This document shows, one piece after another, positions 1 through 64,000 of a stretch of DNA of 64,000 nucleotides. The position numbers and the translations under genes were made by a program. This DNA comes from Nocardioides sp. (GTDB lineage Bacteria > Actinomycetota > Actinomycetes > Propionibacteriales > Nocardioidaceae). The stretch spans positions 1 through 64,000 of the forward strand of contig JAUYLL010000106.1 of assembly GCA_030698375.1 (NCBI GenBank). The letters are read 5' to 3'. The notes under the pieces were generated by a model. It did no database searches, was not told the DNA's origin, and saw nothing but the letters and a program-made list of their open reading frames with translations. The number at the start of each line of letters is the position of its first letter. The stretch's first letter is position 1.

Positions 1-1588
1 TCGTGAACTGCGAGACGATGATCGTCACGGTGAAGTTGATCAGCATGCCGATCGTGCCGAAGCCGGTCTCGGCGATGCCGAAGATGCCATCGCCGTTGCC
101 GTAGATCTCGATCGTCCACAGCATGTAGGCCATCGTGGTTCCCAAGCCGGCGACCATGCCCGCGGTGGCACCCATCGCCGTGCAGTTCTTCCAGAAGATG
201 CCGAGGACCAGCACCGGGAAGAAGCTGGCGGCTGCCAACCCGAAGGCCAATGCGACCACCTGCGCCACGAAGCCGGGGGGGTTGATGCCGAGGTAGCCGG
301 CGACGAGGATCGCGCAGCCCATGGCGATGCGGCCCACCATCAACTGACGAGCCTCGGTGGCCTGCGGGTTGATCTTCTTGTAGTAGAGGTCGTTGGCGAC
401 CGACGACGAGATGACCAGCAGCAGCCCGGACGCCGTGGAGAGCGCCGCGGCGAGCGCACCGGCCGCCACGAGACCGATCACGGGTGCCGGCAGGCCGGCG
501 ATCTCCGGGGCGGCGAGCACCAGGATGTCGTTGTTGATCGCCACGTCGGAGAAGTTCAGCACCGTGTCGGAGGCGACACCCTCGAACGAGCTGCCGTCGG
601 CCTGCGTGATGAGCCCGACGCTGCTCCAGGTGTCGAACCACGACGGCATCGCCGAGAGCGGCTGGCCGTCGATGTCCTGGATGATGTTCAGCTTGCTGAA
701 GGCCGCGACCGAGGGGGCCGTGGTGTAAAGCAGCGCGATGAAGAACAGTGCCCACAAAGCCGAGAACCGCGCGGCCCGCACGCTCTTGGCGGTGTAGAAC
801 CGCACGATCACGTGGGGCAGACCCGCGGTGCCGAACATGAGCGATGCGGTGATCAGCATCATGTTGAGCATGTTCGTCTGGCTGAACGCCTCGGTGTACT
901 GGGCGATCCCGAGGTCGACCTGCAGCGCGTCGAGCTCGGCGAGGATCTCGCCGAAGCCGACCTGCGGCAGCGGGATGCCGGTGACCGAGGTCGAGATCGC
1001 GACCGCCGGGATCAGGTAGGCGATGATCAGGACGGTGTACTGCGTCACCTGGGTCCAGGTGATGCCCTTCATCCCGCCGAGGACGGCGTAGAAGAAGACG
1101 ATGACCATGCCGATGATGACGCCGGTCGTCGTGTCGACGTTGAGGAAGCGCTGGAAGACCAGGCCGACGCCCGCCATCTGGCCGGCGACGTAGACGAAGC
1201 TGACGACGACTGCCGCGACGACCGCGACCATGCGGGCGGTCTCGGAGTACCGGTCGCCCACGAAGTCGGGGATCGTGTACTTGCCGAACTTGCGCAGGTA
1301 CGGCGCCAACAGCAGCGCGAGGAGCACGTAGCCGCCGGTCCAGCCCATCAGGTAGACCGAGCCGCCGTACCCGTTGGTCGACAGCGCGATGATGCCGGCC
1401 ATCGAGATGAACGACGCCGCGCTCATCCAGTCCGCCGCGATCGCGGCGCCGTTGGCCGGGGCCGGGATGCCACCGCCGGCGACGTAGAAGCCGGCGGTCG
1501 TGCTCACCCGGCTCGCGTAGGCGATGTAGATGTAGACCGAGAACGTGATGACCGCGAAGATGAGGGTCCAGACCTGGATCTCGCTCAT
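1..1588 (-). CDS. Sodium:solute (cation/acetate-type) symporter, 3' end outside window
   Basis: Large subunit of an SSS-family transporter that would couple Na+ to uptake of a small carboxylate such as acetate, in the plasma membrane. About 529 residues are visible; the C-terminus lies beyond position 1. The protein begins MSEIQVWTLIFAVITF and has many hydrophobic helices, an ADWMSAASFISMAG helix near residues 52-65, a GTAGLPHVIVRFYT segment and an ALSTASGLLLVISS helix typical of the sodium site. Its ATG overlaps the stop of the upstream DUF4212 gene by 4 nt, so the two are translationally coupled. The family resembles ActP and VC_2705-type symporters; the substrate is inferred. Confidence 0.88.
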   Translation of the reverse strand, partial: MSEIQVWTLIFAVITFSVYIYIAYASRVSTTAGFYVAGGGIPAPANGAAIAADWMSAASFISMAGIIALSTNGYGGSVYLMGWTGGYVLLALLLAPYLRKFGKYTIPDFVGDRYSETARMVAVVAAVVVSFVYVAGQMAGVGLVFQRFLNVDTTTGVIIGMVIVFFYAVLGGMKGITWTQVTQYTVLIIAYLIPAVAISTSVTGIPLPQVGFGEILAELDALQVDLGIAQYTEAFSQTNMLNMMLITASLMFGTAGLPHVIVRFYTAKSVRAARFSALWALFFIALLYTTAPSVAAFSKLNIIQDIDGQPLSAMPSWFDTWSSVGLITQADGSSFEGVASDTVLNFSDVAINNDILVLAAPEIAGLPAPVIGLVAAGALAAALSTASGLLLVISSSVANDLYYKKINPQATEARQLMVGRIAMGCAILVAGYLGINPPGFVAQVVALAFGLAAASFFPVLVLGIFWKNCTAMGATAGMVAGLGTTMAYMLWTIEIYGNGDGIFGIAETGFGTIGMLINFTVTIIVSQFT

Positions 1589-1863
1589 GAGTGGTGCACC
1601 TCCTCCTCGTACTCGTCGATGCCGTACGAGGCGTCGAGCTTGTCCATGCGCCACACGTAGATCGCGATCAGCGCGACGAAGGTGATGATCGATCCCTGCT
1701 GCGCGAACCAGAAGCCCAGCGGGAAGCCGAGGATCTCGATCTTGTTCAACGCCTCGACGAAGAGGATCCCGGCACCGAAGGAGACCAGGGCCCAGACCGT
1801 CAGCAGCACCGCCATCAGCCTCAAGTTCTTGCGCCAGTACTCCCGGCGCTGTGACTCATCCAT
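1585..1863 (-). CDS. DUF4212 small subunit of sodium:solute symporter
   Basis: A 92-residue membrane protein with two predicted transmembrane helices (roughly residues 15-37 and 47-70) that accompanies SSS symporters of this subfamily. The ATG at 1863 was chosen because AGGAGG lies 8 nt upstream; an in-frame extension further upstream lacks such a site. The N-terminal charged stretch DESQRREYWRKNLRLM precedes the first helix, as is usual for DUF4212. It is first in a two-gene operon with the symporter (ATGA overlap). A CRP/GlxR-like palindrome lies about 120 nt upstream. Confidence 0.85.
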   Translation of the reverse strand: MDESQRREYWRKNLRLMAVLLTVWALVSFGAGILFVEALNKIEILGFPLGFWFAQQGSIITFVALIAIYVWRMDKLDASYGIDEYEEEVHHS

Positions 1864-1984
1864 TGCGTCCGCCTCCTGAGGGCTGTTGCTGTTCCACGGG
1901 CCCCGGCGGCGCACACGCGCCGCACTGCCCTTGTCGGTGGAGCGGCAGGCAACCAGCGCGACCGCAGGGTGGTCAAGGGGTCTG

Positions 1985-2000
1985 TGTGACCCGGATCACG
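1985..2000. promoter_or_regulatory. Candidate CRP/GlxR binding site upstream of symporter operon
   Basis: TGTGACCCGGATCACG matches the TGTGAn6TCACA consensus of actinobacterial CRP/GlxR regulators in 9 of 10 defined positions. It sits in the 328-nt gene-free stretch between the DUF4212 start (1863) and the next gene (2192). GlxR-type control of acetate uptake is known in Corynebacterium, so the placement makes sense, but promoter elements were not identified. I see nothing else in this gap. Confidence 0.45.
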
Positions 2001-2191
2001 CGCGTCGATGAACGCGCAGGATCGCGCGGTCAGCGGTCGTCGAGCGGGTCCGGCGGCCCCGCCGCGAGGCCTCCGTACGCCTGACAGAGCCCCGTGGAGA
2101 CCAACCGTTCGCCGTGGGGCTCCGACCGCTCGTCGTACGGGCGCCCCCGGAGGCTGTGCCCTGGGCCACACCGGCGTCGTACTGTCGTGCC

Positions 2192-2605
2192 ATGGCCACG
2201 ACCTCGTCTGCTCCCGCCACCGGGCGCACCCGCACCCGCCGTGCCCGCGTCCCCGGCCGCGGCCAGCTGCTCGGCGCCACGATCATGGTGCTCGTCGGGT
2301 CGTTCATGCCGTGGGTCTACACGGCGCTCGGCAGCGTCTCCGGCGCGCGCGGCGCCGGGTTGTGGACCTTCTATGCCGGGGTCCTCGGCCTGGCCGGCAC
2401 CCTCATCCCGCACCGGCTCACCGCCGTCATCCACGCCACGATCCTCTCGGTCGCCTGCGTCGCCATCATCGCCTGGCAGGTGATCCACCTGCTCACCCAG
2501 ATCGGGACCGAGGGCTGGGCCCCAGGCCCCGGCCTCGTGCTCGTCCTCGGCGGCGGCATCCTCGCCGGCGTCGCGGCCCGCAACCTGTGGCGCTCTCGGG
2601 GCTGA
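2192..2605 (+). CDS. Small membrane protein of unknown function
   Basis: A 137-residue protein. The first 26 residues are polar and rich in Thr/Arg. Four hydrophobic segments follow at about 28-48 (GATIMVLVGSFMPWVYTAL), 58-72, 79-100 and 112-130. No conserved motif that I recognise. It ends shortly before the tRNA-Phe gene. The ATG was chosen because the protein then begins with a short polar leader; the longer in-frame extension would be arbitrary coding. Function unknown; probably an actinobacterial-specific inner-membrane protein. Confidence 0.65.
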   Translation: MATTSSAPATGRTRTRRARVPGRGQLLGATIMVLVGSFMPWVYTALGSVSGARGAGLWTFYAGVLGLAGTLIPHRLTAVIHATILSVACVAIIAWQVIHLLTQIGTEGWAPGPGLVLVLGGGILAGVAARNLWRSRG

Positions 2606-2659
2606 CCCGCCCCGCTCGTTCGGCCCGCCGAGGGTGCTGCGGTATGGTTTCTCCCGCTC

Positions 2660-2733
2660 GGGCAGGTAGCTCAGTTGGTACGAGCGTCCGCCTGAAAAGT
2701 GGAAGGTCGGCGGTTCGACCCCGCCCCTGCCCA
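2660..2733 (+). tRNA. tRNA-Phe (GAA anticodon)
   Basis: A complete cloverleaf can be drawn. The acceptor stem is GGGCAGG/CCTGCCC with discriminator A. The D arm contains GCTC...GAGC. The anticodon arm is TCCGC-CTGAAAA-GTGGA, giving anticodon GAA and one G-T pair. The T arm is GGCGG-TTCGACC-CCGCC. The 3' CCA is not encoded (CGA follows). The 3' half of the gene and flank is duplicated at 49144-49191, making this the probable integration site of the island. It is the intact copy, so tRNA function is preserved. Confidence 0.93.
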
Positions 2734-2739
2734 CGAGCA
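2692..2739 (+). repeat. Left attachment repeat (attL-like) inside tRNA-Phe
   Basis: These 48 bases run from the anticodon loop of tRNA-Phe (CTGAAAAGT...) through its 3' end to CACGAGCA. They are identical, base for base, to 49144-49191. Identity stops at both edges (C versus T before; A versus T after), consistent with a recombination core. Confidence 0.9.
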
Positions 2740-2744
2740 AAGCA

Positions 2745-2793
2745 GGTCCCTGACCTGCACGAAGGCCCCCACCGGGTTCCGGTGGGGGCCTTC
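2745..2793 (+). terminator. Double-hairpin rho-independent-like terminator after tRNA-Phe
   Basis: A small inverted repeat CAGGT...ACCTG (2745-2759) is followed by a perfect 15-bp stem, GAAGGCCCCCACCGG (2761-2775) with CCGGTGGGGGCCTTC (2779-2793) and a 3-nt loop. The whole unit is nearly identical to 54751-54801, and its main hairpin also recurs at 49195-49227. Confidence 0.75.
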
Positions 2794-2807
2794 GGCTTTC
2801 GCGGCTG

Positions 2808-2828
2808 GTTGCAGTTGTGGTTGCAGTT
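2808..2828. repeat. Paired GTTGCAGTT repeats at left island end
   Basis: GTTGCAGTT (2808-2816), GTG, then GTTGCAGTT (2820-2828). The same 9-3-9 arrangement in the same orientation occurs at 49030-49050, just inside the right att copy. Such paired short direct repeats near att cores resemble arm-type binding sites of tyrosine integrases; that role is inferred. Confidence 0.55.
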
Positions 2829-2885
2829 GGGTCGCCGGCCATCCGTGTGCCGGGGTCAGGACGGAGGTCGATCTAATGCACAACG

Positions 2886-3083
2886 GTTGAGTAGCGAACG
2901 TGCCATGACGATGCACTGGATCTGGTTGGCGCCTTCGCAGATCCGGGTGATCTTGGCGTCCGCCCTCCTCCGCTCGACCGGGAAGTCCTGGATGTAGTCG
3001 TAGCCGCCGAGCAACTGCACCGCATCGGTGATGATCTCCATGGCCACGTCGGAGGCGTAGCACTTGGCGGCGGCGCCGAAGAA
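2886..3083 (-). pseudogene. Acyl-CoA dehydrogenase C-terminal remnant
   Basis: About 65 residues remain, reading FFGAAAKCYASDVAMEII then AVQLLGGYDYIQDFPVER and ending NQIQCIVMARSLLN. This is the C-terminal helical domain of a short-chain-type acyl-CoA dehydrogenase, including the AVQLxGGxGY flavin/substrate region and the EGxNQIQ ending. The first ~310 residues of the family are absent, and unrelated sequence lies upstream. Some normally conserved positions are altered (YGY to YDY, EGT to EGA). It is a truncated relic near the left island boundary. Confidence 0.75.
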
Positions 3084-3209
3084 GCCGAGGGGAGCCTGAC
3101 TACGCACCGGGGCCAATCCAACAGGCGCGTCCGGATGACTCCTCGCCGTCTTGCTCCTCCCCAGTGACACATTCGTTGTGTCACAGACAGTTTGGCTCGC
3201 GTGTGCCAT

Positions 3210-3737
3210 TCAGCCGACCTGTCGGGCGAAACCGTCGAGCAACAGGTCGAGCGTGAACTCGAACTCCTCCTGACTGTCGCACCAACCGAGCACGTCGCCC
3301 TCCTTGTCGTGGATCTCAGACGCCATCATCGCGGTGACGTGGGGGACCATCTCGGCCATCTGCGCTAACTCGGCGCCATCCATCTCGCGGGCGTCCCCGC
3401 CAACCGCCGCCGGCGTGAAAACCTCCTGCACGAACCCAAGCGGCATGCTGCCGAAGCTGTGCAGTGCGCGGTGCGCGAGGTGGTAGGAGAACCCGCCCTC
3501 GACCATGGTCGCCAGCAATGCCTCGTAGATGGCGTAGACACCCACCGAGACCGTCGTTCGAGTGTTGAGCAAACCCGGCGCCCAGGGGTGACGCAGCATC
3601 ACCGTGCGCGCTGTTAGGAAACGTCGGTGAAGCGTCTGTCGCCAGGCCCGCACCAACCCGAAGTCCGTCACGATCGCCTCCTCGAGGACGAACTCCTTCT
3701 CGCCATCGGGAGTGTCGAAGTGCCGGGTCTCCTTCGG
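3210..3737 (-). pseudogene. TetR-family regulator, C-terminal domain only
   Basis: Roughly 175 residues match the TetR C-terminal ligand/dimer domain of the TetR_C_1 type, for example RTVMLRHPWAPGLLNTRTTV, AIYEALLATMVEGGF and the terminal SQEEFEFTLDLLLDGFARQVG. No helix-turn-helix is readable upstream in this frame, and the preceding ~350 nt (3738-4084) gives only low-complexity reading in all frames, apart from a short readable stretch in another frame at 3769-3972. I interpret it as a truncated or frameshifted regulator. It is adjacent to, and in the same direction as, the BVMO gene, so it may once have controlled it. No other gene is seen in 3738-4084. Confidence 0.6.
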
Positions 3738-4084
3738 CGGCGAGGCCACCGCCACACCCCCTGCATCGTCATAACCCCACGGCAGACCGCCCTCCGCAAC
3801 CTGCGTGCCCCCACCCGTCGCGGTGAAGAACGCCGGGAGCTGGGGGCTCGGGGCGGCGGTCTTCGACGTGCACGGTGAGCCCCGCTGGGCACTGAGCATC
3901 ACGGGGGTGGAGGGGCGGCTCGCCCCGCCTCGACAGCAACAGCTCGGCCAGCGACTCCTGGCGGCCGCCCACGCACTCACCACGAAGATCTCCGCCCGCC
4001 CTGCCCCACGCTGAATATCGAGGCTCCGGCTCCGGCTCCGGCCGCGGCCCGGGACGCGGGGCCGGACCCTCTCGACCCTCTCGA

Positions 4085-5779
4085 TCAGCCGGAGGCCGCC
4101 GCCGACCCCGCGCGCACCGACTGCCTCGGGCCGGAGCCCTCGGTCAGGACGAAGCTGGGGTACTCCTGGTCGATCTCCTCCTGCAGGCGACGTCGGTAGC
4201 GAGGCGCGCCGCCGAGGTAGACCATCACGCGCGGCTTGTCGTCGCGGTCCAGGTTGATGTTGTGGCCGTTGAACCAGGACTGGGTCTGGGACAGGAGCAG
4301 CTTGGCGTTCACCTCGCGCACGTGCTCCACCCACGCGACCTCCGCCTCGCGCCGCCCCTCGAAGCGGGCGATCCCGTGGCTCTCGATATGGCGCGCGGTC
4401 TCGGTCATCCAGTTGACGACGTCCTCAATGCCGCGCGGGAAGTTGGCGGTCGCCGAGCCGGATTGCGGACCCACCAGGATGAACATGTTCGGGAAGTCCG
4501 AGACCTGGACGCCGAGACAGGTCTCGGGGCCGTCCTCCCAGCGGTCCTTGAGGTGCTCGCCCTCGCCGTTGACGATCTCGATCCGGTCGAACGCCCCTGT
4601 AACCGCATCGAATCCGGTGGCGTAGACGATGGCGTCGAGCTCGAGGTCACGCACCTTGCCGCCGCCGAGGTCAAGCCTCACGCCGGCCTCGGTGACCTCC
4701 TGGATGGGGTGGGCCATGAGGTCCACGAGCTCGACGTTGTCCTGATTGAAGGCCTCGTAGAAGCCCGACTCCCCCGCCACCCGCTTCGTCCCGAAGCCAT
4801 GGTCCTTTGGGATGAGCAGGTCGGCGACCCTCTGGTCCTTGACGCGCTGTCGGATCTTCTCGGCGACGAACTCGGAGAGCTCCTTGTTCGGCCCCGGCTC
4901 CATGATGGTGTCGCGGTAGTTGCCCATGTAGAGGCCCGCGCCCTGACCGTTGTAGAGCTCCTCCCAGTGGCGCAGGCGCTCCTCCCGCGTCACGTCGGTC
5001 GACAGCGTGCGGTCAGGCCGGTGGATAAAGCCGGCGGGGGTCTCCCGGCACCAGGCGAAGATCTCGTCGTACGAGGCGCGGAGCCGGGCCATCTCCTCCT
5101 CCGAGATGGGTCCGTTGCCCAGCGGCGTGCACCAGTTGGCGTCGCGCTGTAGGACGTAGAGCTCGGAGACCTTGTCGGCCACGTCGGTGATCACCTGGAC
5201 GCCACTCGCGCCGGTCCCGATCACCGCAATGCGCTTGCCGGTGACGTCGTAGTCCTCCGGCCAGTCGAAGGTGTGGGTCTCCAGCCCGCCAAAGGAGCCG
5301 CGTCCTGCCACCCGCGGGTAGGTCGGGACCGAGAGCAGGCCCATTGCGTAGAGCACGAACCTCGCGCGGATCTGCGAGCCGTCCTCGAACGAGACGGTCC
5401 AGCGCCAGTCGGCCTCGGACCACTCCGCGCGCACGACCCGGGCGTCGAACGTGATGTGGGGCCGCAGGTCGAACCGGTCTGCGACATGTTCGAGGTAGGA
5501 CAACGTCTCCGGCTGCGCCGAGAACTTCTCCTGCCAGTCCCACTCCGCCAGCAGCTCCGGGGAAAAGGAGTACTGGTACGTGTAGGACTCCGAGTCGAAC
5601 CGGCAGCCGGGGTAGCGGTTCTTGAACCAGGTGCCGCCCAGGCCCGAGTTGGCGTCGACCACGCGCACGTCCGCGCCGATCTCGAGCAGCTGGTGCAGCT
5701 GATAGAGGCCGCACATCCCCGCGCCGATGATCAGGTAATCGACATCGGAGGCGCCGGCCCCGTCCACCTTCGTTGTCAT
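4085..5779 (-). CDS. Type I Baeyer-Villiger monooxygenase (flavin-containing)
   Basis: A 564-residue cytosolic flavoprotein that would insert an oxygen atom next to a carbonyl, converting a ketone to an ester or lactone with NADPH and O2. An FAD-binding GAGMCG motif lies at residues ~17-22, with GGTWFKNRYPGCRFDSESYTY after it. The type I BVMO fingerprint FxGxxxHTxxWP appears as FGGLETHTFDWP, followed by the NADPH Rossmann motif GTGASGVQ. Length is normal for cyclohexanone/phenylacetone monooxygenase relatives. The ATG follows a purine-rich GGAGAGAG. It is monocistronic, with its own KstR2-like operator 19 nt upstream of the ATG. A lactone product would feed the ring-opening and beta-oxidation genes of the island; the substrate is unknown. 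Confidence 0.92.
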   Translation of the reverse strand: MTTKVDGAGASDVDYLIIGAGMCGLYQLHQLLEIGADVRVVDANSGLGGTWFKNRYPGCRFDSESYTYQYSFSPELLAEWDWQEKFSAQPETLSYLEHVADRFDLRPHITFDARVVRAEWSEADWRWTVSFEDGSQIRARFVLYAMGLLSVPTYPRVAGRGSFGGLETHTFDWPEDYDVTGKRIAVIGTGASGVQVITDVADKVSELYVLQRDANWCTPLGNGPISEEEMARLRASYDEIFAWCRETPAGFIHRPDRTLSTDVTREERLRHWEELYNGQGAGLYMGNYRDTIMEPGPNKELSEFVAEKIRQRVKDQRVADLLIPKDHGFGTKRVAGESGFYEAFNQDNVELVDLMAHPIQEVTEAGVRLDLGGGKVRDLELDAIVYATGFDAVTGAFDRIEIVNGEGEHLKDRWEDGPETCLGVQVSDFPNMFILVGPQSGSATANFPRGIEDVVNWMTETARHIESHGIARFEGRREAEVAWVEHVREVNAKLLLSQTQSWFNGHNINLDRDDKPRVMVYLGGAPRYRRRLQEEIDQEYPSFVLTEGSGPRQSVRAGSAAASG

Positions 5780-5797
5780 CTCTCTCCAATCTAATCA

Positions 5798-5811
5798 ATC
5801 AAGCGCTTGCT
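5798..5811. promoter_or_regulatory. KstR2-like operator upstream of BVMO
   Basis: ATCAAGCGCTTGCT fits AnCAAGnnCTTGnT exactly and lies 19 nt upstream of the BVMO ATG. It is one of eight island copies. Confidence 0.7.
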
Positions 5812-5888
5812 GCACTTTCGAGAAGGTTATCCCACGCTTCGGCGAATCGAAAGTCGCGATAACCCTGTCCTGCTGAGGACAACGGGGT

Positions 5889-6776
5889 TCAGAGGCCGAC
5901 TATCTCGGCGTATCGACGCATGTCGCGCTCGTAATGCTCGTCCCCGATGCGGGGTGATACCACAACCTCGTCGATGCCCAAGCGGAAAGCTTCGTCGATG
6001 TAGGCCCGGTCGTCCTCCCAGTCCTTCTCGGTCATCCCCTTGCTCCGGCGCCCGACCTTGAGGGAGAGCTCGGACATGTCCCGCCCGGCGGCCTCCATCG
6101 CCTCATCGAGTTGCTCGACGAAGACACGGATGTCCTCGGGCGTGCGGCTGTATCCCGCCCATCCGTCGCCGTACTTCACGATCCGTCGCAGCGTGGACGA
6201 CGAGTTGCCGCCGACGATGATCGGCAGGCGCTCCTGCGCGGGCTTCGGGAAGCAGTAGAGCGGCTCGAAGGTGACGAACTCACCGCGGTACTCGCTCAGT
6301 TCCTTGGGAGACCAGAGCTCGCGCATGGCGGCCAGGTAGTCGTTCATCCGCGCCCCCCGGCGCTCGAACGGGACGTCGAGGGCCTCGTACTCCTCCTCCG
6401 ACCACCCCACGCCAACGCCGAACTCGAACCTTCCTCCGCTGAGCTGGTCGAGGCTCGCCACCTGGCGCGCCGTCACGATCGGGTTCCGCTGGGGCACGAC
6501 GAACACGTAGGTCCCGATTCGCAGCGTGTTGGTGCTCGCGGCGATTGCGGTCGCCAACACCAGAGGGTCGTGCACCCCGAGCGTGCGGTTCACCTCCGCG
6601 GCGCCACCGGACTCGTACGGGTACTTCGAGCGGTAGGTCGGGAAGAACACCACGTGCTCGGGCAGCCAGACCGAGTGGTACCCAATCTCCTCGATCAGCT
6701 GCGCGGCGTCGTTGGGCCAGCTCCCCGAGCGCGCCCCGGCCCCGGTGAACATCTCACTGATTCCCAGTTTCCTCAT
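5889..6776 (-). CDS. LLM-class F420-type flavin-dependent oxidoreductase
   Basis: A 295-residue luciferase-like TIM-barrel protein. Markers are the WLPEHVVFF segment near the N-terminus, LRIGTYVFVVPQRNPIVTARQVASLDQLSGGRFEFGVGVGW in the middle (cofactor-binding barrel strands) and IIVGGNSSSTLRRIVKYGDGW. Related enzymes use F420H2 or FMN for hydride transfer or monooxygenation; which applies cannot be told. The ATG at 6776 overlaps the stop of the acyl-CoA ligase (ATGA). Last gene of the operon that starts at 12490. It is paralogous to the gene at 25431-26390, sharing the EHVxFFxxYxSxYPY pattern. Confidence 0.85.
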   Translation of the reverse strand: MRKLGISEMFTGAGARSGSWPNDAAQLIEEIGYHSVWLPEHVVFFPTYRSKYPYESGGAAEVNRTLGVHDPLVLATAIAASTNTLRIGTYVFVVPQRNPIVTARQVASLDQLSGGRFEFGVGVGWSEEEYEALDVPFERRGARMNDYLAAMRELWSPKELSEYRGEFVTFEPLYCFPKPAQERLPIIVGGNSSSTLRRIVKYGDGWAGYSRTPEDIRVFVEQLDEAMEAAGRDMSELSLKVGRRSKGMTEKDWEDDRAYIDEAFRLGIDEVVVSPRIGDEHYERDMRRYAEIVGL

Positions 6777-8347
6777 GCCGGGGCTCCTTCCCTCTCGCCC
6801 TTCGCCTGCGGAGCGACCTGCTCCTTCAGGACGTGCTTCATGACCTTCATGCTCGCGTTGCGCGGCAGCTCGTCGACGAAGTAGACGTGGACCGGCTTCT
6901 TGTAGCCGGCCAGCTGCGTGCGGGCGAACTCCCGGACCGCCTCCTCGGTGAGGTCGGCGCCGGGCTTGCGGACGATCGCGGCGGAGACAGCCTCGCCCCA
7001 CCGTTGGTCGGCGAGCCCGAAGACCGCGGCGTCGGCCACCTCGTCCATCATGAGCAGCACGCGCTCGACCTCCGCGGGGTAGACGTTGGCACCACCGCTG
7101 ATGATCAGGTCCTGTGCCCGGCCGGTGAGGTAGAAGTAGCCCGCCTCGTCCCGGTAGCCGAGGTCCCCGGTGAAGTACTCCCCGTCACGCAACGCGGCTG
7201 CCGTCTTCTGCGGCTGGCCGTGGTACCCGGCGAACATCGTGTCGGCCTCGATGACCAGCTCGCCGACCTCGCCGTCGGGCAGGGTGCGGCCGTCGGGGTC
7301 GACGACCCGGACCGACGACGTGTAGAGCGGACGGCCCACGGAGGCGAAGATGTCGCGTGCCTCGCCTTGGCCGCTCCAGTCGCTACGGTTGGTGATCGTG
7401 ATAGGCCCGACTACCTCGGTCATTCCCCAGGTCTCGACGAGCCGGTCTCCGATGACGTCGACCAACCGGCGGGCCAGCTCAGGTGGCAACGGTCCGCCCG
7501 AGTGCAGCACGGACTGCAGCGTCTTCAGAGCAGCCGGGTGGGCCTCGAGCGCGGCCAGCAGGCCCGAGATCAGGGGAGTCAGGCCGAGGGTGAATGTCGC
7601 CTTCTTCTCGACCATGTGCCGGCCCCACTCCTCGGGACTCGCACCGGCGATGAAGGCGACGGTGCCCCCGGTGTAGAAGTGCGGGAAGATCACGCCCCAC
7701 AGCCCAGAGACAAACGACCAACCGCCCGGGAACGCGGCATGCCCCTGCAGTGGCAGCCGGTACGCCGAAGGCACTAGCTTGATGCAGGTCACGACCGCGC
7801 GGTGGCTGACCAGGACCCCCTTGGGGAACCCGGTCGTGCCGCTTGTGTAGCCGATCAGTGCAATGTCCTCAAGCGTCCGGTCGAGAGGCAGCGGGGTCGC
7901 ATCGGCGGCGTCGAGCGCCTCGGCGTACCCGGTGGCGCCGGCCGGGGGGTCGCTGTCAACCGCCAGCCACGCCGCCATCCCCGCGCTCCGGGTCAACTGC
8001 GCGGCCACCCCGCTCGCACCATCGGTGTGGATGAGTCCCGCAGCGCCCGAGTCCCCAAGCACGTAGTCGACCTCCGCGGCGGTCAGGCGGTCGTTGACGT
8101 GGACCGCGGTGTAGCCGCCGAGGGCGAGGCCGACGTAGATCTCCAGGGACTCGACACGAACGCCAAGCATCGCGGCGACCGAGGTGCCGGGCTGCAGGCC
8201 ACGGTCACGCAGTGCGTGGGCGAGGCGCCAGCCGTTCTCGACCACCTGCGCGAAGGTGCGCTGCTCTGCTCCGACGGTAATCGCTGTGTTGCCGGCGAAG
8301 CGCCTGCCAGCCTTGCGGAAGACCTCTCCGAGCGTCTCGTGGGTCAT
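6773..8347 (-). CDS. Acyl-CoA ligase (AMP-forming)
   Basis: A 524-residue ANL-superfamily enzyme that activates a carboxylic acid to its CoA thioester via an acyl-adenylate. The P-loop YTSGTTGFPKG lies near residues 168-178 and the adenine-binding WGMTE near 310. FTGDLGYRDEAGYFYLTGRAQDLIISGGANVYPAEVE is the hinge and C-terminal signature. The catalytic lysine is in NASMKVMKHVL near the C-terminus. Start and stop overlap neighbours by 4 nt (amidohydrolase upstream, LLM oxidoreductase downstream). With the second ligase at 21619 it suggests two acid intermediates, or a substrate plus a ring-opened intermediate, are activated. Confidence 0.9.
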   Translation of the reverse strand: MTHETLGEVFRKAGRRFAGNTAITVGAEQRTFAQVVENGWRLAHALRDRGLQPGTSVAAMLGVRVESLEIYVGLALGGYTAVHVNDRLTAAEVDYVLGDSGAAGLIHTDGASGVAAQLTRSAGMAAWLAVDSDPPAGATGYAEALDAADATPLPLDRTLEDIALIGYTSGTTGFPKGVLVSHRAVVTCIKLVPSAYRLPLQGHAAFPGGWSFVSGLWGVIFPHFYTGGTVAFIAGASPEEWGRHMVEKKATFTLGLTPLISGLLAALEAHPAALKTLQSVLHSGGPLPPELARRLVDVIGDRLVETWGMTEVVGPITITNRSDWSGQGEARDIFASVGRPLYTSSVRVVDPDGRTLPDGEVGELVIEADTMFAGYHGQPQKTAAALRDGEYFTGDLGYRDEAGYFYLTGRAQDLIISGGANVYPAEVERVLLMMDEVADAAVFGLADQRWGEAVSAAIVRKPGADLTEEAVREFARTQLAGYKKPVHVYFVDELPRNASMKVMKHVLKEQVAPQAKGEREGAPA

Positions 8348-9312
8348 GCGTGCTCCTCCAGGTCGTAGAGACGAACTGCGTTGCTCCCCAGGAAGAGGTC
8401 GAGCTCCTCCTGGCTAAGGACCGGCGCGTCGCCGGCATACGGCACTGCGAGGTCGTGCACCATCCCGACCCAGCGCTCGAGCTCCGTTCCGTCCGTGTCT
8501 TCCCGGGGGCCGCGGATGATGTCGGACCCGAAGATCAGGCGATGGGCACCGATCTGGTTGCGCATCCGGCGCACCCGCCGGCGGAACTCCGGGTAGTCCT
8601 CGGCGGCGCAGCGTTGCCAGAGGGACAGCTCGAGGTAGGTGTGCTGCCACCCCGTGGCGCAGTCGAGGGCCTCGGCCCACCATGCCTCGAGGCCGGCGTG
8701 GGCGAGGACAAGACGCAGCCGCGGGTACCGCGCTAGCAGGCTCGCGACCCGGGACGGCCGGCAGCGCTCGACCTGGAGCGGGTCACCGCCGAGGGGGCTC
8801 GAGTGCATCACCACCGGGGTCCCGCGCTCCTGCAGGTCCTCGAAGAGCCACGCGTACGCCGGGTCCTCGAGGTCCCAACCTGCGGCGGGGTAGAGCTTGA
8901 AGCCCTTGCAGAACCGGAGCACCCGTGCCGCCGCGTACAGCTCGCGGGCGTCCTCGTGTCGAGGGTCGAGACCGGCGCAGAAGTAGAGCCGGCCCGGGTT
9001 CGCCACGGCGAGGGACTCGTAGCGGGCGTTGAGCTCGCCGATCGGCAGGTGCGTGCCGGCGGGCGCCCCGACGATCGTCCAGTCCACGACTGGGACGAGT
9101 CCCGCCGCCACCCCCGCCCGGTCGAAGGCCGCCAGCGTGAGGGCGGCGTCCGGGTCGCTCTGGCCGACTGCGACGTGGCCCAGGATGGTCTCTGGGTCGC
9201 GCTCCGGTAGGCGGCGTCCGGCTCCCTGACGCGCCCAGGCCCGACGTAGGCCCTCCGGCAGCCAACTGGCGTCCCAGACGTGCATGTGCGCGTCGATCAC
9301 GGGACCCGACAC
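8344..9312 (-). CDS. Amidohydrolase-family metal-dependent hydrolase
   Basis: A 322-residue TIM-barrel amidohydrolase_2 (ACMSD-like) protein. DAHMHVW at residues 7-13 supplies the first metal-binding His pair. The central VVMHSSP, the RLVLAHAGLEAWW strand and the FGSDI near residue 260 supply the remaining His and Asp ligands. Such enzymes perform decarboxylation or C-C or lactone hydrolysis in catabolic pathways, so hydrolysis of a BVMO-derived lactone is possible but unproven. It is followed, with a 4-nt overlap, by the acyl-CoA ligase and preceded by the thiolase one base away. Confidence 0.85.
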   Translation of the reverse strand: MSGPVIDAHMHVWDASWLPEGLRRAWARQGAGRRLPERDPETILGHVAVGQSDPDAALTLAAFDRAGVAAGLVPVVDWTIVGAPAGTHLPIGELNARYESLAVANPGRLYFCAGLDPRHEDARELYAAARVLRFCKGFKLYPAAGWDLEDPAYAWLFEDLQERGTPVVMHSSPLGGDPLQVERCRPSRVASLLARYPRLRLVLAHAGLEAWWAEALDCATGWQHTYLELSLWQRCAAEDYPEFRRRVRRMRNQIGAHRLIFGSDIIRGPREDTDGTELERWVGMVHDLAVPYAGDAPVLSQEELDLFLGSNAVRLYDLEEHA

Positions 9313-9313
9313 G

Positions 9314-10501
9314 TCAGTCCCGCCCCAGGACGTGCACGGTCGAGGCGGCGGTCAGCCACTCGATGACCCCGCCACCGATCTGGACGACCGCCCGCCGACG
9401 CGACCCGGGGAGCTGCAGCTCACCGGCCTCGCCGCGGAGCTGGGCCACTACGTCGTGCACCTGCGCGAGCCCGCTCGCGCCGAGGGCGTGACCACGGCCG
9501 ACGAGGCCGCCGGAGCGGTTGACCGGCAAGCGACCGTCGGCCTCGGTGACCCCCTGCTCGATCCAGCGCTGCTCGTCCCCTGGGGCGCACAGCCCAACGT
9601 CGGTCCACGCCATCAGCTCGTAGGCCACCGACGCGTCGTGCACCTCCGCCAGGTCCATGTCGGTGGGCCCCAGACCGGACTGCTCGAACGCGGCGCGCGC
9701 CGACGCCTCCACGGCGTTCGGGGCCCCCTCGGCGTCCTTCGGCGGACGGGTGCGCATCTGCGAGGCGAGGATGCGGACCGACCGCGTGGCTGCCACGGCC
9801 TCGGGACGGCTGGTGACAACCACGGCCGCGGCGCCGTCGCTCACCGGCGAGCTCATCAGGACCGTCAGGGGCGGAACCACGGTCCGAGCCGCCAGGACGT
9901 CGGCGGGCGTGGCGCCGAACCGGCGGTGGGCATACGGGTTCGACCGGGCGCTCTGCAGCGACCGCGAGGCAATCCGCGCGAGGCCCTCGAGCGTCACGCC
10001 GCGCCGGTCGAATAGCTCACCGGCCAGTGCCGCCTGGCGGTCGACGAAGGGGCTGCGGTCCGTGCCCGCGCCCTCCGCGGTGCGGAACGACTCCTCGACG
10101 TCCGCCCCGGCGGCGTACGCGCTGAACATGCGCTGCCGGTCCTCGTGGTTGGCCTTCTCGACGCCCAGGGCGAGCACCGTGTCGTACATGCCGGAGGCCA
10201 CTGCCATCCATGCCAGGTGGAGGGCGTTGCCGCCCGACGCACACGCGTTCTCCACGTTGTGGATGGGGATGCCCGCGAGGCCGAGCGGGTAGCCAACGAC
10301 CTCCCCGCGGATGCACTCCTGGCCGGTGATGAGGCCGGCCAGCGCGTTCGAGAAGAACATCGCCTGGATGTCAGGCACGCCGACCTGGGCGTCGGCCAGC
10401 GCGGCGTCGACGGCCACCCGGGCGAGGTCCTTCATCGAGCGGTCCAGGAACTTGCCGAAGGGGCTCATCCCCACCCCGCTGACGACAACTGATCCGTTCA
10501 T
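9314..10501 (-). CDS. Thiolase (SCP2/lipid-transfer type)
   Basis: A 395-residue thiolase-fold enzyme. The nucleophilic Cys is in NVENACASGGNALHLAW (about residue 86) and the C-terminal catalytic histidine is in GRGHALGASG. It would cleave a 3-ketoacyl-CoA with CoA, or perform a retro-aldol/retro-Claisen reaction as Ltp-type relatives do. The ATG at 10501 was chosen for its ATGA overlap with the upstream SDR stop. No dedicated DUF35 partner gene is adjacent here, unlike the thiolase at 20073. Confidence 0.88.
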   Translation of the reverse strand: MNGSVVVSGVGMSPFGKFLDRSMKDLARVAVDAALADAQVGVPDIQAMFFSNALAGLITGQECIRGEVVGYPLGLAGIPIHNVENACASGGNALHLAWMAVASGMYDTVLALGVEKANHEDRQRMFSAYAAGADVEESFRTAEGAGTDRSPFVDRQAALAGELFDRRGVTLEGLARIASRSLQSARSNPYAHRRFGATPADVLAARTVVPPLTVLMSSPVSDGAAAVVVTSRPEAVAATRSVRILASQMRTRPPKDAEGAPNAVEASARAAFEQSGLGPTDMDLAEVHDASVAYELMAWTDVGLCAPGDEQRWIEQGVTEADGRLPVNRSGGLVGRGHALGASGLAQVHDVVAQLRGEAGELQLPGSRRRAVVQIGGGVIEWLTAASTVHVLGRD

Positions 10502-11319
10502 CGTGCGATCCCTTCCTCCGACGACGGCCGAGGCGGCGACGGCCAGGCCGCGCTCACCCCTCCGTCGACCAACAAGCTCTGACCGGTGACGTAGCCGGCG
10601 TCGTCGCTCGCGAGGAACGCCACGGCACCGGCCACCTCCTCGGGCGTGCCCTCGCGGCACATGGGCACGACGCTGCCCCGCGCCCCTCCCGCATCGCCGA
10701 ACTCGCGACGCACCAGCGCGGAGTCGATGTTGCCGAGCACCACCGCGTTGGACCGCAGGCCCCGGTCGGCGTAGCGCGCGGCGACGTGCCGCATGACACC
10801 AAGCTGGGCTGCCTTCGTCGCCTCGTAGGACAGCGAGCGACGGCTGCTGAAGACACCGGCGGTCGAGCCCACGAAGACGAACGCCCCGCGACCCCTGCAC
10901 GTCATCCCCTCCAGCGCGGCCTGGGCGGTCAGCCAGTGTGAGCGGACGTTGACCGCGTCGGCGAGTTCCCAGTCCTCCAGGCTCTGCACCTTCAGCGGCT
11001 GCCGCCCGGAGATGCCGACGTTGCAGACGACCACGTCGAGCCTGCCGTCGCCGAACTCCTCGGCCTGCGCGACCGCGGCCGCGCACTGCTCCGGGTCGGC
11101 GGCGTCGACGGCGACCGCCAGCCCCGGCGTCTGCAGGTGCTCGACAGTCAGCCGGGCACGGTCCAGGTCCTTGTCGCCCACTACGACGTGGGCACCCTCT
11201 GCCGCCAGCCGGAGCGCGATCGCCCGGCCGTTGCCCATGGGGAGAGCCTCGCCGGGCCGGGCCGGCCCGTCGCTGCCGCCACCCAGGACGTAGGCGACCC
11301 TGCCCTCGAACCGGCGCAC
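10498..11319 (-). CDS. Short-chain dehydrogenase/reductase with expanded glycine-rich loop
   Basis: A 273-residue SDR. The nucleotide-binding motif is unusual: GGGSDGPARPGEALPMGNGRAIA replaces the compact TGxxxGIG, inserting about 10 residues. NVGISG, the catalytic Ser in VGSTAG, and Tyr/Lys in YEATK (about residue 168) are present, and the C-terminal GQSLLVDGG is typical. Likely an NAD(P)-dependent 3-hydroxyacyl-CoA or ring-alcohol dehydrogenase. Stop and start overlap the thiolase by 4 nt; the acyl-CoA dehydrogenase gene lies 1 nt upstream. Confidence 0.87.
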   Translation of the reverse strand: MRRFEGRVAYVLGGGSDGPARPGEALPMGNGRAIALRLAAEGAHVVVGDKDLDRARLTVEHLQTPGLAVAVDAADPEQCAAAVAQAEEFGDGRLDVVVCNVGISGRQPLKVQSLEDWELADAVNVRSHWLTAQAALEGMTCRGRGAFVFVGSTAGVFSSRRSLSYEATKAAQLGVMRHVAARYADRGLRSNAVVLGNIDSALVRREFGDAGGARGSVVPMCREGTPEEVAGAVAFLASDDAGYVTGQSLLVDGGVSAAWPSPPRPSSEEGIAR

Positions 11320-11320
11320 C

Positions 11321-12490
11321 TCAGTAGCTCCGCGGAAGGCCCAGCACCTGCTGGGCGATGAAGTTGAGGGACATCTCCTGGCTGATCGGAGCGAGCCGCA
11401 TGATGCGGGCCTCCCGCCAGTAGCGCTCGACGTGGTACTCCTCGGCGTAACCCAGGCCGCCGTGGGACTGCACGGCTCGGTCCGCGGCGTCGTACCCGGC
11501 CTCGGCGGCGAGGTACTTCGCGATGTTCGCCTCCGCGCCGCACGACTGCCCTGCGTCGTACTTCGCCGCCGCGATCAGCGTCATCTCCCACGCCGCCTCG
11601 AGCCGCGCGTAAGCATCGGCCAGCGGGTGGCTGATCGCCTGGTTGCTGCCGATGGCGCGGTCGAAGACGGTGCGCACCTTGGCGTACGCCGTCGCCCGGC
11701 GCAGCGCCGCCTGCCCGATGCCCACCGCCTCCGCGGCGATCAGGACGCGCTCGGGGTTCAGCCCGGAGAGGATGTGCTTGAACCCCATCCCCTCCTCGCC
11801 GATCAGACGCCATCCCTCGACGGGCAGGTCGTCGTAGAACGTCTCGCACGTCGCGACTGCGTTCCGGCCGGCCTTGGGGATAGGGCGGATGTCGACGTGG
11901 GCGGGGTCGAGGTCAATGAGGAAGAGGCTGAGGCCCTCGAACCGCCGGTTCGGGTCGTCGGGCGACGGCGAGGTCCGCGCGAGCATCAGCGCCACCGAGG
12001 ACTCCAGTGCCTTGCTCGTCCAGATCTTCTGGCCGCTGATTCGCCAGCCGTCACCGTCCCGCACCGCGCGGGTCTTGATCCGGGAGGTGTCGGTGCCAGC
12101 GTCTGGCTCGGTGACGGCGAACGCGACGTGCAGCTCTCCGGCGGCCGCCGGCGGGAGGAAGGTCTCCTTGAGCCGGGTGTTGCCGTACTTGATCACCGGC
12201 TGGAGCCCGAAGACGTTCATGTGCAGGGCCGTACAGCCGTTCATCGCCGCACCCGACGCCGCCACCTCCCGCAGCAGGATCGCCGCCTCGGTCACGCCGC
12301 GGCCACCCCCGCCGTACTCCTCGGGGACGGCGATCCCCACCCAGCCGTCCTTGGCCATCGCAGTGAAGAACTCCCACGGGAACCGGTGTTCGCGGTCGCA
12401 CGCCAGCCAGTAGTCGTCGTCGAAGTCGACCAGCCGCTCGCGGATCGCCCTCGCGATCAGCTCGTGGTCCGGGTCTCGCAGCTCAGGCAC
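11321..12490 (-). CDS. Acyl-CoA dehydrogenase
   Basis: A 389-residue FAD enzyme introducing an alpha,beta double bond into an acyl-CoA. Visible are the FAVTEPDAGTDTSRIKTRA and GQKIWTSKA substrate/flavin segments, and the C-terminal SHGGLGYAEEYHVERYWREAR. The GTG at 12490 was chosen over an upstream GTG because AGAGGAG lies 5 nt before it. First gene of a six-gene operon (dehydrogenase, SDR, thiolase, amidohydrolase, ligase, LLM). A KstR2-like operator starts 29 nt upstream. Confidence 0.9.
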   Translation of the reverse strand: MPELRDPDHELIARAIRERLVDFDDDYWLACDREHRFPWEFFTAMAKDGWVGIAVPEEYGGGGRGVTEAAILLREVAASGAAMNGCTALHMNVFGLQPVIKYGNTRLKETFLPPAAAGELHVAFAVTEPDAGTDTSRIKTRAVRDGDGWRISGQKIWTSKALESSVALMLARTSPSPDDPNRRFEGLSLFLIDLDPAHVDIRPIPKAGRNAVATCETFYDDLPVEGWRLIGEEGMGFKHILSGLNPERVLIAAEAVGIGQAALRRATAYAKVRTVFDRAIGSNQAISHPLADAYARLEAAWEMTLIAAAKYDAGQSCGAEANIAKYLAAEAGYDAADRAVQSHGGLGYAEEYHVERYWREARIMRLAPISQEMSLNFIAQQVLGLPRSY

Positions 12491-12519
12491 AAGTTCTCCT
12501 CTGGTCACACACTGGGTCG

Positions 12520-12533
12520 AGCAATTGCTTGCT
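12520..12533. promoter_or_regulatory. KstR2-like operator upstream of acyl-CoA dehydrogenase operon
   Basis: AGCAATTGCTTGCT matches AnCAAGnnCTTGnT with one mismatch (sixth base). It lies in the 74-nt gap between the divergently spaced transcription start region and the upstream SDR stop. The 14-mer is identical to the copy at 41628. Confidence 0.55.
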
Positions 12534-12564
12534 TTTCTCGCGGCACACTGCCGGCGCGCGGGCC

Positions 12565-13443
12565 TCAGCGACCCAGCAGGTCGGTGAGCATCTCCAGCTC
12601 CTGGCGGAAGTCAGTGACCACGACGGCAGCCGACGCGTCGTTGATGTCGGTCCATGCGTCGCGCACCTGCTCGGCGGTGAGGTCGCGGGAGAAGAACCCC
12701 GGCGTCTGGGCCACCATCACGCGCGCCACCCGGCCGCCCCCCACGTTGTAGACCTCGCCGGCGCTCTCGCACTCCTCCGCGCCCAGCCAGAGCACCAGGG
12801 GCGCGACCAGGGAGGGGTCCAGGCTTTCGGCAAGATCGCCCAGCAGGTTCTCGGTCATTCGGGTGCGGGCTCCGGGCTCGATGGCGTTGACGAGGATCCC
12901 GCCCCGGGCACCCTCGATCGCCAGCGTCTTGGTGATACCGACGATCCCGGCCTTGGCCGCTGCGTAGTTCGCCTGACCGAAGTTGCCGAACAGACCGGCG
13001 GCCGAGGTGGTGTTGACGATGCGCCCGTACCCCTGCTCGCTCATCACCGGCCACGCGGCCTTCGACATCCAGAAGGTGCCGCCAACGTGCACGCGGAGCA
13101 CGGCGTCGTACTCCTCCTGAGACATCTTCGAGAAGGACCTGTCCCGCAGGATTCCAGCGTTGTTGACCAGGACGTCGAGACGGCCGTAGGCCTCGGTCGC
13201 GGTCGCGACGACCCGGGCCGCTCCCTCCTGGGTGCTGACGTCGGTTCCGTCGACGATCGCCGTCCCGCCAGCTTCCCGGATGGTGGCGACCACTTCGTCT
13301 GCAGGCGAGTCGTCGGCGCTCCCGACGTCGTTGACGACCACCTGCGCGCCCCGCGCGGCCAGCAGCAGGGCGTGCTCGCGCCCGAGCCCGCGACCGGCTC
13401 CGGTCACGATCGCCACGCGGCCGTCCATCCTAATCTCACTCAT
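12565..13443 (-). CDS. SDR, MFE-2/17beta-HSD4-like hydroxyacyl-CoA dehydrogenase
   Basis: A 292-residue SDR with TGAGRGLGREHA at residues 14-25, NNAGILRDRSF and an active-site Tyr-Lys in YAAAK. The motif set GRGLG...NDVG and the tail extending ~40 residues past the Rossmann core resemble the dehydrogenase domain of peroxisomal multifunctional enzyme type 2 and its actinobacterial homologues, which oxidise 3-hydroxyacyl-CoAs. AAGGAG precedes the ATG. Last gene of the ABC-transporter operon (43 nt after the second ATPase). Confidence 0.88.
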   Translation of the reverse strand: MSEIRMDGRVAIVTGAGRGLGREHALLLAARGAQVVVNDVGSADDSPADEVVATIREAGGTAIVDGTDVSTQEGAARVVATATEAYGRLDVLVNNAGILRDRSFSKMSQEEYDAVLRVHVGGTFWMSKAAWPVMSEQGYGRIVNTTSAAGLFGNFGQANYAAAKAGIVGITKTLAIEGARGGILVNAIEPGARTRMTENLLGDLAESLDPSLVAPLVLWLGAEECESAGEVYNVGGGRVARVMVAQTPGFFSRDLTAEQVRDAWTDINDASAAVVVTDFRQELEMLTDLLGR

Positions 13444-14135
13444 GGAACTCCTTCGTTGGCCGGAGCACCGGCCGGGTTGATGGCTGTCAGCCGAAGAGGG
13501 CCGACATCACTTCGGCGCGGTCGCGGACCTCGTCGGGTGCACCGGAGGCCACAATCTGGCCGCGCTGCATCACGTAGACGCGGTCGCTCACGGCCAGTGC
13601 GAGCTCGGCGTTCTGCTCGACGAGCAGGATCGTCGCGTCCGTCTCGTGGAGGCGGGCGATCGTCTCGAACATCACGTCGACGATCGACGGCGCCAGACCC
13701 ATCGACGGCTCGTCCAGCAGCAGGACCTCGGGGTCGGTCATCAGCGCTCGCCCGAACGCAAGCATCTGCTGCTCGCCGCCACTCATGAGGGCGGCGAGCT
13801 GGCGCCGCCGCTCCGCCAGCCGCGGGAACAGCTCGAACACCTGGTCCCGGAGCTCGCGCAGGCGAACCTTGTCGCTGCGGTTGCTATAGGCAGCCAGGTC
13901 GAGGTTCTCCTCAACCGTCAGCGGAGGGGCGATGCGCCGCCCCTCGGGCACCAGCGCGACGCCGGCGCGCACCACCTTGTGGCACGTCCATCCGGTGATG
14001 TCTCGGCCTCCCACAGTGACGCTGCCGCCCGAGGGACGGTGCAGTCCGGCGATGCTGTTCAGCGTCGTCGTCTTGCCGGCACCGTTGGAACCGATCAGTG
14101 CGACCAGAGATCCCTTGTGGACCTCCAGGTCGACC

Positions 14136-15004
<869 letters not shown>

Positions 15005-15008
<4 letters not shown>

Positions 15009-15910
15009 GCCGTGACCTCCTGCGGAGCGGTGGGGCGCGCCGAGTCGTCGCCCGCACGGGGTGGGTCCTGACGTGATCGTGCGCGCAGCAGCCGCACCCT
15101 GCGGAGGTCGACGAGGCCGCGAGGCACGAAGATGATGATGACGACGAGCAGCACGCCGGTCACCACCCGGTCGTACTCACCCATCACGTCCTTGAGCAAC
15201 TCGGGGAGGATCGTGAAGACGATCGCCCCCACGATCGGCCCCGCCCAGTGGAACGCGCCTCCGAGGACGACGGCCGCGAGGGTGACGAACCCGAGGTGGG
15301 TGTAGAAGGTGTCCGGGCCTATGTACTGCAGGAAGCTGGCCTGCATGACACCCGCCGCGCCACCGAAGGCTCCCGAGATCACGAACCCGACGAGCTGGAT
15401 CCGGCGGGGGGAGATGCCCAGGGTCTGGGCCACTGCGGCGTCCTCCCGCACCGCATCGGCTGCCATCCCGAAGCGGGACTTGGCCAACCGCGCGAGCACG
15501 TAGCCGGCCACCACCAGGCACCCGATGAGCCACAGCCACGTGCCGAGCTCGCCCGGCACGAGGGTGCCGGCCGCACCCCCGGTCAACTCGGTGAGGTTGA
15601 CGACCAGGACCCGGCCGATGAGCACCATGGCAATGGTGGCCATCGCTAGGTAGTGACTGTCCAGGCGGATCACCAGCGCCGCGGTGAGCGCCCCTAGCGC
15701 GGCGCCGAGAACAACGCCGAGCACCAGGCCGAGGAAGGGTGAGAGCCCCACGGTTCCGGCCAGGTAGCCGAAGGTGAACGCGCCGACCGCTCCGAAGAAG
15801 ATCGGGGCGAGGCTGAGGACGCCTGTCCACAAAGTGGCGTAGATGCTGAGCGCGAACAGCGCGTTGACGCCGGCGAACTGGAGCGTGGTGATCCAAGCGG
15901 TAGTGCTCAT
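15005..15910 (-). CDS. LIV-type ABC transporter permease (LivM-like)
   Basis: A 301-residue membrane protein with about nine hydrophobic segments. The EAA-like cytoplasmic loop appears as RFGMAADAVREDAAVAQTLGI, which contacts the ATPases. The C-terminal tail is basic and soluble. It pairs with the permease 14 nt upstream to form the channel. Substrate class for this family includes branched-chain amino acids, amides, short carboxylates and aromatic acids; the catabolic neighbours favour an organic acid. Confidence 0.9.
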
Positions 15911-15924
15911 GGAGACCCTTTCAG

Positions 15925-16812
15925 TCAGGCACGGACGAGCTGGCGCTCGCCGAAGATGCCCTGGGGGCGGACGACAAGCACGAACAGAAGGACGCCGAAG
16001 GTGATGGCGTCCCGGAAGCCCGAGGAGATGTACTGCGAGCTGAGCACCTCGAGCACGCCGATCGCGACGCCCACCGCGGCGGCGCCCCGGATGTCGCCGT
16101 ACCCGCCGACGACCACGGCCGCGAAACCCTTCAGCAGCAGCGCCTCGCCGAGGCCGAACGACACGTTGTTGTCGGAGAAGGCGGCGAGCACGCCGGCGAG
16201 TCCGGCGATCGCCGCGGCTAGGAAGGCGACCGCGAGCAGCGTCCGCCGCGCGTCCACGCCGACGATCGTGGCCGAGCGGGGGTCGACGGAGACCGCGCGT
16301 ACGGCCGAGCCGAACCGCGAGCGGTTGAGCAGCAGGTGCACCACGGTGACCACGATGACTAGGGCAGCGATGCTCATGAGGTGGGCCGGCAGCACAATCA
16401 GCCCGCCGATCTGAATCGGCGTGGCGGGCACGGCCGCGACAGGGTAGCTCTTCGTCGTCGGACCCGCGAACGCCTCCGCCATGCTTAGCAGCACGATCCA
16501 GATGCCAATGCTGGCGATGATCGGCGCGAACATCCCGGCGTTCCGCTTCCGGAGCGGCGCGAAAGCCAGCACGTCGGAGAGGACGCCGAGCAGGCCGGCG
16601 AAGGCGATGCCGACGAGCGCGGCTATCCAGAAGTCGACCCCTCGCTCGGCGACCAGCCAGTAGGAGGACAATGCTCCCCAGGTGGCGAAGGTGCCGTGGG
16701 CGACGTTCAGGATGCCCATGCGCGCCAGGATCAGCGCGAATCCGATGGCGAACAACGCATAGACCGAGCCCAGCGCGATCCCGTTGACGAGCTGCTGCGC
16801 CAAGAGCTCCAC
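15925..16812 (-). CDS. LIV-type ABC transporter permease (LivH-like)
   Basis: A 295-residue membrane protein starting VELLAQQLVNGIALGSVYALFAIG, the classical LivH N-terminus. RFGSAVRAVSVDPRSATIVGV is the ATPase-contact loop. The GTG start at 16812 is preferred because GGGAG lies 5 nt upstream. First gene of the operon LivH-LivM-LivG-LivF-SDR; a KstR2-like operator begins 41 nt upstream. No binding-protein gene is in this operon; two are encoded at 27289 and 29268. Confidence 0.9.
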   Translation of the reverse strand: MELLAQQLVNGIALGSVYALFAIGFALILARMGILNVAHGTFATWGALSSYWLVAERGVDFWIAALVGIAFAGLLGVLSDVLAFAPLRKRNAGMFAPIIASIGIWIVLLSMAEAFAGPTTKSYPVAAVPATPIQIGGLIVLPAHLMSIAALVIVVTVVHLLLNRSRFGSAVRAVSVDPRSATIVGVDARRTLLAVAFLAAAIAGLAGVLAAFSDNNVSFGLGEALLLKGFAAVVVGGYGDIRGAAAVGVAIGVLEVLSSQYISSGFRDAITFGVLLFVLVVRPQGIFGERQLVRA

Positions 16813-16852
16813 AGGCACTCCCTCTCGATGAAGCGGACGGATGCGATGCTCA

Positions 16853-16866
16853 ATCAAGCGCTCGCT
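16853..16866. promoter_or_regulatory. KstR2-like operator upstream of ABC permease operon
   Basis: ATCAAGCGCTCGCT has one mismatch to AnCAAGnnCTTGnT. It sits 41 nt upstream of the LivH-like start in a divergent intergenic region that also holds a second site at 16910. Confidence 0.6.
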
Positions 16867-16909
16867 TTATCCATCGTAAGCCACGTCACAGCCGCCCTGT
16901 CAACACTCA

Positions 16910-16923
16910 ATCAAGCACTTGCT
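16910..16923. promoter_or_regulatory. KstR2-like operator upstream of CoA-transferase operon
   Basis: ATCAAGCACTTGCT is an exact match to AnCAAGnnCTTGnT and identical to the 37897 site. It is closest to the plus-strand CoA-transferase gene; with 16853 it makes two operators 57 bp apart in one divergent promoter. Confidence 0.7.
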
Positions 16924-17000
16924 TAACTCAGTTGGAACGTCTACCGTGCGAGATCTCCGCGCGGCTCCAGGTGGTCCGCGGGCCGGATCCTGGAGGTGTG

Positions 17001-18272
17001 GTGCCTTTTCCCCCGACGATCAGCGCAGACGAGGCGCTCCGCCGACTGCCCCCCGCCAGCCGCGTGGTCGCGGCACCCGGGTGCGGCACGCCCGAGACAC
17101 TGCTCGGGGCGCTGGGACGCATCGCGGAGGAGCTCGGCTCCCCCGTGCTGTACTCCGGGCTGCAGCTCGGCGCCTACCCGTTCCTCGACGCGGCCGCCGC
17201 TGGCCACCTACACCACCGCACCTGGCACCCCTACGGCCCGGCACGCGCGGCCATGCGGGGCGGCTCCGTCGCGTACGTCCCCGCGCGCGCCTCCGCCGTA
17301 CCGGCACTGTTGGATGACTGGGGCACCACGGCTGCCCTCGTCCGGGTCTCGCCACCGGACCGCAACGGGTGGTGCAGCCTGGGCCCCTCGTCCAGCTACG
17401 TCCAGCACGCCGTGGTCCGCGCCACACACGTGATCGCCGAGGTGGCGGCCGACGTGCCCCGCACAGTGGGCGACACCGGGGTGCACGTCTCGCAGATCAC
17501 CCATCTCGTCGAGCCCGAGCACGGCATGTGCACCTTCCCGTCCGCGCAGCGCGACAAGGTCAGCGACCGAGTCGCCGAGCACGTGCTCGCGCTGCTCCCG
17601 GACGCACCGACCCTCCAGCTTGGGATCGGGGCCGTCCCCGAGGCGCTGACCGCGTTCCTGCTCGAGAGCGACCTTCGGGGGGTGCGGTTCGTCGGAATGG
17701 CCAACGACGCGATGGTGCCACTCTTCGAGGCCGGTGTGGTCCCCTGGAGCACCGATCCCCGCCCCGCGGTCCTGGCAGCGGAGCTGATGGGTACGGCGAC
17801 CCTCATGGAGTTCGCCGACGCGAACCCTGCGATCGTGCTGCGCCAGAGCCAAATCTCGCACGCCCCGCGGTCCCTGGCGACCATCCCCCGCCTGGTCGCG
17901 ATCAACTCTGCCATCGAGGTGGACCTCGCCGGCCAGGTGAGTGCAGAGATGGTCGGCGACCGGCAGGTCTCCGGCATTGGTGGCAGTGCCGACTTCGTGG
18001 AGGCGGCCTTCGGCTCCGACGGCGGCCTCTCGATAGTGGCCCTGCCGTCCACCACCCCCGACGGCAACCGCAGCCGGATCGTGCGCGAGCTCGGCTCCCC
18101 CCTGGTCTCGCTGCCCCGGCACACCCCCGACGCCGTCGTAACCGAGCACGGCGTCGCCTGGCTTCGCGGCCGCACCGTCGCGGAGCGCGCGGCGGCGGTG
18201 GCGCGCGTCGCCCACCCCGACCACCGCGCGCACCTGAGCGCGGCGAACACCGACACGCAGGAGACCCCGTGA
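17001..18272 (+). CDS. CoA-transferase / acetyl-CoA hydrolase family
   Basis: A 423-residue enzyme of the 4-hydroxybutyrate-CoA transferase/acetyl-CoA hydrolase family, moving CoA between carboxylates. QLGIGAVPEALTAFL and the glutamate-containing INSAIEVDLAGQVSAEM are recognisable; in this family that Glu forms the acyl-glutamyl and CoA intermediate. GIGGSADF, the loop contacting CoA, follows. The start is uncertain: GTG at 17001 follows GGAGG closely, but the frame is open back to a TTG at 16932. The stop overlaps the MaoC start by GTGA. Probably links the pathway's acid and CoA-ester pools. Confidence 0.85.
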   Translation: MPFPPTISADEALRRLPPASRVVAAPGCGTPETLLGALGRIAEELGSPVLYSGLQLGAYPFLDAAAAGHLHHRTWHPYGPARAAMRGGSVAYVPARASAVPALLDDWGTTAALVRVSPPDRNGWCSLGPSSSYVQHAVVRATHVIAEVAADVPRTVGDTGVHVSQITHLVEPEHGMCTFPSAQRDKVSDRVAEHVLALLPDAPTLQLGIGAVPEALTAFLLESDLRGVRFVGMANDAMVPLFEAGVVPWSTDPRPAVLAAELMGTATLMEFADANPAIVLRQSQISHAPRSLATIPRLVAINSAIEVDLAGQVSAEMVGDRQVSGIGGSADFVEAAFGSDGGLSIVALPSTTPDGNRSRIVRELGSPLVSLPRHTPDAVVTEHGVAWLRGRTVAERAAAVARVAHPDHRAHLSAANTDTQETP

Positions 18273-18751
18273 CGATTCACACCCGCCGTGGCCGCTACTA
18301 CGAGGAGATGATCACCGGTGACATCTTCCGCCACGAGCCCGGCCGCACAATCACCGAAGCCGACAACGTCCAGTTCTGCTCGATGACGCTCAACACCCAG
18401 ACCCTGCACCTGGACGCCGTGAAGTCGGCCGAGAGCGAGTTCGGGCAGCGCCTGGTCAACAGCCTCCTGACGCTCGGGATCGTGTGCAGCATCGGCGTGC
18501 CGGACCTGACCCAGAAGACGACGATCGCCAACCTGGGCTTCGAAAAGATCACGTTCCCCGCGCCCGTCTTCATCGGCGACACGCTCTACTGCGAGACCGA
18601 GATCGGCCCGAAGCGTCCCTCGGCCAGCCGTCCGGGTCAGGGCATCGTCACGCTCGAGCACCGGGGCTTGAACCAGGACGGCGCCCTGGTCTGCCGAGCC
18701 GTCCGCAACGCCCTCGTCCGCTTCCTCCCCGAGGACGAGAAGACCCCATGA
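18269..18751 (+). CDS. MaoC-family hydratase
   Basis: A 160-residue hot-dog protein beginning VTIHTRRGRYYEEMITGDIFRHEPGRTITEADN, with a catalytic Asp-His pair supplied by ADNVQF and LHLD, the usual N-terminal hydratase layout. GFEKITFPAPVFIGDTLYCETEI is the central hot-dog strand region. It resembles mesaconyl-CoA hydratase and other (R)-enoyl-CoA hydratases. The GTG start overlaps the CoA-transferase stop; CAGGAG is 7 nt upstream. Its own stop overlaps the start of a decayed NTF2 gene. Confidence 0.85.
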   Translation: MTIHTRRGRYYEEMITGDIFRHEPGRTITEADNVQFCSMTLNTQTLHLDAVKSAESEFGQRLVNSLLTLGIVCSIGVPDLTQKTTIANLGFEKITFPAPVFIGDTLYCETEIGPKRPSASRPGQGIVTLEHRGLNQDGALVCRAVRNALVRFLPEDEKTP

Positions 18752-19233
18752 CCGCGTCGCCGTCGTACGCGGAGCTCTCGATCCAGGTGCGCCCGGAGGG
18801 CCTGCGGGAGATCGAGTCGCTGGCCGCGACCTACCACCGCCTCTGCGATGGCGGCTGGGGGACGGCGCCAGCCGCGCGGACGTCGACGGACTAGCCCGGC
18901 TTTGGGTCCCGGACGGGACCTACAGCATCAACTCACATCGTCCTCCCTGCACCGGGCACGACGAGATCCGGAAGCAGTCCCTGCGCCTGCGATCGTCCAT
19001 GCCCTGGATCCTCCACACGCTCACCAACACCGAGATCTTCGTCGACGGCGACGTCGACGGCACCCGGACTCTTCAAAGGCATCCTTTTCTGCCGCCGCGG
19101 CGGTGGCGCACACGTGGTGGTCGGCGTCTACACCGGCCGCTTCCGGCGCATGCCTCAGGGCTGGCGGTTCGTGTCGTGGGTCGCCGACCTGGCCCACGGC
19201 TCGGCCCTGAGCACCGACGAGGCCGCCTCGTGA
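18748..19233 (+). pseudogene. Frameshifted NTF2/SnoaL-fold protein
   Basis: Three pieces in alternating frames read through as one SnoaL-like protein. The first is MTASPSYAELSIQVRPEG... to ATYHRLCDGGWG. After a shift near 18865-18876 it continues ADVDGLARLWVPDGTYS to ILHTLTNTEIFVDGDVDG. After a second shift near 19070 it ends FKGILFCRRGGGAHVVVG...VSWVADLAHGSAL. The two shifts cancel in frame, but the middle contains a stop (18892) in the original frame. Relatives are small cone-shaped hydratases or cyclases. A sequencing error is an alternative, though flanking genes are clean upstream. Confidence 0.72.
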
Positions 19234-20019
19234 GCCTCCCCACCGGTCGATGGGGTGCCTGGTCGACCGGCCTGCGGCTGCGCGAGGAGAGACGGAGGCC
19301 CGCGAGGCGGCGACAGTCCTCGAGGAGCTGGGCCTCTCGGCGCTCTGGACCGCCGGCGGCACCGGGGACCCTTCGACCGGGTCGAGGCACTGCTGGAGGC
19401 CTACCGCGTCCGCTTCCTCCTCGGCCTCGGCGTCAGCCACCAGCAGCTGGTCGACCGCAGGGACCCCGGGAGGTACGCACGACCCCTGGCGCGGATGCGC
19501 GAGTACCTGGCCGAGCTCGCCGGGCACGAGGCGCCTCGGCACCGGGCGGGGTGCACGGGTGCTGGCGGCCCTCGGCTCCCGGATGTTCGACCTCGCACGC
19601 GACCACGCTGCGGGCGCCCACCCATACCTGACCAGCCGGCCCCCACCCGGACCGCACGGGCCGCGCTGGCCGACGCATTCCTCGCCCCGACCCAGATCGC
19701 CCTGCTGGTCCCGGAGGCGGCGCGAGCGACCGCACGCCGCTCCTCGCGCCGCACCTCGCCCAATCGAACTACCGTGCCACCTGGCTGCGGCAAGGCTTCG
19801 TCGAGGACGACCTCGCCGACCGCGGCTCCGACCGCCTCGTCGACGCGCTCGTCCCCTAGACGACCCGGCCCCCGAGTGGCGCGCATGCTCGGTGCGCAGC
19901 TCGAGGCTGGCGCGGACCGCGTCTGAATCCAGCTGCTCGACCCCCGGGGAGGCTGGGCCGATCACTCCCTCTCGCTCGCCGCCTGGCGCGAGCTGGCGCC
20001 GGGCACTCAGCGACTGAGG
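19230..20019 (+). pseudogene. Decayed LLM-class oxidoreductase (TIGR03620-like)
   Basis: Starting GTG at 19230 (GTGA overlap with the preceding gene), the fragments VSLPTGRWGAWSTGLR, EAREAATVLEELGLSALW, DRVEALLEAYRVRFLLGLG, VLAALGSRMFDLARDHAAGAHPY, ALADAFLAPTQIALLVPEAA, RATWLRQGFVEDDLADRGSDRLVDALVP and GAQLEAGADRV lie in different frames. They follow the order of an F420-type LLM enzyme. At least three frame changes and an in-frame TGA (19924-19926, where IQLLDPRGGW resumes) are seen. It cannot make a full protein. Confidence 0.7.
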
Positions 20020-20030
20020 AGGGACAGCAA

Positions 20031-20065
20031 CGGCCGGTGGAGGACCCTGGTTCCTCCGCCGGCCG
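20031..20065. terminator. Bidirectional terminator hairpin
   Basis: CGGCCGGTGGAGGA (20031-20044) pairs with TCCTCCGCCGGCCG (20052-20065) over 14 bp with one G-T pair and a 7-nt loop. It sits exactly between the convergent CoA-transferase operon and the thiolase operon. No clear T-tract is visible. Confidence 0.6.
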
Positions 20066-20072
20066 CCGTGGT

Positions 20073-21224
20073 TCACACCGTGGAAGCGCTCCCGAGGACG
20101 AGGGACCCGGAGGTCATGAACATCCCGCCCACGCCGGTGACGACGCTGACGTCGACGCCGTCGACCTGGGCGGGTGCCGTGCCGCGCACCTGGCGCACCG
20201 ACTCCTGGATCGCGAACATGCCGTACATCCCGGTGTGCGTGTAGGACAGCCCGCCGCCGTTGGTGTTCAGCGGCAACCGGCCACCGGGCGCGGTGTTGCG
20301 TTCTGCGACGAAGGCGGCCGCCTCTCCCCGCCCGACGAACCCGAGGTCCTCGAGGCCGTAGAGCGGGACGTGGGCGAACGCGTCGTAAATCATCAGGTGG
20401 CCCACGTCGTCGTGGGCGACCTCCGCCTGGCGCAGGGCTGCGCGCCCTCCGCGCTCGATCGCGCGCGAGGAGGTCAGACTGGCCAGGCCCGACACCACCG
20501 ATGACTCGCTCGACTCGCCGGCCCCGAGGACGTAGACCGGCGCGCTCGAGCACAGGTCCTTCGCCCGCTCCGCGGACGTCAGCACCAGCGCCCCTCCCCC
20601 GTCGGTGACCAGGCAGCAGTGCGCGAGGTGGATCGGGTCGGCGATCACGGGGGAGGACAGGACGTCCTCGACCGTGATCGGGTCGCGCAGCTTCGCCCGC
20701 GGGTTGCGCGCCGCCCACTCCCGCTGGACGACCGGCACCATCGCGAACTGCTCCTCGGTCATCCCGTAGGTGTCCATGTAGCGCCGGACACCGATCGGGA
20801 AGAGCGACGGCGCCCCCACAGGGCCGTAGGGCACCTCGAACTGGCCCATCATCGACTGGGGCGCAGGGGCCCACGGCTGCATGCCGACCCGCGAACGGCC
20901 TGACTCTCCGTGCGTGATCAGGACGGTCTCGCACAGCCCGGCCGTGATGGCGGCCATCGCGTGGCGCACGTGCAGCATGTAGGAACACCCCCCGACGTTC
21001 GTCGCGTCGAGGTACTCCGGCACGATCCCGAGGTAGTCGGCCACGTCGTTCGGCAACTCGCCCGCCGAGGCGACACCGTCGACGTCCGACGGCTTCAGCC
21101 CCGCGTCAGCCAGCGCATTGAGGGCGGCGTCGACGTGCAGCTGCAGCGCCGACATGTCGGGCAGCTTGCCCAGGTCGGTGCTCTCGGCGGCACCCACGAT
21201 CGCGATCGCTCCACGCAGACCCAT
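20073..21224 (-). CDS. Thiolase (Ltp-type) with DUF35 partner
   Basis: A 383-residue thiolase-superfamily protein. The Cys in NVGGCSYMLHVRHAM and the C-terminal NTNGGGLSYTHTGMYGMF motif mark the lipid-transfer-protein clade, which includes Ltp2-type retro-aldolases of steroid side-chain degradation. The ATG at 21224 shares one base with the stop of the DUF35 gene (TGATG). By analogy with Ltp2-ChsH2, the two probably form an obligate complex that performs the chain-shortening step. Last gene of a ten-gene unit beginning at 30449. Confidence 0.88.
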   Translation of the reverse strand: MGLRGAIAIVGAAESTDLGKLPDMSALQLHVDAALNALADAGLKPSDVDGVASAGELPNDVADYLGIVPEYLDATNVGGCSYMLHVRHAMAAITAGLCETVLITHGESGRSRVGMQPWAPAPQSMMGQFEVPYGPVGAPSLFPIGVRRYMDTYGMTEEQFAMVPVVQREWAARNPRAKLRDPITVEDVLSSPVIADPIHLAHCCLVTDGGGALVLTSAERAKDLCSSAPVYVLGAGESSESSVVSGLASLTSSRAIERGGRAALRQAEVAHDDVGHLMIYDAFAHVPLYGLEDLGFVGRGEAAAFVAERNTAPGGRLPLNTNGGGLSYTHTGMYGMFAIQESVRQVRGTAPAQVDGVDVSVVTGVGGMFMTSGSLVLGSASTV

Positions 21225-21622
21225 CACGCCACCTCCGCCGGGATGAACTGGACGACCCTGCGGTCGCCGCGCTCCGTGAAGGTCACCACGACCGGCAGGT
21301 CCACCCGAGCGGAGGTCAGGTCTTCGACTTGGACGTGGGCCATGAGGCGCGGCCCCTCCTCGAGACGGATCAGGGCGAGCACGTACGGGGCATCCTCGGC
21401 GAAGCCCTGGGGTCCGCGATGGTTCACCACGAACGAGTCCACGACGCCGCGACCGGACGCCTGGACGAGTTCCACGGCCCGCGACCCGCACGCAGGACAG
21501 CACATGCGCGGGTAGAGGAAGCGGTGGTCACAGTCCTGGCACCGGGGCACGGTCAAGCTCCCCTGGTCGATGCGGTCGAACCACGCCTGAGTGTCTGGTG
21601 TCGGTTGGGCGACGGGTTTCAC
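21224..21622 (-). CDS. DUF35/OB-fold zinc-ribbon partner of thiolase
   Basis: A 132-residue protein with a rubredoxin-like zinc ribbon, C28xxC31 and C42xxC45 (CQDC, CPAC), followed by an OB-fold (VVDSFVVNHRG...PYVLALIRLEEGPRLMAHV). DUF35 proteins bind acyl-CoA and dock onto thiolase-fold enzymes. The gene is coupled to both neighbours: its ATG overlaps the ligase stop by 4 nt, and its stop overlaps the thiolase ATG. Confidence 0.87.
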   Translation of the reverse strand: MKPVAQPTPDTQAWFDRIDQGSLTVPRCQDCDHRFLYPRMCCPACGSRAVELVQASGRGVVDSFVVNHRGPQGFAEDAPYVLALIRLEEGPRLMAHVQVEDLTSARVDLPVVVTFTERGDRRVVQFIPAEVA

Positions 21623-23175
21623 GAGGTACCTCCGGCTTGGGCGAGATCGGGAAGGAGGCGCTTGCGGAGCTTGCCGTTGGCGCCTCGGGGCAGCTCGGGC
21701 ACGACGACCACAAGGCGCGGCACCTTGAAGCGGGCGAGCCGGTCAGCGAGGTACTCATGGAGGACCTCGGTCGGGCCTCGCCCGTCCGAGGCCAGCGCAC
21801 TGCCGTGGTGAGCCTGGACGACGGCCGTGACGCACTCACCCCACTCCGGGTCCGGCACACCGATCACGCCGACGTCCTCCACGTCGGGGTGGGTGAGGAT
21901 GGCGGCCTCCACCTCGGCGGGATAGACGTTCACCCCGCCCGAGACCACGACCTCCGCGGAGCGACCGAGGAGGTATAGGAAGCCGTCCTCGTCGAGCCGT
22001 CCGAGGTCGCCCACCGTGACGAAGTCGCCCAGGCGCGCGTCGCGAGTCTTCTGCTCGTCGCCGCGGTACTCGAAAGCGTGCGCTCCCATCCGGAGGTAAA
22101 CGGTCCCGGTCTCTCCCGCGGGGACGTCCGTCCCGTCGACGCCGACCACCCGGACCTCGGCCCCCGGCTGGGGGTGACCGACCGTGCCGGGGTGCGCGAG
22201 CCAGTCGGGGGTGGAGACGACCGTCCCGGCGGCCTCCGTGGCTCCGTAGTACTCCCACACCACATCGCCGAACCAGTCGATCACCGCACGCTTGATTTCC
22301 TCGCTGCAGGGGCCGGCCCCGTGGATCAGGTTTCGCATGCTGCTGACGTCGTGCGCGCGCCGGGTCTCCGCGGCCAGGCGCAGGAGCCGGTGGAGCTGTG
22401 TGGGGACCATGTGCGTCGTGGTCACCCGGCGGGTCTCGATGAGGCGCGGGACCGCCTCGGCATCAAAGCGCTCCATCAGCACGATGGCGTGCCCGAAATG
22501 GAGCGAGGTCACGGCCAGTCCGCTGACCGCCGTGTGGCTCAGCGGCGAGGTGACGAGGTGGACGCCGTCCGCGAGCGGCTCTACCTCAAACATCCCTAGC
22601 TGCCAGCGGGCGCCGGCGGCAAAGACGTCGTCCGGGTCCCCTTCGGGCAGCGGGCGCAGCACGCCCTTGGGGCGCCCCGTCGTGCCGGAGGTGTAGCCGA
22701 GGTACGCACCCGGGGAGCGGTCCTCGAGCGGACCGTCCGGGCACGCCTCGCTCTCGGCCAGCAGGTCTCGCAGGCCCGATCCGGCACCCAGGGCGAACCT
22801 TCGGTCGGCGGGCAGGCAGGCCTCGTCCGCGGCGTCCACGAGCACGTCGACGTACTTCAGCGATGCCAGCGCCACGGCGGGCGCGGCGTCCTCGATGATG
22901 TAGGAGACCTCGGTGGTCGTCAGCGCCGTGTTCACCGGCACGTAGTAGACCCCGGCCTGCTGGCAGGCGAGCACGACCGCTAGGGCGGCGGACTCGTTGC
23001 CCACCACGCCCACGACGCGGTCGCCGCGACGGGCGCCCTCTGCCCGCAGGAGGCGCGCCACTGCGTTGGCCCGAGCCAGCAGTTCCCCGCGGGTGACCTC
23101 ACCACCGTCCGCCTCGACGACAGCGCAGGCGTCCGGGTCGGCGGCCGCTAGTCTCCAGAAGCCAAGCTCACTCAT
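21619..23175 (-). CDS. Acyl-CoA ligase (FadD-like)
   Basis: A 518-residue ANL enzyme. The P-loop YTSGTTGRPKG lies near residues 159-169, YYGATEAAG is the adenine-binding motif, VGDLGRLDEDGFLYLLGRSAEVVVSGGVNVYPAEVE spans the hinge, and the catalytic Lys is in GANGKLRKRLL. It is closer to FadD17/FadD19-like steroid-acid ligases than to fatty-acid ligases by general appearance (inference). The stop of the adjacent dehydrogenase gene overlaps by 8 nt. Confidence 0.9.
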   Translation of the reverse strand: MSELGFWRLAAADPDACAVVEADGGEVTRGELLARANAVARLLRAEGARRGDRVVGVVGNESAALAVVLACQQAGVYYVPVNTALTTTEVSYIIEDAAPAVALASLKYVDVLVDAADEACLPADRRFALGAGSGLRDLLAESEACPDGPLEDRSPGAYLGYTSGTTGRPKGVLRPLPEGDPDDVFAAGARWQLGMFEVEPLADGVHLVTSPLSHTAVSGLAVTSLHFGHAIVLMERFDAEAVPRLIETRRVTTTHMVPTQLHRLLRLAAETRRAHDVSSMRNLIHGAGPCSEEIKRAVIDWFGDVVWEYYGATEAAGTVVSTPDWLAHPGTVGHPQPGAEVRVVGVDGTDVPAGETGTVYLRMGAHAFEYRGDEQKTRDARLGDFVTVGDLGRLDEDGFLYLLGRSAEVVVSGGVNVYPAEVEAAILTHPDVEDVGVIGVPDPEWGECVTAVVQAHHGSALASDGRGPTEVLHEYLADRLARFKVPRLVVVVPELPRGANGKLRKRLLPDLAQAGGTS

Positions 23176-24202
23176 GCCCGGGCTCCCTCCGTCCAGTCCG
23201 GTTCAGCAGATCGGCCGCGAGCCCTCGGCGATGCGCGGCGGTCGTCCCGTAGGCGACTGAGAGGGCCATCACCCGCTTCAGCCAGAAGTGCAGGTGGTAT
23301 TCCCAGGTGAACCCGATCCCTCCGTGCAGCTGGAGGGCCTCCACGTTCGCGCGGGCCGCGGCGTCGCCAGCGTAGGCCTTGGCTGCGGCGGCGCGAGCCG
23401 CCGCGTCCGGCTCGTCGACGGCGTCGAGGGCACCCATCGCCGCAGCCTCGGCCATGTCGACGCCCACCGCGACGTCAGCGATCTTGTGCTTGACGGCCTG
23501 GAAGGACCCGATCGGTCGTCCGAACTGGTGGCGCACGCTGACGTACTCCACGGTCAAATCCAGCAGGCGGCGCGCGGCACCAGCCAACTGGCACGCCGAG
23601 CCCGCGACTGCGAGCGTGCGGACCCGCCTCGCGAGGGCCGGGTCTACCCCGAGCACTCGACCGCTGCCGGGGAGGGCGACCCGGGCGACCGGGCGCAGCG
23701 GGTCGACGGCCTCGAGCGAGGTCACTGCCACCTCGGCCGTGGGGTACGCCGTCACCGTGCCGTCGTCCGCGACGTCCAGCAGAAGATCCGACTGCGCGGC
23801 GAACGCTACGTGGGGGTCGAGGACGGCGAGCCGGACGGCGACAAGCAGGCTCCCCTCGGCAAGGGCGCGGAGCTGGTCGGCGACCCAGGGGTCCTCGGCG
23901 TACGCACCCAGGATCGTCACTCCGAGGACAGCCGTCTCGAGGAAGGGCTCGGGGACGCCGTGGTATCCGGTGGCATGCAGGACGCCGGGGAGGTGCCGCG
24001 GGGTGAGCCCCGCGCCTCCGGCCTCGTCAGCGACCAGCGCCGAGACCAGACCGGTCTCCGCGAGGCGGTTCCACAAGGCCGGCTGGTGCGCCTCGCCCGC
24101 GTCCATCCGCTCGCGCAGGTATTCCAGGCCACAGTGGCGGTCGAGCAGCACCTTGGTGACCTCGTCGAGCTGACGGCGGTCCAGGTCAAGTGTCTCGGTC
24201 AT
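23168..24202 (-). CDS. Acyl-CoA dehydrogenase, short beta-type subunit
   Basis: A 344-residue member of the acyl-CoA dehydrogenase family, shorter than the usual ~385. REQFGRPI-like VRHQFGRPIGSFQAVKHKIAD and LHGGIGFTWEYHLHFWLKR are the flavin and dimer regions. Its ATG overlaps the stop of a 411-residue dehydrogenase by 4 nt. Such coupled long/short pairs form alpha2beta2 enzymes, known for steroid-CoA substrates (ChsE1-ChsE2, FadE28-FadE29). The pair is predicted to oxidise a bulky acyl-CoA. Confidence 0.88.
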   Translation of the reverse strand: MTETLDLDRRQLDEVTKVLLDRHCGLEYLRERMDAGEAHQPALWNRLAETGLVSALVADEAGGAGLTPRHLPGVLHATGYHGVPEPFLETAVLGVTILGAYAEDPWVADQLRALAEGSLLVAVRLAVLDPHVAFAAQSDLLLDVADDGTVTAYPTAEVAVTSLEAVDPLRPVARVALPGSGRVLGVDPALARRVRTLAVAGSACQLAGAARRLLDLTVEYVSVRHQFGRPIGSFQAVKHKIADVAVGVDMAEAAAMGALDAVDEPDAAARAAAAKAYAGDAAARANVEALQLHGGIGFTWEYHLHFWLKRVMALSVAYGTTAAHRRGLAADLLNRTGRREPGHE

Positions 24203-25434
24203 GTCGGTCGGGGCTCCATGGGTAGTCCCAGCACTCGTTCGCTGATGATGTTGCGCTGGATCTCCGAGGTACCCCCGAAGATCATCGCGGCGCGGGCGTA
24301 CCAGTACCGGTGATGCCAGTCCTTCCAGGCGTGGGCGGTCACGGGGTCGACACCGGGCAGCACCTCCCGGTCACCGCCGACGACACCGCCCTCCTCCGCC
24401 ATCAGACGCAGTCCGGTGGCGAAGATGTCGTGCTGCATCTCGGTCCAGAACAGCTTGTTGATGCTGGCCGTTTGGTCAAGATTGCCCCCGGCCTCGGCGA
24501 GGGCGGCGAGTCGGTACACGTTCGCCCGGTAGACCTCGGTCTCCACGAGGACCCGCCCCAGCTCGTCGAGGGCCAGGGTGTCCTGCTCGAGACCGCGCCG
24601 CCGCACGAGCCCGGCGAGCGCGGCGACGTCGTTGGAGAACTTCGCGTGATCGCCGAAGACCGCGCCGCGCTCGAAGCCGAGCGTGGACATGGCCACCTTC
24701 CAGCCCTGGTCGACGCCGCCAACCACGTTCTCCACCGGGACCCGCACGTCGGTGAAGAACACCTCGGCAAACCCCTTGGTCCCGTCCACCATCGCCAGCG
24801 GGCGGACCTCGACACCGGGCGTCCGCAGGTCGATGCAGAGGAAGGTGATGCCGCTGTGCTTACGGTGCTTGGCCGCCTCGGGGTCGGTGCGGACCAGGGC
24901 GAAGATCCAGTCGGCGAAGCCTCCCATCGAGGTCCAAGTCTTCTGGCCGTTGACGACGAAGTGATCACCGTCTCGCACCGCGCGGGTGCTCAGCGACGCC
25001 AGGTCCGACCCCGAGCCCGGTTCGGAGAAGCCCTGGCACCAGATGGTGTTGCAGGCGAGTAGGTCCGGGATCCAGCGCGCGCGCTGCTCCTCGGTGCCGT
25101 ACTGCATCAGCACAGGACCCAGCAGGTAGAGGCCGCCCATGTTGACCCGCTCGGGCGCGCGCACCCGGTAGTACTCCTCGGCGAAGGCCATGGTGAGCCG
25201 CAGGTCGGCGCCCCGGCCGCCGTACTCGATCGGCCAGTCAACGGCGGCATAGCCACCCTCAAACAGAGTCTGCTCCCACGCGCGGTGCTGGTCGAAGCCC
25301 TCGCGGCTCGTCCACGGCAGCAGCGACTCCCGGGGAGCGTTCGCCGCCAGCCACTCCCGCACCTCGGAGCGAAACACGTCCACGGTGCTGCTCTGATCGA
25401 TGCCGTTGTGTTCGGTCATGATGTTCACGCTCAT
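24199..25434 (-). CDS. Acyl-CoA dehydrogenase, alpha-type subunit
   Basis: A 411-residue enzyme. WCQGFSEPGSGSDLASLSTRA and GQKTWTSMG are the substrate/FAD segments, LGFERGA follows, and the end is GGTSEIQRNIISERVLGLPMEPR. ATG at 25434 gives a 4-nt overlap with the upstream LLM gene; an internal Met six codons in is possible. It should pair with the short dehydrogenase encoded directly downstream. Confidence 0.9.
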   Translation of the reverse strand: MSVNIMTEHNGIDQSSTVDVFRSEVREWLAANAPRESLLPWTSREGFDQHRAWEQTLFEGGYAAVDWPIEYGGRGADLRLTMAFAEEYYRVRAPERVNMGGLYLLGPVLMQYGTEEQRARWIPDLLACNTIWCQGFSEPGSGSDLASLSTRAVRDGDHFVVNGQKTWTSMGGFADWIFALVRTDPEAAKHRKHSGITFLCIDLRTPGVEVRPLAMVDGTKGFAEVFFTDVRVPVENVVGGVDQGWKVAMSTLGFERGAVFGDHAKFSNDVAALAGLVRRRGLEQDTLALDELGRVLVETEVYRANVYRLAALAEAGGNLDQTASINKLFWTEMQHDIFATGLRLMAEEGGVVGGDREVLPGVDPVTAHAWKDWHHRYWYARAAMIFGGTSEIQRNIISERVLGLPMEPRPT

Positions 25435-26390
25435 CGAGCGTCCTCCCCCTCCAGGCCGAGCGTCTGGGCGACCTCGGCCATCACTTCTGCGTAGTTGTCC
25501 ACCGTCATCCGCAGAGAGACGTTGATGCCGTCGACGCCGAGGTCGGCGTACCGGCTGACGATCTGGGAGAGGTCGGCAAGTTCACCGACCCCCCGGAACC
25601 CGGCGATCACGTGCACGTCGTCGCGCGTCCGCCCGGCCGACTCCAGGTGCCCCTCGAGCGCGCGCAGCCCGTCGGACAGCTCGGCGGGCGTGAGGTTCCA
25701 CGGGTACCAGCCGCCCGCGGCGGTGCCGGCTCGTCGGATCGCGGCGGGTGAGTGCCCTCCGATGAGGACCCGCGGCGGACAGACGCCCTGCGGAAGGGCG
25801 ACGTCCTGAGCGGAACTCAAAGCCCACAGGTCGTTCAGTGCGTGGATGAGGTGCTCGCACCGCTTGCCGCGCGTCTTGAAGTCGCACTCGCAGGCCTCGA
25901 ACTCCTCCGCGGACCACCCGACGCCGACACCCATGTCGAAGCGCCCGTCGGTCAATGCGGCGACGGTGAGGGCCTCCCGCGCGATGAGCCGCGGGTTGCG
26001 CAGCGGGAGCAGCAAGACCGAGCTGCCAAAGCGCAGCCGCGTCGTGGCCCCACACATCGCGACAGCGGTCTGGAACAGGTCCAGCAGGCCCTGGTCCAGC
26101 GCGGTCTCGACCTGGGCCTTGCCCTCGACGACCTTGTTGTGCTGCTCCTTCACGTCCGGGTCGGCCGCGAGCGGCGCCTCCGGATAGGGGTAGACGGAGT
26201 CGTACTTCTCGAAGAACAGCACGTGTTCGGGCATCCAGATGCCGTCGAAGCCGGTGCGCTCGGCCGTGCGGGCGAACTCGCCCATGAACGCGAGGTCGCG
26301 CTCGGGACTGCCGTCGAACAAGTCGACCAGGCCGACCTCGATGCGACCCCGGGCTCCCTGGACACCTCCGCGTGCCTCGTGACCGCTCAT
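25431..26390 (-). CDS. LLM-class F420-type oxidoreductase
   Basis: A 319-residue luciferase-like protein. IEVGLVDLFDGSPERDLAFMGEFARTAERTGFDGIWMPEHVLFF forms the first barrel units, DGRFDMGVGVGWSAEEFEA the conserved middle and VLIGGHSPAAIRRAGTAAGGWYPWNL the later strand. AGGAGG is 8 nt upstream of the ATG at 26390. It is paralogous to the product of 5889-6776. The start overlaps the stop of another LLM gene, suggesting the two form a heteromer or act in sequence. Confidence 0.85.
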   Translation of the reverse strand: MSGHEARGGVQGARGRIEVGLVDLFDGSPERDLAFMGEFARTAERTGFDGIWMPEHVLFFEKYDSVYPYPEAPLAADPDVKEQHNKVVEGKAQVETALDQGLLDLFQTAVAMCGATTRLRFGSSVLLLPLRNPRLIAREALTVAALTDGRFDMGVGVGWSAEEFEACECDFKTRGKRCEHLIHALNDLWALSSAQDVALPQGVCPPRVLIGGHSPAAIRRAGTAAGGWYPWNLTPAELSDGLRALEGHLESAGRTRDDVHVIAGFRGVGELADLSQIVSRYADLGVDGINVSLRMTVDNYAEVMAEVAQTLGLEGEDAR

Positions 26391-27175
26391 GCGATCGCCT
26401 CCTGCAGCTCGGCGGGGTGGGGGACTCGGTCGAAGACCGCCACGAGCTCGTCGATGCCGGCCTCGGCGGCGCGGGCACGACTCGCCTGCACGAGCGGCGC
26501 GTCGACGAACCAGGTACGACGCACCGGGCCGTGGCCCGACGGGAGCGCTTGCGCGATCTCCTCTAGTGCGCCGATCAATGCAGCCGGTTCCAGCTTCCAC
26601 GCCGCCCACCCGTCGATCTCGCCGCGAGACTCGACGAAGCGCCTCAGGAGAGGCGCGCTCGTGTGCCGTGCGTGGGTGCGCAGGCGCCGCGCTCCGACGG
26701 TCTTGGGGTGGGCGATCGCCCCGGCGAAGCTCACGGTGTTCGACCGGTAGGCACCGCGGCGCTCGGTCCAGAGCGTCTCCATCGCGCCGAGCCGATCGAG
26801 GGTGCTCCCCACCGGATCCGCGCACTCGACGCCCGGCTCGCTGATCTCGAGGGGAGGCGTGTCCAGGTCGAGCCCCAACTCGAGCCGACCGTTGGCGAAC
26901 CAGTCGAGGCTAGCCAGCTGCTTGGCCCGTACCGCGGCCGGGCGCACGGAGAGCGCGTCACCGGCCAGGCCCAGCCGGATCCGCTGCGTCGCGCGGGCGA
27001 CGCAGTACAGGCCCAGGATCTGGTCGTGCGAAGCGGTGCGGGCGACCTCGCGGTCACCCATGCCCCACCACGAGGCGAAGCCTCCGTCTTCGGCGGCCGC
27101 GGCTGCGGTCGCGATCGCCGTGCCCAACGTCGCGCCCTCGGTGGGCACGAAGGCACAGGCAATACCGATGTCCAT
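26387..27175 (-). CDS. LLM-class oxidoreductase, short form
   Basis: A 262-residue LLM-family protein, shorter than the typical 290-350. MDIGIACAFVPTEGATLGTAIATAAAAAEDGGFASWWGMGD is the N-terminal barrel segment, and RLELGLDLDTPPLEI takes the place of the usual GRxxLGVGxGW. The central section after residue 130 diverges. AAGGAG lies before the ATG. The reduced central region suggests a partner subunit or an unusual substrate pocket. It overlaps the following LLM gene by 4 nt. Confidence 0.75.
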   Translation of the reverse strand: MDIGIACAFVPTEGATLGTAIATAAAAAEDGGFASWWGMGDREVARTASHDQILGLYCVARATQRIRLGLAGDALSVRPAAVRAKQLASLDWFANGRLELGLDLDTPPLEISEPGVECADPVGSTLDRLGAMETLWTERRGAYRSNTVSFAGAIAHPKTVGARRLRTHARHTSAPLLRRFVESRGEIDGWAAWKLEPAALIGALEEIAQALPSGHGPVRRTWFVDAPLVQASRARAAEAGIDELVAVFDRVPHPAELQEAIA

Positions 27176-27288
27176 CGGGTCTCCTTCATCGACTGGCTGC
27201 GGCGGCGACCGCGGTCAGGGGTGCGGCTGTGGGAGAGGGCGATGAGTCCGGCGCTATGCGCGCCGGACCCATCACCGGTCGACCGTGA

Positions 27289-28458
27289 TCAGCTCTCCCA
27301 GCCGGCGACGGTCCCGTCCTCGGTCCACTGCAGGTAGGTGGCCTTGGACTCCATCCGTGCCTGACCACCCTCGTAAGTCACGGGGCCGTAGACCGTCTCG
27401 ATGCTCGATACCTCGGAGAGCGCCTTGGCCACGGCCTCGGGGTCGCCGCTGCCGGCGTTCTTCATCGCCTCGGCCACGAGCCACATAGCGGTGTAGCCCT
27501 GAGCCCCGTACATGTCGGGAAGGGAGCCGTGCTCGTCCTGGTAGAGCTCTACGAACTGGCTGGCCATGTCGTTCTCGGTGAGCTCGGCGTGGAAGGGCGC
27601 GAAGAAGATCGTGTCGCGGAGGCCGCCACCGGAGGTCTCATACAGCTCCTCGCTGTCGACGCCGTAGTTGGCCAGGATCGGCTTCTCATAGCCGCGCTCC
27701 CGCAGGGCCCGAGCCATAAGGGCCGAAGGCGTGCCCAGCATCGAGCTCACCACCGCGTCGGGGTCGAGCGACTGGATCTCGGTGGCGGCCTGGGTGAAGT
27801 TCGTGTCCGCGGACTGTGTGTTGATCCGCTTCACTACGTTGACGCCGTTGCGCTCGAGCGCTGCCTCCCAGATGTCGGCGTCTTCAACCATGCCGTCGTT
27901 GTCCGCCGTCACGACGAGGACGGCGCTCTCCACGCCTTCGGCCGGCACGACGTCGTCGATGAACTGGTCGTAGAGCCCTCCCGGCTCCGACGGGATGATC
28001 ACGGGGCGAAAGATGTGCGGAGGCTCGGCTAGTCCCGGCAGGATGGCCGAGGTGACAATCCCCGGCACGTTGGACTGCTGGATCACGGGTGCGAGGGCAC
28101 CCGCCTCGGATGACAGCCCGCAGCACAGGATCGCGCTGGCACCGTCCGCGACGTACTGGCGGTACTGCGCGATGGCCTGGGCGGGGTCGGTCTTGATGTC
28201 GCCCGACTTGAGCTCGATCTCGATGCCCTCGCCGAGGAACTCGCTCTCGTTGATCTCCTTCACCGCGAGCTCGGCGCCCTCGACGATCGGCACCCCGGCG
28301 AAGGCAGCGGGCCCTGAGGTCAGCGCGGGGAAGCCGACGAGATACGTCGAACCCCCGCTCGAGCTCTCGGCGCTGCTGCAACCGGCGGCAGCAACCGCGA
28401 ACATGGTCGCGACGCCCGCGACGAGGATGCGACGCATCCCTCGACGATTGGTGAACAT
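27289..28458 (-). CDS. LIV-type substrate-binding lipoprotein 1
   Basis: A 389-residue periplasmic-binding-type protein. The leader MFTNRRGMRRILVAGVATMFAVAAAGCSS ends in a lipobox (AAAGC), so it is anchored outside the membrane. FAGVPIVEGAELAVKEIN and AILCCGLSSEAGALAPVIQ are the Leu/Ile/Val-binding fold's ligand region. It shares the pattern with the protein encoded at 29268, which has the same GPAAFAGVP and CCGLSSEAGAL-like block (CCTLGSEAGAL). It delivers the substrate to the permeases encoded at 15-16.8 kb, about 11 kb away. Confidence 0.9.
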   Translation of the reverse strand: MFTNRRGMRRILVAGVATMFAVAAAGCSSAESSSGGSTYLVGFPALTSGPAAFAGVPIVEGAELAVKEINESEFLGEGIEIELKSGDIKTDPAQAIAQYRQYVADGASAILCCGLSSEAGALAPVIQQSNVPGIVTSAILPGLAEPPHIFRPVIIPSEPGGLYDQFIDDVVPAEGVESAVLVVTADNDGMVEDADIWEAALERNGVNVVKRINTQSADTNFTQAATEIQSLDPDAVVSSMLGTPSALMARALRERGYEKPILANYGVDSEELYETSGGGLRDTIFFAPFHAELTENDMASQFVELYQDEHGSLPDMYGAQGYTAMWLVAEAMKNAGSGDPEAVAKALSEVSSIETVYGPVTYEGGQARMESKATYLQWTEDGTVAGWES

Positions 28459-28618
28459 AGGTTTTCCTTCTTTCGACTGTGTGGTTGAGATGAATTGCCA
28501 TACCTGCGGCTCATGGCGTTGCGACTACGTGTCTCGGGTCTGCTCCCCACCCCCAGTCACGTGGTTGTGCAGGTCCGAGTTCGTGGTGGACAGGCAGGAG
28601 CGGCAGCCCACTGCCCGA

Positions 28619-29245
28619 TCACTCCGCACCGTTGCCGCCGGCTCGGAACTCGTCGAGGAGCGCGTAGGACGGGTCGCGGGCGTTCCGGGATCCGAGGCGG
28701 AGCGTCTCTCGCGGCTTACCGAAGACGTCCCAGTACTCCGGAGTCGGCAGTTCTACCCGCGAGGCGTCGAAGATCAGGGTCCTCGCGGCGATCCGCCACT
28801 CACCGCTCCGCTTTGCAAAGGTGTCGAGGTAGCGCCCCGCGACCGGGACCTCGAACTCGACACCATCCTTGACCAGCCGCTGCCAGACGAGGACCAAGGA
28901 CTCGACGAACGCCCGGTTCCCGTCGAGCTCGATCGAGATATTCGAGACCGCGTGCCACATCATCGGGATTCCTGGCGTCTCGGCGAACTGGATCGGCCCT
29001 CGGCGCTCGAGAAACTTCTTGGCAGAACCAACGAATCCGCCGTGGTCCTCAGTGGCGTCTTCGTGGTAGCAGGTCGCGGCGAGCTTGGAGTCGCCCCGGT
29101 CCGATGCTCGCGCGAGCCGGCAAATCACCCGAGTGATCTCTCGCTCGGCGATCAGTGACCGGAGCAGCGCGACCTCGCTCTTCGTGATCGCGGAGCCCTC
29201 GTCGTAGGTCACGGCTGCCCCGTTTCGCCCGACGCTTCTCGGCAT
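28619..29245 (-). CDS. NTF2/SnoaL-fold protein
   Basis: A 208-residue SnoaL-like protein. EREITRVICRLARASDRGDSKLAATCYHEDATEDHGGF is the classical NTF2-fold first helices and strand, GNRAFVESLVLVWQRL and VAGRYLDTFAKRSGEWRIAARTLIFDASRV the beta-sheet. Family members act as small hydratases, isomerases or dehydratases on ring compounds. The ATG at 29245 is preferred; GGAGG is about 13 nt upstream, so a GTG at 29278 remains possible. It lies 22 nt after the second binding-protein gene. Confidence 0.78.
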   Translation of the reverse strand: MPRSVGRNGAAVTYDEGSAITKSEVALLRSLIAEREITRVICRLARASDRGDSKLAATCYHEDATEDHGGFVGSAKKFLERRGPIQFAETPGIPMMWHAVSNISIELDGNRAFVESLVLVWQRLVKDGVEFEVPVAGRYLDTFAKRSGEWRIAARTLIFDASRVELPTPEYWDVFGKPRETLRLGSRNARDPSYALLDEFRAGGNGAE

Positions 29246-29267
29246 TGCGCTCGGAGGTCCTCCACGG

Positions 29268-30449
29268 CTAGCTCGCACTCGGGTTCCACTCGGTAATGGC
29301 GCCGCCGGCCCCCCACACCAGGTGGCGGGCGGGGTCCTGGACCTGGGCCTGACCGTCGGCGAACTCGAGCTCGCCGTACACGCTCTGCATGCCGGTCAGG
29401 GCGGACAGGGCGGCGCCGACGTCGTCCGGGTCGTGGCTCTCGGCGTCGGCGATCGCGGTGATTAGCATCTGTGCGGCCGTGTACCCGTGCGCCGCGAACA
29501 TGTCCGGCTTCGACCCGTAGGCCGCCTCGTAGTCCTCTGCAAAGGCTCCTCCGGCGTCGTTGACCGGGAAGTCCGCGTGATAGGGCGTGGGGAAGATGGT
29601 GCCTTCCATCTGGCCGGCAGAGGCCTCGTATGCTGGCGCACTGTCGGCCCCGACGTTCGACACGATCGGGCGGTCGTAGCCACGCTCCCGCAGCGATCGC
29701 GCCAGCGCCGCCGTGGAGGAGCCGATGGTGCTGGCGACCACGACATCCGGTTTGTTGGCAACGATGCCTGTGGCCACGCTGGTGAACGACGTTTCGGCGG
29801 TACCGGCGTTCACCGTGTCGAGGATGCGGACGCCGTTCCGCTCGAGCGCATCGGCGTACACGCGAGAGTCCTGAACCATGGCGTCGTTGTCGTCGTTCAC
29901 GACGATCACGGCCGTCGAGAAGTCGCTCCCGCTCAGGACGGCGTCGAGGAACTTGTCGTAGATGCCGCCCGGGTTCGAGGGGACCTCGAACGGACGGAAA
30001 AGGTGCGGCGGGTTCGCCAGACCCTCAAGGATCGACACCGTGACCACGCCGGGGGTGAGCGACTGTGACATGACTGGCCGCAGGGCCCCCGCTTCGCTGC
30101 CCAGCGTGCAGCACAGCACGCCGGCGGCGCCGTCATTGTCGAACTGGCGGTAGGCCGCGATGGCGGCCGCCGGATCGGCGGCTACGTCGACGACCTCGAG
30201 GTCGAGTTCGACGCCCTCACCCAGCGCCGCCTCGTCGTTCGCCTGCTTCACGGCGAGCTCGATGCCCTGCTCCACGGGCACCCCCGCGAAGGCGGCGGGT
30301 CCCGACGTGCTGATGGCAGCCCCGATGAGCACGCGCTTGATGGGCCCACCGTCGCCGGCGCCGTCGGAGCCGCAGCCGGCTAGCAGGAGCCCCAGGGTCG
30401 CGGTGGCCGCGAGGACGGTGCCACGAGATCGTCGGACGGCGGGGTGCAT
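29268..30449 (-). CDS. LIV-type substrate-binding lipoprotein 2
   Basis: A 393-residue binding protein. The ATG at 30449 (MHPAVRRSRG) follows AGGAGG by 7 nt. The signal MHPAVRRSRGTVLAATATLG ends with lipobox LLAGC. GPAAFAGVPVEQGIELAVKQAN and LCCTLGSEAGALRPVMSQ are the shared ligand-fold blocks with the 27289 product. The two proteins are clear paralogues, so the importer may accept two related ligands. First gene of the long operon controlled by the operator at 30470. Confidence 0.9.
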   Translation of the reverse strand: MHPAVRRSRGTVLAATATLGLLLAGCGSDGAGDGGPIKRVLIGAAISTSGPAAFAGVPVEQGIELAVKQANDEAALGEGVELDLEVVDVAADPAAAIAAYRQFDNDGAAGVLCCTLGSEAGALRPVMSQSLTPGVVTVSILEGLANPPHLFRPFEVPSNPGGIYDKFLDAVLSGSDFSTAVIVVNDDNDAMVQDSRVYADALERNGVRILDTVNAGTAETSFTSVATGIVANKPDVVVASTIGSSTAALARSLRERGYDRPIVSNVGADSAPAYEASAGQMEGTIFPTPYHADFPVNDAGGAFAEDYEAAYGSKPDMFAAHGYTAAQMLITAIADAESHDPDDVGAALSALTGMQSVYGELEFADGQAQVQDPARHLVWGAGGAITEWNPSAS

Positions 30450-30469
30450 TGGAAGCCTCCTAAAAGTCA

Positions 30470-30483
30470 AGCAAGCGATTGAT
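30470..30483. promoter_or_regulatory. KstR2-like operator upstream of binding-protein/thiolase operon
   Basis: AGCAAGCGATTGAT has one mismatch to AnCAAGnnCTTGnT and begins 21 nt upstream of the binding-protein ATG. It would control up to ten genes reading leftwards to 20073. Confidence 0.6.
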
Positions 30484-30602
30484 TAAGGAGTATGGCGTGA
30501 GTCACCTCCGGCGTCAACGCCCTCCGTCAGACTTTCGGCCGAGCCGACGCGGCGACAGCCGATCCGACCTTGGACCAAGAGGCCCGGCCGGACGCGAGCA
30601 GC

Positions 30603-31565
30603 TCATAGCGGGAAGTCGTAGACGTCGAACGCGTGGAGGGTGTCGCAGTACTCCCGGACCTCGTGGATCAGCCCCGCAGGGTCGACCCGGATCACGAAGG
30701 CGTACCGGTTCTGGTAGTGCCGCCCGGTCGAGAGGCGCAGACCGTCGCCGCTCGCCTCGACCATGGCCAGCCCCGAGCCGCGGTGCGCGTCCTCGACGAG
30801 ATGGTGTCCGACGATGCTCAGCCCACCCTCGAACGCCGCCGCGAGCTCACCGATGCGCCGGCCGCGCAGGGTGACCGGGACCCGCCCGACCACGAGCTGT
30901 TCGGGGTCGAGGTTCACTGGTGCGCCCGGGTCCGACCACCGCCGGTCCCGCCCGCCGTCGGCCCACCAGGTGGCATTCGGCGTGAACAGACCCAGGAAGG
31001 TCTCGACATCGGCGGCGCTGATCGCCGCGAGCATGCGCAGGGCAGCCCGGCCCGCCGGCGTGGTCGGCTTGGGTGAGGGCAGGGGCGGCGGGACCGCCAC
31101 GCTCGTGCGGCGGTCGAGGTTCCGGCCCTCGAAGACGTCCGCCGAGTGTCGGGTGTCGAGGTACTCACGGATCTGCGTCACCCTTCCGCCGTCGACGGAC
31201 ACGATGAAGCAGTACGTGTTCCGGTAGGGCCGCTGGCCCTTGAAGAGCCCTGCGCCACGGACCTCGAGCACCGCATGACCGTCGGAGGCGAAGGCGCGGG
31301 TGACGATCTGGCGGACGCCCCTGGGGAAGCGGGCCGGCAGCCCCGCGAGCAGGTCGCACTTGGCCTGGACGTCCATCTCCCCGTGCAGCGGCCACGGCCG
31401 GTCCTCACCCGGGTCGGTCCCGTGGACCCCACTGAGCCGGTCTAGGCCGGTGTCGACCCACCAGGTCGCGCCCGGCGCCATGCACGCGCGTACCGCCTCG
31501 GCGTCGTTGGCGTCCAGGGCGGACATGAAACCGAGGGCGACCTCGAGGGTCTCGTCGCGCGCCAT
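30603..31565 (-). CDS. Tandem NTF2/SnoaL-fold protein
   Basis: A 320-residue protein made of two NTF2-like domains (about residues 5-145 and 168-318). Each has the helix pattern (ALGFMSALDANDAEAVRACMAPGATWWVD; ALRMLAAISAADVETFLGLFTPNATWWADGG) and ends with a matching strand block (RNTYCFIVSVDGGRVTQIREYLDTRHSADVF; QNRYAFVIRVDPAGLIHEVREYCDTLHAFDVYDF). The REYxDTxHAxDVx end is conserved in both. It is the last gene of the TetR operon. The reaction is unknown. Confidence 0.8.
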   Translation of the reverse strand: MARDETLEVALGFMSALDANDAEAVRACMAPGATWWVDTGLDRLSGVHGTDPGEDRPWPLHGEMDVQAKCDLLAGLPARFPRGVRQIVTRAFASDGHAVLEVRGAGLFKGQRPYRNTYCFIVSVDGGRVTQIREYLDTRHSADVFEGRNLDRRTSVAVPPPLPSPKPTTPAGRAALRMLAAISAADVETFLGLFTPNATWWADGGRDRRWSDPGAPVNLDPEQLVVGRVPVTLRGRRIGELAAAFEGGLSIVGHHLVEDAHRGSGLAMVEASGDGLRLSTGRHYQNRYAFVIRVDPAGLIHEVREYCDTLHAFDVYDFPL

Positions 31566-31577
31566 GACCCACTGACC

Positions 31578-32441
31578 TCAGGCGTCCTGGGGGGCGGGGC
31601 GGAGTATGAAGACGCCGCGGTCCAGCACCGGGTCGCCCGCCTCGTTCAGGGTGCGGAAGAGGATGGCGTCGCCCTCTCGCCACGCTCTCACCGTGAGAGC
31701 GTCCCCGGGGAGCACGGGCCGGGTGAAGCGGCCGGCCATCGAGGCGAGTAGGTCGGCATCCCCGCCGGCGAACTCGTTGATCAGCAGCCGTGCCGTGTAG
31801 CCATAGGTGCACAGCCCGTGCAGGATCGGCCGCGGGAACCCGCCGCGGGCGGCGAACACCGGGTCCGAGTGCAGCGGGTTCCGGTCACCGGTGAGCCGGT
31901 AGAGCAGCGCCTGCTCGGGCCGGGTCGGCACCGTCACCTCGAGGTCGGCCGCGCGCTCGGGCAGCTCCCAGCCCGACGTGCTCCCGCGCTCACCACCGAA
32001 ACCACCCGCGCCGCCGAGGAAGGCGCCGGTGCGGCACCGCGCCAGCAGGCGCTCGGTCCCCACCTCCACCAGGGTCGTCTCGGTCCACACGATTGCGTCG
32101 CGTCCCTTGTCCCAGATGTCCACGACGGTGACGGTCGCCTGCGCCCCTCCCGCGGCCGGCAGGGGCCCGGGCAGGTACATCTCCTGCTCGGCGTGGACCG
32201 CGCGCGTGGGGTCGTACTCCCCGACGTCGGGGATGCCCACGCCAAAGCCGAGCACCACCGCGAAGCTGGGCACGACCTGTTGCTCCACTCCGTCCGAGTT
32301 CTCCGTGGTGAAGACGAGCTCGGCAAGCGGGTCCTGCTGGCCGGCGCCGACGGCCAGCGCGTAGAGGAGCGAGTCCCGTTCGGTCCAGGTGACCTCCCAC
32401 GGTCCGACGGTCGTCCCGACACGCGACGGGTCTACAGGCAT
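31578..32441 (-). CDS. MaoC-type enoyl-CoA hydratase, double hot-dog
   Basis: A 287-residue MFE-2 hydratase-2-like enzyme. The C-terminal half carries the R-hydratase motif YRLTGDRNPLHSDPVFA...GFPRPILHGLCTYG, with catalytic Asp and His (NPLHSDP). The N-terminal half is the non-catalytic hot-dog that shapes the pocket. It hydrates a 2-enoyl-CoA to the (R)-3-hydroxyacyl-CoA. AGGAGG is upstream of the ATG. Combined with the MFE-2-like SDR at 12565, it gives an (R)-specific beta-oxidation route suited to bulky or branched chains. Confidence 0.9.
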   Translation of the reverse strand: MPVDPSRVGTTVGPWEVTWTERDSLLYALAVGAGQQDPLAELVFTTENSDGVEQQVVPSFAVVLGFGVGIPDVGEYDPTRAVHAEQEMYLPGPLPAAGGAQATVTVVDIWDKGRDAIVWTETTLVEVGTERLLARCRTGAFLGGAGGFGGERGSTSGWELPERAADLEVTVPTRPEQALLYRLTGDRNPLHSDPVFAARGGFPRPILHGLCTYGYTARLLINEFAGGDADLLASMAGRFTRPVLPGDALTVRAWREGDAILFRTLNEAGDPVLDRGVFILRPAPQDA

Positions 32442-32519
32442 GCGTGACCTCCTAGTAAGTGCGGCGGGGCCGCACGGGTGAGGGGCTGCGCCCCATGGGT
32501 AGCGCGCGGGCGGTCCCTC

Positions 32520-33431
32520 TCAGACCGCGAGGCGCGTGCGTGGTCCGGCCTTGAGCAGGCCCGAGGGCAGCTCGCGGCCGACGATGTGCTGCGCGAGCCC
32601 GGCGACCTCGATCATGAGGTCGAGGTCGACGCCGGTCTCCACGCCGTACTCCTGGAGGAGGTAAACCGCCTCCTCGGTGGCGATGTTGCCGCTGGCACCG
32701 GGCGCGTACGGACAGCCGCCCAACCCGCCAACACTCGCGTCGAAGCGGTCCACCCCCATCTCGAGGGCAGCGACCAGGTTGGCCATGCCGGTCCCCCGGG
32801 TGTCGTGGAAGTGCAGACCCAGCTGGATCTCCGGGCAGGCGTCGCGGAACCCGCCGACCAGGCGCCGTACTCGCGGCGGCGTGCCCATGCCGGTCGTGTC
32901 CCCGAAGCAGACGCTGTCGGCACCGAGCTCGACGGCACGCCGCGCGTAGCCGACCACCTGCGCCTCGGGGACCTCCCCCTCGTACGGGCAGCCGAAGGCG
33001 GTCGCGACGATGACCTGACAGCTCGCGCCCCGGGCGTGGGCCTCGGCGATGACCTCGCCGATAGCGTCGAGCGACTCCTCGGGCGTCCGGTTGATGTTGC
33101 GCAGGTTGTGGGTTCGCGAGGCCGAGACGACCGCCTCGATGGAAGAGAACCCCTCTTCGAGTGCCCGGCGTGCACCGACCATGTTGGGCACGAGGGCCGA
33201 GTAGAGGACGCCCTTGGCGCGGGCGATCCCCGCCCACACTTCGCCCGCGTCGGCCATCTGCGGGATCGCGCGGGGGTTCACGTAGGACACTGCCTCGATC
33301 TCGCCGACCCCGGTCTCCGCGAGAGCGTCGAGCAGCTCGATCTTCTGTGCCGTCGGGACGGGCGGCTCGTTCTGCAGGCCGTCCCGTGGGCCGACCTCGC
33401 GCAGGGTGACGTGCGCGGGAACCTCGCTCAC
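32520..33431 (-). CDS. Hydroxymethylglutaryl-CoA lyase family enzyme
   Basis: A 303-residue TIM-barrel lyase. VTLREVGPRDGLQNE has the metal- and substrate-binding RDGLQ, FHDTRGTGMANLVAAL the HxD metal site, and GGLGGCPYAPGASGNIATEE the signature with catalytic Cys. It splits HMG-CoA or a longer homologue to acetoacetate or a 3-oxo acid plus acetyl-CoA. The GTG start at 33431 overlaps the dehydrogenase stop by 4 nt. Its presence suggests the pathway generates a 3-hydroxy-3-methyl branched acyl-CoA, as in leucine or acyclic terpene catabolism. Confidence 0.9.
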   Translation of the reverse strand: MSEVPAHVTLREVGPRDGLQNEPPVPTAQKIELLDALAETGVGEIEAVSYVNPRAIPQMADAGEVWAGIARAKGVLYSALVPNMVGARRALEEGFSSIEAVVSASRTHNLRNINRTPEESLDAIGEVIAEAHARGASCQVIVATAFGCPYEGEVPEAQVVGYARRAVELGADSVCFGDTTGMGTPPRVRRLVGGFRDACPEIQLGLHFHDTRGTGMANLVAALEMGVDRFDASVGGLGGCPYAPGASGNIATEEAVYLLQEYGVETGVDLDLMIEVAGLAQHIVGRELPSGLLKAGPRTRLAV

Positions 33432-34510
33432 GCCAGCCCCCGGGCGATGGCGACGGTACGGCGGTGGGCCTGGGGCGTGCCGTACATGGCCCGGCAGGCC
33501 ATGACCCGCCTGAAGTGGTGAGTCACCTGGTGCTCCCATGTGAAGCCGATGCCGCCGTGCACCTGGATGGCCTCGCGCAGGACGTGCATCGCGCCATCGG
33601 CGGCGACGGACTTGGCCGCGGCGGCGGCGACCTCCCACCCGGGGCGTCGCTCCTGGGTCGCGCGCAGGGCATCGCGGACCGCGCTGCGGGCCAGCTCCAG
33701 CTCGGCGTACATCTCCACGATCTTGTGCTTGACCGCCTGGAAGCTCCCGATCGGGCGCCCGAACTGCTCGCGGGTCGCGGTGTATTCCCGGGCAAGGTCG
33801 AAGGCGCTCTCGGCCGCGCCGACGGCGTCCGTCGCGACGAGCACTGCCCCGACGGACCACGCCTCGGCGAGCCCGGCTGCGACCGCGGTCCCGCGTGCCA
33901 CCACCCGACCGGCTGCTCCGGAGAGCTCCAGCAGGGCGGTCCCCCGACCGGGGTCCACCGCAGTCGCCGGGGTCACCACGGCCCCGGCCACACCTGCCTC
34001 CACAGCGACGAGGACCAGTTCGTCGCCGGCGAGGGCTGGGACGAGGAACTCGCGGGCGTGGGCGCCGCTGTCGACGAAGGTACGACGCCCGGTGAGAGCG
34101 CCGTCCTCCCAGCGCACCGTGGTCGCGAGGCTCGCGCCGCGCAAGTCCTCGGTGAAGGCAGGCACCACGACACGACCTGCGGCGATGGCCGCACGCAGCC
34201 CACTGGCGTCGTCTGGGTCCACCGCAGACAGCAGGGACACCGCGGCGCCCGCGGTCGCGACGAGCGGCCCGGACCAGCCCGCGCGCCCGGTCTCCCGCAC
34301 CGCCGCACCAAGCTCGAGCAGGCCCGCGCCTTGGCCTCCGAGGTCCTCGGGCACCAGCAGACCGACCGCACCGACCTCCTCGACCAGACCCGCCCAGAGA
34401 CTCGGGAGCCCCGGCCCCAGGTCGCGGTTCTGCTCCACGGGCGCCCGCTGCTGCAGGTACTTCGCGAGCACGGGGCCGAGCTCCTCGCTCAGCACGAACG
34501 TGTCAGGCAT
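33428..34510 (-). CDS. Acyl-CoA dehydrogenase, short type
   Basis: A 360-residue acyl-CoA dehydrogenase-family protein. VPEDLGGQG opens the N-terminal domain, TREQFGRPIGSFQAVKHKIVEMYAELELARSAV the FAD region, and VHGGIGFTWEHQVTHHFRRVM the C-terminal region. GAGGAGG precedes the ATG. It is similar in layout to the short subunit at 23168, but no long partner is adjacent; the dehydrogenase at 38011 could be the partner. It lies 60 nt after the TetR stop and is thus probably co-transcribed with it. Confidence 0.88.
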   Translation of the reverse strand: MPDTFVLSEELGPVLAKYLQQRAPVEQNRDLGPGLPSLWAGLVEEVGAVGLLVPEDLGGQGAGLLELGAAVRETGRAGWSGPLVATAGAAVSLLSAVDPDDASGLRAAIAAGRVVVPAFTEDLRGASLATTVRWEDGALTGRRTFVDSGAHAREFLVPALAGDELVLVAVEAGVAGAVVTPATAVDPGRGTALLELSGAAGRVVARGTAVAAGLAEAWSVGAVLVATDAVGAAESAFDLAREYTATREQFGRPIGSFQAVKHKIVEMYAELELARSAVRDALRATQERRPGWEVAAAAAKSVAADGAMHVLREAIQVHGGIGFTWEHQVTHHFRRVMACRAMYGTPQAHRRTVAIARGLA

Positions 34511-34570
34511 GTGGCCTCCTCGGGGCGAGCGCGTGCGTGCTCCCGAGGGCCCCGGGGACCCCAGCGTGGT

Positions 34571-35200
34571 TCAGCGCGGGGAGCGGATGCCGTCGAGCAG
34601 GACCGAGCTCTGGACGGCGATGACCTCGTCGACCGTCACCTTCCCCCGCGGGTCGTACCAGCGGATGACGGCCTGGATGGCGCCCATCAGCGTCCGGTAG
34701 ACCATCCGGGTGTCCAGGTCGCCCCGGAAGACCCCGGCCTTCGTGCCGCGGTCCAGGGTCGAGAGCCAGATCTCCTCGACCTCCCGCTGACGGCGCGCGA
34801 TGCTCGCGATCGGCCGGATGTAGTGCCAGTCGTTCTGCAGGATCGTCACCTCCGAGCGGTATTGGACGACGCCGCGCAGTGCCAGCGAGATCAGCTCGTG
34901 CAACGCCTCGGCAGGGTTCTCCAGCTCGTCGGCCGCCCGCTGGTAGCCCGTGACGGTGAGGTCGAGGTAGGTGGCTAGGACCTCCTCGATCATCGCTTCC
35001 TTGGAGTCGAAGTAGTAGTAGAGACTCCCCGAGAGCATGTCGGCCTCGTCCGCGATGTCGCGGACTGTCGCATTGGAGAAGCCCTTCTCCGCGAAGACAG
35101 TCGCCGCCGCGCGGATGATGACCTCCTTGCGCGCGACCCCCGTCGGCGACCCCGTGGACCGCCGTCGCTTGGAACCCACTTGTTTCCCACTCTCCGACAT
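34571..35200 (-). CDS. TetR-family regulator, KstR2-like
   Basis: A 209-residue regulator. AAATVFAEKGFSNATVRDIADEADMLSGSLYYYFDSKEAMIEEVL is the helix-turn-helix and matches, in pattern, KstR2 of mycobacteria (AERG..ATTVRDIADGAGILSGSLYHHFASKEEMVDEVL, as I recall it). KAGVFRGDLDTRMVYRTLMGAIQAVIRWYDPRGKVTVDEV is the C-terminal domain, also KstR2-like. A KstR2-like operator (35221) begins 20 nt upstream, so autoregulation is likely. The ATG at 35200 or a GTG at 35218 may be used; neither has a strong Shine-Dalgarno site. Expected effector: a pathway acyl-CoA. Confidence 0.85.
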   Translation of the reverse strand: MSESGKQVGSKRRRSTGSPTGVARKEVIIRAAATVFAEKGFSNATVRDIADEADMLSGSLYYYFDSKEAMIEEVLATYLDLTVTGYQRAADELENPAEALHELISLALRGVVQYRSEVTILQNDWHYIRPIASIARRQREVEEIWLSTLDRGTKAGVFRGDLDTRMVYRTLMGAIQAVIRWYDPRGKVTVDEVIAVQSSVLLDGIRSPR

Positions 35201-35220
35201 GGTTCGACATGGTGGCACAT

Positions 35221-35234
35221 ATCAAGCATTTGCT
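35221..35234. promoter_or_regulatory. KstR2-like operator upstream of the TetR gene
   Basis: ATCAAGCATTTGCT has one mismatch to AnCAAGnnCTTGnT and lies directly upstream of the TetR start, implying autoregulation. Confidence 0.65.
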
Positions 35235-35276
35235 CGGATATCCGCGCCGCGCCCGGCCATTCCTCCCATGCATGGG

Positions 35277-36470
35277 CTACTCCCCCCGCAGGCGCGACGA
35301 GACGATGGTGACCGCCGAGACCAGGTCGCCAGGGCTCCCGCCCTGATTCTGCACGAGCCCGAAGCCGGAGGTGTCGACCTGGCGCTCCCCCGCCTCTCCG
35401 CGGAACTGGAGCCACATCTCGAACAGCATCCGCAGGCCGCTGGCACCGATGGGGTGACCGAAGCTCTTGAGGCCGCCGTCGATGTTCACCGGCAGTGCGC
35501 CCGTCCGGTCGTACCGACCGTCCAGGACGTCGCGCCACGCCTCGCCCGGCGCCGAGAACCCGAGCTCTTCCATCAACACCATTTCGGTCGGCGTGAAGCA
35601 GTCGTGCACCTCCGCCAGCGAAATCTCGGTGGCCGGGTCAGTGATCCCCGCCTGGTCGTACGCTGCCTGGGCCGATGCGCGCGACTCGCCGAGGTCGGAA
35701 TAGTCGTAGGCACTGTCGTTGCGACCTGTCCCGGCTCCAGCGTCCAGCGCCAGGGCATGCACGTAGAGGGGTCGGTCGGTGTACTTCAGGGCGTCCTCGG
35801 CACGGACGATGACCGCAGCGGCACCACCGTCGGCGACCCCCGAGCAGTCGAACACGCTGAGGTTCCCCGCCAATGCCGGCGCCCGGGCGATCGTCTCCTT
35901 AGAGACGGCCTTGCGGAACTGAGCGCGGGGATTCAACGCGCCGTTGCCGTGATTCTTCCAGGCGATGTGGGTCATCGCCTCCTTGATCTGCTCCGGGCTC
36001 ACGCCGTAGCGCCGGGCGTAGGCGGGCACAATCATCGAGTACATCGCGGGGGCGCTCAACACCGGCGGGGTGCCATCGTTGGGCACGCTGGGCATCTCGA
36101 GGCCGGAGTAGCCAGCGTCCTTCAGCTTCTCCCCTCCCACCGCCATCACGACGTCGTAGGCACCCGCTGACACGGCGTAGCAGGCGTTGCGGAAGGCCTC
36201 CGACCCCGTCGCGCACATGTTCTCCACCCGGGTAACCGGCTTGTGCGCCAGTGCCAGCGGACGGGTCAGTGTCAGACCGGACACGCCGGAGATCATCGAC
36301 CCCAGCCAGAACGCGTCGACCGCCTCCAACTCTAGGCCCGGGACGCTCGCGACCGCGTCCTGCGTGGCGTCGACCAACAGGTCGTCCACGGAACGGTCCC
36401 AGTGCTCGCCGAACGTCGTGCACGCCATGCCGACGATGGCGACCGGATTCCTCAGTGCGTGGACAGCCAT
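35277..36470 (-). CDS. Thiolase (acetyl-CoA acetyltransferase-like, Ltp clade)
   Basis: A 397-residue thiolase. The catalytic Cys is in RVENMCATGSEAFRNACY (about residue 86), the C-terminal His in FGHPIGASG. It begins MAVHALRNPVAIVGMACT. The ATG at 36470 shares its first base with the stop of the HMG-CoA-synthase-like fusion, so the two are coupled and probably complexed. In archaea and some bacteria a DUF35 protein bridges thiolase and HMG-CoA synthase; here that DUF35 is fused to the latter. Confidence 0.9.
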   Translation of the reverse strand: MAVHALRNPVAIVGMACTTFGEHWDRSVDDLLVDATQDAVASVPGLELEAVDAFWLGSMISGVSGLTLTRPLALAHKPVTRVENMCATGSEAFRNACYAVSAGAYDVVMAVGGEKLKDAGYSGLEMPSVPNDGTPPVLSAPAMYSMIVPAYARRYGVSPEQIKEAMTHIAWKNHGNGALNPRAQFRKAVSKETIARAPALAGNLSVFDCSGVADGGAAAVIVRAEDALKYTDRPLYVHALALDAGAGTGRNDSAYDYSDLGESRASAQAAYDQAGITDPATEISLAEVHDCFTPTEMVLMEELGFSAPGEAWRDVLDGRYDRTGALPVNIDGGLKSFGHPIGASGLRMLFEMWLQFRGEAGERQVDTSGFGLVQNQGGSPGDLVSAVTIVSSRLRGE

Positions 36471-37867
36471 CAGCGGTCCTCCTCCCGGTGCGGACGCACC
36501 TTCCAGATGTAGTTGCGCACGCCATTGCCCGCGACACTGGCCACCCGAAAGGTGGGCACGACAGCGTCTCCGATGCTCGGCGTGTGACCGGCGGCGTCGG
36601 TCATCTCGAACTCGAACCGGCCCCCGCCCTCGAAATCCACGGCGACGACCTTGGCCGGCAGCTGAACGGACTCCGAGAGCCAGTCGTCGGTAAAAGTTGC
36701 CACCCGCGCGGGCACGTCGACCATGACCTCGGGCTCGAAGGCGTCGCTCGCGCGGCAGCGCAGGCACACCCGGCGCGGCGGCAGGTTGCGGTAACCGCAC
36801 TCCCGGCACCGGCCGGCGACGAAGCCGAACTTCCAGTCCGTCGTGCGGCGGGAGGCGGGCGGCACTGGGGGCTTCACGTCGGGACGGCGGGCGGGCTCGC
36901 GGGGCAGCAGACCTCGCCAGGTCAGGAAGTCGACGTAGCTGACCTCTGCCTCCGGGCCGTCGAGGGTCTCGAGGCCGCTGCGACCGGGCTGGTGCCGCTC
37001 GGTCATGCGGAAGAGAAAGGCGTCGGCGCCGTCGGCCAGGCTGAGCGCGAGGACGAGGTCGCCCGGCTTCGCGCGCTCGAACGCGGCGACCAGTCCGACG
37101 CCGAGGTCGGCGGTGCCGGCGTAGCCGGCCCCGGCCACCGAGCCCAGCTCGGTGACCTCGGCGGGGAAGCTGTTCGCCACCTGACTGCGCGCCCGCGCGT
37201 GCGGTGTGCTGACGACGACCTGCGCGAGCGCGTCGCGGGCGACGTCGCCACGCGCCAGCACGTCCTCGACCGCTCGACCGGCCAGCGGCAGGTACTCCTC
37301 GACGCCGAAACGGTCCTCCCAGGTGCGGGTCCGGACGTCCCCCGGCTCGCGCCAGCGGTCCAGGAACTCGCGGGTGACCGAGGCTGTGGCAACCAGCTCG
37401 GCGACGGGGTCGGCACCGACGACGAAGGCGGCCGCAGCGTCCGACCCATCGGCCTCGTCGGCCGAACCGGGGAGCCCGAACCGCAGGTCGGAGGCGACCA
37501 CCAGGGCGCTGCCCTCGGCCAGACCGGCACGCAACGCCCCCGCGCCCCCCCGCAGTGCCCCCCCGACGTCATACGCCGGGGCCTCCTCGCCCAGCCCGGA
37601 GGCGGCGGCGACGGTGACGGCGTTCGACTTCTCCAGGTAGGCCGGACGTGAGGTCGCGAACCACAGCGACCCCGTGATGGCGCGGGAGCCGAGGGCCCGA
37701 CGCGCGGCGGCGACCCCGAGCGTGGTGCTGTCCTCGTCGTACGACGCCACCGGACGGGCGCCCCGTCCGCGGCCAGACCCCAGCGCAGTGGCGATCGCAG
37801 CACGCTGCAAACGCCCCGCGGGGATGTAGACGGCGTAGGACTCGATGCCGACCACGCGACCCTCCAT
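36470..37867 (-). CDS. HMG-CoA-synthase-like protein fused to DUF35/OB domain, active-site Cys lost
   Basis: A 465-residue fusion. Residues ~1-330 have the HMG-CoA synthase/KAS III fold (MEGRVVGIESYAVYIPAGRL; SLWFATSRPAYLEKSNAVTVAAASGLG; GSDAAAAFVVG). The segment that normally reads AYDLxxACxxG is AYDVGGALRGG, so the nucleophilic Cys is replaced by Leu. Residues ~345-465 form a zinc ribbon (CRECGYRNLPPRRVCLRC) and OB-fold. It probably acts as a scaffold or CoA-binding partner for the adjacent thiolase, not as a synthase. First gene of a two-gene operon; an operator lies 30 nt upstream. Confidence 0.82.
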   Translation of the reverse strand: MEGRVVGIESYAVYIPAGRLQRAAIATALGSGRGRGARPVASYDEDSTTLGVAAARRALGSRAITGSLWFATSRPAYLEKSNAVTVAAASGLGEEAPAYDVGGALRGGAGALRAGLAEGSALVVASDLRFGLPGSADEADGSDAAAAFVVGADPVAELVATASVTREFLDRWREPGDVRTRTWEDRFGVEEYLPLAGRAVEDVLARGDVARDALAQVVVSTPHARARSQVANSFPAEVTELGSVAGAGYAGTADLGVGLVAAFERAKPGDLVLALSLADGADAFLFRMTERHQPGRSGLETLDGPEAEVSYVDFLTWRGLLPREPARRPDVKPPVPPASRRTTDWKFGFVAGRCRECGYRNLPPRRVCLRCRASDAFEPEVMVDVPARVATFTDDWLSESVQLPAKVVAVDFEGGGRFEFEMTDAAGHTPSIGDAVVPTFRVASVAGNGVRNYIWKVRPHREEDR

Positions 37868-37896
37868 TCTTCCGCTGCTCGCTGCGGAATATTTAA

Positions 37897-37910
37897 ATCA
37901 AGCACTTGCT
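37897..37910. promoter_or_regulatory. KstR2-like operator between divergent operons
   Basis: ATCAAGCACTTGCT is an exact consensus match, identical to the 16910 site. It lies 30 nt upstream of the minus-strand fusion gene and 100 nt upstream of the plus-strand dehydrogenase, so it can control both. Confidence 0.72.
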
Positions 37911-38010
37911 TTGCTACCCTAGAACGGCCCCGCCCGCTACGCAACCGACCCATGTGGCACTCGTCGTGCCGCCAGTTGCGGCCGGGCATCACCCGCCCGA
38001 GGAGGGATCT

Positions 38011-39216
38011 GTGACCGACCACGCTGGCACGCTCAACATCGAGGAGTTCCGGGCCGAAGTAGTCGAGGCGCTGAGTGCCGTGGCGGTGCGACGGAGTGAC
38101 GAGCGCTCCCAGTGGGGCGTCGGTGACGACCGCGTCTCGGTCGTGGCCGAGCGCTCCGAGGGCGAGGATGAGGAGCTCGCCGCGCTACGCGCCTACCGGG
38201 CCCACCTGGTCGCCTGCGGCCTGGGATGGGTCGATGGCCCGGCACAGTTCGGCGGCCGCGATCTCCCGGCCGAGTACGCCGCGGCCCTGCGCGGGCTGGA
38301 GGCGGAGTTCGACCTGCCCGACGATTCGTGCCTGCGCTTCAGCGTCTCGACGCTGACCCCAACCCTCCTCGCGCACGGCAGCCCCGTGCAGCAAGCGGCT
38401 TGGCTGACCAGGCTCCGCTCCGCGGACCTCGTCGCCTGCCAGCTCTACTCCGAGCCCGACGCCGGGTCGGACCTGGCCGGGCTGTCGACCCGCGCCGTCC
38501 GCGACGGCGCCGGCTGGCGGCTCAACGGCCAGAAGGTCTGGAGCTCCGGCGCCCACCTCTCCGACGTTGGACTGTGCATTGCCCGCACCTCGCCGGACAA
38601 GCCCAAGCACGCCGGCCTGACCACGTTCCTCATCGACCTCGACAGCCCGGGCATCGAGATCCGACCCATCCGTCAGCTGACCGGCGGAGCGTCCTTCGAC
38701 GAGGTATTCCTGACCGACGTCTACGTGCCGGACGAGCGCCGCATCGGCGAACCCGACGCCGGATGGTCGGTCGTGGTGACCTCGCTGCTGAACGAGCGTT
38801 CTGCAATCGGCACCGAAGTCGGGGTGGACGAGGCGCTCGTCGAGCGCCTCGTCGACCTGGCCCGCCACGTCGGCGACCCCCTCGACGAGCGGACCCGAGA
38901 CGCCGTCGCCCAGATCGTCACCCGCGCCTGGGCCGCACGGCTGACCACTGCACGGTTCCTCGAGGGCGGTGGCGTGCCCGGACCCGAGCTAGCCCTGAGC
39001 AAGCTGCTCGCAACCGACCTGCTGCGCACGATGAGCGACGTCACCGCCGACATCCTGGGCGCCGCTCACGTCGCCGACTCGGGCGAGTGGGGCACCTATG
39101 CCTGGTCCGAGCTGACCCTCGGACTTCCCGGCCTCCGCGTGGGCGGTGGCACAGACGAGATCCTCAAGAACACCGTCGGCGAACGGGTTCTCCATCTACC
39201 GAAGGACGCACGATGA
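38011..39216 (+). CDS. Acyl-CoA dehydrogenase
   Basis: A 401-residue enzyme. The GTG at 38011 was chosen because GGAGG lies about 7 nt upstream. CQLYSEPDAGSDLAGLSTRAVRDGAGW and GQKVWSSGAHLSDVG bind substrate and FAD. The end GGGTDEILKNTVGERVLHLPKD is typical of the long alpha-type subunits, as in 24199. First of a three-gene operon (dehydrogenase, LLM, NTF2), with a 4-nt overlap to the LLM gene. May partner with the short dehydrogenase at 33428. Confidence 0.88.
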   Translation: MTDHAGTLNIEEFRAEVVEALSAVAVRRSDERSQWGVGDDRVSVVAERSEGEDEELAALRAYRAHLVACGLGWVDGPAQFGGRDLPAEYAAALRGLEAEFDLPDDSCLRFSVSTLTPTLLAHGSPVQQAAWLTRLRSADLVACQLYSEPDAGSDLAGLSTRAVRDGAGWRLNGQKVWSSGAHLSDVGLCIARTSPDKPKHAGLTTFLIDLDSPGIEIRPIRQLTGGASFDEVFLTDVYVPDERRIGEPDAGWSVVVTSLLNERSAIGTEVGVDEALVERLVDLARHVGDPLDERTRDAVAQIVTRAWAARLTTARFLEGGGVPGPELALSKLLATDLLRTMSDVTADILGAAHVADSGEWGTYAWSELTLGLPGLRVGGGTDEILKNTVGERVLHLPKDAR

Positions 39217-40229
39217 AGATCGACATGGGAATGATCGGGGCCTCGGCCGCCGCCTGCGGGCCGGTCGCCGCTGAGGCAGAGAGGTTCGGCTTCGACGGCG
39301 TCTGGGCGAGCGAGAGCGTCACGGACGCCTTCCTCCAGTCACAGGCCGCGCTGCTCGCCACCGAGCGGGTCACCGTCGGCACGGCGATCGCGGTGGCGTT
39401 CGCCCGCAACCCGATGTCGACGGCGTACCTCGCCTGGGACCTGGCCGCGATGTCGCGGGGGCGGTTCGTCCTGGGGCTGGGCAGCCAGATCCAGCCACAC
39501 ATCGAACGTCGGTTCTCGATGCCCTGGAGCGCTCCGGTCGCCCGTATGCGGGACTACCTGCAGGCGCTTGACGCCATCTTCTCCGCCTGGCGCGACGGGT
39601 CACGCCTGGACTACCAAGGCGTGCACTACCAGCACACCCTGATGACCCCGGTCTTCACGCCGCACCACCACGAACACCGGATCCCGACGATGATCGCGGC
39701 GGTGGGCGCCAAGATGACCGAGCTCGGCGGCGAGCTCTGCGACGGCCTGCTGCTGCACGGCATGACCACAACCGCCTACCTCGACCAGGTCACGCTGCCG
39801 GCGCTGGACAAGGGACTTGCGACATCGGGACGAAGCCGCGCCGACGTCGAGCTCTACTGCCCGCTCTTCATGGTCATGGGCGACACTGAGGAGGAGCTGG
39901 CGGCGAGCGCGCGGAAGACCCGCGAGCAGATTGCCTTCTACGCCTCGACCCCCGCCTACCGGGCCGTCCTCGACAGCGTCGGCTACGGCGAACTGCAGGG
40001 TGAGCTCCAGGGCATGTCGCGGGAGGGGCGCTGGGCGGAGATGGGTGATCTCGTCGACGACACCCTGCTGAACCACATCGCGCTGGTCGGGGCTCCCGAG
40101 GACATGCCCCGACTGTGCCGCGAGCGGTTCGCCGGGCGCCTGGACCGCGTGTCGTCGTACTTCGCCTGGCCTGGCGACGACCCCGACCGCGTGCGCAGCA
40201 TCCTGAACGGCTTCACCGAGCAGTCCTGA
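39213..40229 (+). CDS. LLM-class F420-dependent oxidoreductase (TIGR03617-like)
   Basis: A 338-residue luciferase-like protein. AAEAERFGFDGVWASESVTDAFLQ is the N-terminal part, TERVTVGTAIAVAFARNPMSTAYLAWDLAAMSRGRFVLGLGSQIQPHIERRFSMPW is the F420 subfamily core. The C-terminal half MVMGDTEEELAASARKTREQIAFYASTPAYRAVLDSVGY is conserved in the TIGR03617 group. A role in reducing or oxygenating a ring intermediate is inferred from context. It overlaps the upstream gene by ATGA. Confidence 0.87.
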   Translation: MKIDMGMIGASAAACGPVAAEAERFGFDGVWASESVTDAFLQSQAALLATERVTVGTAIAVAFARNPMSTAYLAWDLAAMSRGRFVLGLGSQIQPHIERRFSMPWSAPVARMRDYLQALDAIFSAWRDGSRLDYQGVHYQHTLMTPVFTPHHHEHRIPTMIAAVGAKMTELGGELCDGLLLHGMTTTAYLDQVTLPALDKGLATSGRSRADVELYCPLFMVMGDTEEELAASARKTREQIAFYASTPAYRAVLDSVGYGELQGELQGMSREGRWAEMGDLVDDTLLNHIALVGAPEDMPRLCRERFAGRLDRVSSYFAWPGDDPDRVRSILNGFTEQS

Positions 40230-40248
40230 CCGTCCCCGAGGAGGACCC

Positions 40249-40716
40249 ATGACCGACATCGAGTTCAGCGAGTTGCGCGACCGCGCGCGGATCGCGGACA
40301 CGCTGCACGCCTACAGCCGTGGGGTCGACCGGGTCGACATCGACCTGCTGCTGGACCTGTTCACCGAGGACGCCGCGTTCGACTACGGCCACGGGAATAC
40401 CACGCACGGCCGGGAGAACCTCGCAGAGCTCTTTCGCGCCGCGGTCAGCCGCTACACCGCTACGAACCACCACTGCTCGACCATCAGCTACCTCACCCTC
40501 GCCGACGGCCGGGCACAGACGATCACCTACGTGTATGCCTTCCATCAGAACTCCGAGACCGACCTCCAGCTCCACGTGTGGGGCAACTACGAAGACACGC
40601 TCGTCGACGAGGGCGACCGGTGGCGGATCAGCCAGCGCCGCGTGCGCGTGGCCGGCGTGAAGACGGCCGGCGCAGAAGCGGTCCCCGACCGTTTCGAGCA
40701 GTACGCCCGCGCCTGA
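40249..40716 (+). CDS. NTF2/SnoaL-fold protein
   Basis: A 155-residue protein of the SnoaL_4 type. RDRARIADTLHAYSRGVDRVDIDLLLDLFTEDAAFDYGHG is the typical N-terminal half with an Asp/His-rich pocket, and GDRWRISQRRVRVAG the last strands. GAGGAGG precedes the ATG. It lies 19 nt after the LLM gene and ends the plus-strand operon. Related proteins act as dehydratases or as small subunits in catabolic clusters; the function here is unknown. Confidence 0.82.
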   Translation: MTDIEFSELRDRARIADTLHAYSRGVDRVDIDLLLDLFTEDAAFDYGHGNTTHGRENLAELFRAAVSRYTATNHHCSTISYLTLADGRAQTITYVYAFHQNSETDLQLHVWGNYEDTLVDEGDRWRISQRRVRVAGVKTAGAEAVPDRFEQYARA

Positions 40717-40722
40717 CCCAGG

Positions 40723-40749
40723 GCGGAGCACCCCGCTCACTCGCTCCGC
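40723..40749. terminator. Possible terminator between convergent genes
   Basis: GCGGAGC (40723-40729) pairs with GCTCCGC (40743-40749) in the 54-nt gap between the convergent NTF2 and SDR genes. The stem is short and lacks a T-tract, so this is tentative. Confidence 0.3.
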
Positions 40750-40770
40750 TCGTGGTGGGGCAGAAGGCCC

Positions 40771-41526
40771 TCAAGCGTGTCGCGACAACCCGCCGTCGAC
40801 CGCAATCGACTGTCCGGTGACGTAGGACGCCCCGGCGGAGCACAGGAAGGTGACCAGGGCAGCCGCCTCGCGGGCTTCCCCGAACCGACCCGTCGGAACG
40901 TTCGCGGCGGCGTACGCCACACGGGTGGCGTCGTCGGGGAAGTGCCGACCAAGCTGCTCGCTGTGGACCCTGCCCGGCGCCACGCAGTTGACTGTCACCC
41001 CGACGGAAGCCACTTCCCGGGCGTACGCCTTGGACCACAGCCTGCACGCGGCGATCGCAGCCTGCGCCGCTGAAACGGCCGTGGGCTCGAGGAGGCCCGT
41101 CAGGTTCACAATGCGACCGCGCCCGCTCGCCTCCAGCTCCGGCCGCAGTTCCTCGGCAAGTCGTCGTTTGACGTGGAAATTCAGTTCGAAGGACCGCCGC
41201 CACGCATCCTCGTCGAGCGCGCCACCGGGGGCGTCCGCCTGGCCCGCGTTGTTGATGAGCACGGTGACCCCGCCGAGCCCCTCACGAGCCGCGGCACCGA
41301 CTGCCTGCGCAGCGCCCGGCTCGGTGAGGTCACACGCCAGCTGGACCGGCGGCGGTCCGCCGAGATCAGCGATCCTGACCGCAGTGGCGGCGAGCGCCTT
41401 CTCCCTTCTCGCGATCAGGAGCACGCGGGCACCGTGTCGGGCGAGGTCCTCGGCGACCGCCCTCCCGATCCCCGCGCCAGCGCCGGTGACGATCGCACCT
41501 ACTCCGCGCAGGCCCGGGTCGATCAT
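40771..41526 (-). CDS. SDR-fold protein lacking the Tyr-Lys catalytic pair
   Basis: A 251-residue SDR. TGAGAGIGRA binds the dinucleotide, NNAGQADAPG and the C-terminal TGQSIAVDGGLSRHA are normal. Where SDRs read SAxYxAxK, this protein reads SAAQAAIAACRLWSK: Tyr is Gln and the Lys position is Ala. The preceding Ser is also altered (NLTGLL). It may be non-oxidoreductive or use different chemistry. GAGGAG lies 5 nt before the ATG at 41526, and an operator copy is 101 nt further upstream. Confidence 0.82.
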   Translation of the reverse strand: MIDPGLRGVGAIVTGAGAGIGRAVAEDLARHGARVLLIARREKALAATAVRIADLGGPPPVQLACDLTEPGAAQAVGAAAREGLGGVTVLINNAGQADAPGGALDEDAWRRSFELNFHVKRRLAEELRPELEASGRGRIVNLTGLLEPTAVSAAQAAIAACRLWSKAYAREVASVGVTVNCVAPGRVHSEQLGRHFPDDATRVAYAAANVPTGRFGEAREAAALVTFLCSAGASYVTGQSIAVDGGLSRHA

Positions 41527-41627
41527 CGGTTCTCCTCGTGTTCGAACCACGCTCAATCTGAGCCCTACGGGGTGCCGACGCTTCGGCGCTCCCAGGCCAA
41601 CCCTAGGAAGGGCCGCCACCCTAGTCA

Positions 41628-41641
41628 AGCAATTGCTTGCT
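41628..41641. promoter_or_regulatory. KstR2-like operator upstream of the SDR gene
   Basis: AGCAATTGCTTGCT has one mismatch to AnCAAGnnCTTGnT. It overlaps a perfect 14-bp palindrome CAAGCAATTGCTTG (41626-41639). It is the last copy before the IS110 element, so it marks the right edge of the regulon. Confidence 0.55.
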
Positions 41642-41749
41642 CTACTTCGATCCGTCTCGCCCAGGCGGACATCTAGACGGTATGGAGGGACCGCCCAGGG
41701 TCTCTGAGTGGTTGCGGGCCGGGGCCTCGCTCACAAGATTCGTGGGTTA

Positions 41750-41772
41750 CCGAGCAGGGGCCGCCTGCTCGG
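41750..41772 (+). other. Strong stem-loop in the IS110 left non-coding end
   Basis: CCGAGCAGG (41750-41758) pairs perfectly with CCTGCTCGG (41764-41772) around a 5-nt loop, 28 nt before the transposase start. It lies in a ~150-nt non-coding stretch. In IS110 elements this position encodes the bridge RNA, so it is a candidate part of it. Confidence 0.4.
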
Positions 41773-41799
41773 TCTATCCGACATTTGTGGGAGGCCCCG

Positions 41800-42891
41800 G
41801 TGTTTACCGGGCGTACGAGCGTTGGGCTTGACGTGCACGCGCGATCGGTCGCGGCTGCGGCGATCGACTCCGTCACGGGCGAGCTGTTTCAGGCGAAGCT
41901 GACCCCCTCGCACGAGCACATCAAGTCCTGGGTCCAGGGCCTGCCGGGTCCGGTGGCGGTGACCTATGAGGCCGGCCCGACCGGCTTCGACCTGTGTCGG
42001 GCGCTGGAGGCCGCGGGCATCCGCTGTCAGGTCGCCGCACCGTCGAAGCTGCAGAAGCCCTCAGGTGATCGGGCCAAGACCGACGCGAAGGACGCGATCC
42101 ACCTGGCCCGGTTGTTGCGGCTCGACGAGATCACCGCGGTGAGGATCCCCAGCGTCGACCAGGAGGCCGCCCGGGACCTGGTCCGCGCACGCGAGGACTG
42201 CCGCGGTGACCTGATGCGCGCTCGTCACCGGCTCTCGAAGCTGCTGTTGCGACACGGGATCGTCTACTACGGCGGAGCCGCCTGGACGGGCAAGCACGAC
42301 GCCTGGTTGCGTCACGAGGCCCAACCCCAGCTGAGTTCGCGAGCGACCCGGCTGGCGTTCGACTCCGACTACGAGGCCGTGTTGGGCGTCAAGGCCCGCC
42401 GAGACCGTCTCGATGCTGCGATCGAGGTGATGGCCGCGGACTCGGAGTTCACCGCGATCGTGCATCGGTTGGGCTGTCTGCGCGGTGTCAGCACCTTGAC
42501 CGGGTTCGCTCTCGCGGTCGAGATCGGTGACTGGCACCGCTTCACCGGCAACACCATCGGCGCCTTCGTCGGGCTCGTGCCCAGCGAGCACTCCTCGGGC
42601 CAGTCGCGGGTCCAGGGATCGATCACCAAGACCGGCAACACCCACGTTCGGCGCCTCCTCGTTGAGGCCGCCTGGCACCACCGCGGGCGTTACGTGGTCG
42701 GCAAGACCATGCGCGAGCGGTGGGACCTGGCCCCAGCATCCGCGCGGGCCCGCGGCGACGAGGGCAACCGCAGACTCCACCACCGCTGGGTCAAGTTCAT
42801 CGACCGTCGCAAGAAGAACACCATCGCCAACGTTGCCATCGCCCGCGAGCTGGCCGGCTGGTGCTGTTCCCTGGCCGTGCTCGAGGAGTAA
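41800..42891 (+). CDS. IS110-family transposase
   Basis: A 363-residue DEDD recombinase. GLDVHARS, YEAGPTG and AKTDAKDA carry the N-terminal acidic residues. The C-terminal transposase_20 half holds RGVSTLTGFALAVEIGD, GLVPSEHSSG and GSITKTGNTHVRRLLVEAAW, with the serine of the IS110 active centre in SEHSSG. GTG at 41800 has GGGAGG five nucleotides upstream. The protein is full length. IS110 elements lack terminal inverted repeats, so its ends cannot be set from sequence alone; about 280 nt follow before recognisable unrelated sequence. Confidence 0.92.
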   Translation: MFTGRTSVGLDVHARSVAAAAIDSVTGELFQAKLTPSHEHIKSWVQGLPGPVAVTYEAGPTGFDLCRALEAAGIRCQVAAPSKLQKPSGDRAKTDAKDAIHLARLLRLDEITAVRIPSVDQEAARDLVRAREDCRGDLMRARHRLSKLLLRHGIVYYGGAAWTGKHDAWLRHEAQPQLSSRATRLAFDSDYEAVLGVKARRDRLDAAIEVMAADSEFTAIVHRLGCLRGVSTLTGFALAVEIGDWHRFTGNTIGAFVGLVPSEHSSGQSRVQGSITKTGNTHVRRLLVEAAWHHRGRYVVGKTMRERWDLAPASARARGDEGNRRLHHRWVKFIDRRKKNTIANVAIARELAGWCCSLAVLEE

Positions 42892-43111
42892 CCGACCCCA
42901 CGATCTGCTTCGCCGCGCACCAGCTGGTGGCAGCGCGAGGAGCGACCCGCGCAACAACTATGGGCAACGAGCACCCGCTCGTGACGCCCGCTCCTAGACA
43001 CGCGGTTCAGTTCCTGCCGAAAGCACCGTCCTGCGGTAATCAACCCGCGCATATCAGTCTGACCGCGCGTCGCCAACGACACGCTCACCAGCAACAACCA
43101 CGGCGAAGTAC

Positions 43112-43147
43112 GAGGCGCCCGCCCCGGGCAATCGGGACGGGCGCCTC
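43112..43147. terminator. Hairpin downstream of IS110 transposase
   Basis: GAGGCGCCCG (43112-43121) pairs with CGGGCGCCTC (43138-43147), with further inner C-G pairing. It is about 220 nt after the transposase stop, in the otherwise gene-free 42892-43400 stretch. Confidence 0.5.
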
Positions 43148-43419
43148 ACCATGCCTCTTGACAGGTCGTCACTCCATATCAGTTGTGATTGGGCGGCGCC
43201 TGCCGGCGAGGACCCAGACCGACAGCGCCAACCCGCGCACCTGAAGGCGCACGGCGGCGCCGGCATGGGGGTCGACCTTGTTGCTGGTGGGTGCAGTCGT
43301 AGGGCGTGACCGCGTCGAGCTTCATGCAGAAGTGGTCCTCGATCACCGACATCTTGATGACCCGGTGACGGCCTGCGGAACTCCGGCACTCCCGGCACCT
43401 GGCCGCAGGCTCACCCCAG

Positions 43420-43640
43420 CCCTCCGGCAGGGGTCCCCCGCCGGGGAAGCCCCGTCCGCCGAAGCCGCCTGTGTCGGTGTTGATCTCGCCTGCGGCGTCG
43501 AGGTCGGCGTCGAGGTCGGCGAGAATGACGCGGTCCCCGATCACGATTCCCTCGAGTATCTCGGTGTGAACGGGGCCTGTCTGAACCGCCCCGGCGAGTC
43601 CGGAGACTTTGGTGTGTCCCGGGTTCCACGTAGTAGAGAT
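43420..43640 (-). pseudogene. C-terminal fragment of an efflux membrane-fusion (HlyD/MacA-like) protein
   Basis: About 70 residues read VSGLAGAVQTGPVHTEILEGIVIGDRVILADLDADLD... then GGFGGRGFPGGG. The EIxEGIxxGDRVILADLD strand followed by a Gly-rich tail is typical of the C-terminus of periplasmic adaptor proteins of ABC-type exporters. The remainder of the gene is missing. It abuts the IS3 fragment, suggesting IS-mediated truncation. Confidence 0.5.
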
Positions 43641-43651
43641 TCCTTGGATTC

Positions 43652-43876
43652 TCATGCCACGGTGATGATGCGGTTGCGCTCGAACTCTATCGGCGTGAGC
43701 CAGCCAAGCTTGCTGTGGCGGCGCTTCCGGTTGTGCCAGATCTCGAGGTACTCGAACATCGCGTTGGCGAGTTCGAGGCGGGTGTTCCACCTCTTGCGGC
43801 CGAGCAGCTCGACCTGCATGCGAGACCAGAAGGACTCGATCATGAAGTTGTCGTAGCAGTCCCCGATGCTTCCCAT
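43652..43876 (-). pseudogene. IS3-family transposase C-terminal fragment
   Basis: 74 residues corresponding to the end of OrfB of IS3-family (rve integrase core) transposases: GSIGDCYDNFMIESFWSRMQVELLGRKRWNT then IWHNRKRRHSKLGWLTPIEFE. The conserved glutamate of the DDE motif (MIESFW) is present but the first two aspartates are missing, so it is inactive. Confidence 0.82.
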
Positions 43877-43885
43877 CGAGGCCAG

Positions 43886-44301
43886 CAGCCCCGAATCACT
43901 CCGGTATCCAAGGCACTCCTGCTGGACCGCGAGCCCATCGAGGGCTTCGGGTCCGAGGAGCTGTACGAGGTCTTCGCCGAAACCTGGGCTACAAGCTGCA
44001 GCAGGGGAAGACGAAGACGTACATCGCTAACGTCGAACACGTCCGAGTACTCATCTTCAACGGGACCGCGGTAGAGCCGACTCGGGCGGACTTCTTCGTC
44101 ATCTCGAACGGCATTGAACTCAACGACACCGACGTCGAGGCGTGGCAGCGGCTCCAGACCATCACTGCTGACCTGTTGCGTCCGCACGGCATCGCGGTCG
44201 GACCTCTCCGCTGCACCGACATCAGCCGCATGACGGCCGACCTATACCGCCGCTCGACTCCGATTCCCTCCGATGTGTTGAACGCGCCGGTCTTCCCGTA
44301 G
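43886..44301 (+). pseudogene. Frameshifted gene of unknown function
   Basis: Two blocks read as one protein after a single frame change near 43982. The first is SKALLLDREPIEGFGSEELYEVFAE and the second LGYKLQQGKTKTYIANVEHVRVLIFNGTAVEPTRADFF, then ISNGIELNDTDVEAWQRL and a close at DVLNAPVFP. No family recognised. The N-terminus is lost at the IS3 junction. The codon pattern and lower GC differ from the catabolic genes, in keeping with an unrelated origin. Confidence 0.45.
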
Positions 44302-44482
44302 CCGGACAGCACTACTCCTCGGTCGTAGCCACGCCAACTCGGGGCGCACCAGCGCACCCGCCAGCCGCGCATCAACCACTGGTCGAGTCGCTGGCGGACC
44401 TGGCCAGTGCAACGGGATCCCCCATTGTGCCGACCCATCCTTTGCTGGCAAGGAGATCTGCTACTCCCAGCGCCCCAACAGT

Positions 44483-44645
44483 TCACACCCACACATTGGC
44501 GGGACGCATCGGAGTCCGCATCTGCGGCAATGAGGTTGCGTCATTCCACCGCCGAAGTTCCCCCAAAGCCGTGTCGACTTCGTGCCAGCCAAGCCGCTCG
44601 CGCGGCGACACCGCCTCCACGAGCGTGGAGTCGTACTGCTGCCAC
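44483..44645 (-). other. Possible short coding remnant
   Basis: A minus-strand stretch reads TLVEAVSPRERLGWHEVDTALGELRRWND and ends PMRPANVWV before a stop. The residue composition looks protein-like rather than random high-GC translation, but there is no start or known family. Nothing else convincing lies in 44302-44714. Confidence 0.2.
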
Positions 44646-44714
44646 GTCAGTGGAGGGCACCTCGCTAGGTGCCTAGGCTGGGAAAGCCATTCCCGACCAC
44701 GAACCGAGGTCCCT

Positions 44715-45032
44715 GTGCCCGCCAGCCGTTCCGCCCGACAGAGGAAGGCCAGCGCCGAGGCAGGAGCGCTGGCAGTGGTCCGCATCGACGTGAGCGCCGA
44801 CGACTCCTTTGCCTACAAGATCTCCTGCACGCAGTGCGAGGTGCCGCGACCCGGGACCGGCACCCGCGCCTGGAGCACACGCCGGCCGGGCGAGGACAAC
44901 GGCTATATGGCCACGATGGATCGATGGATCCTTCACCTCACGTCCAAGCACCCGGACGCCGCGGCCCCGTGTCTGGACTACCTGCCCGAAGCCCGTGCAC
45001 GTCTCCAGGAGCGACGCGATGCCCGAGCTTGA
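44715..45032 (+). CDS. Hypothetical 105-residue protein
   Basis: Begins at GTG 44715. The middle ISCTQCEVPRPGTGTRAW contains a CxxC pair, and GEDNGYMATMDRWILHLTSKHPDAAAPCLDYLPEA gives helices and a distal His-Cys arrangement that could bind metal together with CTQC. It is unlike anything I recognise. It precedes the small ORF at 45257 and the helicase on the same strand, so may belong to the same accessory module. Confidence 0.45.
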   Translation: MPASRSARQRKASAEAGALAVVRIDVSADDSFAYKISCTQCEVPRPGTGTRAWSTRRPGEDNGYMATMDRWILHLTSKHPDAAAPCLDYLPEARARLQERRDARA

Positions 45033-45183
45033 GGAGCTCGCCCTGCCTCTCGGCACAGCGGCAGGATCCGGTCGAATGGCTGCCAGCAGAGCCCTGATGA
45101 GACCGAGCGGGCTCCAGTGGTCACGCGGCGGCCTCGACCATCACGGCGGCCAGTTTCTCACCGCCTACGTCGCTGGTGTCTAG
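45019..45183 (+). CDS. Possible 54-residue ORF
   Basis: ATG at 45019 overlaps the end of the 105-residue gene by 14 nt. The product MPELEELALPLGTAAGSGRMAASRALM... shows no known domain. A Shine-Dalgarno-like GGAGCG is upstream. It may be a real small gene coupled to the previous one or chance. Confidence 0.22.
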   Translation: MPELEELALPLGTAAGSGRMAASRALMRPSGLQWSRGGLDHHGGQFLTAYVAGV

Positions 45184-45256
45184 ACGGGCGCAGGGTTGGC
45201 CACCGCGAGGACACACAGCGCCGCCAATGGATGCCACGCAAGGAGGTATCCGCACG

Positions 45257-45475
45257 GTGTGCCGCTCTACAACGGTCGGCACGAGCTTGGGTGGACAGGT
45301 GCGACTCGACCGCGCTGCGGACGTGGGCGAGCCGGCTCTGTTCGTGGAGGAGACACCGATAATGTCCGGTGGTGGCCAGTCCTCGACGATCCAGTGCTCG
45401 TCGACGCAGCGCTTCCCCGCGCCGGGGCGGCACGCGACAGCAACAGCGGCCGTTGCCGGCCGCAGGGCCGGGTGA
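45257..45475 (+). CDS. Small hypothetical protein upstream of helicase
   Basis: A 72-residue product from GTG 45257, with AAGGAGG about 10 nt upstream (a strong ribosome site). The C-terminal part STIQCSSTQRFPAPGRHATATAAVAGRRAG is basic. Its stop lies inside the apparent N-terminus of the helicase ORF, so the helicase probably starts within or after it. Function unknown. Confidence 0.4.
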   Translation: MCRSTTVGTSLGGQVRLDRAADVGEPALFVEETPIMSGGGQSSTIQCSSTQRFPAPGRHATATAAVAGRRAG

Positions 45476-47105
45476 GCGGCTGTGGGTGCTGGATGTGCCG
45501 TACGCGACGCAGGTCGACGGCGCCACCTGGCACCCTGCCGTCAAGACCCACCTGTACGTCGGGTGCGCCTTGCCCGCGCACCTCGCGCCCTACTCTCCGG
45601 GGCCCTACACGCTCGGTCGGTTCATCGAGAACACGCTCAACACTGACGATCCGACGCCCAGCCCCGAGCCGACAGACGCGCTCGAGCCCCGGAGGACCCA
45701 GTTCGAAGCAGCCGATGCGATCGCGGCGCGGGCCGCGGCGGGCGGACGGCAATTCCTACTCGCCGACGAGCCCGGCGTAGGGAAGACCATCTCCGCGGTC
45801 CTCGGGGCGACAGCGGTGGGAGACCTCCGCGGTGCGCGACGGGTGCTCGTCGTGGCCGACCGGCCCGCCGCCATCACGATCGGCCACTGGTGCCGCACGA
45901 TCACGGCGCTGGGGGACGGCGGTCTGGAGTGGGTGGTGATCACGTGGGACCGGCTGGACAAGGTCAAGGACCACACCTGGGACGTGATCATCGCGGACGA
46001 GGCCCACGCCTTGCGACGTACGACGACGAAGCGGTGGAAGCTCTGGACGCGGATCTCTGGACACGGGAAGCCGCACGACAAGGCGCCGTTCGTCATCGCG
46101 ACCACCGCGACGCCCGGACACACACCGCTCGAGCTGCCCTACCTCGCCCCGGCCTATGCCCAGGTGCTGGGCGAGTCGACGACGGAGTGGACCTCGGCGA
46201 CGCGACCCGGTGACACCTTCGCCGCCGCCCTCGAGCGCCACGGCGTCGGGGTGGAACTGGGACGCTACGGCGCGACGTGGACCACCGATCCGGCACGGCG
46301 GGCTGCGGACCTCAAGCTCGTGCGCGGCTGGCTCAACGAGGAACGGCCGCCGGCGATGCTGCACCGCGCCGCGGCCTGGGGGCCGGTACCGATCTCGGGC
46401 ATGCCCGTGAGGCTCACGCCGACCGAGCGGACAGCGTACGAGGCGGAGTGGGGCGAGTTCTGTCGTGAGATGGACGTCGCCCGGCGCGGTCGCAACACGG
46501 CGAAGGGTCGGGCCGCGCTCCTGCGGTTCCGGCAAAAAGCCGGGCTCATTCGCGTCGACTCGACGGTCGCCTGGATCGCGCAGCAGGTCGAGGCCGAGCG
46601 ACAGGTGGCGTGCTCGGTCGAGTTCGTCGCGACCGCCGCCGACCCGATTGCCGACCGGCTGCGCGACTCCGGCATCGAAGTCGCCTCGATCTACGGCCGC
46701 GACCGGTTCGACCCAGAGGCCGAGCGGCTCCGGTTCCAGACCGGGCAGGCGAGGGTCTGCGTGTTCACCACGGTCGCCTCGATCAGCCTGCATGCCCGTG
46801 AGACCCTCGCGGACGGCCGCCGTGCGAGCACAGCGCCGCGGGTCGGTGTCTTCCACCAGGCGCGCTTCTCCGGCATCGCCGGACGGCAGGTGACCGGCCG
46901 CACCCACCGCGACCACCAAGTCTCACCGTGGCACATCGCGTATGCCGAGGGCACCGTCGAGGAGCAGGTGGGCAAGGTGATGGTGGAGCGGATCGCCGCG
47001 GCCTCCGACACTGTGGGCGGCGACACCACTGGCCTCGCCGACCTCGCCCAACTCCTCGGAGCCGATTGGCTGCCCGTCACAACCCTGACCGCGGACGGCA
47101 CCTGA
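45369..47105 (+). CDS. SNF2-like DEAD/DEAH helicase of mobile-element type
   Basis: Up to 578 residues. WVLDVPYATQVDGATWHPAVKTHLYVG resembles a DUF5710-like module. Walker A is ADEPGVGKT (about residue 138), DEAH is IADEAHALR, motif III is ATTATP, and motif VI-like GRQVTGRTHRDHQ is near residue 510. The start is uncertain; the first ~35 residues are Arg/Ser-rich and may not be translated. Similar helicases occur in actinophages and integrative elements. It is the best candidate for the original mobile element's own core. Substrate and role (DNA translocation, defence or replication) unknown. Confidence 0.72.
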   Translation: MVASPRRSSARRRSASPRRGGTRQQQRPLPAAGPGERLWVLDVPYATQVDGATWHPAVKTHLYVGCALPAHLAPYSPGPYTLGRFIENTLNTDDPTPSPEPTDALEPRRTQFEAADAIAARAAAGGRQFLLADEPGVGKTISAVLGATAVGDLRGARRVLVVADRPAAITIGHWCRTITALGDGGLEWVVITWDRLDKVKDHTWDVIIADEAHALRRTTTKRWKLWTRISGHGKPHDKAPFVIATTATPGHTPLELPYLAPAYAQVLGESTTEWTSATRPGDTFAAALERHGVGVELGRYGATWTTDPARRAADLKLVRGWLNEERPPAMLHRAAAWGPVPISGMPVRLTPTERTAYEAEWGEFCREMDVARRGRNTAKGRAALLRFRQKAGLIRVDSTVAWIAQQVEAERQVACSVEFVATAADPIADRLRDSGIEVASIYGRDRFDPEAERLRFQTGQARVCVFTTVASISLHARETLADGRRASTAPRVGVFHQARFSGIAGRQVTGRTHRDHQVSPWHIAYAEGTVEEQVGKVMVERIAAASDTVGGDTTGLADLAQLLGADWLPVTTLTADGT

Positions 47106-47308
47106 CCGGGCTCAGCTCAGGTGCGGGACCTCGGCGGTGTAGAGAAACCACCCGGTCGTGAGGTGCTGCACTCCGCCGCCTGCCGGCGTATCTCCAGGTC
47201 GGCTTGGCAGTGCGGTCCTGTCGAGGAGCGCTGGCCTCCCTGAACGACTGCCGAGCGTTCTGCCGCCGTAGCCCGGTTGAGCGGCGCTGGGCGGGGTACG
47301 CCTCTCCC

Positions 47309-47491
47309 ATGGCTCCTTCAGCGTTGGTTCGCCCGCAGGACGGTAAGTGGATCGCCGGTGTCTGCTCCGGACTGGCCAACCGGTTCGGAGTGCCGACTGG
47401 GGTGGTGCGGTTGCTGTTTGTGATCTTCGGGCTGTTCGGAGCGGGCGAGATCGCCTACATCGTGCTGTGGGTCTTGATGCCCAAGGGCTGA
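47309..47491 (+). CDS. PspC-domain protein
   Basis: A 60-residue PspC protein: LVRPQDGKWIAGVCSGLANRFGVPTGVVRLLFVIFGLFG, then a transmembrane helix AGEIAYIVLWVLMPKG. PspC proteins take part in phage-shock or membrane-stress responses. ATG at 47309 gives a full single-domain protein. Confidence 0.82.
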   Translation: MAPSALVRPQDGKWIAGVCSGLANRFGVPTGVVRLLFVIFGLFGAGEIAYIVLWVLMPKG

Positions 47492-47815
47492 CCGCTCCCT
47501 GATCCACCGCGGTCGCGCCCTCGCCGACGTACGTCGCGACCGTTGGCGCTAGAAGGCGTGAGGCCGTCAAGCGTTAAGCAAAGCCCCTCAACCGGACTCT
47601 GCGAAGGAACGACATGAACGGCGATGCGTGACCGGGGGACAACAACCTGCGTCATAACGCCGCCAGTCGGGGACCTCCGGATCTGCCGATGCAGCGCTTC
47701 TCTGGTTATTGACGACTGATCGTCGCGAAGCGCGCTCGTTGCCGCCGCTACTTCTACGCCAGCACGATCGGCTCGATCTCGTGGCGACGAGGTGCTAGCG
47801 AGTCGAAGCCGGCGT
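47492..47815. other. Gene-free stretch
   Basis: No convincing coding frame, RNA gene or repeat was seen in these 324 nt between the PspC gene and the convergent 317-residue gene. Base composition looks lower in GC than the catabolic genes. Confidence 0.4.
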
Positions 47816-48769
47816 CTAGCGGCGCTTGACCCAAGCCCGGAGTCGTGACCATACAGACAGGTTCTTCTCTCGCGGAGAGTCCCAGTCCGCCTCGGAAAGC
47901 GCCGACGGCTGGAGAACCTCGGGTCGATCGGCGCCAGCATCAAGCAGCTCGTCGAGACTGGTGAATGTTGGCTCCCACTCCGCGTCGTCCCACGATCGGC
48001 GAGCCGCTTGCGCGTCCTCGCTGTTCGAGAACTCCATTAGTTCCGCGTCATGCGCGGACGCCGCGTACCCGACCGCATCCAGAAGCCGTCTGGCTGCGGC
48101 GTCGCTAAGGCCGAGCCGCTTGGCGAGGACTGAGGGGTACCAAGCGTTCTTGGACTCGACGAACTGCTTCAACTTCCTGGGATAGAGGACGTGCCGGCCG
48201 GCCCAGTTGGCAGCCAGTTCCTCGAGCTCCTCACACCTCTTGGTGTCGTGCCGAAGGAGCACCCGATCTACTCCGACACCGAGCAGGACAACCGGGAACT
48301 CCTGCAACAACCAGAGAACCAGCGATGTGATCTGGAAGCCATTGCCACCGAACTCGCCCGGTCGTGTGACGACGAGAAGGTCTTCATCGGACGAGTAGTG
48401 ACCCTCCGCGATTGCCTTGGCCAGATAGCGCAGAGGCATCTGTGGGGGGTGGCGAAAGTGGACGAGGCCGTGCTCGTCGATGCCGAACGCATCTGCCGGC
48501 TCGAACGGCATGACTGTCGCCACGTTGCCCTCACGACGAACCGTCGCGAGCCACCACCACTCGGCCGAGAAGGGCGGAGCGTCTACTTGAGGCTCGACGC
48601 CGATGAGGTCGGGCCTCTGCTCGCCGATGATCCGGCTGACCACGTCGTGAACGCTGGCCTCGGTGTCGGACGGGACCTCGACCTCGCCATATCTCACGAG
48701 TTCGTCCCAAGACATGGGCGGTCGCGGGTTGGCACCCACGTCCAGATGCGGGGCAAGAATGAGTCTCAC
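47816..48769 (-). CDS. Unrecognised 317-residue protein at right island end
   Basis: GTG at 48769 was chosen because AGGAAGG is 7 nt upstream; the frame stays open to the tRNA fragment, but that part is not protein-like. Features: MSWDELVRYGEVEVPSDTEASVHDVVSRIIGEQRPDLIG, WWWLATVRREGNVATVMPFEPADAFGIDEHGLVHF, a hydrophobic patch ITSLVLWLLQEFPVVLLGVGVDRVLL, a helix-turn-helix-like YPSVLAKRLGLSDAAARRLLDAVGY at ~210-234, an acidic tail and a basic end RLRAWVKRR. No family recognised. Transcribed away from the att repeat. Confidence 0.6.
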   Translation of the reverse strand: MRLILAPHLDVGANPRPPMSWDELVRYGEVEVPSDTEASVHDVVSRIIGEQRPDLIGVEPQVDAPPFSAEWWWLATVRREGNVATVMPFEPADAFGIDEHGLVHFRHPPQMPLRYLAKAIAEGHYSSDEDLLVVTRPGEFGGNGFQITSLVLWLLQEFPVVLLGVGVDRVLLRHDTKRCEELEELAANWAGRHVLYPRKLKQFVESKNAWYPSVLAKRLGLSDAAARRLLDAVGYAASAHDAELMEFSNSEDAQAARRSWDDAEWEPTFTSLDELLDAGADRPEVLQPSALSEADWDSPREKNLSVWSRLRAWVKRR

Positions 48770-49029
48770 TGTTCGCCTTCCTGGTCTGAGCTTGAGGCCA
48801 CTACCAGCGTCCCTTTGAGTCCCTTCGCGACTGAAGGTAGGCCATATAGACCACGTAGGCCCCCCGATCAGGCCTCCCAAGGCGGAGCCCACGTCGAGAC
48901 CCCGATGAGTGCGTCTTACCACCGCCTGTCGGACATCGCGGTGTGCAGCTTCGGCTGGCAGTCGCCTGCCCACCGCAGGGATGTAGCTGACCGAAGCGGC
49001 GTCGACGCAGTCCGAACAGCCCGCTGCTA

Positions 49030-49050
49030 GTTGCAGTTTTAGTTGCAGTT
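49030..49050. repeat. Paired GTTGCAGTT repeats at right island end
   Basis: GTTGCAGTT (49030-49038), TTA, GTTGCAGTT (49042-49050), the same 9-3-9 layout and orientation as 2808-2828. Found in the gene-free 48770-49143 interval next to the right att copy. Confidence 0.55.
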
Positions 49051-49143
49051 CGCCGTCGTTCAGCACCGGTCGCCTGGGTCCGATTAGCCGTCCCTGAGCG
49101 TAAATGGACCCCGCCGGACGCCAGTGAACCCCTTGACTTGCGT

Positions 49144-49191
49144 CTGAAAAGTGGAAGGTCGGCGGTTCGACCCCGCCCCTGCCCACGAGCA
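49144..49191 (+). repeat. Right attachment repeat (attR-like), tRNA-Phe 3' fragment
   Basis: Exact 48-bp copy of 2692-2739, comprising the tRNA-Phe anticodon loop to its 3' end. The D arm and acceptor 5' strand are missing, so it is not a functional tRNA. It defines the right boundary of the island. Confidence 0.9.
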
Positions 49192-49194
49192 TGC

Positions 49195-49227
49195 GAAGGC
49201 CCTCACCGGGTTCCGGTGGGGGCCTTC
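49195..49227 (+). terminator. Terminator hairpin after att copy
   Basis: GAAGGCCCTCACCGG (49195-49209) pairs with CCGGTGGGGGCCTTC (49213-49227), one G-T pair, loop GTT. This is very probably the ancestral tRNA-Phe terminator, since it starts only 4 nt after the tRNA remnant. Confidence 0.75.
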
Positions 49228-49356
49228 GGCTTGTGTGGCCGCGGACGAGAGCCGGCCGAGCTCGGGACCACGAGCACGGCGGCGGCGCGCCACCTCGACA
49301 CCGGCGACGGCCCGAACCGACAATGACACGACAGCCCCCACCGAAGGAGCCGTGTC

Positions 49357-49995
49357 GTGACGATCCGGGTGTTCCTGCTCGATGATCATGAAGTTGTCCG
49401 CACCGGACTCAAGCACCTGCTCGAGAGCACCGGCGAGATCGAGGTGGTCGGTGAAGCGAGTACGGCGGCGTCGGCACTGGCACGCATCCCTTCTGCTCGT
49501 CCGGACGTGGCCATCCTCGACGCCCGCCTCCCGGACGGGAGCGGAATCGACGTGTGCCGCGAGGTGCGCTCCGCTGATCCGGGGATCAAGGCCATCGTGC
49601 TGACGTCATACGACGATGACGAAGCGCTCTTCGCCGCCATCATGGCCGGCGCGGCCGGATACGTTCTCAAGCAGGTGAGCAGCGGTGACCTGATCTCGGC
49701 CGTCCGCCATGTCGCCGCGGGCGGTTCGCTTCTCGACCCGACTCTGACCGCGAAGGTCATGGAGCGCATTCGCGAGGGCGCTGCCGGGGAGCCTGATGAG
49801 CTCAAGTCGCTGACGCCACAGGAACGCCGAATCTTGGAGCTCGTCGCCGAGGGCATGACCAACCGTCAGATCGGTGAACGGCTGTTCCTTGCCGAAAAGA
49901 CGGTGAAGAACTACATGTCGAACGTGCTGGCAAAGCTGGGCCTTGAGCGACGCACACAAGCAGCCGTCTTCGCCTCGAAACTGCTCAAGGGGTGA
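49357..49995 (+). CDS. NarL/DosR-like response regulator
   Basis: A 212-residue two-domain regulator. Receiver: DD at 9-10, phospho-acceptor D55 in ILDARLPDG, T83 and K105. Output: LTPQERRILELVAEGMTNRQIGERLFLAEKTVKNYMSNVLAKLGLERRTQAAVFAS, a LuxR-type HTH very close in pattern to mycobacterial DosR/DevR. AAGGAG lies before the GTG. It is expected to bind DosR-type boxes in response to hypoxia or NO/redox, with the DosS-like kinase encoded convergently downstream. Confidence 0.88.
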   Translation: MTIRVFLLDDHEVVRTGLKHLLESTGEIEVVGEASTAASALARIPSARPDVAILDARLPDGSGIDVCREVRSADPGIKAIVLTSYDDDEALFAAIMAGAAGYVLKQVSSGDLISAVRHVAAGGSLLDPTLTAKVMERIREGAAGEPDELKSLTPQERRILELVAEGMTNRQIGERLFLAEKTVKNYMSNVLAKLGLERRTQAAVFASKLLKG

Positions 49996-50049
49996 CCGGA
50001 GGTGCACCCCGAGGACGGCTTGCTGCTGCGAGTCTTGAAGTCAGCAAGT

Positions 50050-50070
50050 CCAGCCTGACCGTCAGGCTGG
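50050..50070. terminator. Bidirectional hairpin between regulator and kinase
   Basis: CCAGCCTGA (50050-50058) pairs perfectly with TCAGGCTGG (50062-50070), loop CCG. It overlaps the kinase stop, between convergent genes. Confidence 0.6.
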
Positions 50071-51744
50071 CACGCTCCACACCACTCGAGTCCCTCGCCC
50101 GCCGTTGGAACCGACGTCGAAGGTCCCGCCGTAGCTCTCAGCCCGAGTCCGCAGGTTGGCCAAGCCGCTCACGTGCTCTGGTGACTCAAAACCCTTGCCG
50201 TCGTCGGCAACCTCGACGGTGATCTGACCCGCCGCCGCGTTCACCACGACCTCGATCATGGACGCCTCGGAGTGCTTGACCGCATTCGTCACGGCTTCCG
50301 TGACAACGGCCGCGATGTCGTCGGTCAGCGATGCCCCCGCCACCAGGTCCACCGGACCGAGGAAGCTCGCCCGCGGCCTGACCGCGCCCTCGCTGACCTG
50401 GTCGACGATCTCGAGCACGCGAGCTCGCAGACTCACCGATGAGCTCGACGGGTCCCGCTGCATGGCGAAGATGCTCTGTCGGATCTGGGCAATCGCACCA
50501 TCGATGGCGCGGATCTGCTCACCGATTCCCTTGGCGGTGACCGGGTCGGCTCCGCCGGCGATGACTTGCAGGTTCAAGCCGGCTCCGAAGAGTTGCTGGA
50601 TGACGAAATCGTGCAGGTCGCGCGCGATCCTTGCTCGGTCCTCCAGGACGGCGTACTGCCGCCGCGCCTCCTTGACCGCCGCTCGCTCCATCGCAACGCT
50701 GATGTGGCCGGCGAAGGACATAGCCATGTCGACATCGCGGTCAGTGAAGACCCCACCCCCGGGGCCATGAGCGACGCACAGAACTCCCCCAGCCCGTCCC
50801 TCTACGGCGAACGGAACGACCATCATCTCCCTGAGGAGGCTCTGTTCCTGAAAGCCGGGATTGCCCAGGGCCGACATGTCGTCCACGACCCTGGGCTGTC
50901 CCGACACGATCGCGTCACCAGCCACCGTGCCCGTGACCGGGAACGTCATGGCGAGTAGGTCGTCAGCGCCAATCCCTCGGGCCTGGTCCACGACGAGGTG
51001 TTCGCCACCGGCATCGGCGACAACCACGCTGACCAGGTCGGCACCGGCGAGCTCGGCGACTCGATCGATGAGAAGCTCGATCTCGCTTCCGTCGTCGGTC
51101 GAAGCCAGGTGCCGCGTCACCTCGGCCAACGAGCTCGACCACCGAGCCCGGTACTGAGAGTCCTCGTACAACCTGGCGTTCTCGATGGCCACCGCTGCGG
51201 TGGCCGCGAGTGCCTGCGCGAGCTCCTCGTCATCCGCGCTGAAGGCGCCGTTCAGGCTGTCGGTCAGGTAGAGGTTGCCGAACACTGACTCGCCCACCCT
51301 GATCGGGACACCGAGAAAGCTCTCCATGGGGGGATGGTGGGCCGGGAACCCGCTGGACCGGGGGTCCGACGACAGGTGCTCGAGGCGGACCGGGACCGGG
51401 TCCTCGATCAACGCCCCCAGCAGACCCTTGCCCTGGGGAAGGCTGCCGATGCGCTGCGCGACGTCGTCGTCTATCCCGACGGGGATGAACTGCACCAGTC
51501 CGCCGTCGACACCGATGACTCCCATCGCCCCGTAGCGGGCGCGCAGAAGACCCATCCCGATCTCGACAATCCTGCGCAGCACCGTGGGGAGGTCGAGGTT
51601 GCTTGTGAGCTCATTGTTGACCTGGACGAGCTCGCGCAGTCGCGCCTGGGCGTCGACGACCTGTCCCGCACGCTCGACCAGCTGCGCCACCAGCGTCTCG
51701 ATCTCGAGAGTGGGTCCGGTCGACCCGGCTTTGCTGCCAGTCAT
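50062..51744 (-). CDS. DosS/DosT-like sensor histidine kinase (GAF-GAF)
   Basis: A 560-residue kinase. GAF-A spans about 45-195, GAF-B about 215-355, HisKA_3 about 365-430 with H378 in DLHDFVIQQLF, and HATPase about 460-560 (EAVTNAVKHSEA, VADDGKGF, GLANLRTRAESYGG). GAF-A has GFPAHHPPMESFLGVPIRVGESVFGNLYLTD, matching the DosS region that holds the haem-ligand histidine, so a haem oxygen/NO sensor is likely. AGGAG precedes the ATG. It faces the response regulator. Confidence 0.9.
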   Translation of the reverse strand: MTGSKAGSTGPTLEIETLVAQLVERAGQVVDAQARLRELVQVNNELTSNLDLPTVLRRIVEIGMGLLRARYGAMGVIGVDGGLVQFIPVGIDDDVAQRIGSLPQGKGLLGALIEDPVPVRLEHLSSDPRSSGFPAHHPPMESFLGVPIRVGESVFGNLYLTDSLNGAFSADDEELAQALAATAAVAIENARLYEDSQYRARWSSSLAEVTRHLASTDDGSEIELLIDRVAELAGADLVSVVVADAGGEHLVVDQARGIGADDLLAMTFPVTGTVAGDAIVSGQPRVVDDMSALGNPGFQEQSLLREMMVVPFAVEGRAGGVLCVAHGPGGGVFTDRDVDMAMSFAGHISVAMERAAVKEARRQYAVLEDRARIARDLHDFVIQQLFGAGLNLQVIAGGADPVTAKGIGEQIRAIDGAIAQIRQSIFAMQRDPSSSSVSLRARVLEIVDQVSEGAVRPRASFLGPVDLVAGASLTDDIAAVVTEAVTNAVKHSEASMIEVVVNAAAGQITVEVADDGKGFESPEHVSGLANLRTRAESYGGTFDVGSNGGRGTRVVWSVPA

Positions 51745-51763
51745 GGATCTCCTGTGACTCGAG

Positions 51764-51783
51764 CTCGGGACGTTGGTCCTTCA
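51764..51783. promoter_or_regulatory. DosR-box-like site between kinase and stress-protein genes
   Basis: CTCGGGACGTTGGTCCTTCA matches TTSGGGACTWWAGTCCCSAA at 14 of 20 positions, including both GGGAC and GTCC halves. It lies 20 nt upstream of the kinase start and 78 nt upstream of the USP gene. Confidence 0.5.
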
Positions 51784-51860
51784 TCTTGTGGCCCCACGTC
51801 GGTGCCGCACATCCGTCCACCCGACCAGGTTGGGTGACAGTCCCGGACCTGGAGGCCGCC

Positions 51861-52703
51861 ATGAACAGCTCTCGCGCCGTCGTCGTCGGCGTCGACGACA
51901 AGCAACCCCACGCCGTGAAGTTCGCGCTGGAGGAAGCAACCCGCACAGGGTCCGAGCTCATCGTGGTGCACTCCGCAGGCCTGCCTGGTCAGACGTACGA
52001 AACCTACAGCGCTGCGACCCTCTTCGCATCACTACGCGACGCCGGGCAGGCGATCCTGGACCTCACCCGCGAGATGATCGACAGCATCGAGCACGACGTC
52101 CCCGTTCGTTACGTCCTGTCGCCCAGGGCACCCGCGGGGGCTCTCGAGCAGGAAGCGCGGGATGCCCGCCTCCTCGTCATCGGTACCGAGAAGGCCTCAT
52201 GGTTCGAGCGCCTGCTCGGCGGCGCCATCGCCGAGCACCTCGTCCGCCATGCCGCCGTCCCCGTTGTCGTCGTACCCGAACGGGACCATCACCGCGAGAA
52301 GGCCGACGTCGTGGTCATGATCGACGGGAACAGCGCGGCTCGCGGTCCGCTGCGCTTCGCTTTCGACGCGGCGACGGCCCGTAACGGGGTTCTCCACGTC
52401 CTCCACGCCACACCCCCCGGCACTGCTCCGGAGGACGCCCTGGCGGCTCAGGCGGCAGTCAGCGAGGTGCTGGCGGGCTGGCGGGCTGAGTTCCCCGACG
52501 TCCAGGTTCGTACCGAGTTCGTCACCGCACATCCCCCCGAGGCCTGCCTGGAGGCCACGGCGAGCGCCGGCCTCGTCGTACTCGGGCGACCGAGCGGACG
52601 CCCGGTGCCGCTGGCGCTGGCCCGCCCCGTCGCTGCGCAGGTCGTGCGTCGCGCCAAGTGCCCGGTGGTCATCATCCCTCTGAGCTTCCGGAGCGCAGCA
52701 TGA
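51861..52703 (+). CDS. Tandem universal stress protein
   Basis: A 280-residue protein with two USP domains (about 1-142 and 150-280). The first has VVGVDDKQPHAVKFALEEA and the ATP-binding-type VIGTEKASWFERLLGGAIAEHLVRHAAVPVVVVP. The second ends VAAQVVRRAKCPVVIIP but lacks the full Gly-rich motif. TGGAGG lies before the ATG. In mycobacteria USP genes are classic DosR targets, consistent with the box upstream. Confidence 0.87.
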   Translation: MNSSRAVVVGVDDKQPHAVKFALEEATRTGSELIVVHSAGLPGQTYETYSAATLFASLRDAGQAILDLTREMIDSIEHDVPVRYVLSPRAPAGALEQEARDARLLVIGTEKASWFERLLGGAIAEHLVRHAAVPVVVVPERDHHREKADVVVMIDGNSAARGPLRFAFDAATARNGVLHVLHATPPGTAPEDALAAQAAVSEVLAGWRAEFPDVQVRTEFVTAHPPEACLEATASAGLVVLGRPSGRPVPLALARPVAAQVVRRAKCPVVIIPLSFRSAA

Positions 52704-52915
52704 CGATCACCCCGGTGACACCCGAGCAGAGGAGACAGTCGTGACCACGTTGAGCTGGGTTGAGCACGAGGGGGGACAGCGACCTCGGCGGATTCGTCGA
52801 CTGGTGGCTCTGGCCTCGATCTCCGCGACCATCACTGATCGCCCTCAGATCGGCCGAGCAACCCTCCACACGGCTCGCTTCGAATGGCGACCGAAAAGGG
52901 CCTAGCTTCCTCCCG

Positions 52916-53416
52916 TCAGCGAAAGGCCTCGAAGCCCGCGATCGTGATCCCGGCGGCGACGAGGCTCCAGAACACGGTGGCCCCGCCGATCCACGCGAAG
53001 GTCCGCGCGGGCCCCACTCCGGTGGCCACGGCAACAAGGGCGGATACCTGGGTGCCGAGCCCGAGGGGGCCCAACAGCGCGAGCAGGGGGAGACCGCCGC
53101 GATCCATGATGTGCTCGATCCGGTCCCGCCGCCTCCGCCTCCTCGCGGCGCGACGATGCGCCACATGGGGCTCGGCCTGTGCGTCACGCCTCGCCGCGCG
53201 TCTTCTCCGTCGTGCAGCGATCCGCTCCCTGCCCCAGTCGCCGGCGAAGGCGGCGAGGCCCACGGTGAGCAGGTTGCCGACCACGCCCGCGATGAGCACG
53301 GGCACCACGGGAAGGCCCGCGATGATCCCGCCCGGGATCACCACCACGGCCTCGAGCCACGGCAGCGCACCGCCGGCGAAGACTCCGAGGAGCCCCCACC
53401 ACACCGAGTCACCCAC
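52916..53416 (-). CDS. Small multidrug export family (COG2426-like) membrane protein
   Basis: A 166-residue protein. LEAVVVIPGGIIAGLPVVPVLIAGVVGNLLTVGLAAFAGDW and GLPLLALLGPLGLGTQVSALVAVATGVGPARTFAWIGGATVFWSLVAAGITIAG form two hydrophobic halves, with a very Arg-rich cytoplasmic loop (about residues 63-100) between. This matches the Sm_multidrug_ex layout. The transport claim is by family name only. The 212 nt between it and the USP gene hold no supported gene. Confidence 0.7.
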   Translation of the reverse strand: MGDSVWWGLLGVFAGGALPWLEAVVVIPGGIIAGLPVVPVLIAGVVGNLLTVGLAAFAGDWGRERIAARRRRRAARRDAQAEPHVAHRRAARRRRRRDRIEHIMDRGGLPLLALLGPLGLGTQVSALVAVATGVGPARTFAWIGGATVFWSLVAAGITIAGFEAFR

Positions 53417-53548
53417 ACGGCCCTCCCTCGTCGTCTCTCCTGCGCCCCACAGTGCCGTGGGACCGGTGGGAGCGCCTCAGGCAGGCGTGAGGCCCACCTC
53501 ACAGGGCGTTCGGGGTGTCAGCGGCCGAACCCCGGGCACAGGAGGTGT

Positions 53549-54082
53549 ATGAGCAACGACAAGGCAGCATCAGAAGCCCGCGAAGGATTGTTGGACAACG
53601 TCGCCGGCAAGGCCAAGGAAGTGGCCGGCGCCGTGACCGGCAAGGACGACCTGGTCGAGGAGGGACAGCTCCAGCAGGCCGAGGCCCGCAACCGCAAGGA
53701 AGCCGTCGCCGACGAGGCCGTCGCCGACGCCAAGAAGGCGGAGGCTGCCCAGGAGATCAACGAGACCAACCGCGAGGCCGCCCAGCAGAAGGCCGCAGCG
53801 CGTGCCCAGGCCGAGCGCGAGGAGTCCGTCGCGGACGCCCAGCGCTCCCAGGAGCAGGCCGCCGCCGACCGCGAGGCCGCTGTGCAGGAATCCCTCGGCA
53901 AGAAGCAGGCCGAGAAGCAGGCCGACCAGATCGCCGAGGCCAAGTTCAACGAGGCCGAGGACATCGCGGAGGACGCGACCGACGCCGAGAAGCAGGCCGC
54001 CGCCGAGAAGCGCCGCCTCGAGCGCGAGGCCGCCGCCGCCGACCAGCAGGCCGCGCAGCTGCGCGCCCAGACAGAGAGCTGA
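53549..54082 (+). CDS. CsbD-like N-terminus with long Ala/Glu/Lys coiled coil
   Basis: A 177-residue protein. The first 40 residues EGLLDNVAGKAKEVAGAVTGKDDLVEEGQLQQAEA match the CsbD stress-protein motif. The rest is a highly charged, Ala-rich helix (AEKQADQIAEAKFNEAEDIAEDATDAEKQAAAEKRR) predicted as a coiled coil. AGGAGG precedes the ATG. Followed 8 nt later by a second Lys/Ala-rich gene, so they are probably co-expressed. Confidence 0.8.
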   Translation: MSNDKAASEAREGLLDNVAGKAKEVAGAVTGKDDLVEEGQLQQAEARNRKEAVADEAVADAKKAEAAQEINETNREAAQQKAAARAQAEREESVADAQRSQEQAAADREAAVQESLGKKQAEKQADQIAEAKFNEAEDIAEDATDAEKQAAAEKRRLEREAAAADQQAAQLRAQTES

Positions 54083-54090
54083 GGACCACC

Positions 54091-54738
54091 ATGATCAAGA
54101 ACATCATTGCCCTGCCCTACGAGTTGGCTCGTCTCCCGCTTGTCCTCGTGGACAAGAACCTGGGCGACAAGCTCCCGAAGGACTCCGGCCCGGGTGTGTT
54201 CCTGGACCGGACCATCGGGTCCGCCGACAAGCTCGCCGGAGCGGTGCTGCGCAACCGCAGCATCGCCCAGCGCGGTGCCGAACGCATCGACCGCTCCGAG
54301 AAGGTCGCCACCGCCGCCCGCCTGGAGGAGGAAGCCTCCGCGCGACGTGAGCAGGCCCGCGAAACCGCCACTGCCGGCAGCAAGAAGGCCGCGCAGAAGC
54401 GGAAGACGGCCCAGAAGCGCGCTGCGGACGGTCTCGAGGAGGCCGACGTCGCCGAGGCGCGGGGCAAGCAGGAGGCCAAGGCCAAGGCCTCGAAGTCGGC
54501 CGCGCAGAAGAAGGCAGCCGCCAACAAGCGGGCCGCCAGCCGCACCGCGACCGCCGAGAAGCGCAAGGACAGCGTCGAGTCCGCCGCCGAGGCCAAGAAG
54601 AAGGCCGCCCAGAAGGAGGCGAAGACCGAGCTCGACGAGGCCCGCGAGACCAAGCAGGCCGCCGACAAGGCCCGCGCCGACGCCGAGCGCCTCAGCGACC
54701 TCACCGAGGCCAAGCAGCAGGAGCGCAAGCAGGACTGA
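54091..54738 (+). CDS. Lys/Ala-rich coiled-coil protein
   Basis: A 215-residue protein. Residues 1-60 (MIKNIIALPYELARLPLVLVDKNLG...VLRNRSIAQRGAERIDRSEK) are conserved-looking and non-repetitive. The remaining 150 consist of AAQKK/KRAA/EAKAK-type blocks resembling a histone-H1-like tail, so nucleoid or envelope association is possible. Immediately downstream of the CsbD-like gene, upstream of a strong terminator. Confidence 0.75.
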   Translation: MIKNIIALPYELARLPLVLVDKNLGDKLPKDSGPGVFLDRTIGSADKLAGAVLRNRSIAQRGAERIDRSEKVATAARLEEEASARREQARETATAGSKKAAQKRKTAQKRAADGLEEADVAEARGKQEAKAKASKSAAQKKAAANKRAASRTATAEKRKDSVESAAEAKKKAAQKEAKTELDEARETKQAADKARADAERLSDLTEAKQQERKQD

Positions 54739-54750
54739 GCACCACCACCG

Positions 54751-54801
54751 CAGGTCGCTGACCTGCGCGAAGGCCCCCACCGGATTCCGGTGGGGGCCTT
54801 C
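54751..54801 (+). terminator. Double-hairpin terminator, near copy of 2745-2793
   Basis: CAGGTC-GCT-GACCTG (54751-54765), then GAAGGCCCCCACCGG (54769-54783) with CCGGTGGGGGCCTTC (54787-54801), loop ATT. The 51-nt unit differs from the left-end one at only about three positions. Confidence 0.78.
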
Positions 54802-54813
54802 GACGCGTCGGGC

Positions 54814-55090
54814 TCAGCTGCCGGCGGGGACGTCCCCGCGCCACGAGCCGCTCTCGTTCCCGCGGCCCTCCACGAGCTCCTTGAACCGCGCGAGGTCCTT
54901 GCTGACCTGGCGGTCGTCGACGTTGACCGCCGAGGCGACCTTCTCGGCCACGCCGGAGGGCTGCCAGTCGACCTGCACCATCACCCGGGTCTTCGCATCG
55001 TCGATGCGGTGGAACGTGACCACCCCGGCATGCTCGGCCTCACCGTGACGTCGATGGATTGCTGGATCTGGGCGATGAGTGATCGCTCCT
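54814..55090 (-). pseudogene. SRPBCC/cyclase-dehydrase protein with internal deletion
   Basis: A minus-strand N-terminal piece SLIAQIQQSIDVTV, typical of the start of SRPBCC (polyketide cyclase-like) proteins, is followed in another frame by the C-terminal piece AGVVTFHRIDDAKTRVMVQVDWQPSGVAEKVASAVNVDDRQVSKDLARFKELVE. The middle 70-80 residues are absent. The C-terminal piece ends normally (ESGSWRGDVPAGS). It is interpreted as a deletion derivative; the remaining gene cannot fold as a full domain. Confidence 0.55.
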
Positions 55091-55282
55091 TGTCGGTGGG
55101 ATACGCCCGGTGTCGTACCCAGCCGACCCCCGATCATCCGACCCTGCAGCGGCGTACGCCGACAGCACCGCCACCGCTGCCACACGCCGTCGATGCATGC
55201 CGATGCCGTGAGTGGGCACGACTGAAGAGCAGGCCCGCGCGCCACCGTCGCGCCGGACCCCTCGACCACAGGAGGACTCACC

Positions 55283-55579
55283 ATGAAGAAGTTGACTCTG
55301 CTCGTCGGAATCGGTGCCGGCTACGTACTCGGCACCCGCGCCGGCCGTGAGCAGTACGAGAAGATCGTTGGCACGGCCCGGAGCCTCTGGAAGGACCCCC
55401 GCGTCCAGGAGAAGGCCGACCAGGCCCAGCACCTCGCCAAGCAGAAGGCCGGCGAGGCCCAGGAGGTCGTGAAGGAGAAGGCCGCTGAGAGGAAGAGCGA
55501 CGACAGCTCGCAGTCCGGCGGTCTCTCCAGCGTGGACACCCCCGGCGCCCCGGGCCAGCACTCCGGTGGTCTGCCGTGA
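55283..55579 (+). CDS. YtxH-like small membrane-associated protein
   Basis: A 98-residue protein. MKKLTLLVGIGAGYVLGTRAGREQYEKI is the conserved N-terminal Gly-rich helix, followed by a charged helix (VQEKADQAQHLAKQKAGEAQEVVKEKAAER) and a disordered tail. AGGAGG lies upstream. Its stop overlaps the holin-X gene start (GTGA). This YtxH, holin-X, DUF3618 order is common in actinobacteria. Confidence 0.85.
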   Translation: MKKLTLLVGIGAGYVLGTRAGREQYEKIVGTARSLWKDPRVQEKADQAQHLAKQKAGEAQEVVKEKAAERKSDDSSQSGGLSSVDTPGAPGQHSGGLP

Positions 55580-55998
55580 CCCAGACCAGCCCCACCAGCC
55601 AGCCGGGCCAGCCGGTTGGTCCGACGACCGGCGAGCTGGTCTCCCGGCTCTCCGAGGACATGTCCCGGCTCATCCGCGACGAGCTGCGCCTGGCCCAGGC
55701 CGAGATGACGACGAAGGCCAAGCACGCCGGCATCGGCGTCGGGCTCTTCGGCACCGCCGGCCTCATCGCGTTCTACGCGGGCGGCGTGCTGATCGCCACC
55801 GCGATCCTCGCGCTGGCGCTGGTCCTCGACGCCTGGCTCGCTGCCTTGATCGTCGGCGTCGTGCTCCTCGCCGCAGCCGGCGTCGCCGGACTGGTCGGCA
55901 AGAAGCAGGTCGACCAGGCGACGCCCCCCGTGCCCACCGAGGCCGTCGAGAGCGTCCAGCGTGACATCGACGCCGTGAAGAAGGGACGACACCGATGA
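55576..55998 (+). CDS. Actinobacterial holin-X (phage holin family) protein
   Basis: A 140-residue protein with two transmembrane helices (about residues 48-77 and 82-108) and the N-terminal GELVSRLSEDMSRLIRDELRLAQAEMTTKAKHAGIG pattern typical of the family. Despite the name these are chromosomal envelope proteins, not phage lysis factors. GTG start overlaps the preceding stop; the stop overlaps the DUF3618 start. Confidence 0.87.
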   Translation: MTQTSPTSQPGQPVGPTTGELVSRLSEDMSRLIRDELRLAQAEMTTKAKHAGIGVGLFGTAGLIAFYAGGVLIATAILALALVLDAWLAALIVGVVLLAAAGVAGLVGKKQVDQATPPVPTEAVESVQRDIDAVKKGRHR

Positions 55999-56291
55999 CG
56001 ACCGGACCTGACGACGATCAGCAGACGAGCTCGGGGAAGCCCGACACGGCGGACATCGAGGCCGACATCGCCGCCACCCGCGAGGACCTCGCCGAGACCG
56101 TCGACGCGTTGTCGGCCAAGCTCGACGTCAAGGCGCGCGCGCACGACAAGGCCGAGCACACCAAGGAGCAGATCCGCGACTTCACGACCGATCCTGCAGG
56201 CAGGCCGACCCCGCTGCTCGGTGCCGCGGGCGCAGTCGCCGCAGGCGTGGTCGCGATGCTGCTGGTCCGGGCCTGGCGCCGCCGCCACTGA
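55995..56291 (+). CDS. DUF3618 protein
   Basis: A 98-residue protein. DIEADIAATREDLAETVDALSAKLDVKARAHDKAEHTKEQIRD is the DUF3618 core, then a C-terminal transmembrane helix LLGAAGAVAAGVVAMLLVRAW. Third gene of the coupled trio. Confidence 0.88.
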   Translation: MTTGPDDDQQTSSGKPDTADIEADIAATREDLAETVDALSAKLDVKARAHDKAEHTKEQIRDFTTDPAGRPTPLLGAAGAVAAGVVAMLLVRAWRRRH

Positions 56292-56316
56292 ACCGCCCGT
56301 CGGGTTGGATGGGCCG

Positions 56317-57387
56317 GTGACCTCGATCGCCGATCCCCTCTCCTTCCCGCACGGCCCCGACTGGGCCAACCGCCTCGCGCTGGCCCCGTTGACCAACACC
56401 CAGAGCCACATCGACGGAACCCTGTCCGACGACGAACGCGCGTGGCTGGTCGCCCGCGGCCGCGGCGGCTTCGGCCTGGTCATGACCTGCGCGGCGTACG
56501 TCGCCCCCGCCGGCCAGGCGTGGCCCGGCCAGCTCGGCATCGCTTCCGACGACCAGCTGCCGGGCCTTACTCGGCTGGCCTCCGAGCTCGCCGCCACCGG
56601 CACCCGCTCGGCGGTGCAGCTCCACCACGGTGGTCGCCGCGCGGCCCCGGCGCTCAGCGGCCGGGCCAACCAGTGCCCGTGGGACGAGCCGTCGAAGGAC
56701 GCTGTGGCGATGTCCACCGGCGAGGTCGAGGAGATGATCGCCGACTTCGTGGCCGCCGCGGTCCGCGCCGAGCGGGCGGGCTTCCACGGCGTGCAGCTGC
56801 ACGGCGCGCACGGCTACCTGCTGGGCCAGTTCCTCGACGGACGCCACAACCACCGCACCGACGGCTACGGCGGCTCGTTCGACCATCGGATCCGGGTCGT
56901 CCTCGAGGTGCTGGAGGGCGTCCGCGAGGCGACCGGACCCGACTTCCAGCTCGGACTCCGGCTCACCCCGGAGGGCAGCGGGATCACCCTCGACGAGGGC
57001 CGGGAGACGGCCCGACAGGTCCTCGCGTCGGGGACGCTCGACTACCTCGACATGTCCCTGTGGGACGTCTTCATGAAGCCCCGCGGAGGTGCCGACGGCC
57101 TGCTCATCGAGCACTTCACCGACCTCCCCCGCCACGGAGCCCGGCTCGGGGTCGCCGGCAAGGTGCTCTCGGCGGCCGACGCCGCCTGGTGCCTGGAGCA
57201 GGGCGCCGACATCGTCTCGGTCGGCGTGGCGGCGATCCTCCACCACGACTTTGCCGCCCGCGCCGTCGCCGACCCGGGGTTCGTGGTCCGTGAGCGACCG
57301 GTGTCGCGTGACGACCTGCACGCCGAGCACGTCGGTCCGGCGTTCGTCGACTACCTCGCGGCCGGCTGGGACGACCTGGTGGTCTGA
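56317..57387 (+). CDS. Old-yellow-enzyme-type NADH:flavin oxidoreductase
   Basis: A 356-residue FMN TIM-barrel ene-reductase family protein. NRLALAPLTNTQS, TGTRSAVQLHHGGRRA, HGAHGYLLGQFL (with active-site His-Ala-His) and NHRTDGYGGSFDHR are standard OYE motifs; GADIVSVGVAAILHHDFA binds phosphate. The GTG at 56317 is the first start giving an N-terminus of family length. The substrate, an activated alkene, is unspecified. Confidence 0.88.
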   Translation: MTSIADPLSFPHGPDWANRLALAPLTNTQSHIDGTLSDDERAWLVARGRGGFGLVMTCAAYVAPAGQAWPGQLGIASDDQLPGLTRLASELAATGTRSAVQLHHGGRRAAPALSGRANQCPWDEPSKDAVAMSTGEVEEMIADFVAAAVRAERAGFHGVQLHGAHGYLLGQFLDGRHNHRTDGYGGSFDHRIRVVLEVLEGVREATGPDFQLGLRLTPEGSGITLDEGRETARQVLASGTLDYLDMSLWDVFMKPRGGADGLLIEHFTDLPRHGARLGVAGKVLSAADAAWCLEQGADIVSVGVAAILHHDFAARAVADPGFVVRERPVSRDDLHAEHVGPAFVDYLAAGWDDLVV

Positions 57388-57409
57388 GCCGGAGGCCGCA
57401 GCGGGCTGC

Positions 57410-58501
57410 TCACTCCGGCGTGATCCGGTCCTTGACCGCCGCCACGTCGTCCATGACATGAAGCAGGTTCACCACTGCTGTGATGAGGGCTCCGTACACA
57501 GGCCAGTGCAGGCTCGACAGCCCCTCGTGGGAGAGATGGACGACCATCCGGTCGGCGTCGGCACGCAGGTCCATCACCTCGAGGTCGGGGTCGGCGATGC
57601 GGGCACCGACGCGCCCGAGGAGCTCGGTCCACCGCTGCCGGAAGTCCTCGTCCCAGTCCTGCGCCTCCACCACGGCCTCGTCCACCACGCGCGCGATGGC
57701 CCGCCCCTGCGCGACCCCCTCCTCCAGGCGCACGAGGAAGGCGGTGGTGTCATCGACGTCGAGCGTGTCCGGCGAGCCCCGACGGCGCGGGTTCGCCCAC
57801 TGGCTCTCCCGGGTGAAGGAGAGCTGTGACTCGGCGTTGTCGAGGTCCGTGTCGATCTCACGGGTGCGTTCCACCCAGGCCTGCACCCCCTCCTGCTCGA
57901 CGCCCTCCTCGACCTCACGCGCGATCCGCTGCAGGAGTACGCCGAGGTCCTGCCTCGCCCGGGCGATGGCGTGCTCGGCGATCCGGTCGTCCAGCGGCGG
58001 CCGCACGAGCACGTTGACGAGCATCCCCACGCTCACCCCCACCAGGGTGTCCAGGAGGCGGTGCAGCAGCAGCTGCTCCTGGTCGCCGTACCCGGCCGTG
58101 ATGACGAACAGCGCCGTCGTGGCGACCGCGATCCCCTCCTCCCGGATCAGGGGGGTGCGCGCGATCAGCAGGCCGAGCAGCACCGCCACCCCCAGGCTGA
58201 ACGCGCCGTACCCGAGGGTCTGGACGGCGAGGAAGGACAGGAGGATGCCCACCGCCGTCGCGATGACCGCCTGGGAGCCGCGCCACAGGGTCCGGTAGAC
58301 CGTCGCGTGCACCGTGAGCAGCGCGGTCCAGGGCGCCAGGAAGGCCTGCTGCAGGTCGAAGATGTGCACCGCCACCATCCAGGCGGTGACAGTCGCCAGC
58401 GTGGCCTTCAGCACTTGGGCGATATCGGTCTGCACCTCGGGACGACGCAACGCGCGCCAGCCGTCCTGCACGAGGGCCCGCAGCCGGGAAACAGCGTTCA
58501 T
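57410..58501 (-). CDS. FUSC/aromatic-acid-exporter-like membrane protein
   Basis: A 363-residue protein with an N-terminal block of about six transmembrane helices (residues ~25-160, containing APWTALLTVHATVYRTLWRGSQAV, the FUSC signature region) and a C-terminal cytoplasmic helical domain of ~190 residues. The family includes AaeB-type p-hydroxybenzoate exporters. It is divergent from the SpoIIE gene. Confidence 0.82.
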   Translation of the reverse strand: MNAVSRLRALVQDGWRALRRPEVQTDIAQVLKATLATVTAWMVAVHIFDLQQAFLAPWTALLTVHATVYRTLWRGSQAVIATAVGILLSFLAVQTLGYGAFSLGVAVLLGLLIARTPLIREEGIAVATTALFVITAGYGDQEQLLLHRLLDTLVGVSVGMLVNVLVRPPLDDRIAEHAIARARQDLGVLLQRIAREVEEGVEQEGVQAWVERTREIDTDLDNAESQLSFTRESQWANPRRRGSPDTLDVDDTTAFLVRLEEGVAQGRAIARVVDEAVVEAQDWDEDFRQRWTELLGRVGARIADPDLEVMDLRADADRMVVHLSHEGLSSLHWPVYGALITAVVNLLHVMDDVAAVKDRITPE

Positions 58502-58636
58502 GACAGCCTCCTACCCTCCTGGCCCCCGAGCGCATCCGCGCGACGGCATCAAGGTCGAGCGGCGGGCGTTACGATTGCTGCGCGCAAGCAGGGCGCAGAC
58601 CGAGGGGGCCCCTGCCTCCGAGAAGCAGGAGGCACG

Positions 58637-61600
58637 GTGACGGCTCCGACAGACGTCCCCGACGGCACGGGCGGGCCCACGTCCGCGTCCGACGCCCGCG
58701 TCGCCGCTGCGTCCCGGCTCGCGGCGGCCAGCGAGCACAACACCTCCCTCGACCGCCTGTGCGAGCTGGCGGCGGCCCTGCTGCAGGTCGCCTCGACGCA
58801 GGTGTCCCTGATCAGTGACGTGCAGGTGGTCGCCGGCGGTTCGGGCGCGGGCCTGGAGCTCGTCGGCCGGGCCACCCCGGCCGAGGACTCCCTGTGCACC
58901 GTCACCGTCGGTCTGGGCGAGACCCTCGAGGTCTCCGAGGCCCCGACCGACGAGCGGGTGAGCCACCTGCCCCCCGTCCGCGGCGGCGCGGTGGGCTCCT
59001 ACCTCGGCGTCCCCCTCGTCTCGGCGGCGGGCCACGTCGTCGGCGCCCTGTGCGCCTACGACGAGAAGCCCCGGTCGTGGGACGACAGCGACGTCACCAC
59101 GCTCGAGCGGCTGGCCGGCTCTGTCGTGGCCGAGCTCGAGCTGGCCGCGCTGAGCTCGGACTTCGAGACCGGCCAGGTCGCCTGGCGGCTCGCCGCCGAC
59201 GCCGCCGGTGTCGGGGCGTTCGAGTGGGACCTCGTCTCCGGCGACCTCCGCTGGGACGACCAGCTCCTAGAGCTCTTCGGGCTCGACCGGACGTCCTTCA
59301 GCGGCACCATCGAGGACTTCAACGCCGCGGTCCACCCCGAGGACCGCCTACGGGTGAGCGAGGCCCTGGAGTCCGCGGTCGCGGAGGCCGGCGACTACGC
59401 CTCCGAGTACCGCATCCGGCTGCCCGACGGCCAGACCCGCTGGATCGCCGCGCGGGGCAAGGCCCTGTACGGCGAGGACGGCACCGCGGTCCGGCTGCTC
59501 GGGGCGGCGTACGACACCACGGCGGTGCAGGAGGGTGAGGCGCGGATCGCACGGGTCCTGGAGTCCATGCCCACCGCGTTCTTCCAGCTCGACCACGAGT
59601 GGCGGTTCTCCTACCTCAACGGCGAGGCCGAGAAGCTGCTGGGGCGTAGCCGCGCGGAGCTGAGCGAAGCCGTGATCTGGGACACTTTCCCCGCCGCCGT
59701 CGGCAGCGACTTCGAGCACTACTACCGGCTCGCGGTCGAGACCGACGAGCCGGTGTCCTTCGACGCCTTCTACCCCGCCCCCCTCGAGGGCTGGTACGAG
59801 GTGCGGGGCTGGCCGAACCCGGACGGCCTCGCGGTCTACTTCGTCGAGGTGACCGCCCGCCGGGAGGCGCAGGATCAGGTCGCGAGCAACGCCCGTCGCA
59901 GCGCGATGCTCGCCCACGTGACCGAGCAGCTCACCGGGACGCTCGAGACGCGGGAGGCCGTCGCCCGGCTCGGCGCCTTGGTCGTCCCGGAGCTCGGGGA
60001 CTGGTGCATCGCCACGCTCGTCTCCGAGCAGGGTCACGAGGGCCGCCTCCCCATGCTCCAAGACGTCGGCGGGTGGCACCGCGACCCGCAGGCGGAACCC
60101 CTCGTGGAGCGCTTCGCCGAGATCCGGCTGCAACACCTCGGCGACTCCTCCTTCCTCCCCGGCCTGATGGCCTCCTCCCAGCCGTTGGTCGCGGCCGGAG
60201 CCACGGAGCTGCTGTGCGCGATCTTCGACGACGACGAGACCCGCGACCTCGTCACGAGGCTCGCCCCCGAGCACGCCGCGGTGGTCATGCTGCGCGGCCG
60301 GGAGCGCGTCGTCGGCATGCTCACCGTCCTGCGCGGACAGGACCGCGAGACCTTCACGCCCGAGGACCTCGACACGCTCGCCGAGGTGGCCGCCCGGGCG
60401 GGGCTGGCCCTCGACAACGCCCGACTCTTCGCCGAGCAGCGGGACCTCGCCGAAGGGTTGCAGCGCAGCCTGCTAACCGCCCCGCCCCAACCTGACCACC
60501 TGCACATCGAGGTCCGCTACGAGTCCGCCGCCGAGACCGCCCAGGTGGGTGGTGACTGGTACGACTCCTTCCTCCAGGACGACGGGAACACCGTGCTCGT
60601 CATCGGGGACGTCGTCGGCCACGACACCGCGGCGGCTGCCGCGATGGGCCAGGTCCGCAACCTGCTGCGCGGCATCGCGGTGTTCAGCGGCCTCGGGCCG
60701 GCCGACGTGCTTCGCGGTGTCGACCGCGCCCTCGAGACCCTGCAGGTCGACACCACCGCGACGGCGGTCGTCGCCCGGCTCGAGCAGACGCCCGCAGAGG
60801 TGGCTCGCGGCATCACCCGCCTGCGGTTCTCCAACGCCGGGCACCCGCCCCCGGTCCTGCTCGCACCGGACGGCAGCGTGCGTCTCCTCGACAACGACGA
60901 GCCCGACCTGCTGCTGGGCCTCAACCCCCACGTCGAACGCACCGAGCAGGTGGTCGTGCTCGAGCGTGGGTCGACGGTCCTGCTGTTCACCGACGGCCTG
61001 GTCGAGCGGCGGGGCGAGGACCTCGACACCGGCCTGGAGCGGCTCGGTCGCGAGCTGCAGCGGCTGGGGGCCAGCGGCCCGGACCTCGGCCAGCTCACCG
61101 ACCGGCTGCTCGCGCGCCTCGTGCCCAGTCGCCGCGAGGACGACGTCGCGCTGGTGGCCGTGCACCTCTACCCCCAGGACCGTCCCCGTCCGGCGGAGGC
61201 CGGCGAGCCCCAGCTCCCGGCATCCGTCGATCCCCACGCTCCCGGCGCCAAGGGCAGGATCGTCCGGGCGCGGTTCGGCGCCGACCCCGCGAGCGTCCCC
61301 GGGGTCCGGGCATTCGTCCGCGACGCGCTCGAGGCCCGCGGCAGCGGTCTCGTCGAGGACGCCGAGCTCTGTGTCTCCGAGCTCGCGGCGAACGCCGCCC
61401 TGCACAGCGGGGGCCCCTTCATGGAGGTGTCAGTGCGCCTCGACCCGGATGCCGTCACGATCACGATCGCCGACGAGGGTGACGTCCCGCTCGAGGCCGT
61501 GTCCCCGCGCATGGCGGTGCAAGAGGACCGCGCACCCGACGACGAGGCGACCACCGGCCGGGGCCTGGGCATCGTCTCCGTCCTCGCCTCCGAGTGGGGC

Positions 61601-62194
61601 GTGGAGCGCACCCCCACCGGCAAGCGGGTGTGGGCCCGTCTGGTCGAGGGTCATGCCGAGCAGGCCGTCCGCCCCCCGGACTCCGCCCCGACACCAAGCA
61701 GCCAGGGCCCCTCCACCAAAGCCGTGCCGGACGGGTGGGGACTCGTCCGACTCCTCGGCGCCCCGGTGGACCTCATGGTCCGCCAGGACCAGCACCTCGA
61801 CGAGCTGGTCCGCGAACTGCAGCTGCTCGAGGCAGACCAGGACAACCAGCGCTCCCGGGACCTCGCGGCCGAGCTCGGTGACCTGCTGGGCGGTCCCGCG
61901 CACGCCCGGCACCTGGGCCGGCGTACCGCCCAGGAAGCCGCCGACGCCGGCCTCGTCGAGGTGGACATGGAGATGGTGCTGCCGCACGACGCGGCGCCGG
62001 TGATGCAGCGGGTCCAGGAGGTCGTCGCCGCGGCCGACCGGCTGTGCGAGCAGGAGCTGCTGCTCACCCTGCACACCTCGGCGGACGTGCGCGCCCTGCG
62101 TGCCTGGATGACCGACCAGATCGTCGGCCAGCTCCTCGAAGGGCGCCCGGCCGAGCCCTGGGAGACCTGGCTCCGCAGGACGCGCCGGGCCTGA
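58637..62194 (+). CDS. Multi-sensor SpoIIE-type PP2C phosphatase with HATPase domain
   Basis: A 1185-residue cytosolic protein. Order: GAF (~20-170, SYLGVPLVSAAGHVVGALCAYD), PAS (~180-300, FEWDLVSGDLRWDDQLLELFG), PAS (~305-415, FFQLDHEWRFSYLNGEAEKLLG), GAF (~430-600), PP2C/SpoIIE (~615-860; GGDWYDS, GDVVGHD, TDGLVE and REDDVALV give the metal aspartates), anti-sigma-like HATPase (~880-1000; ELAANAALHSGG, GRGLGIVSVLASEWG) and a C-terminal ~150-residue helical region. It should control a sigma factor through an anti-sigma antagonist. The GTG start has AGGAGG 5 nt before it. Confidence 0.9.
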   Translation: MTAPTDVPDGTGGPTSASDARVAAASRLAAASEHNTSLDRLCELAAALLQVASTQVSLISDVQVVAGGSGAGLELVGRATPAEDSLCTVTVGLGETLEVSEAPTDERVSHLPPVRGGAVGSYLGVPLVSAAGHVVGALCAYDEKPRSWDDSDVTTLERLAGSVVAELELAALSSDFETGQVAWRLAADAAGVGAFEWDLVSGDLRWDDQLLELFGLDRTSFSGTIEDFNAAVHPEDRLRVSEALESAVAEAGDYASEYRIRLPDGQTRWIAARGKALYGEDGTAVRLLGAAYDTTAVQEGEARIARVLESMPTAFFQLDHEWRFSYLNGEAEKLLGRSRAELSEAVIWDTFPAAVGSDFEHYYRLAVETDEPVSFDAFYPAPLEGWYEVRGWPNPDGLAVYFVEVTARREAQDQVASNARRSAMLAHVTEQLTGTLETREAVARLGALVVPELGDWCIATLVSEQGHEGRLPMLQDVGGWHRDPQAEPLVERFAEIRLQHLGDSSFLPGLMASSQPLVAAGATELLCAIFDDDETRDLVTRLAPEHAAVVMLRGRERVVGMLTVLRGQDRETFTPEDLDTLAEVAARAGLALDNARLFAEQRDLAEGLQRSLLTAPPQPDHLHIEVRYESAAETAQVGGDWYDSFLQDDGNTVLVIGDVVGHDTAAAAAMGQVRNLLRGIAVFSGLGPADVLRGVDRALETLQVDTTATAVVARLEQTPAEVARGITRLRFSNAGHPPPVLLAPDGSVRLLDNDEPDLLLGLNPHVERTEQVVVLERGSTVLLFTDGLVERRGEDLDTGLERLGRELQRLGASGPDLGQLTDRLLARLVPSRREDDVALVAVHLYPQDRPRPAEAGEPQLPASVDPHAPGAKGRIVRARFGADPASVPGVRAFVRDALEARGSGLVEDAELCVSELAANAALHSGGPFMEVSVRLDPDAVTITIADEGDVPLEAVSPRMAVQEDRAPDDEATTGRGLGIVSVLASEWGVERTPTGKRVWARLVEGHAEQAVRPPDSAPTPSSQGPSTKAVPDGWGLVRLLGAPVDLMVRQDQHLDELVRELQLLEADQDNQRSRDLAAELGDLLGGPAHARHLGRRTAQEAADAGLVEVDMEMVLPHDAAPVMQRVQEVVAAADRLCEQELLLTLHTSADVRALRAWMTDQIVGQLLEGRPAEPWETWLRRTRRA

Positions 62195-62287
62195 CAGGTC
62201 CCGCTCCACTCGCCCCACGTCGCGGATCAGGTGTGCCTCGCTCGGGCGCCGGGTACCTCCCGGCCAACCCCGAGAGGACGGACCCAC

Positions 62288-62842
62288 ATGAGCACCACGG
62301 ACGACGTCGTCGACCTCCTCGTCGACCAGCACGAGCGGATCCGCGGGCTCCTCGCGCGGGTCGCGGAGGCCGCCCCCGGCCCGGCACGGCAGGAGGCCTT
62401 CGCCGAGCTGCGCCGCCTGCTGGCGGTGCACGAGACCGCCGAGGAGATGGTGGTCCACCCCGCGATGCGTCGCTTCGGCGCCAACGACGTCGTCGACGCC
62501 CGGCTTGCCGAGGAGCACGACGCCAAGGAGGCCCTCTCCACCCTCGACGGGATGGACATGGCTGACCCGGCCTTCGACGACCGGTTCGCCACCCTCCGCA
62601 CGATGGTCCTCGAGCACGCGGAGGCGGAGGAGCGCGACGAGCTCCCGCTGCTGCGTGAGCACGCCAGCAGCACCGAGCGGGTGTTGATGCGCCGCGCGGT
62701 GCAGGCCGCCGAGGCGGTGGCGCCGACCCACCCGCACGCCGGGGTCGAGTCGCTCACCGCGAACGTCGTCGTCGGGCCAGCCGCCTCGGTGGTCGACCGG
62801 GCGCGGGACGCCGTGCGGGCGGTGCTGGGCAGCGGTCAGTAG
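62288..62842 (+). CDS. Hemerythrin HHE-domain protein
   Basis: A 184-residue four-helix protein with metal-binding residues in DLLVDQHERIRGLL, LLAVHETAEEMVVHP, LAEEHDAKEAL and VLEHAEAEERDELP, the usual His/Glu set for a di-iron site. Likely a di-iron oxygen- or peroxide-binding stress protein. ATG at 62288 follows CGAGAGGAC. The last 40 residues are a tail of unknown role. Confidence 0.86.
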   Translation: MSTTDDVVDLLVDQHERIRGLLARVAEAAPGPARQEAFAELRRLLAVHETAEEMVVHPAMRRFGANDVVDARLAEEHDAKEALSTLDGMDMADPAFDDRFATLRTMVLEHAEAEERDELPLLREHASSTERVLMRRAVQAAEAVAPTHPHAGVESLTANVVVGPAASVVDRARDAVRAVLGSGQ

Positions 62843-62970
62843 TCCTTCCGGCAGGGCAGTCCACCCTGCGGCCGCGTCGTGGCGCGCGTCACCCGGGCCG
62901 CCGTACTCTCAGGCCCGCCCCTCCGCCCGGAGGACCTGCGCGCAGCGGACGACCCGAGCGGAGAAACGCC

Positions 62971-64000
62971 ATGGGCTTCATGAAGCCGGAGTACCCCGAC
63001 GTCGACCTGGAGACGTGGCGGCGCACCCCTCGCGAGGAGCGGTTGCGCACGCTGACCCGGCACTGGGTCGAGCACGGCTTCGGCAGCCCGTCGGGGGTCT
63101 ACCTCTTCTACGTCCTCAAGTGCGTGCTGTACGCCGGTGGCGCGCTGCTGGTCATCTCCACCACCCCGGGCCTCGGCGGGGTGGGCGACGTCGCGTCGTG
63201 GTGGGACCAGCCGGTCGTCTACCAGAAGCTCATCGTGTGGACGCTGCTCTTCGAGGTCGTCGGCCTCGGCTGCGGCTCGGGTCCGCTCACGTCGCGCTTC
63301 GTGCCCCCGATCGGCGGCATCGTCTACTGGCTGCGGCCCGGCACCATCCGGCAACCCCCGTGGCCGAGCCGGGTGCCGCTGACCGCGGGCGACCGCCGTA
63401 CCGCGCTCGACGTGCTGCTCTACGCCGGCGTGCTCGCCTCGGCGGGCTGGCTGCTCACCCGGCCGGGGGACGGCACGTCCGTGCCGGGCTTCGGTGACCT
63501 CGGCCTGCTCGACCCGGTCCACACGCTGCCCCTGCTCGCCACGCTCGGCGTGCTCGGGCTACGGGACAAGACGATCTTCCTCGCGGCCCGGGGCGAGCAG
63601 TACTGGCTCTCGCTGCTCGTCTTCTTCTTCCCCTACGTCGACCTCGTCATCGGGCTCAAGCTCGTCATGCTCGCGCTGTGGTGGGGCGCGGCGACCTCGA
63701 AGCTCAACCACCACTTCCCCTACGTGGTGGCCACGATGATGAGCAACGCGCCGTTCATGCCGCGCCGGCTCAAGCGGCTCTTCTACCGTGACGCCCCGCG
63801 CGACATCCGTCCCTCACGGCTGCCGAAGGTGCTCGCCCACCTCGGCACCGCGACCGAGCTGGCGATCCCGTTCTTCCTCGTCTTCCTCGGCGACGGCGGC
63901 TTCTGGACCTGGGCGGCGGTGGCCTACCTGGTCGTCTTCCACATCCACATCTTCTCGACGGTGCCGATGGGCGTGCCGCTGGAGTGGAACCTCTTCTTCA
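62971..64000 (+). CDS. DUF3556 multispanning membrane protein, 3' end outside window
   Basis: 343 residues are visible of a protein usually near 570. It begins MGFMKPEYPDVDLETWRRTPREERLRTLTRHWVEHGFG, the conserved DUF3556 N-terminus, followed by several transmembrane helices, a WLRPGTIRQPPWPSRVPLTAGDRRT segment, and HHFPYVVATMMSNAPFMP. Function unknown in the family; the reading frame is open at the window edge. Confidence 0.85.
   Translation, partial: MGFMKPEYPDVDLETWRRTPREERLRTLTRHWVEHGFGSPSGVYLFYVLKCVLYAGGALLVISTTPGLGGVGDVASWWDQPVVYQKLIVWTLLFEVVGLGCGSGPLTSRFVPPIGGIVYWLRPGTIRQPPWPSRVPLTAGDRRTALDVLLYAGVLASAGWLLTRPGDGTSVPGFGDLGLLDPVHTLPLLATLGVLGLRDKTIFLAARGEQYWLSLLVFFFPYVDLVIGLKLVMLALWWGAATSKLNHHFPYVVATMMSNAPFMPRRLKRLFYRDAPRDIRPSRLPKVLAHLGTATELAIPFFLVFLGDGGFWTWAAVAYLVVFHIHIFSTVPMGVPLEWNLFF

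Follow-up and report, generated by a model that had tools for sequence, protein, structure and literature searches.

What does a protein do that has the fold of an HMG-CoA synthase (HMGCS) but has lost the residues with which such enzymes carry out catalysis? This question is raised by a gene in a window of 64,000 nucleotides from Nocardioides sp. (the whole stretch of contig JAUYLL010000106.1 that was analysed here), which encodes a protein, P0001, with an HMGCS-like domain fused to a DUF35 domain. The gene directly precedes that of an SCP2-type thiolase, and both belong to a larger cluster (Table 1). To understand the role of P0001, we have to ask what each half of the protein has retained, whether the losses are a property of this one gene or of a whole family, and what the thiolase may gain from its partner.

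Table 1. Features of the fused gene and its surroundings (positions refer to the window)
Feature	Position	Strand	Remarks
MaoC-type hydratase	31578..32441	-	
HMG-CoA-lyase-like enzyme	32520..33437	-	PRK05692 335.6 bits, cut-off 246
Small acyl-CoA dehydrogenase of conserved cluster	33428..34510	-	
TetR-family regulator of conserved cluster	34571..35218	-	
SCP2-type thiolase, 397 aa	35277..36470	-	PRK06157; nucleophilic Cys86, HDCF and GHP motifs
Fused gene, HMGCS-like domain and DUF35 (P0001)	36470..37867	-	ATG start, 465 aa
DUF35 domain, residues 336-465	36473..36862	-	zinc ribbon and OB fold
Zinc-ribbon Cys4 (Cys354, Cys357, Cys368, Cys371)	36755..36808	-	
HMGCS-like (thiolase-superfamily) domain, residues 1-330	36878..37867	-	without Cys
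Asp143 codon	37439..37441	-	
Arg129 codon	37481..37483	-	
Leu105 codon, place of the HMGCS/KAS III nucleophilic Cys	37553..37555	-	alignments
Large acyl-CoA dehydrogenase, divergent	38011..39216	+	
LLM-class (F420-type) oxidoreductase	39213..40229	+	TIGR03617 above cut-off

Domain organization of the fused protein

P0001 is encoded by a real and conserved gene, as its relatives share 42-75% identity with it over the length of the protein. A recent pseudogene is ruled out by the open frame, the full-length conservation and the conserved operon. In a protein search of the source genome, P0001 was found as a single copy, and weaker matches to HMGCS models elsewhere in that genome (e.g. C75) may be FabH proteins.

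The N-terminal half is matched by HMGCS models, but the scores stay below the curated cut-offs (113.1 bits vs. 244 for PRK04262, and 59.9 bits vs. 353 for TIGR00748), so that by score P0001 does not belong to the curated HMG-CoA synthase families. According to the predicted structure (AlphaFold2, mean pLDDT 74), this half has the HMGCS-type fold of the thiolase superfamily, the nearest structure being the HMGCS of the archaeal complex 6ESQ (6esq_J, Z 36.8, rmsd 2.5 over 308 residues), followed by PhlA (5mg5, Z 35.2) and MucA (Z 32.5). The structural alignment rows of the whole model spanned residues 3-334, and for the DUF35 half a separate model was built and compared; the predicted fold of this isolated domain resembles the DUF35 chains of 6ESQ, PhlB, MucABC, BbsA, Shy and ChsH2. 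The C-terminal half has the typical DUF35 arrangement of a four-Cys zinc ribbon that is followed by an OB fold. Its ribbon scores above the Pfam cut-off of zf-ChsH2 (25.3 bits vs. 23.2), residues 338-460 match the DUF35 chain of 6ESQ in profile searches (E 1.7e-9), and PhlB is also matched by profile. With the Pfam model OB_ChsH2_C, P0001 is under the reporting limit, and 21 of the 22 fused-family members examined were matched. The initial annotation had described a fusion to a zinc-ribbon/OB domain and a variation on the thiolase/DUF35/HMGCS complex, and both the fusion and the kinship to the archaeal complex are supported. Among the models of the NCBIfam and Pfam scans of these 22 members, no curated model was specific to the fused protein.

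Loss of the active site in P0001 and its relatives

Residues 98-108 of P0001 read AYDVGGALRGG. Leu105 is placed on the HMGCS nucleophile (motif FACKAG) both by a phmmer alignment to the archaeal HMGCS of 6ESQ and by two MAFFT alignments, with no gap near this column and with the conserved Asp100 as anchor, which upholds the earlier statement that the nucleophile is absent from this motif. At the columns of the catalytic Glu, Cys and His of HMGCS, P0001 has Ser73, Leu105 and Ser220, respectively, and thus possesses none of the three residues. The column assignment is independently validated, because the same columns recover the equivalences published for PhlA of the PhlABC complex, in which the catalytic Cys and Glu are both missing and are replaced by Gly115 and Cys83, respectively (PMC6392133). 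All four Cys residues of P0001 belong to the zinc ribbon; as the HMGCS-like half is free of Cys, a shifted register that hides the nucleophile is ruled out.

To see how far this pattern extends, relatives were collected from genome contigs, from family- and phylum-wide genome searches, and from plasmids, resulting in a test set of 91 open reading frames from Actinomycetota, Proteobacteria and Halobacteria, each spanning the HMGCS-like and the DUF35 domain. None of these full-length fused relatives has a Cys at the nucleophile column, none has the catalytic Glu, and the catalytic His is found only once, in a haloarchaeal protein (L075). A true HMGCS (L091) retains Glu, Cys and His in the same comparison, and four FabH-type proteins from the same search retain Cys and His, and the losses are therefore not an alignment artefact. 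This alignment of homologues had been proposed as a check in the initial annotation, which had treated the missing Cys as a loss of this individual gene. While the absence as such stands, the individual loss does not, as the whole fused family is devoid of the Cys. Leu, Val, Ile, Ala, Thr, Gln, Gly or Pro take its place, and the His column is similarly varied. Two other positions are well conserved in the family, namely Arg129 (84/91) and Asp143 (86/91), both of which are Ala in archaeal HMGCS. Asp143 is common to the fused family and FabH, and it may therefore be structural.

The zinc ribbon is not universal either: in about 14 of the 91 fused relatives (L017-L022, L027, L089, L092, L094, L097, L098), the four Cys are missing and DTSG or DSSG is found instead, and as the ribbon Cys are gone, these DUF35 halves must hold together without zinc. 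Moreover, a genome of the same phylum encodes an unfused HMGCS-like protein with Ala at the Cys position, whose gene adjoins a thiolase gene (L083, 1739-2911, minus strand), and this protein may represent the unfused state of the family.

Coupling to an intact thiolase

The thiolase gene begins where the fused gene ends: the TGA stop codon (36472-36470) and the ATG start codon of the thiolase (36470-36468) share one base, and the tight coupling of the two genes noted in the initial annotation is thereby corroborated. The product scores above the cut-off of NCBIfam PRK06157 (559.7 bits vs. 403), and with its nucleophilic Cys and its HDCF and GHP motifs it has the characteristics of an SCP2-type thiolase. 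The arrangement is a general one, as 89 of the 91 fused relatives have an adjoining thiolase gene on the same strand and the remaining two lie at contig ends (L021, L080); for a physical complex of the two proteins, this adjacency is an indirect sign. In 87 cases the thiolase gene is downstream, and in two haloarchaeal plasmids it is upstream; the spacing, measured from the homology start, is mostly an overlap or a few bases. When 90 partner thiolases were compared, the nucleophilic Cys was invariant, as were both the His and the Cys of HDCF (90/90), and the His of GHP was present in 89, the exception being a truncated sequence. As the motifs of the partner are intact and the HMGCS-like residues are lost, catalysis appears, as far as the sequences tell, to be confined to the thiolase.

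A conserved and probably catabolic gene cluster

The core of the cluster is the same in all 13 close relatives that were compared (from Nocardiopsis, Mycobacterium, Nocardioides, Acrocarpospora, Microbacterium and Actinophytocola): one arm contains the large acyl-CoA dehydrogenase and the LLM oxidoreductase, and the divergent arm contains the fused gene, the thiolase, the TetR regulator and the small acyl-CoA dehydrogenase. Of these 13 clusters, 12 include the MaoC gene, and 10 include the gene of the HMG-CoA-lyase-like enzyme. The cluster looks like a catabolic operon, and its substrate may be a beta-branched or alicyclic acyl-CoA, as MaoC and acyl-CoA dehydrogenases are combined here with an enzyme of the HMG-CoA lyase type.

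Much of the window (4085-42000) resembles a catabolic island, with three thiolases, several acyl-CoA dehydrogenases, LLM oxidoreductases and AMP-ligases, a flavin monooxygenase-like protein, an amidohydrolase, and genes of a branched-chain-type ABC transporter. At 20073-21622 (minus strand), a second thiolase gene occurs together with a separate, unfused DUF35 gene (21224-21622), and the window thus harbors fused and unfused DUF35 arrangements side by side.

Comparison with known complexes

The closest known systems are PhlABC (PpATase) of Pseudomonas protegens (5M3K/5MG5) and CsATase of Chromobacterium sphagni (9SKH). At the sequence level, the pair described here shares with them the combination of an HMGCS-like module without Cys and Glu, a DUF35 module, and an active thiolase-fold partner; alignments place a Gly at the Cys position in CsPhlA, and a Glu in MucA. 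In PhlABC, substrate contacts and catalysis are provided by PhlC residues only, and PhlA and PhlB are thought to be necessary for the assembly (PMC6392133). Unlike P0001, PhlABC is encoded by three separate genes, and it forms acylated phloroglucinols. In a phylogenetic tree, a separate clade (98% SH-aLRT) unites the bacterial fused proteins, and PhlA is placed with the archaeal HMGCS, which still bears the Cys. This topology hints that PhlA and the fused family lost the Cys separately, with the outgroup branches being long and the tool warning of false joins. With PhlA, an HMGCS-like subunit devoid of the Cys is already known from a thiolase/DUF35 complex, and the central idea of the initial annotation is in principle not new. 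The known systems do not share the fusion or the catabolic setting, and the unnamed family is distinguished also by its size.

The archaeal complex of acetoacetyl-CoA thiolase, DUF35 protein and HMG-CoA synthase (6ESQ/6ET9) consists of the same three modules and is the best structural match for both halves of P0001. In this assembly, the DUF35 protein acts as the link between thiolase and HMGCS, which surround a common CoA site. In contrast to P0001, the archaeal HMGCS is catalytic (Cys114, Glu82), unfused, and part of the mevalonate pathway. The multi-component acyltransferase MucABC of Streptococcus macacae (9VBO/9VBT) likewise has HMGCS-like and DUF35 chains that match both halves, but these are separate chains, the system is labelled an acyltransferase, and the identity to the model is about 19%. 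The benzoylsuccinyl-CoA thiolase BbsAB (7PXP) combines DUF35 and thiolase, and its DUF35 matches that of P0001 in fold. To our knowledge, these two are its only kinds of subunits, and the enzyme has no HMGCS-like module. Finally, in the ChsH1-ChsH2/Ltp2 and Shy/Sal systems of steroid side-chain breakdown, DUF35 is joined to another enzyme domain and has a thiolase-like partner. As the MaoC domain of ChsH2 lacks its catalytic His and is inert, ChsH2 is a parallel for an inert domain joined to DUF35, although this domain is a MaoC and not an HMGCS. Moreover, the partners in the steroid systems (Ltp2, Sal) are aldolases with YDHF or YDCY, whereas P0001 is paired with a thiolase that carries HDCF, the motif of SCP-2 thiolases (PMC12329534).

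Proposed function and alternatives

Largely in line with the initial annotation, we consider it probable that P0001 is a non-catalytic subunit that contributes a scaffold and a CoA site to the adjacent thiolase, with which it would form an SCP2-type two-gene thiolase of a conserved catabolic cluster. From the domain make-up, the residue losses, the family-wide pattern, the gene coupling and the intact thiolase motifs, we infer a complex, a pocket role, a reaction direction and a type of substrate as follows. The HMGCS-like half, which is related to PhlA and the archaeal HMGCS, would be dead, with the fold kept and the active site given up, and the DUF35 half would be the usual thiolase-binding adaptor that docks the translationally coupled thiolase. 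Due to the fusion, one protein would fulfill the tasks of PhlA and PhlB. The HMGCS-like half probably dimerizes, and it is predicted to complete and stabilize the oligomer and to complete or shape a CoA or acyl-CoA pocket at the interface, while all making and breaking of bonds would be left to the thiolase. Judging from the other enzymes of the operon (two acyl-CoA dehydrogenases, an HMG-CoA-lyase-like enzyme and a MaoC hydratase), the most likely reaction of the complex is the cleavage of a 3-ketoacyl-CoA of an unusual kind, which probably is branched or cyclic. Channelling between two active sites has been proposed for archaea, and the initial annotation had considered a CoA-channelling subunit; with one of the sites dead, channelling is unlikely in such a complex, which leaves the HMGCS-like half with a structural task or a part in a common CoA pocket.

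As a counterpoint to a non-catalytic subunit, many residues of the HMGCS-like half are still conserved, some of them specifically in this family (such as Arg129 and Asp143), and this half may thus have another function. It is conceivable, albeit rather unlikely, that the dead half serves as a substrate-specificity module, in which the reused HMGCS pocket, including Arg129 and Asp143, holds bulky or cyclic acyl-CoAs for the thiolase. If so, the two-gene thiolases of the fused family would form a class of their own, as yet without a name, that is tailored to its substrates and serves the breakdown of unusual compounds.

PhlABC and MucABC, which are the closest among the solved complexes that contain an HMGCS-like subunit devoid of the Cys, act as acyltransferases, and the complex could by analogy be a C-acyltransferase or Claisen condensing enzyme that makes C-C bonds in a biosynthetic pathway. 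However, the cluster encodes MaoC and an HMG-CoA-lyase-like enzyme besides acyl-CoA dehydrogenases, with a transporter binding protein nearby, it has no synthase or ligase genes that are typical of biosynthesis, and relatives are found in catabolic clusters that include dioxygenases and enoyl-CoA hydratases, which makes a biosynthetic function improbable. We also give little credit to the idea that the HMGCS-like half is active by another mechanism, e.g. as decarboxylase, hydrolase or acyl-transfer site, on the basis of other conserved residues. The long conserved stretches and the ionisable Arg129 and Asp143 would fit such an activity, as the domain would otherwise be free to drift, but the various substitutions in the Cys and His columns look like a loss rather than a new shared chemistry, and Asp143, which also occurs in FabH, may be a structural residue. 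That P0001 is an ordinary HMG-CoA synthase or KAS III whose Cys was missed by misalignment, as could be assumed from the HMGCS model matches and the names under which some relatives are annotated, is practically negligible in view of the low score, the Cys-free domain, and the lack of this Cys in 91 relatives.

Distribution and annotation of the fused family

The public annotation of the fused proteins is misleading. Relatives on plasmids of Rhodococcus, Mycobacterium avium, Sphingobium, Novosphingobium, Variovorax, Diaphorobacter and Natrialba are annotated as OB-fold domain-containing protein, HMG-CoA synthase (hydroxymethylglutaryl-CoA synthase) or 3-oxoacyl-ACP synthase III, and such names wrongly suggest mevalonate or fatty-acid synthesis. 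In the open-licence papers searched, we found no study of the fused family, or of its architecture, its breadth and its uniform dead-partner pattern. Every full-length fused pair with a readable thiolase combines a dead HMGCS-like partner with an intact thiolase, and from this uniformity, two-gene thiolases are to be expected in numerous catabolic clusters. As a simple two-protein system, the fused pair could also serve to probe the role of the inert partner in PhlABC-type enzymes.

When 296 genomes sampled across the phylum were searched with a profile of the fused family, 48 had a match (E <= 1e-40), nearly always a full-length one. Within the taxonomic family of the window, 9 of 149 genomes match, and in the two other genomes of the genus the fused gene was not matched; it is therefore an accessory gene in this taxonomic family. 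Beside the cluster lies an open reading frame (41785-42891, plus strand) that, from reading its sequence, we take to be IS110-type transposase-like. Together with the absence of the cluster from these two genomes of the genus, this neighbor fits an acquisition by transfer.

On plasmids of Rhodococcus opacus (L067, 6185-9573) and Mycobacterium avium (L072, 1680-7542), genes for the alpha and beta subunits of a ring-hydroxylating dioxygenase and for an AMP-ligase are followed by the fused gene and the thiolase gene. As these pairs are accompanied by dioxygenase and ligase genes, the substrates likely differ between subfamilies. The layout on both plasmids recalls the ipf genes of ibuprofen breakdown, where the OB-fold protein IpfE works with the thiolase IpfD.

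Follow-up and report, generated by a model that had tools for sequence, protein, structure and literature searches.

Integrons, sedentary chromosomal integrons and CALIN are the described systems closest to the arrangement reported here. Like them, it comprises rows of mostly one-gene cassettes with sites in one direction and a tyrosine recombinase, its cassettes are common to several species and reordered, and its cargo includes unfamiliar and defence-like genes. Unlike them, it has short sites without an attC-like fold, cassette ORFs that point both ways, and a recombinase that is Xer-like, lacks the IntI insertion, and lies inside the arrays, in three copies itself as a cassette. Excerpts of a large survey report, for Actinobacteria, a few CALIN and one integrase that has no cassettes, but not a single complete integron (PMC9024848), and an excerpt of a review counts Actinobacteria among the phyla in which integrons have been detected (PMC8618304). 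A search of the open-licence PMC literature found no prior description of the present cassette system, which is not proof of absence.

Further points of comparison are the tyrosine recombinases XerC and XerD. Among profiles and solved structures, they match the array recombinase best; it nevertheless scores far below their cut-offs and goes with arrays of sites, not with one dif site. For the helicase that is the main subject here, DEAD/DEAH helicases of Rhodococcus, Dietzia and Corynebacterium plasmids are similar (41-43% identity over 95% of the length in the records listed), yet differ in their plasmid context. In one Dietzia plasmid (L007, 5847-9641), a relative of 42% identity is preceded by two small ORFs and a tyrosine recombinase gene. 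The defence helicases DISARM DrmD, BREX BrxHI and DpdE give weak local matches to the helicase ATPase core but none over the full length, with bit scores that fall far short of the NCBIfam cut-offs; partner genes of DISARM, BREX or Dpd were not noticed in the window region. The window is the whole analysed stretch of 64,000 nucleotides from Nocardioides sp. (contig JAUYLL010000106.1, positions 1 to 64,000); loci compared with it carry L numbers. Comparison of these loci suggests that the helicase gene probably forms a mobile cassette by itself, one of those belonging to an integron-like system present in Nocardioides and certain other actinomycetes.

Helicase gene and promoter

The helicase gene occupies positions 45372-47105 of the forward strand as an intact ORF of 577 aa with a GTG start and a stop at 47105. 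In a Pfam scan of 542 aa, ResIII exceeded its cut-off (E 7.5e-9) and SNF2-rel_dom remained just under its own (23.8 bits vs 24.9); the PHROG family 'DNA helicase' matched with E 3.3e-23. The sequences PGVGKT, DEAH and QVTGRTHR, which we take to be motifs of the ATPase and C-terminal parts of helicases, are invariant across 30 aligned sequences; together with the profile matches, they place the gene among the SF2/SNF2-like helicases. The original prediction of an SNF2-like helicase is thereby upheld as to the reality of the ORF and, through ResIII and PHROG, as to its helicase nature, with the SNF2 profile itself falling marginally short; the DUF5710-like start that it also described was not recovered (no DUF5710 match among these 542 aa at E <= 0.1). 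A PDB search with the helicase profile returned nothing at E <= 0.01, and an AlphaFold2 model built from 30 close relatives reached a pLDDT of 42 and a pTM of 0.36.

Comparison with relatives identifies the GTG at 45372 as the conserved start codon. A -10-like hexamer, TAATGT, lies 12 nt 5' of it (45360-45365, forward strand). A TANNNT hexamer is present within 20 nt 5' of the start in 85 of 88 relatives, in 83 of them at exactly -12, which suggests that the mRNA is probably leaderless and that the promoter is carried with the gene. In L037, L066 and L072, the helicase copy stands behind another reading frame and is without the hexamer. Substitution rates were obtained from 87 gap-free comparisons against the window copy (median dN 0.055, dS 0.49); as pairs with indels are inflated by this procedure (some dN > 0.5), medians alone are quoted, and on these medians the helicase is under purifying selection. 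Left out of the dN/dS, hexamer and 72-aa-frame counts were L090, L093 and L096, whose flanks equal those of L026, L069 and L052, and L029, which has no stop within the sequence compared.

Small ORFs upstream of the helicase

Two small ORFs precede the helicase, and it had been proposed that the three form one accessory module, serving in defence, replication or transfer, within an island lacking an integrase. The first ORF encodes a CxxC protein of 105 aa (44715-45032, forward strand). It is a real gene of a conserved family, with relatives at E <= 1e-10 in 86 of 118 Nocardioides genomes, one match each. Within this family, a subgroup at 78-94% identity in 13 genomes stands apart from the remainder at about 56-69%, and may be mobile too. 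The second ORF, of 72 aa (GTG at 45257 to the stop at 45475), had been put forward as a basic protein with a strong ribosome site. It overlaps the helicase promoter and first codons out of frame; its frame is open over the full length in 47 of 88 helicase relatives (gap-free), and it therefore behaves unlike a conserved gene of its own.

That the three ORFs lie in series in the window, and that the CxxC gene adjoins the helicase also in L020 and L028, would fit a common module. In the window, L009, L020, L023 and L028 (L194 repeats L009), a CxxC gene adjoins the helicase or stands at most about 2.2 kb from it; CxxC relatives are otherwise mostly located away from the helicase. Of 96 loci compared at the DNA level, 5 had homology to 44700-44900 and 92 to the helicase. 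With the small ORFs not conserved at homologous loci, the three-gene module fails, and we regard it as very improbable. The wider expectation of mobile accessory DNA was borne out, with the helicase and its own promoter, between recombination sites, as the apparent moving unit. Nor does the island lack every trace of an integrase, as the C-terminal scrap of a tyrosine recombinase lies between the CxxC ORF and the helicase.

Array map of the window

The recognisable array spans 44538-48925 on the forward strand and contains four units. It opens with an exact copy of the 15-bp site GCGTCATTCCRCCGC at 44538-44552 (position weight matrix (PWM) score 20.8), followed by the first unit, whose cargo is the CxxC gene together with the C-terminal scrap of the array-type recombinase (45124-45183; LDHHGGQFLTAYVAGV plus stop, 15/19 residues matching; E 0.003 by tblastn over a longer stretch). 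The second unit is the helicase cassette, running from core to core over 45219-47179 as defined by its alignment with the L026 cassette. Homology to L026 begins at the CGCCGC core at 45219-45224, where the left arm of the site is not recognisable, and the cassette ends with the site GCTGCACTCCGCCGC at 47165-47179 (PWM 20.1), 59 bp past the helicase stop. The third unit carries a PspC-domain protein gene (47309-47491, start codon inferred; PF04024, E 2.4e-20) and ends with the site GCGTCATAACGCCGC at 47649-47663 (PWM 26.3). In the fourth, an ORF without assigned function lies antisense at 47816-48715, its start inferred inside the mechanical ORF 47816-49192; the site GCGTCTTACCACCGC at 48911-48925 (PWM 26.1) forms the right end. 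All five features designated as sites or cores, as well as the scrap and the PspC-domain gene, are on the forward strand, and the PWM detected no reverse sites within 40001-52000 of the window. The window array is decayed; of its recombinase, just the C-terminal scrap is left.

Just upstream of the array lie an IS110-family transposase gene (41785-42891, forward strand), an IS3-type transposase fragment (rve_2, rve_3; 43652-43876, reverse strand) and, immediately before the array, a decayed coding stretch with a frame break (43880-44301, forward strand). The latter has no relatives among the compared loci apart from the window itself.

Putative recombination sites

In the best-preserved helicase copies, homology ends inside copies of GCGTCATTCCRCCGC, and alignment of the helicase ends reveals identically oriented GCGTCATTCCRCCGC-like sequence at either side. 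Searches with GYGTCATTCCRCCGC gave 52 matches in 39 of 118 Nocardioides genomes (reversed control: 0), and searches with GCGTCATTCCRCCGC gave 42 matches in 27 of 147 relatives (control: 1). Around the recombinase, sites form tandem arrays in one direction: 120 forward and 8 reverse sites were counted at 21 loci with up to 2 mismatches (19 control matches over both strands), and 176 forward and 8 reverse sites with 35 control matches at 26 chosen loci by a PWM, which was itself built from forward sites of such array loci. The 148 intervals between sites have a median length of 1317 bp. The clearest case with a helicase is locus L026 of Nocardioides jiangsuensis, which holds 14 forward sites and 1 reverse site in 17.6 kb; sites at -169 and +1793 relative to the helicase start enclose the gene.

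According to 147 sites, the left arm of 15 bp is followed by a weakly conserved stretch or right arm; as these sites were picked by consensus (<=2 mismatches), their conservation is partly by construction, which does not apply to the strand bias. A k-mer search near the sites for a second conserved element gave nothing convincing. Folding of the sites showed a mean z near 0 in five stretches (80 of the 147 sites, mononucleotide shuffles), and the best inverted partner of each of the 147 was no better than in downstream or shuffled DNA. A model of the site as an attC-like hairpin was rejected, there being neither a folding signal nor an inverted partner.

Shared cassettes and their breakpoints

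The helicase cassettes of the window and L026 align over 1960 bp with 87.5% identity, from core to core. A cassette of 1.06 kb is about 97% identical in L137, L182 and L057, where agreement extends from CGCCGC to CGCCGC with differing sequence outside. In L055 and L185, the helicases are 97.4% identical, and a 0.5-kb cassette directly follows the helicase in the former and precedes it in the latter, with another interval between. The recombinase cassettes of L135, L186 and L190 agree up to CCGCCGC and then become different. When all shared segments were pooled (n=217), the 5' end was near a site in 65 (12.1 expected) and the 3' end at a site in just 8; many of the 65 are pairs of recombinase genes, and many of those start 36-54 bp after the start of the site, not in the core. 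As read from these alignments, cassettes common to different species are shown to break at the CGCCGC core and to change order and neighbours.

Xer-like tyrosine recombinase

The recombinase was first found beside one site cluster and sits within arrays; in the three copies L135, L186 and L190, it is itself bounded by site cores. Its best profile is XerC (TIGR02224, E 1e-27, far below the XerC and XerD cut-offs) and its best solved structure XerD (1a0p, E 8e-14). Residues that we presume to be catalytic are kept in 23-25 of 24-26 aligned segments. Of 118 Nocardioides genomes, 47 hold a relative at E <= 1e-30; in 25 the identity is >=62%, some of these copies being fragments or containing stops. 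Across the class, relatives at E <= 1e-60 were detected in 15 of 394 genomes, of which 12, from five families, are at >=61% identity. In the window's genome (assembly 87% complete) no close copy was detected, the best match being at 31%.

The occurrence of sites follows recombinase identity. Nine loci of relatives above 50% identity have 47 forward and 2 reverse sites, each locus at least one forward, and none were detected at five of five loci at or below 50%, two of which had first been seen in the survey giving 120 forward and 8 reverse sites. As regards an attI beside the gene at one end of the array, 12 of the 19 loci with a recombinase of >=62% identity have a site <=200 bp upstream of the match, but sites flank the gene on both sides. 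A proper array is wanting at L180 (2 forward, 3 reverse sites), L191 (1 forward) and L215 (1 forward, 1 reverse). In L026 (about 3980-4298) and L137 (3048-3209), a short cassette holds little beyond the N-terminal SAM-like domain of a tyrosine recombinase; the segment is common to both loci, and the L137 copy has a weak PF13495 match. It may regulate the array recombinase or act as a decoy, unless it is a relic.

One-gene units in a row, sites in one direction and a tyrosine recombinase would be compatible with a canonical integron or CALIN with attC sites. This we consider very improbable: besides the missing fold and inverted partner of the sites, the integron-integrase profile TIGR02249 gives the recombinase 43.7 bits against a cut-off of 265, over residues 239-299 only, and is surpassed by the XerC profile, and alignment to XerD reveals no large insertion and hence none of the IntI type. 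From its sequences, the system would work like an integron yet lacks two defining features of integrons, the attC fold and the IntI insertion.

The sites could instead delimit non-autonomous elements that a DDE or other transposase mobilises, with the tyrosine recombinase a bystander, and transposase genes are indeed at hand, of IS110 and IS3 type upstream in the window and of ISL3 type in L135. Such an origin is hard to reconcile with direct repeats whose breakpoint lies inside the repeat, with sites whose presence or absence follows recombinase identity, and with a recombinase carried between the same cores, and we hold it to be very unlikely.

Helicase distribution and neighbourhoods

The genome collection yielded 121 helicase relatives, of which 80 were kept; at 82-94% identity, the hosts are Nocardioides, Aeromicrobium, Brachybacterium and a few others. 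A full-length helicase is present in 29 of 59 Nocardioides genomes, with partial or broken copies in two more, and in 11 of 98 relatives of the window's genome (itself counted). Flank, end-alignment, reading-frame-context and site counts at helicase loci exclude those below 80% identity, i.e. the plasmid relatives. Grouping by flank homology within 2.5 kb of the gene gave 54 contexts among 88 loci, 43 of them single; 34 contexts result if any flank homology within 8 kb is counted (L090, L093, L096 and L004 were left out). Several copies have one context in common by descent. Between loci of different contexts, homology extends no further than about 170 bp 5' of the start codon and about 77 bp beyond the stop.

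Among the viral contigs scanned with the helicase, two stretches fitted a pattern, and none encodes a relative. The sole match in the phage collection (MT835526.1, L004; 82.7%) is a 41-kb record named 'Bacteriophage sp.'. As it is an unverified faecal scaffold that has 274 bp of downstream flank in common with Brachybacterium L082, its helicase was rejected as a phage gene; the record may in fact be a contig from a bacterium.

Of 92 helicase loci, 81 had at most one forward site and 60 of the 92 had none (flanks up to 8 kb, some shorter). Loss of unselected ends with age, or off-target insertion, could explain this scarcity of sites. These numbers also bear on the possibility that the helicase is an ordinary old chromosomal gene, its neighbourhoods scrambled by general recombination and loss, and that the sites are incidental repeats. 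Such a history would accord with sites near a minority of copies, with copies that have one context by descent, and with unselected flanks, which could have diverged at a dS near 0.5. Incidental repeats would not, however, account for homology that stops at sites on both sides in several pairs, for one-way arrays tied to one recombinase, or for unrelated cassettes with the same breakpoints; we judge this history unlikely.

Cargo and a possible defence role

Predicted ORFs were present in 133 array intervals, 59 along the site direction and 74 against it, with orientations taken from a simple codon-composition finder and hence approximate. Array ORFs were picked by eye for two scans of ten each (nine in common) and constitute a chosen sample, not a rate: of the ten compared with PADLOC, six had matches at E <= 0.01 and four none. 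The matches comprised AriAB/PtuA-like and GajA/NsnB-like ATPases, PDC-S60 twice, a helical REase and weak AAA-ATPase matches. For the helicase itself, PADLOC gave weak, local matches. A defence role is plausible because array ORFs include PADLOC matches; that the helicase is a DNA-acting defence helicase is, from this analysis, a tentative proposal for which we would give less than even chances.

Discussion

For the preferred reading, the helicase as a single-gene cassette, we envisage the following course. The Xer-like recombinase would cut and rejoin the CGCCGC core, releasing cassettes as circles that would then be inserted at another site. Because it carries its own leaderless promoter, the helicase could be expressed wherever it lands, and would have settled in many places outside arrays. 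On a broader scale, and with somewhat less assurance, the comparisons favour an actinomycete gene-capture platform apart from integrons, with short, unfolded sites in which crossover occurs at CGCCGC, a self-travelling Xer-like recombinase, and a stock of defence and unfamiliar genes. The helicase would be its most successful passenger, leaving arrays by virtue of its own leaderless promoter and now residing in dozens of chromosomal places.

If the platform is a separate one, working with simple sites, the stockpiling of cassettes would have evolved more than once. Genetics in GC-rich hosts would gain a compact recombinase with its site, and the platform would point to places for finding unfamiliar defence genes. 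It would also mean that integron-type gene shuffling takes place in a group of bacteria that very rarely have integrons.
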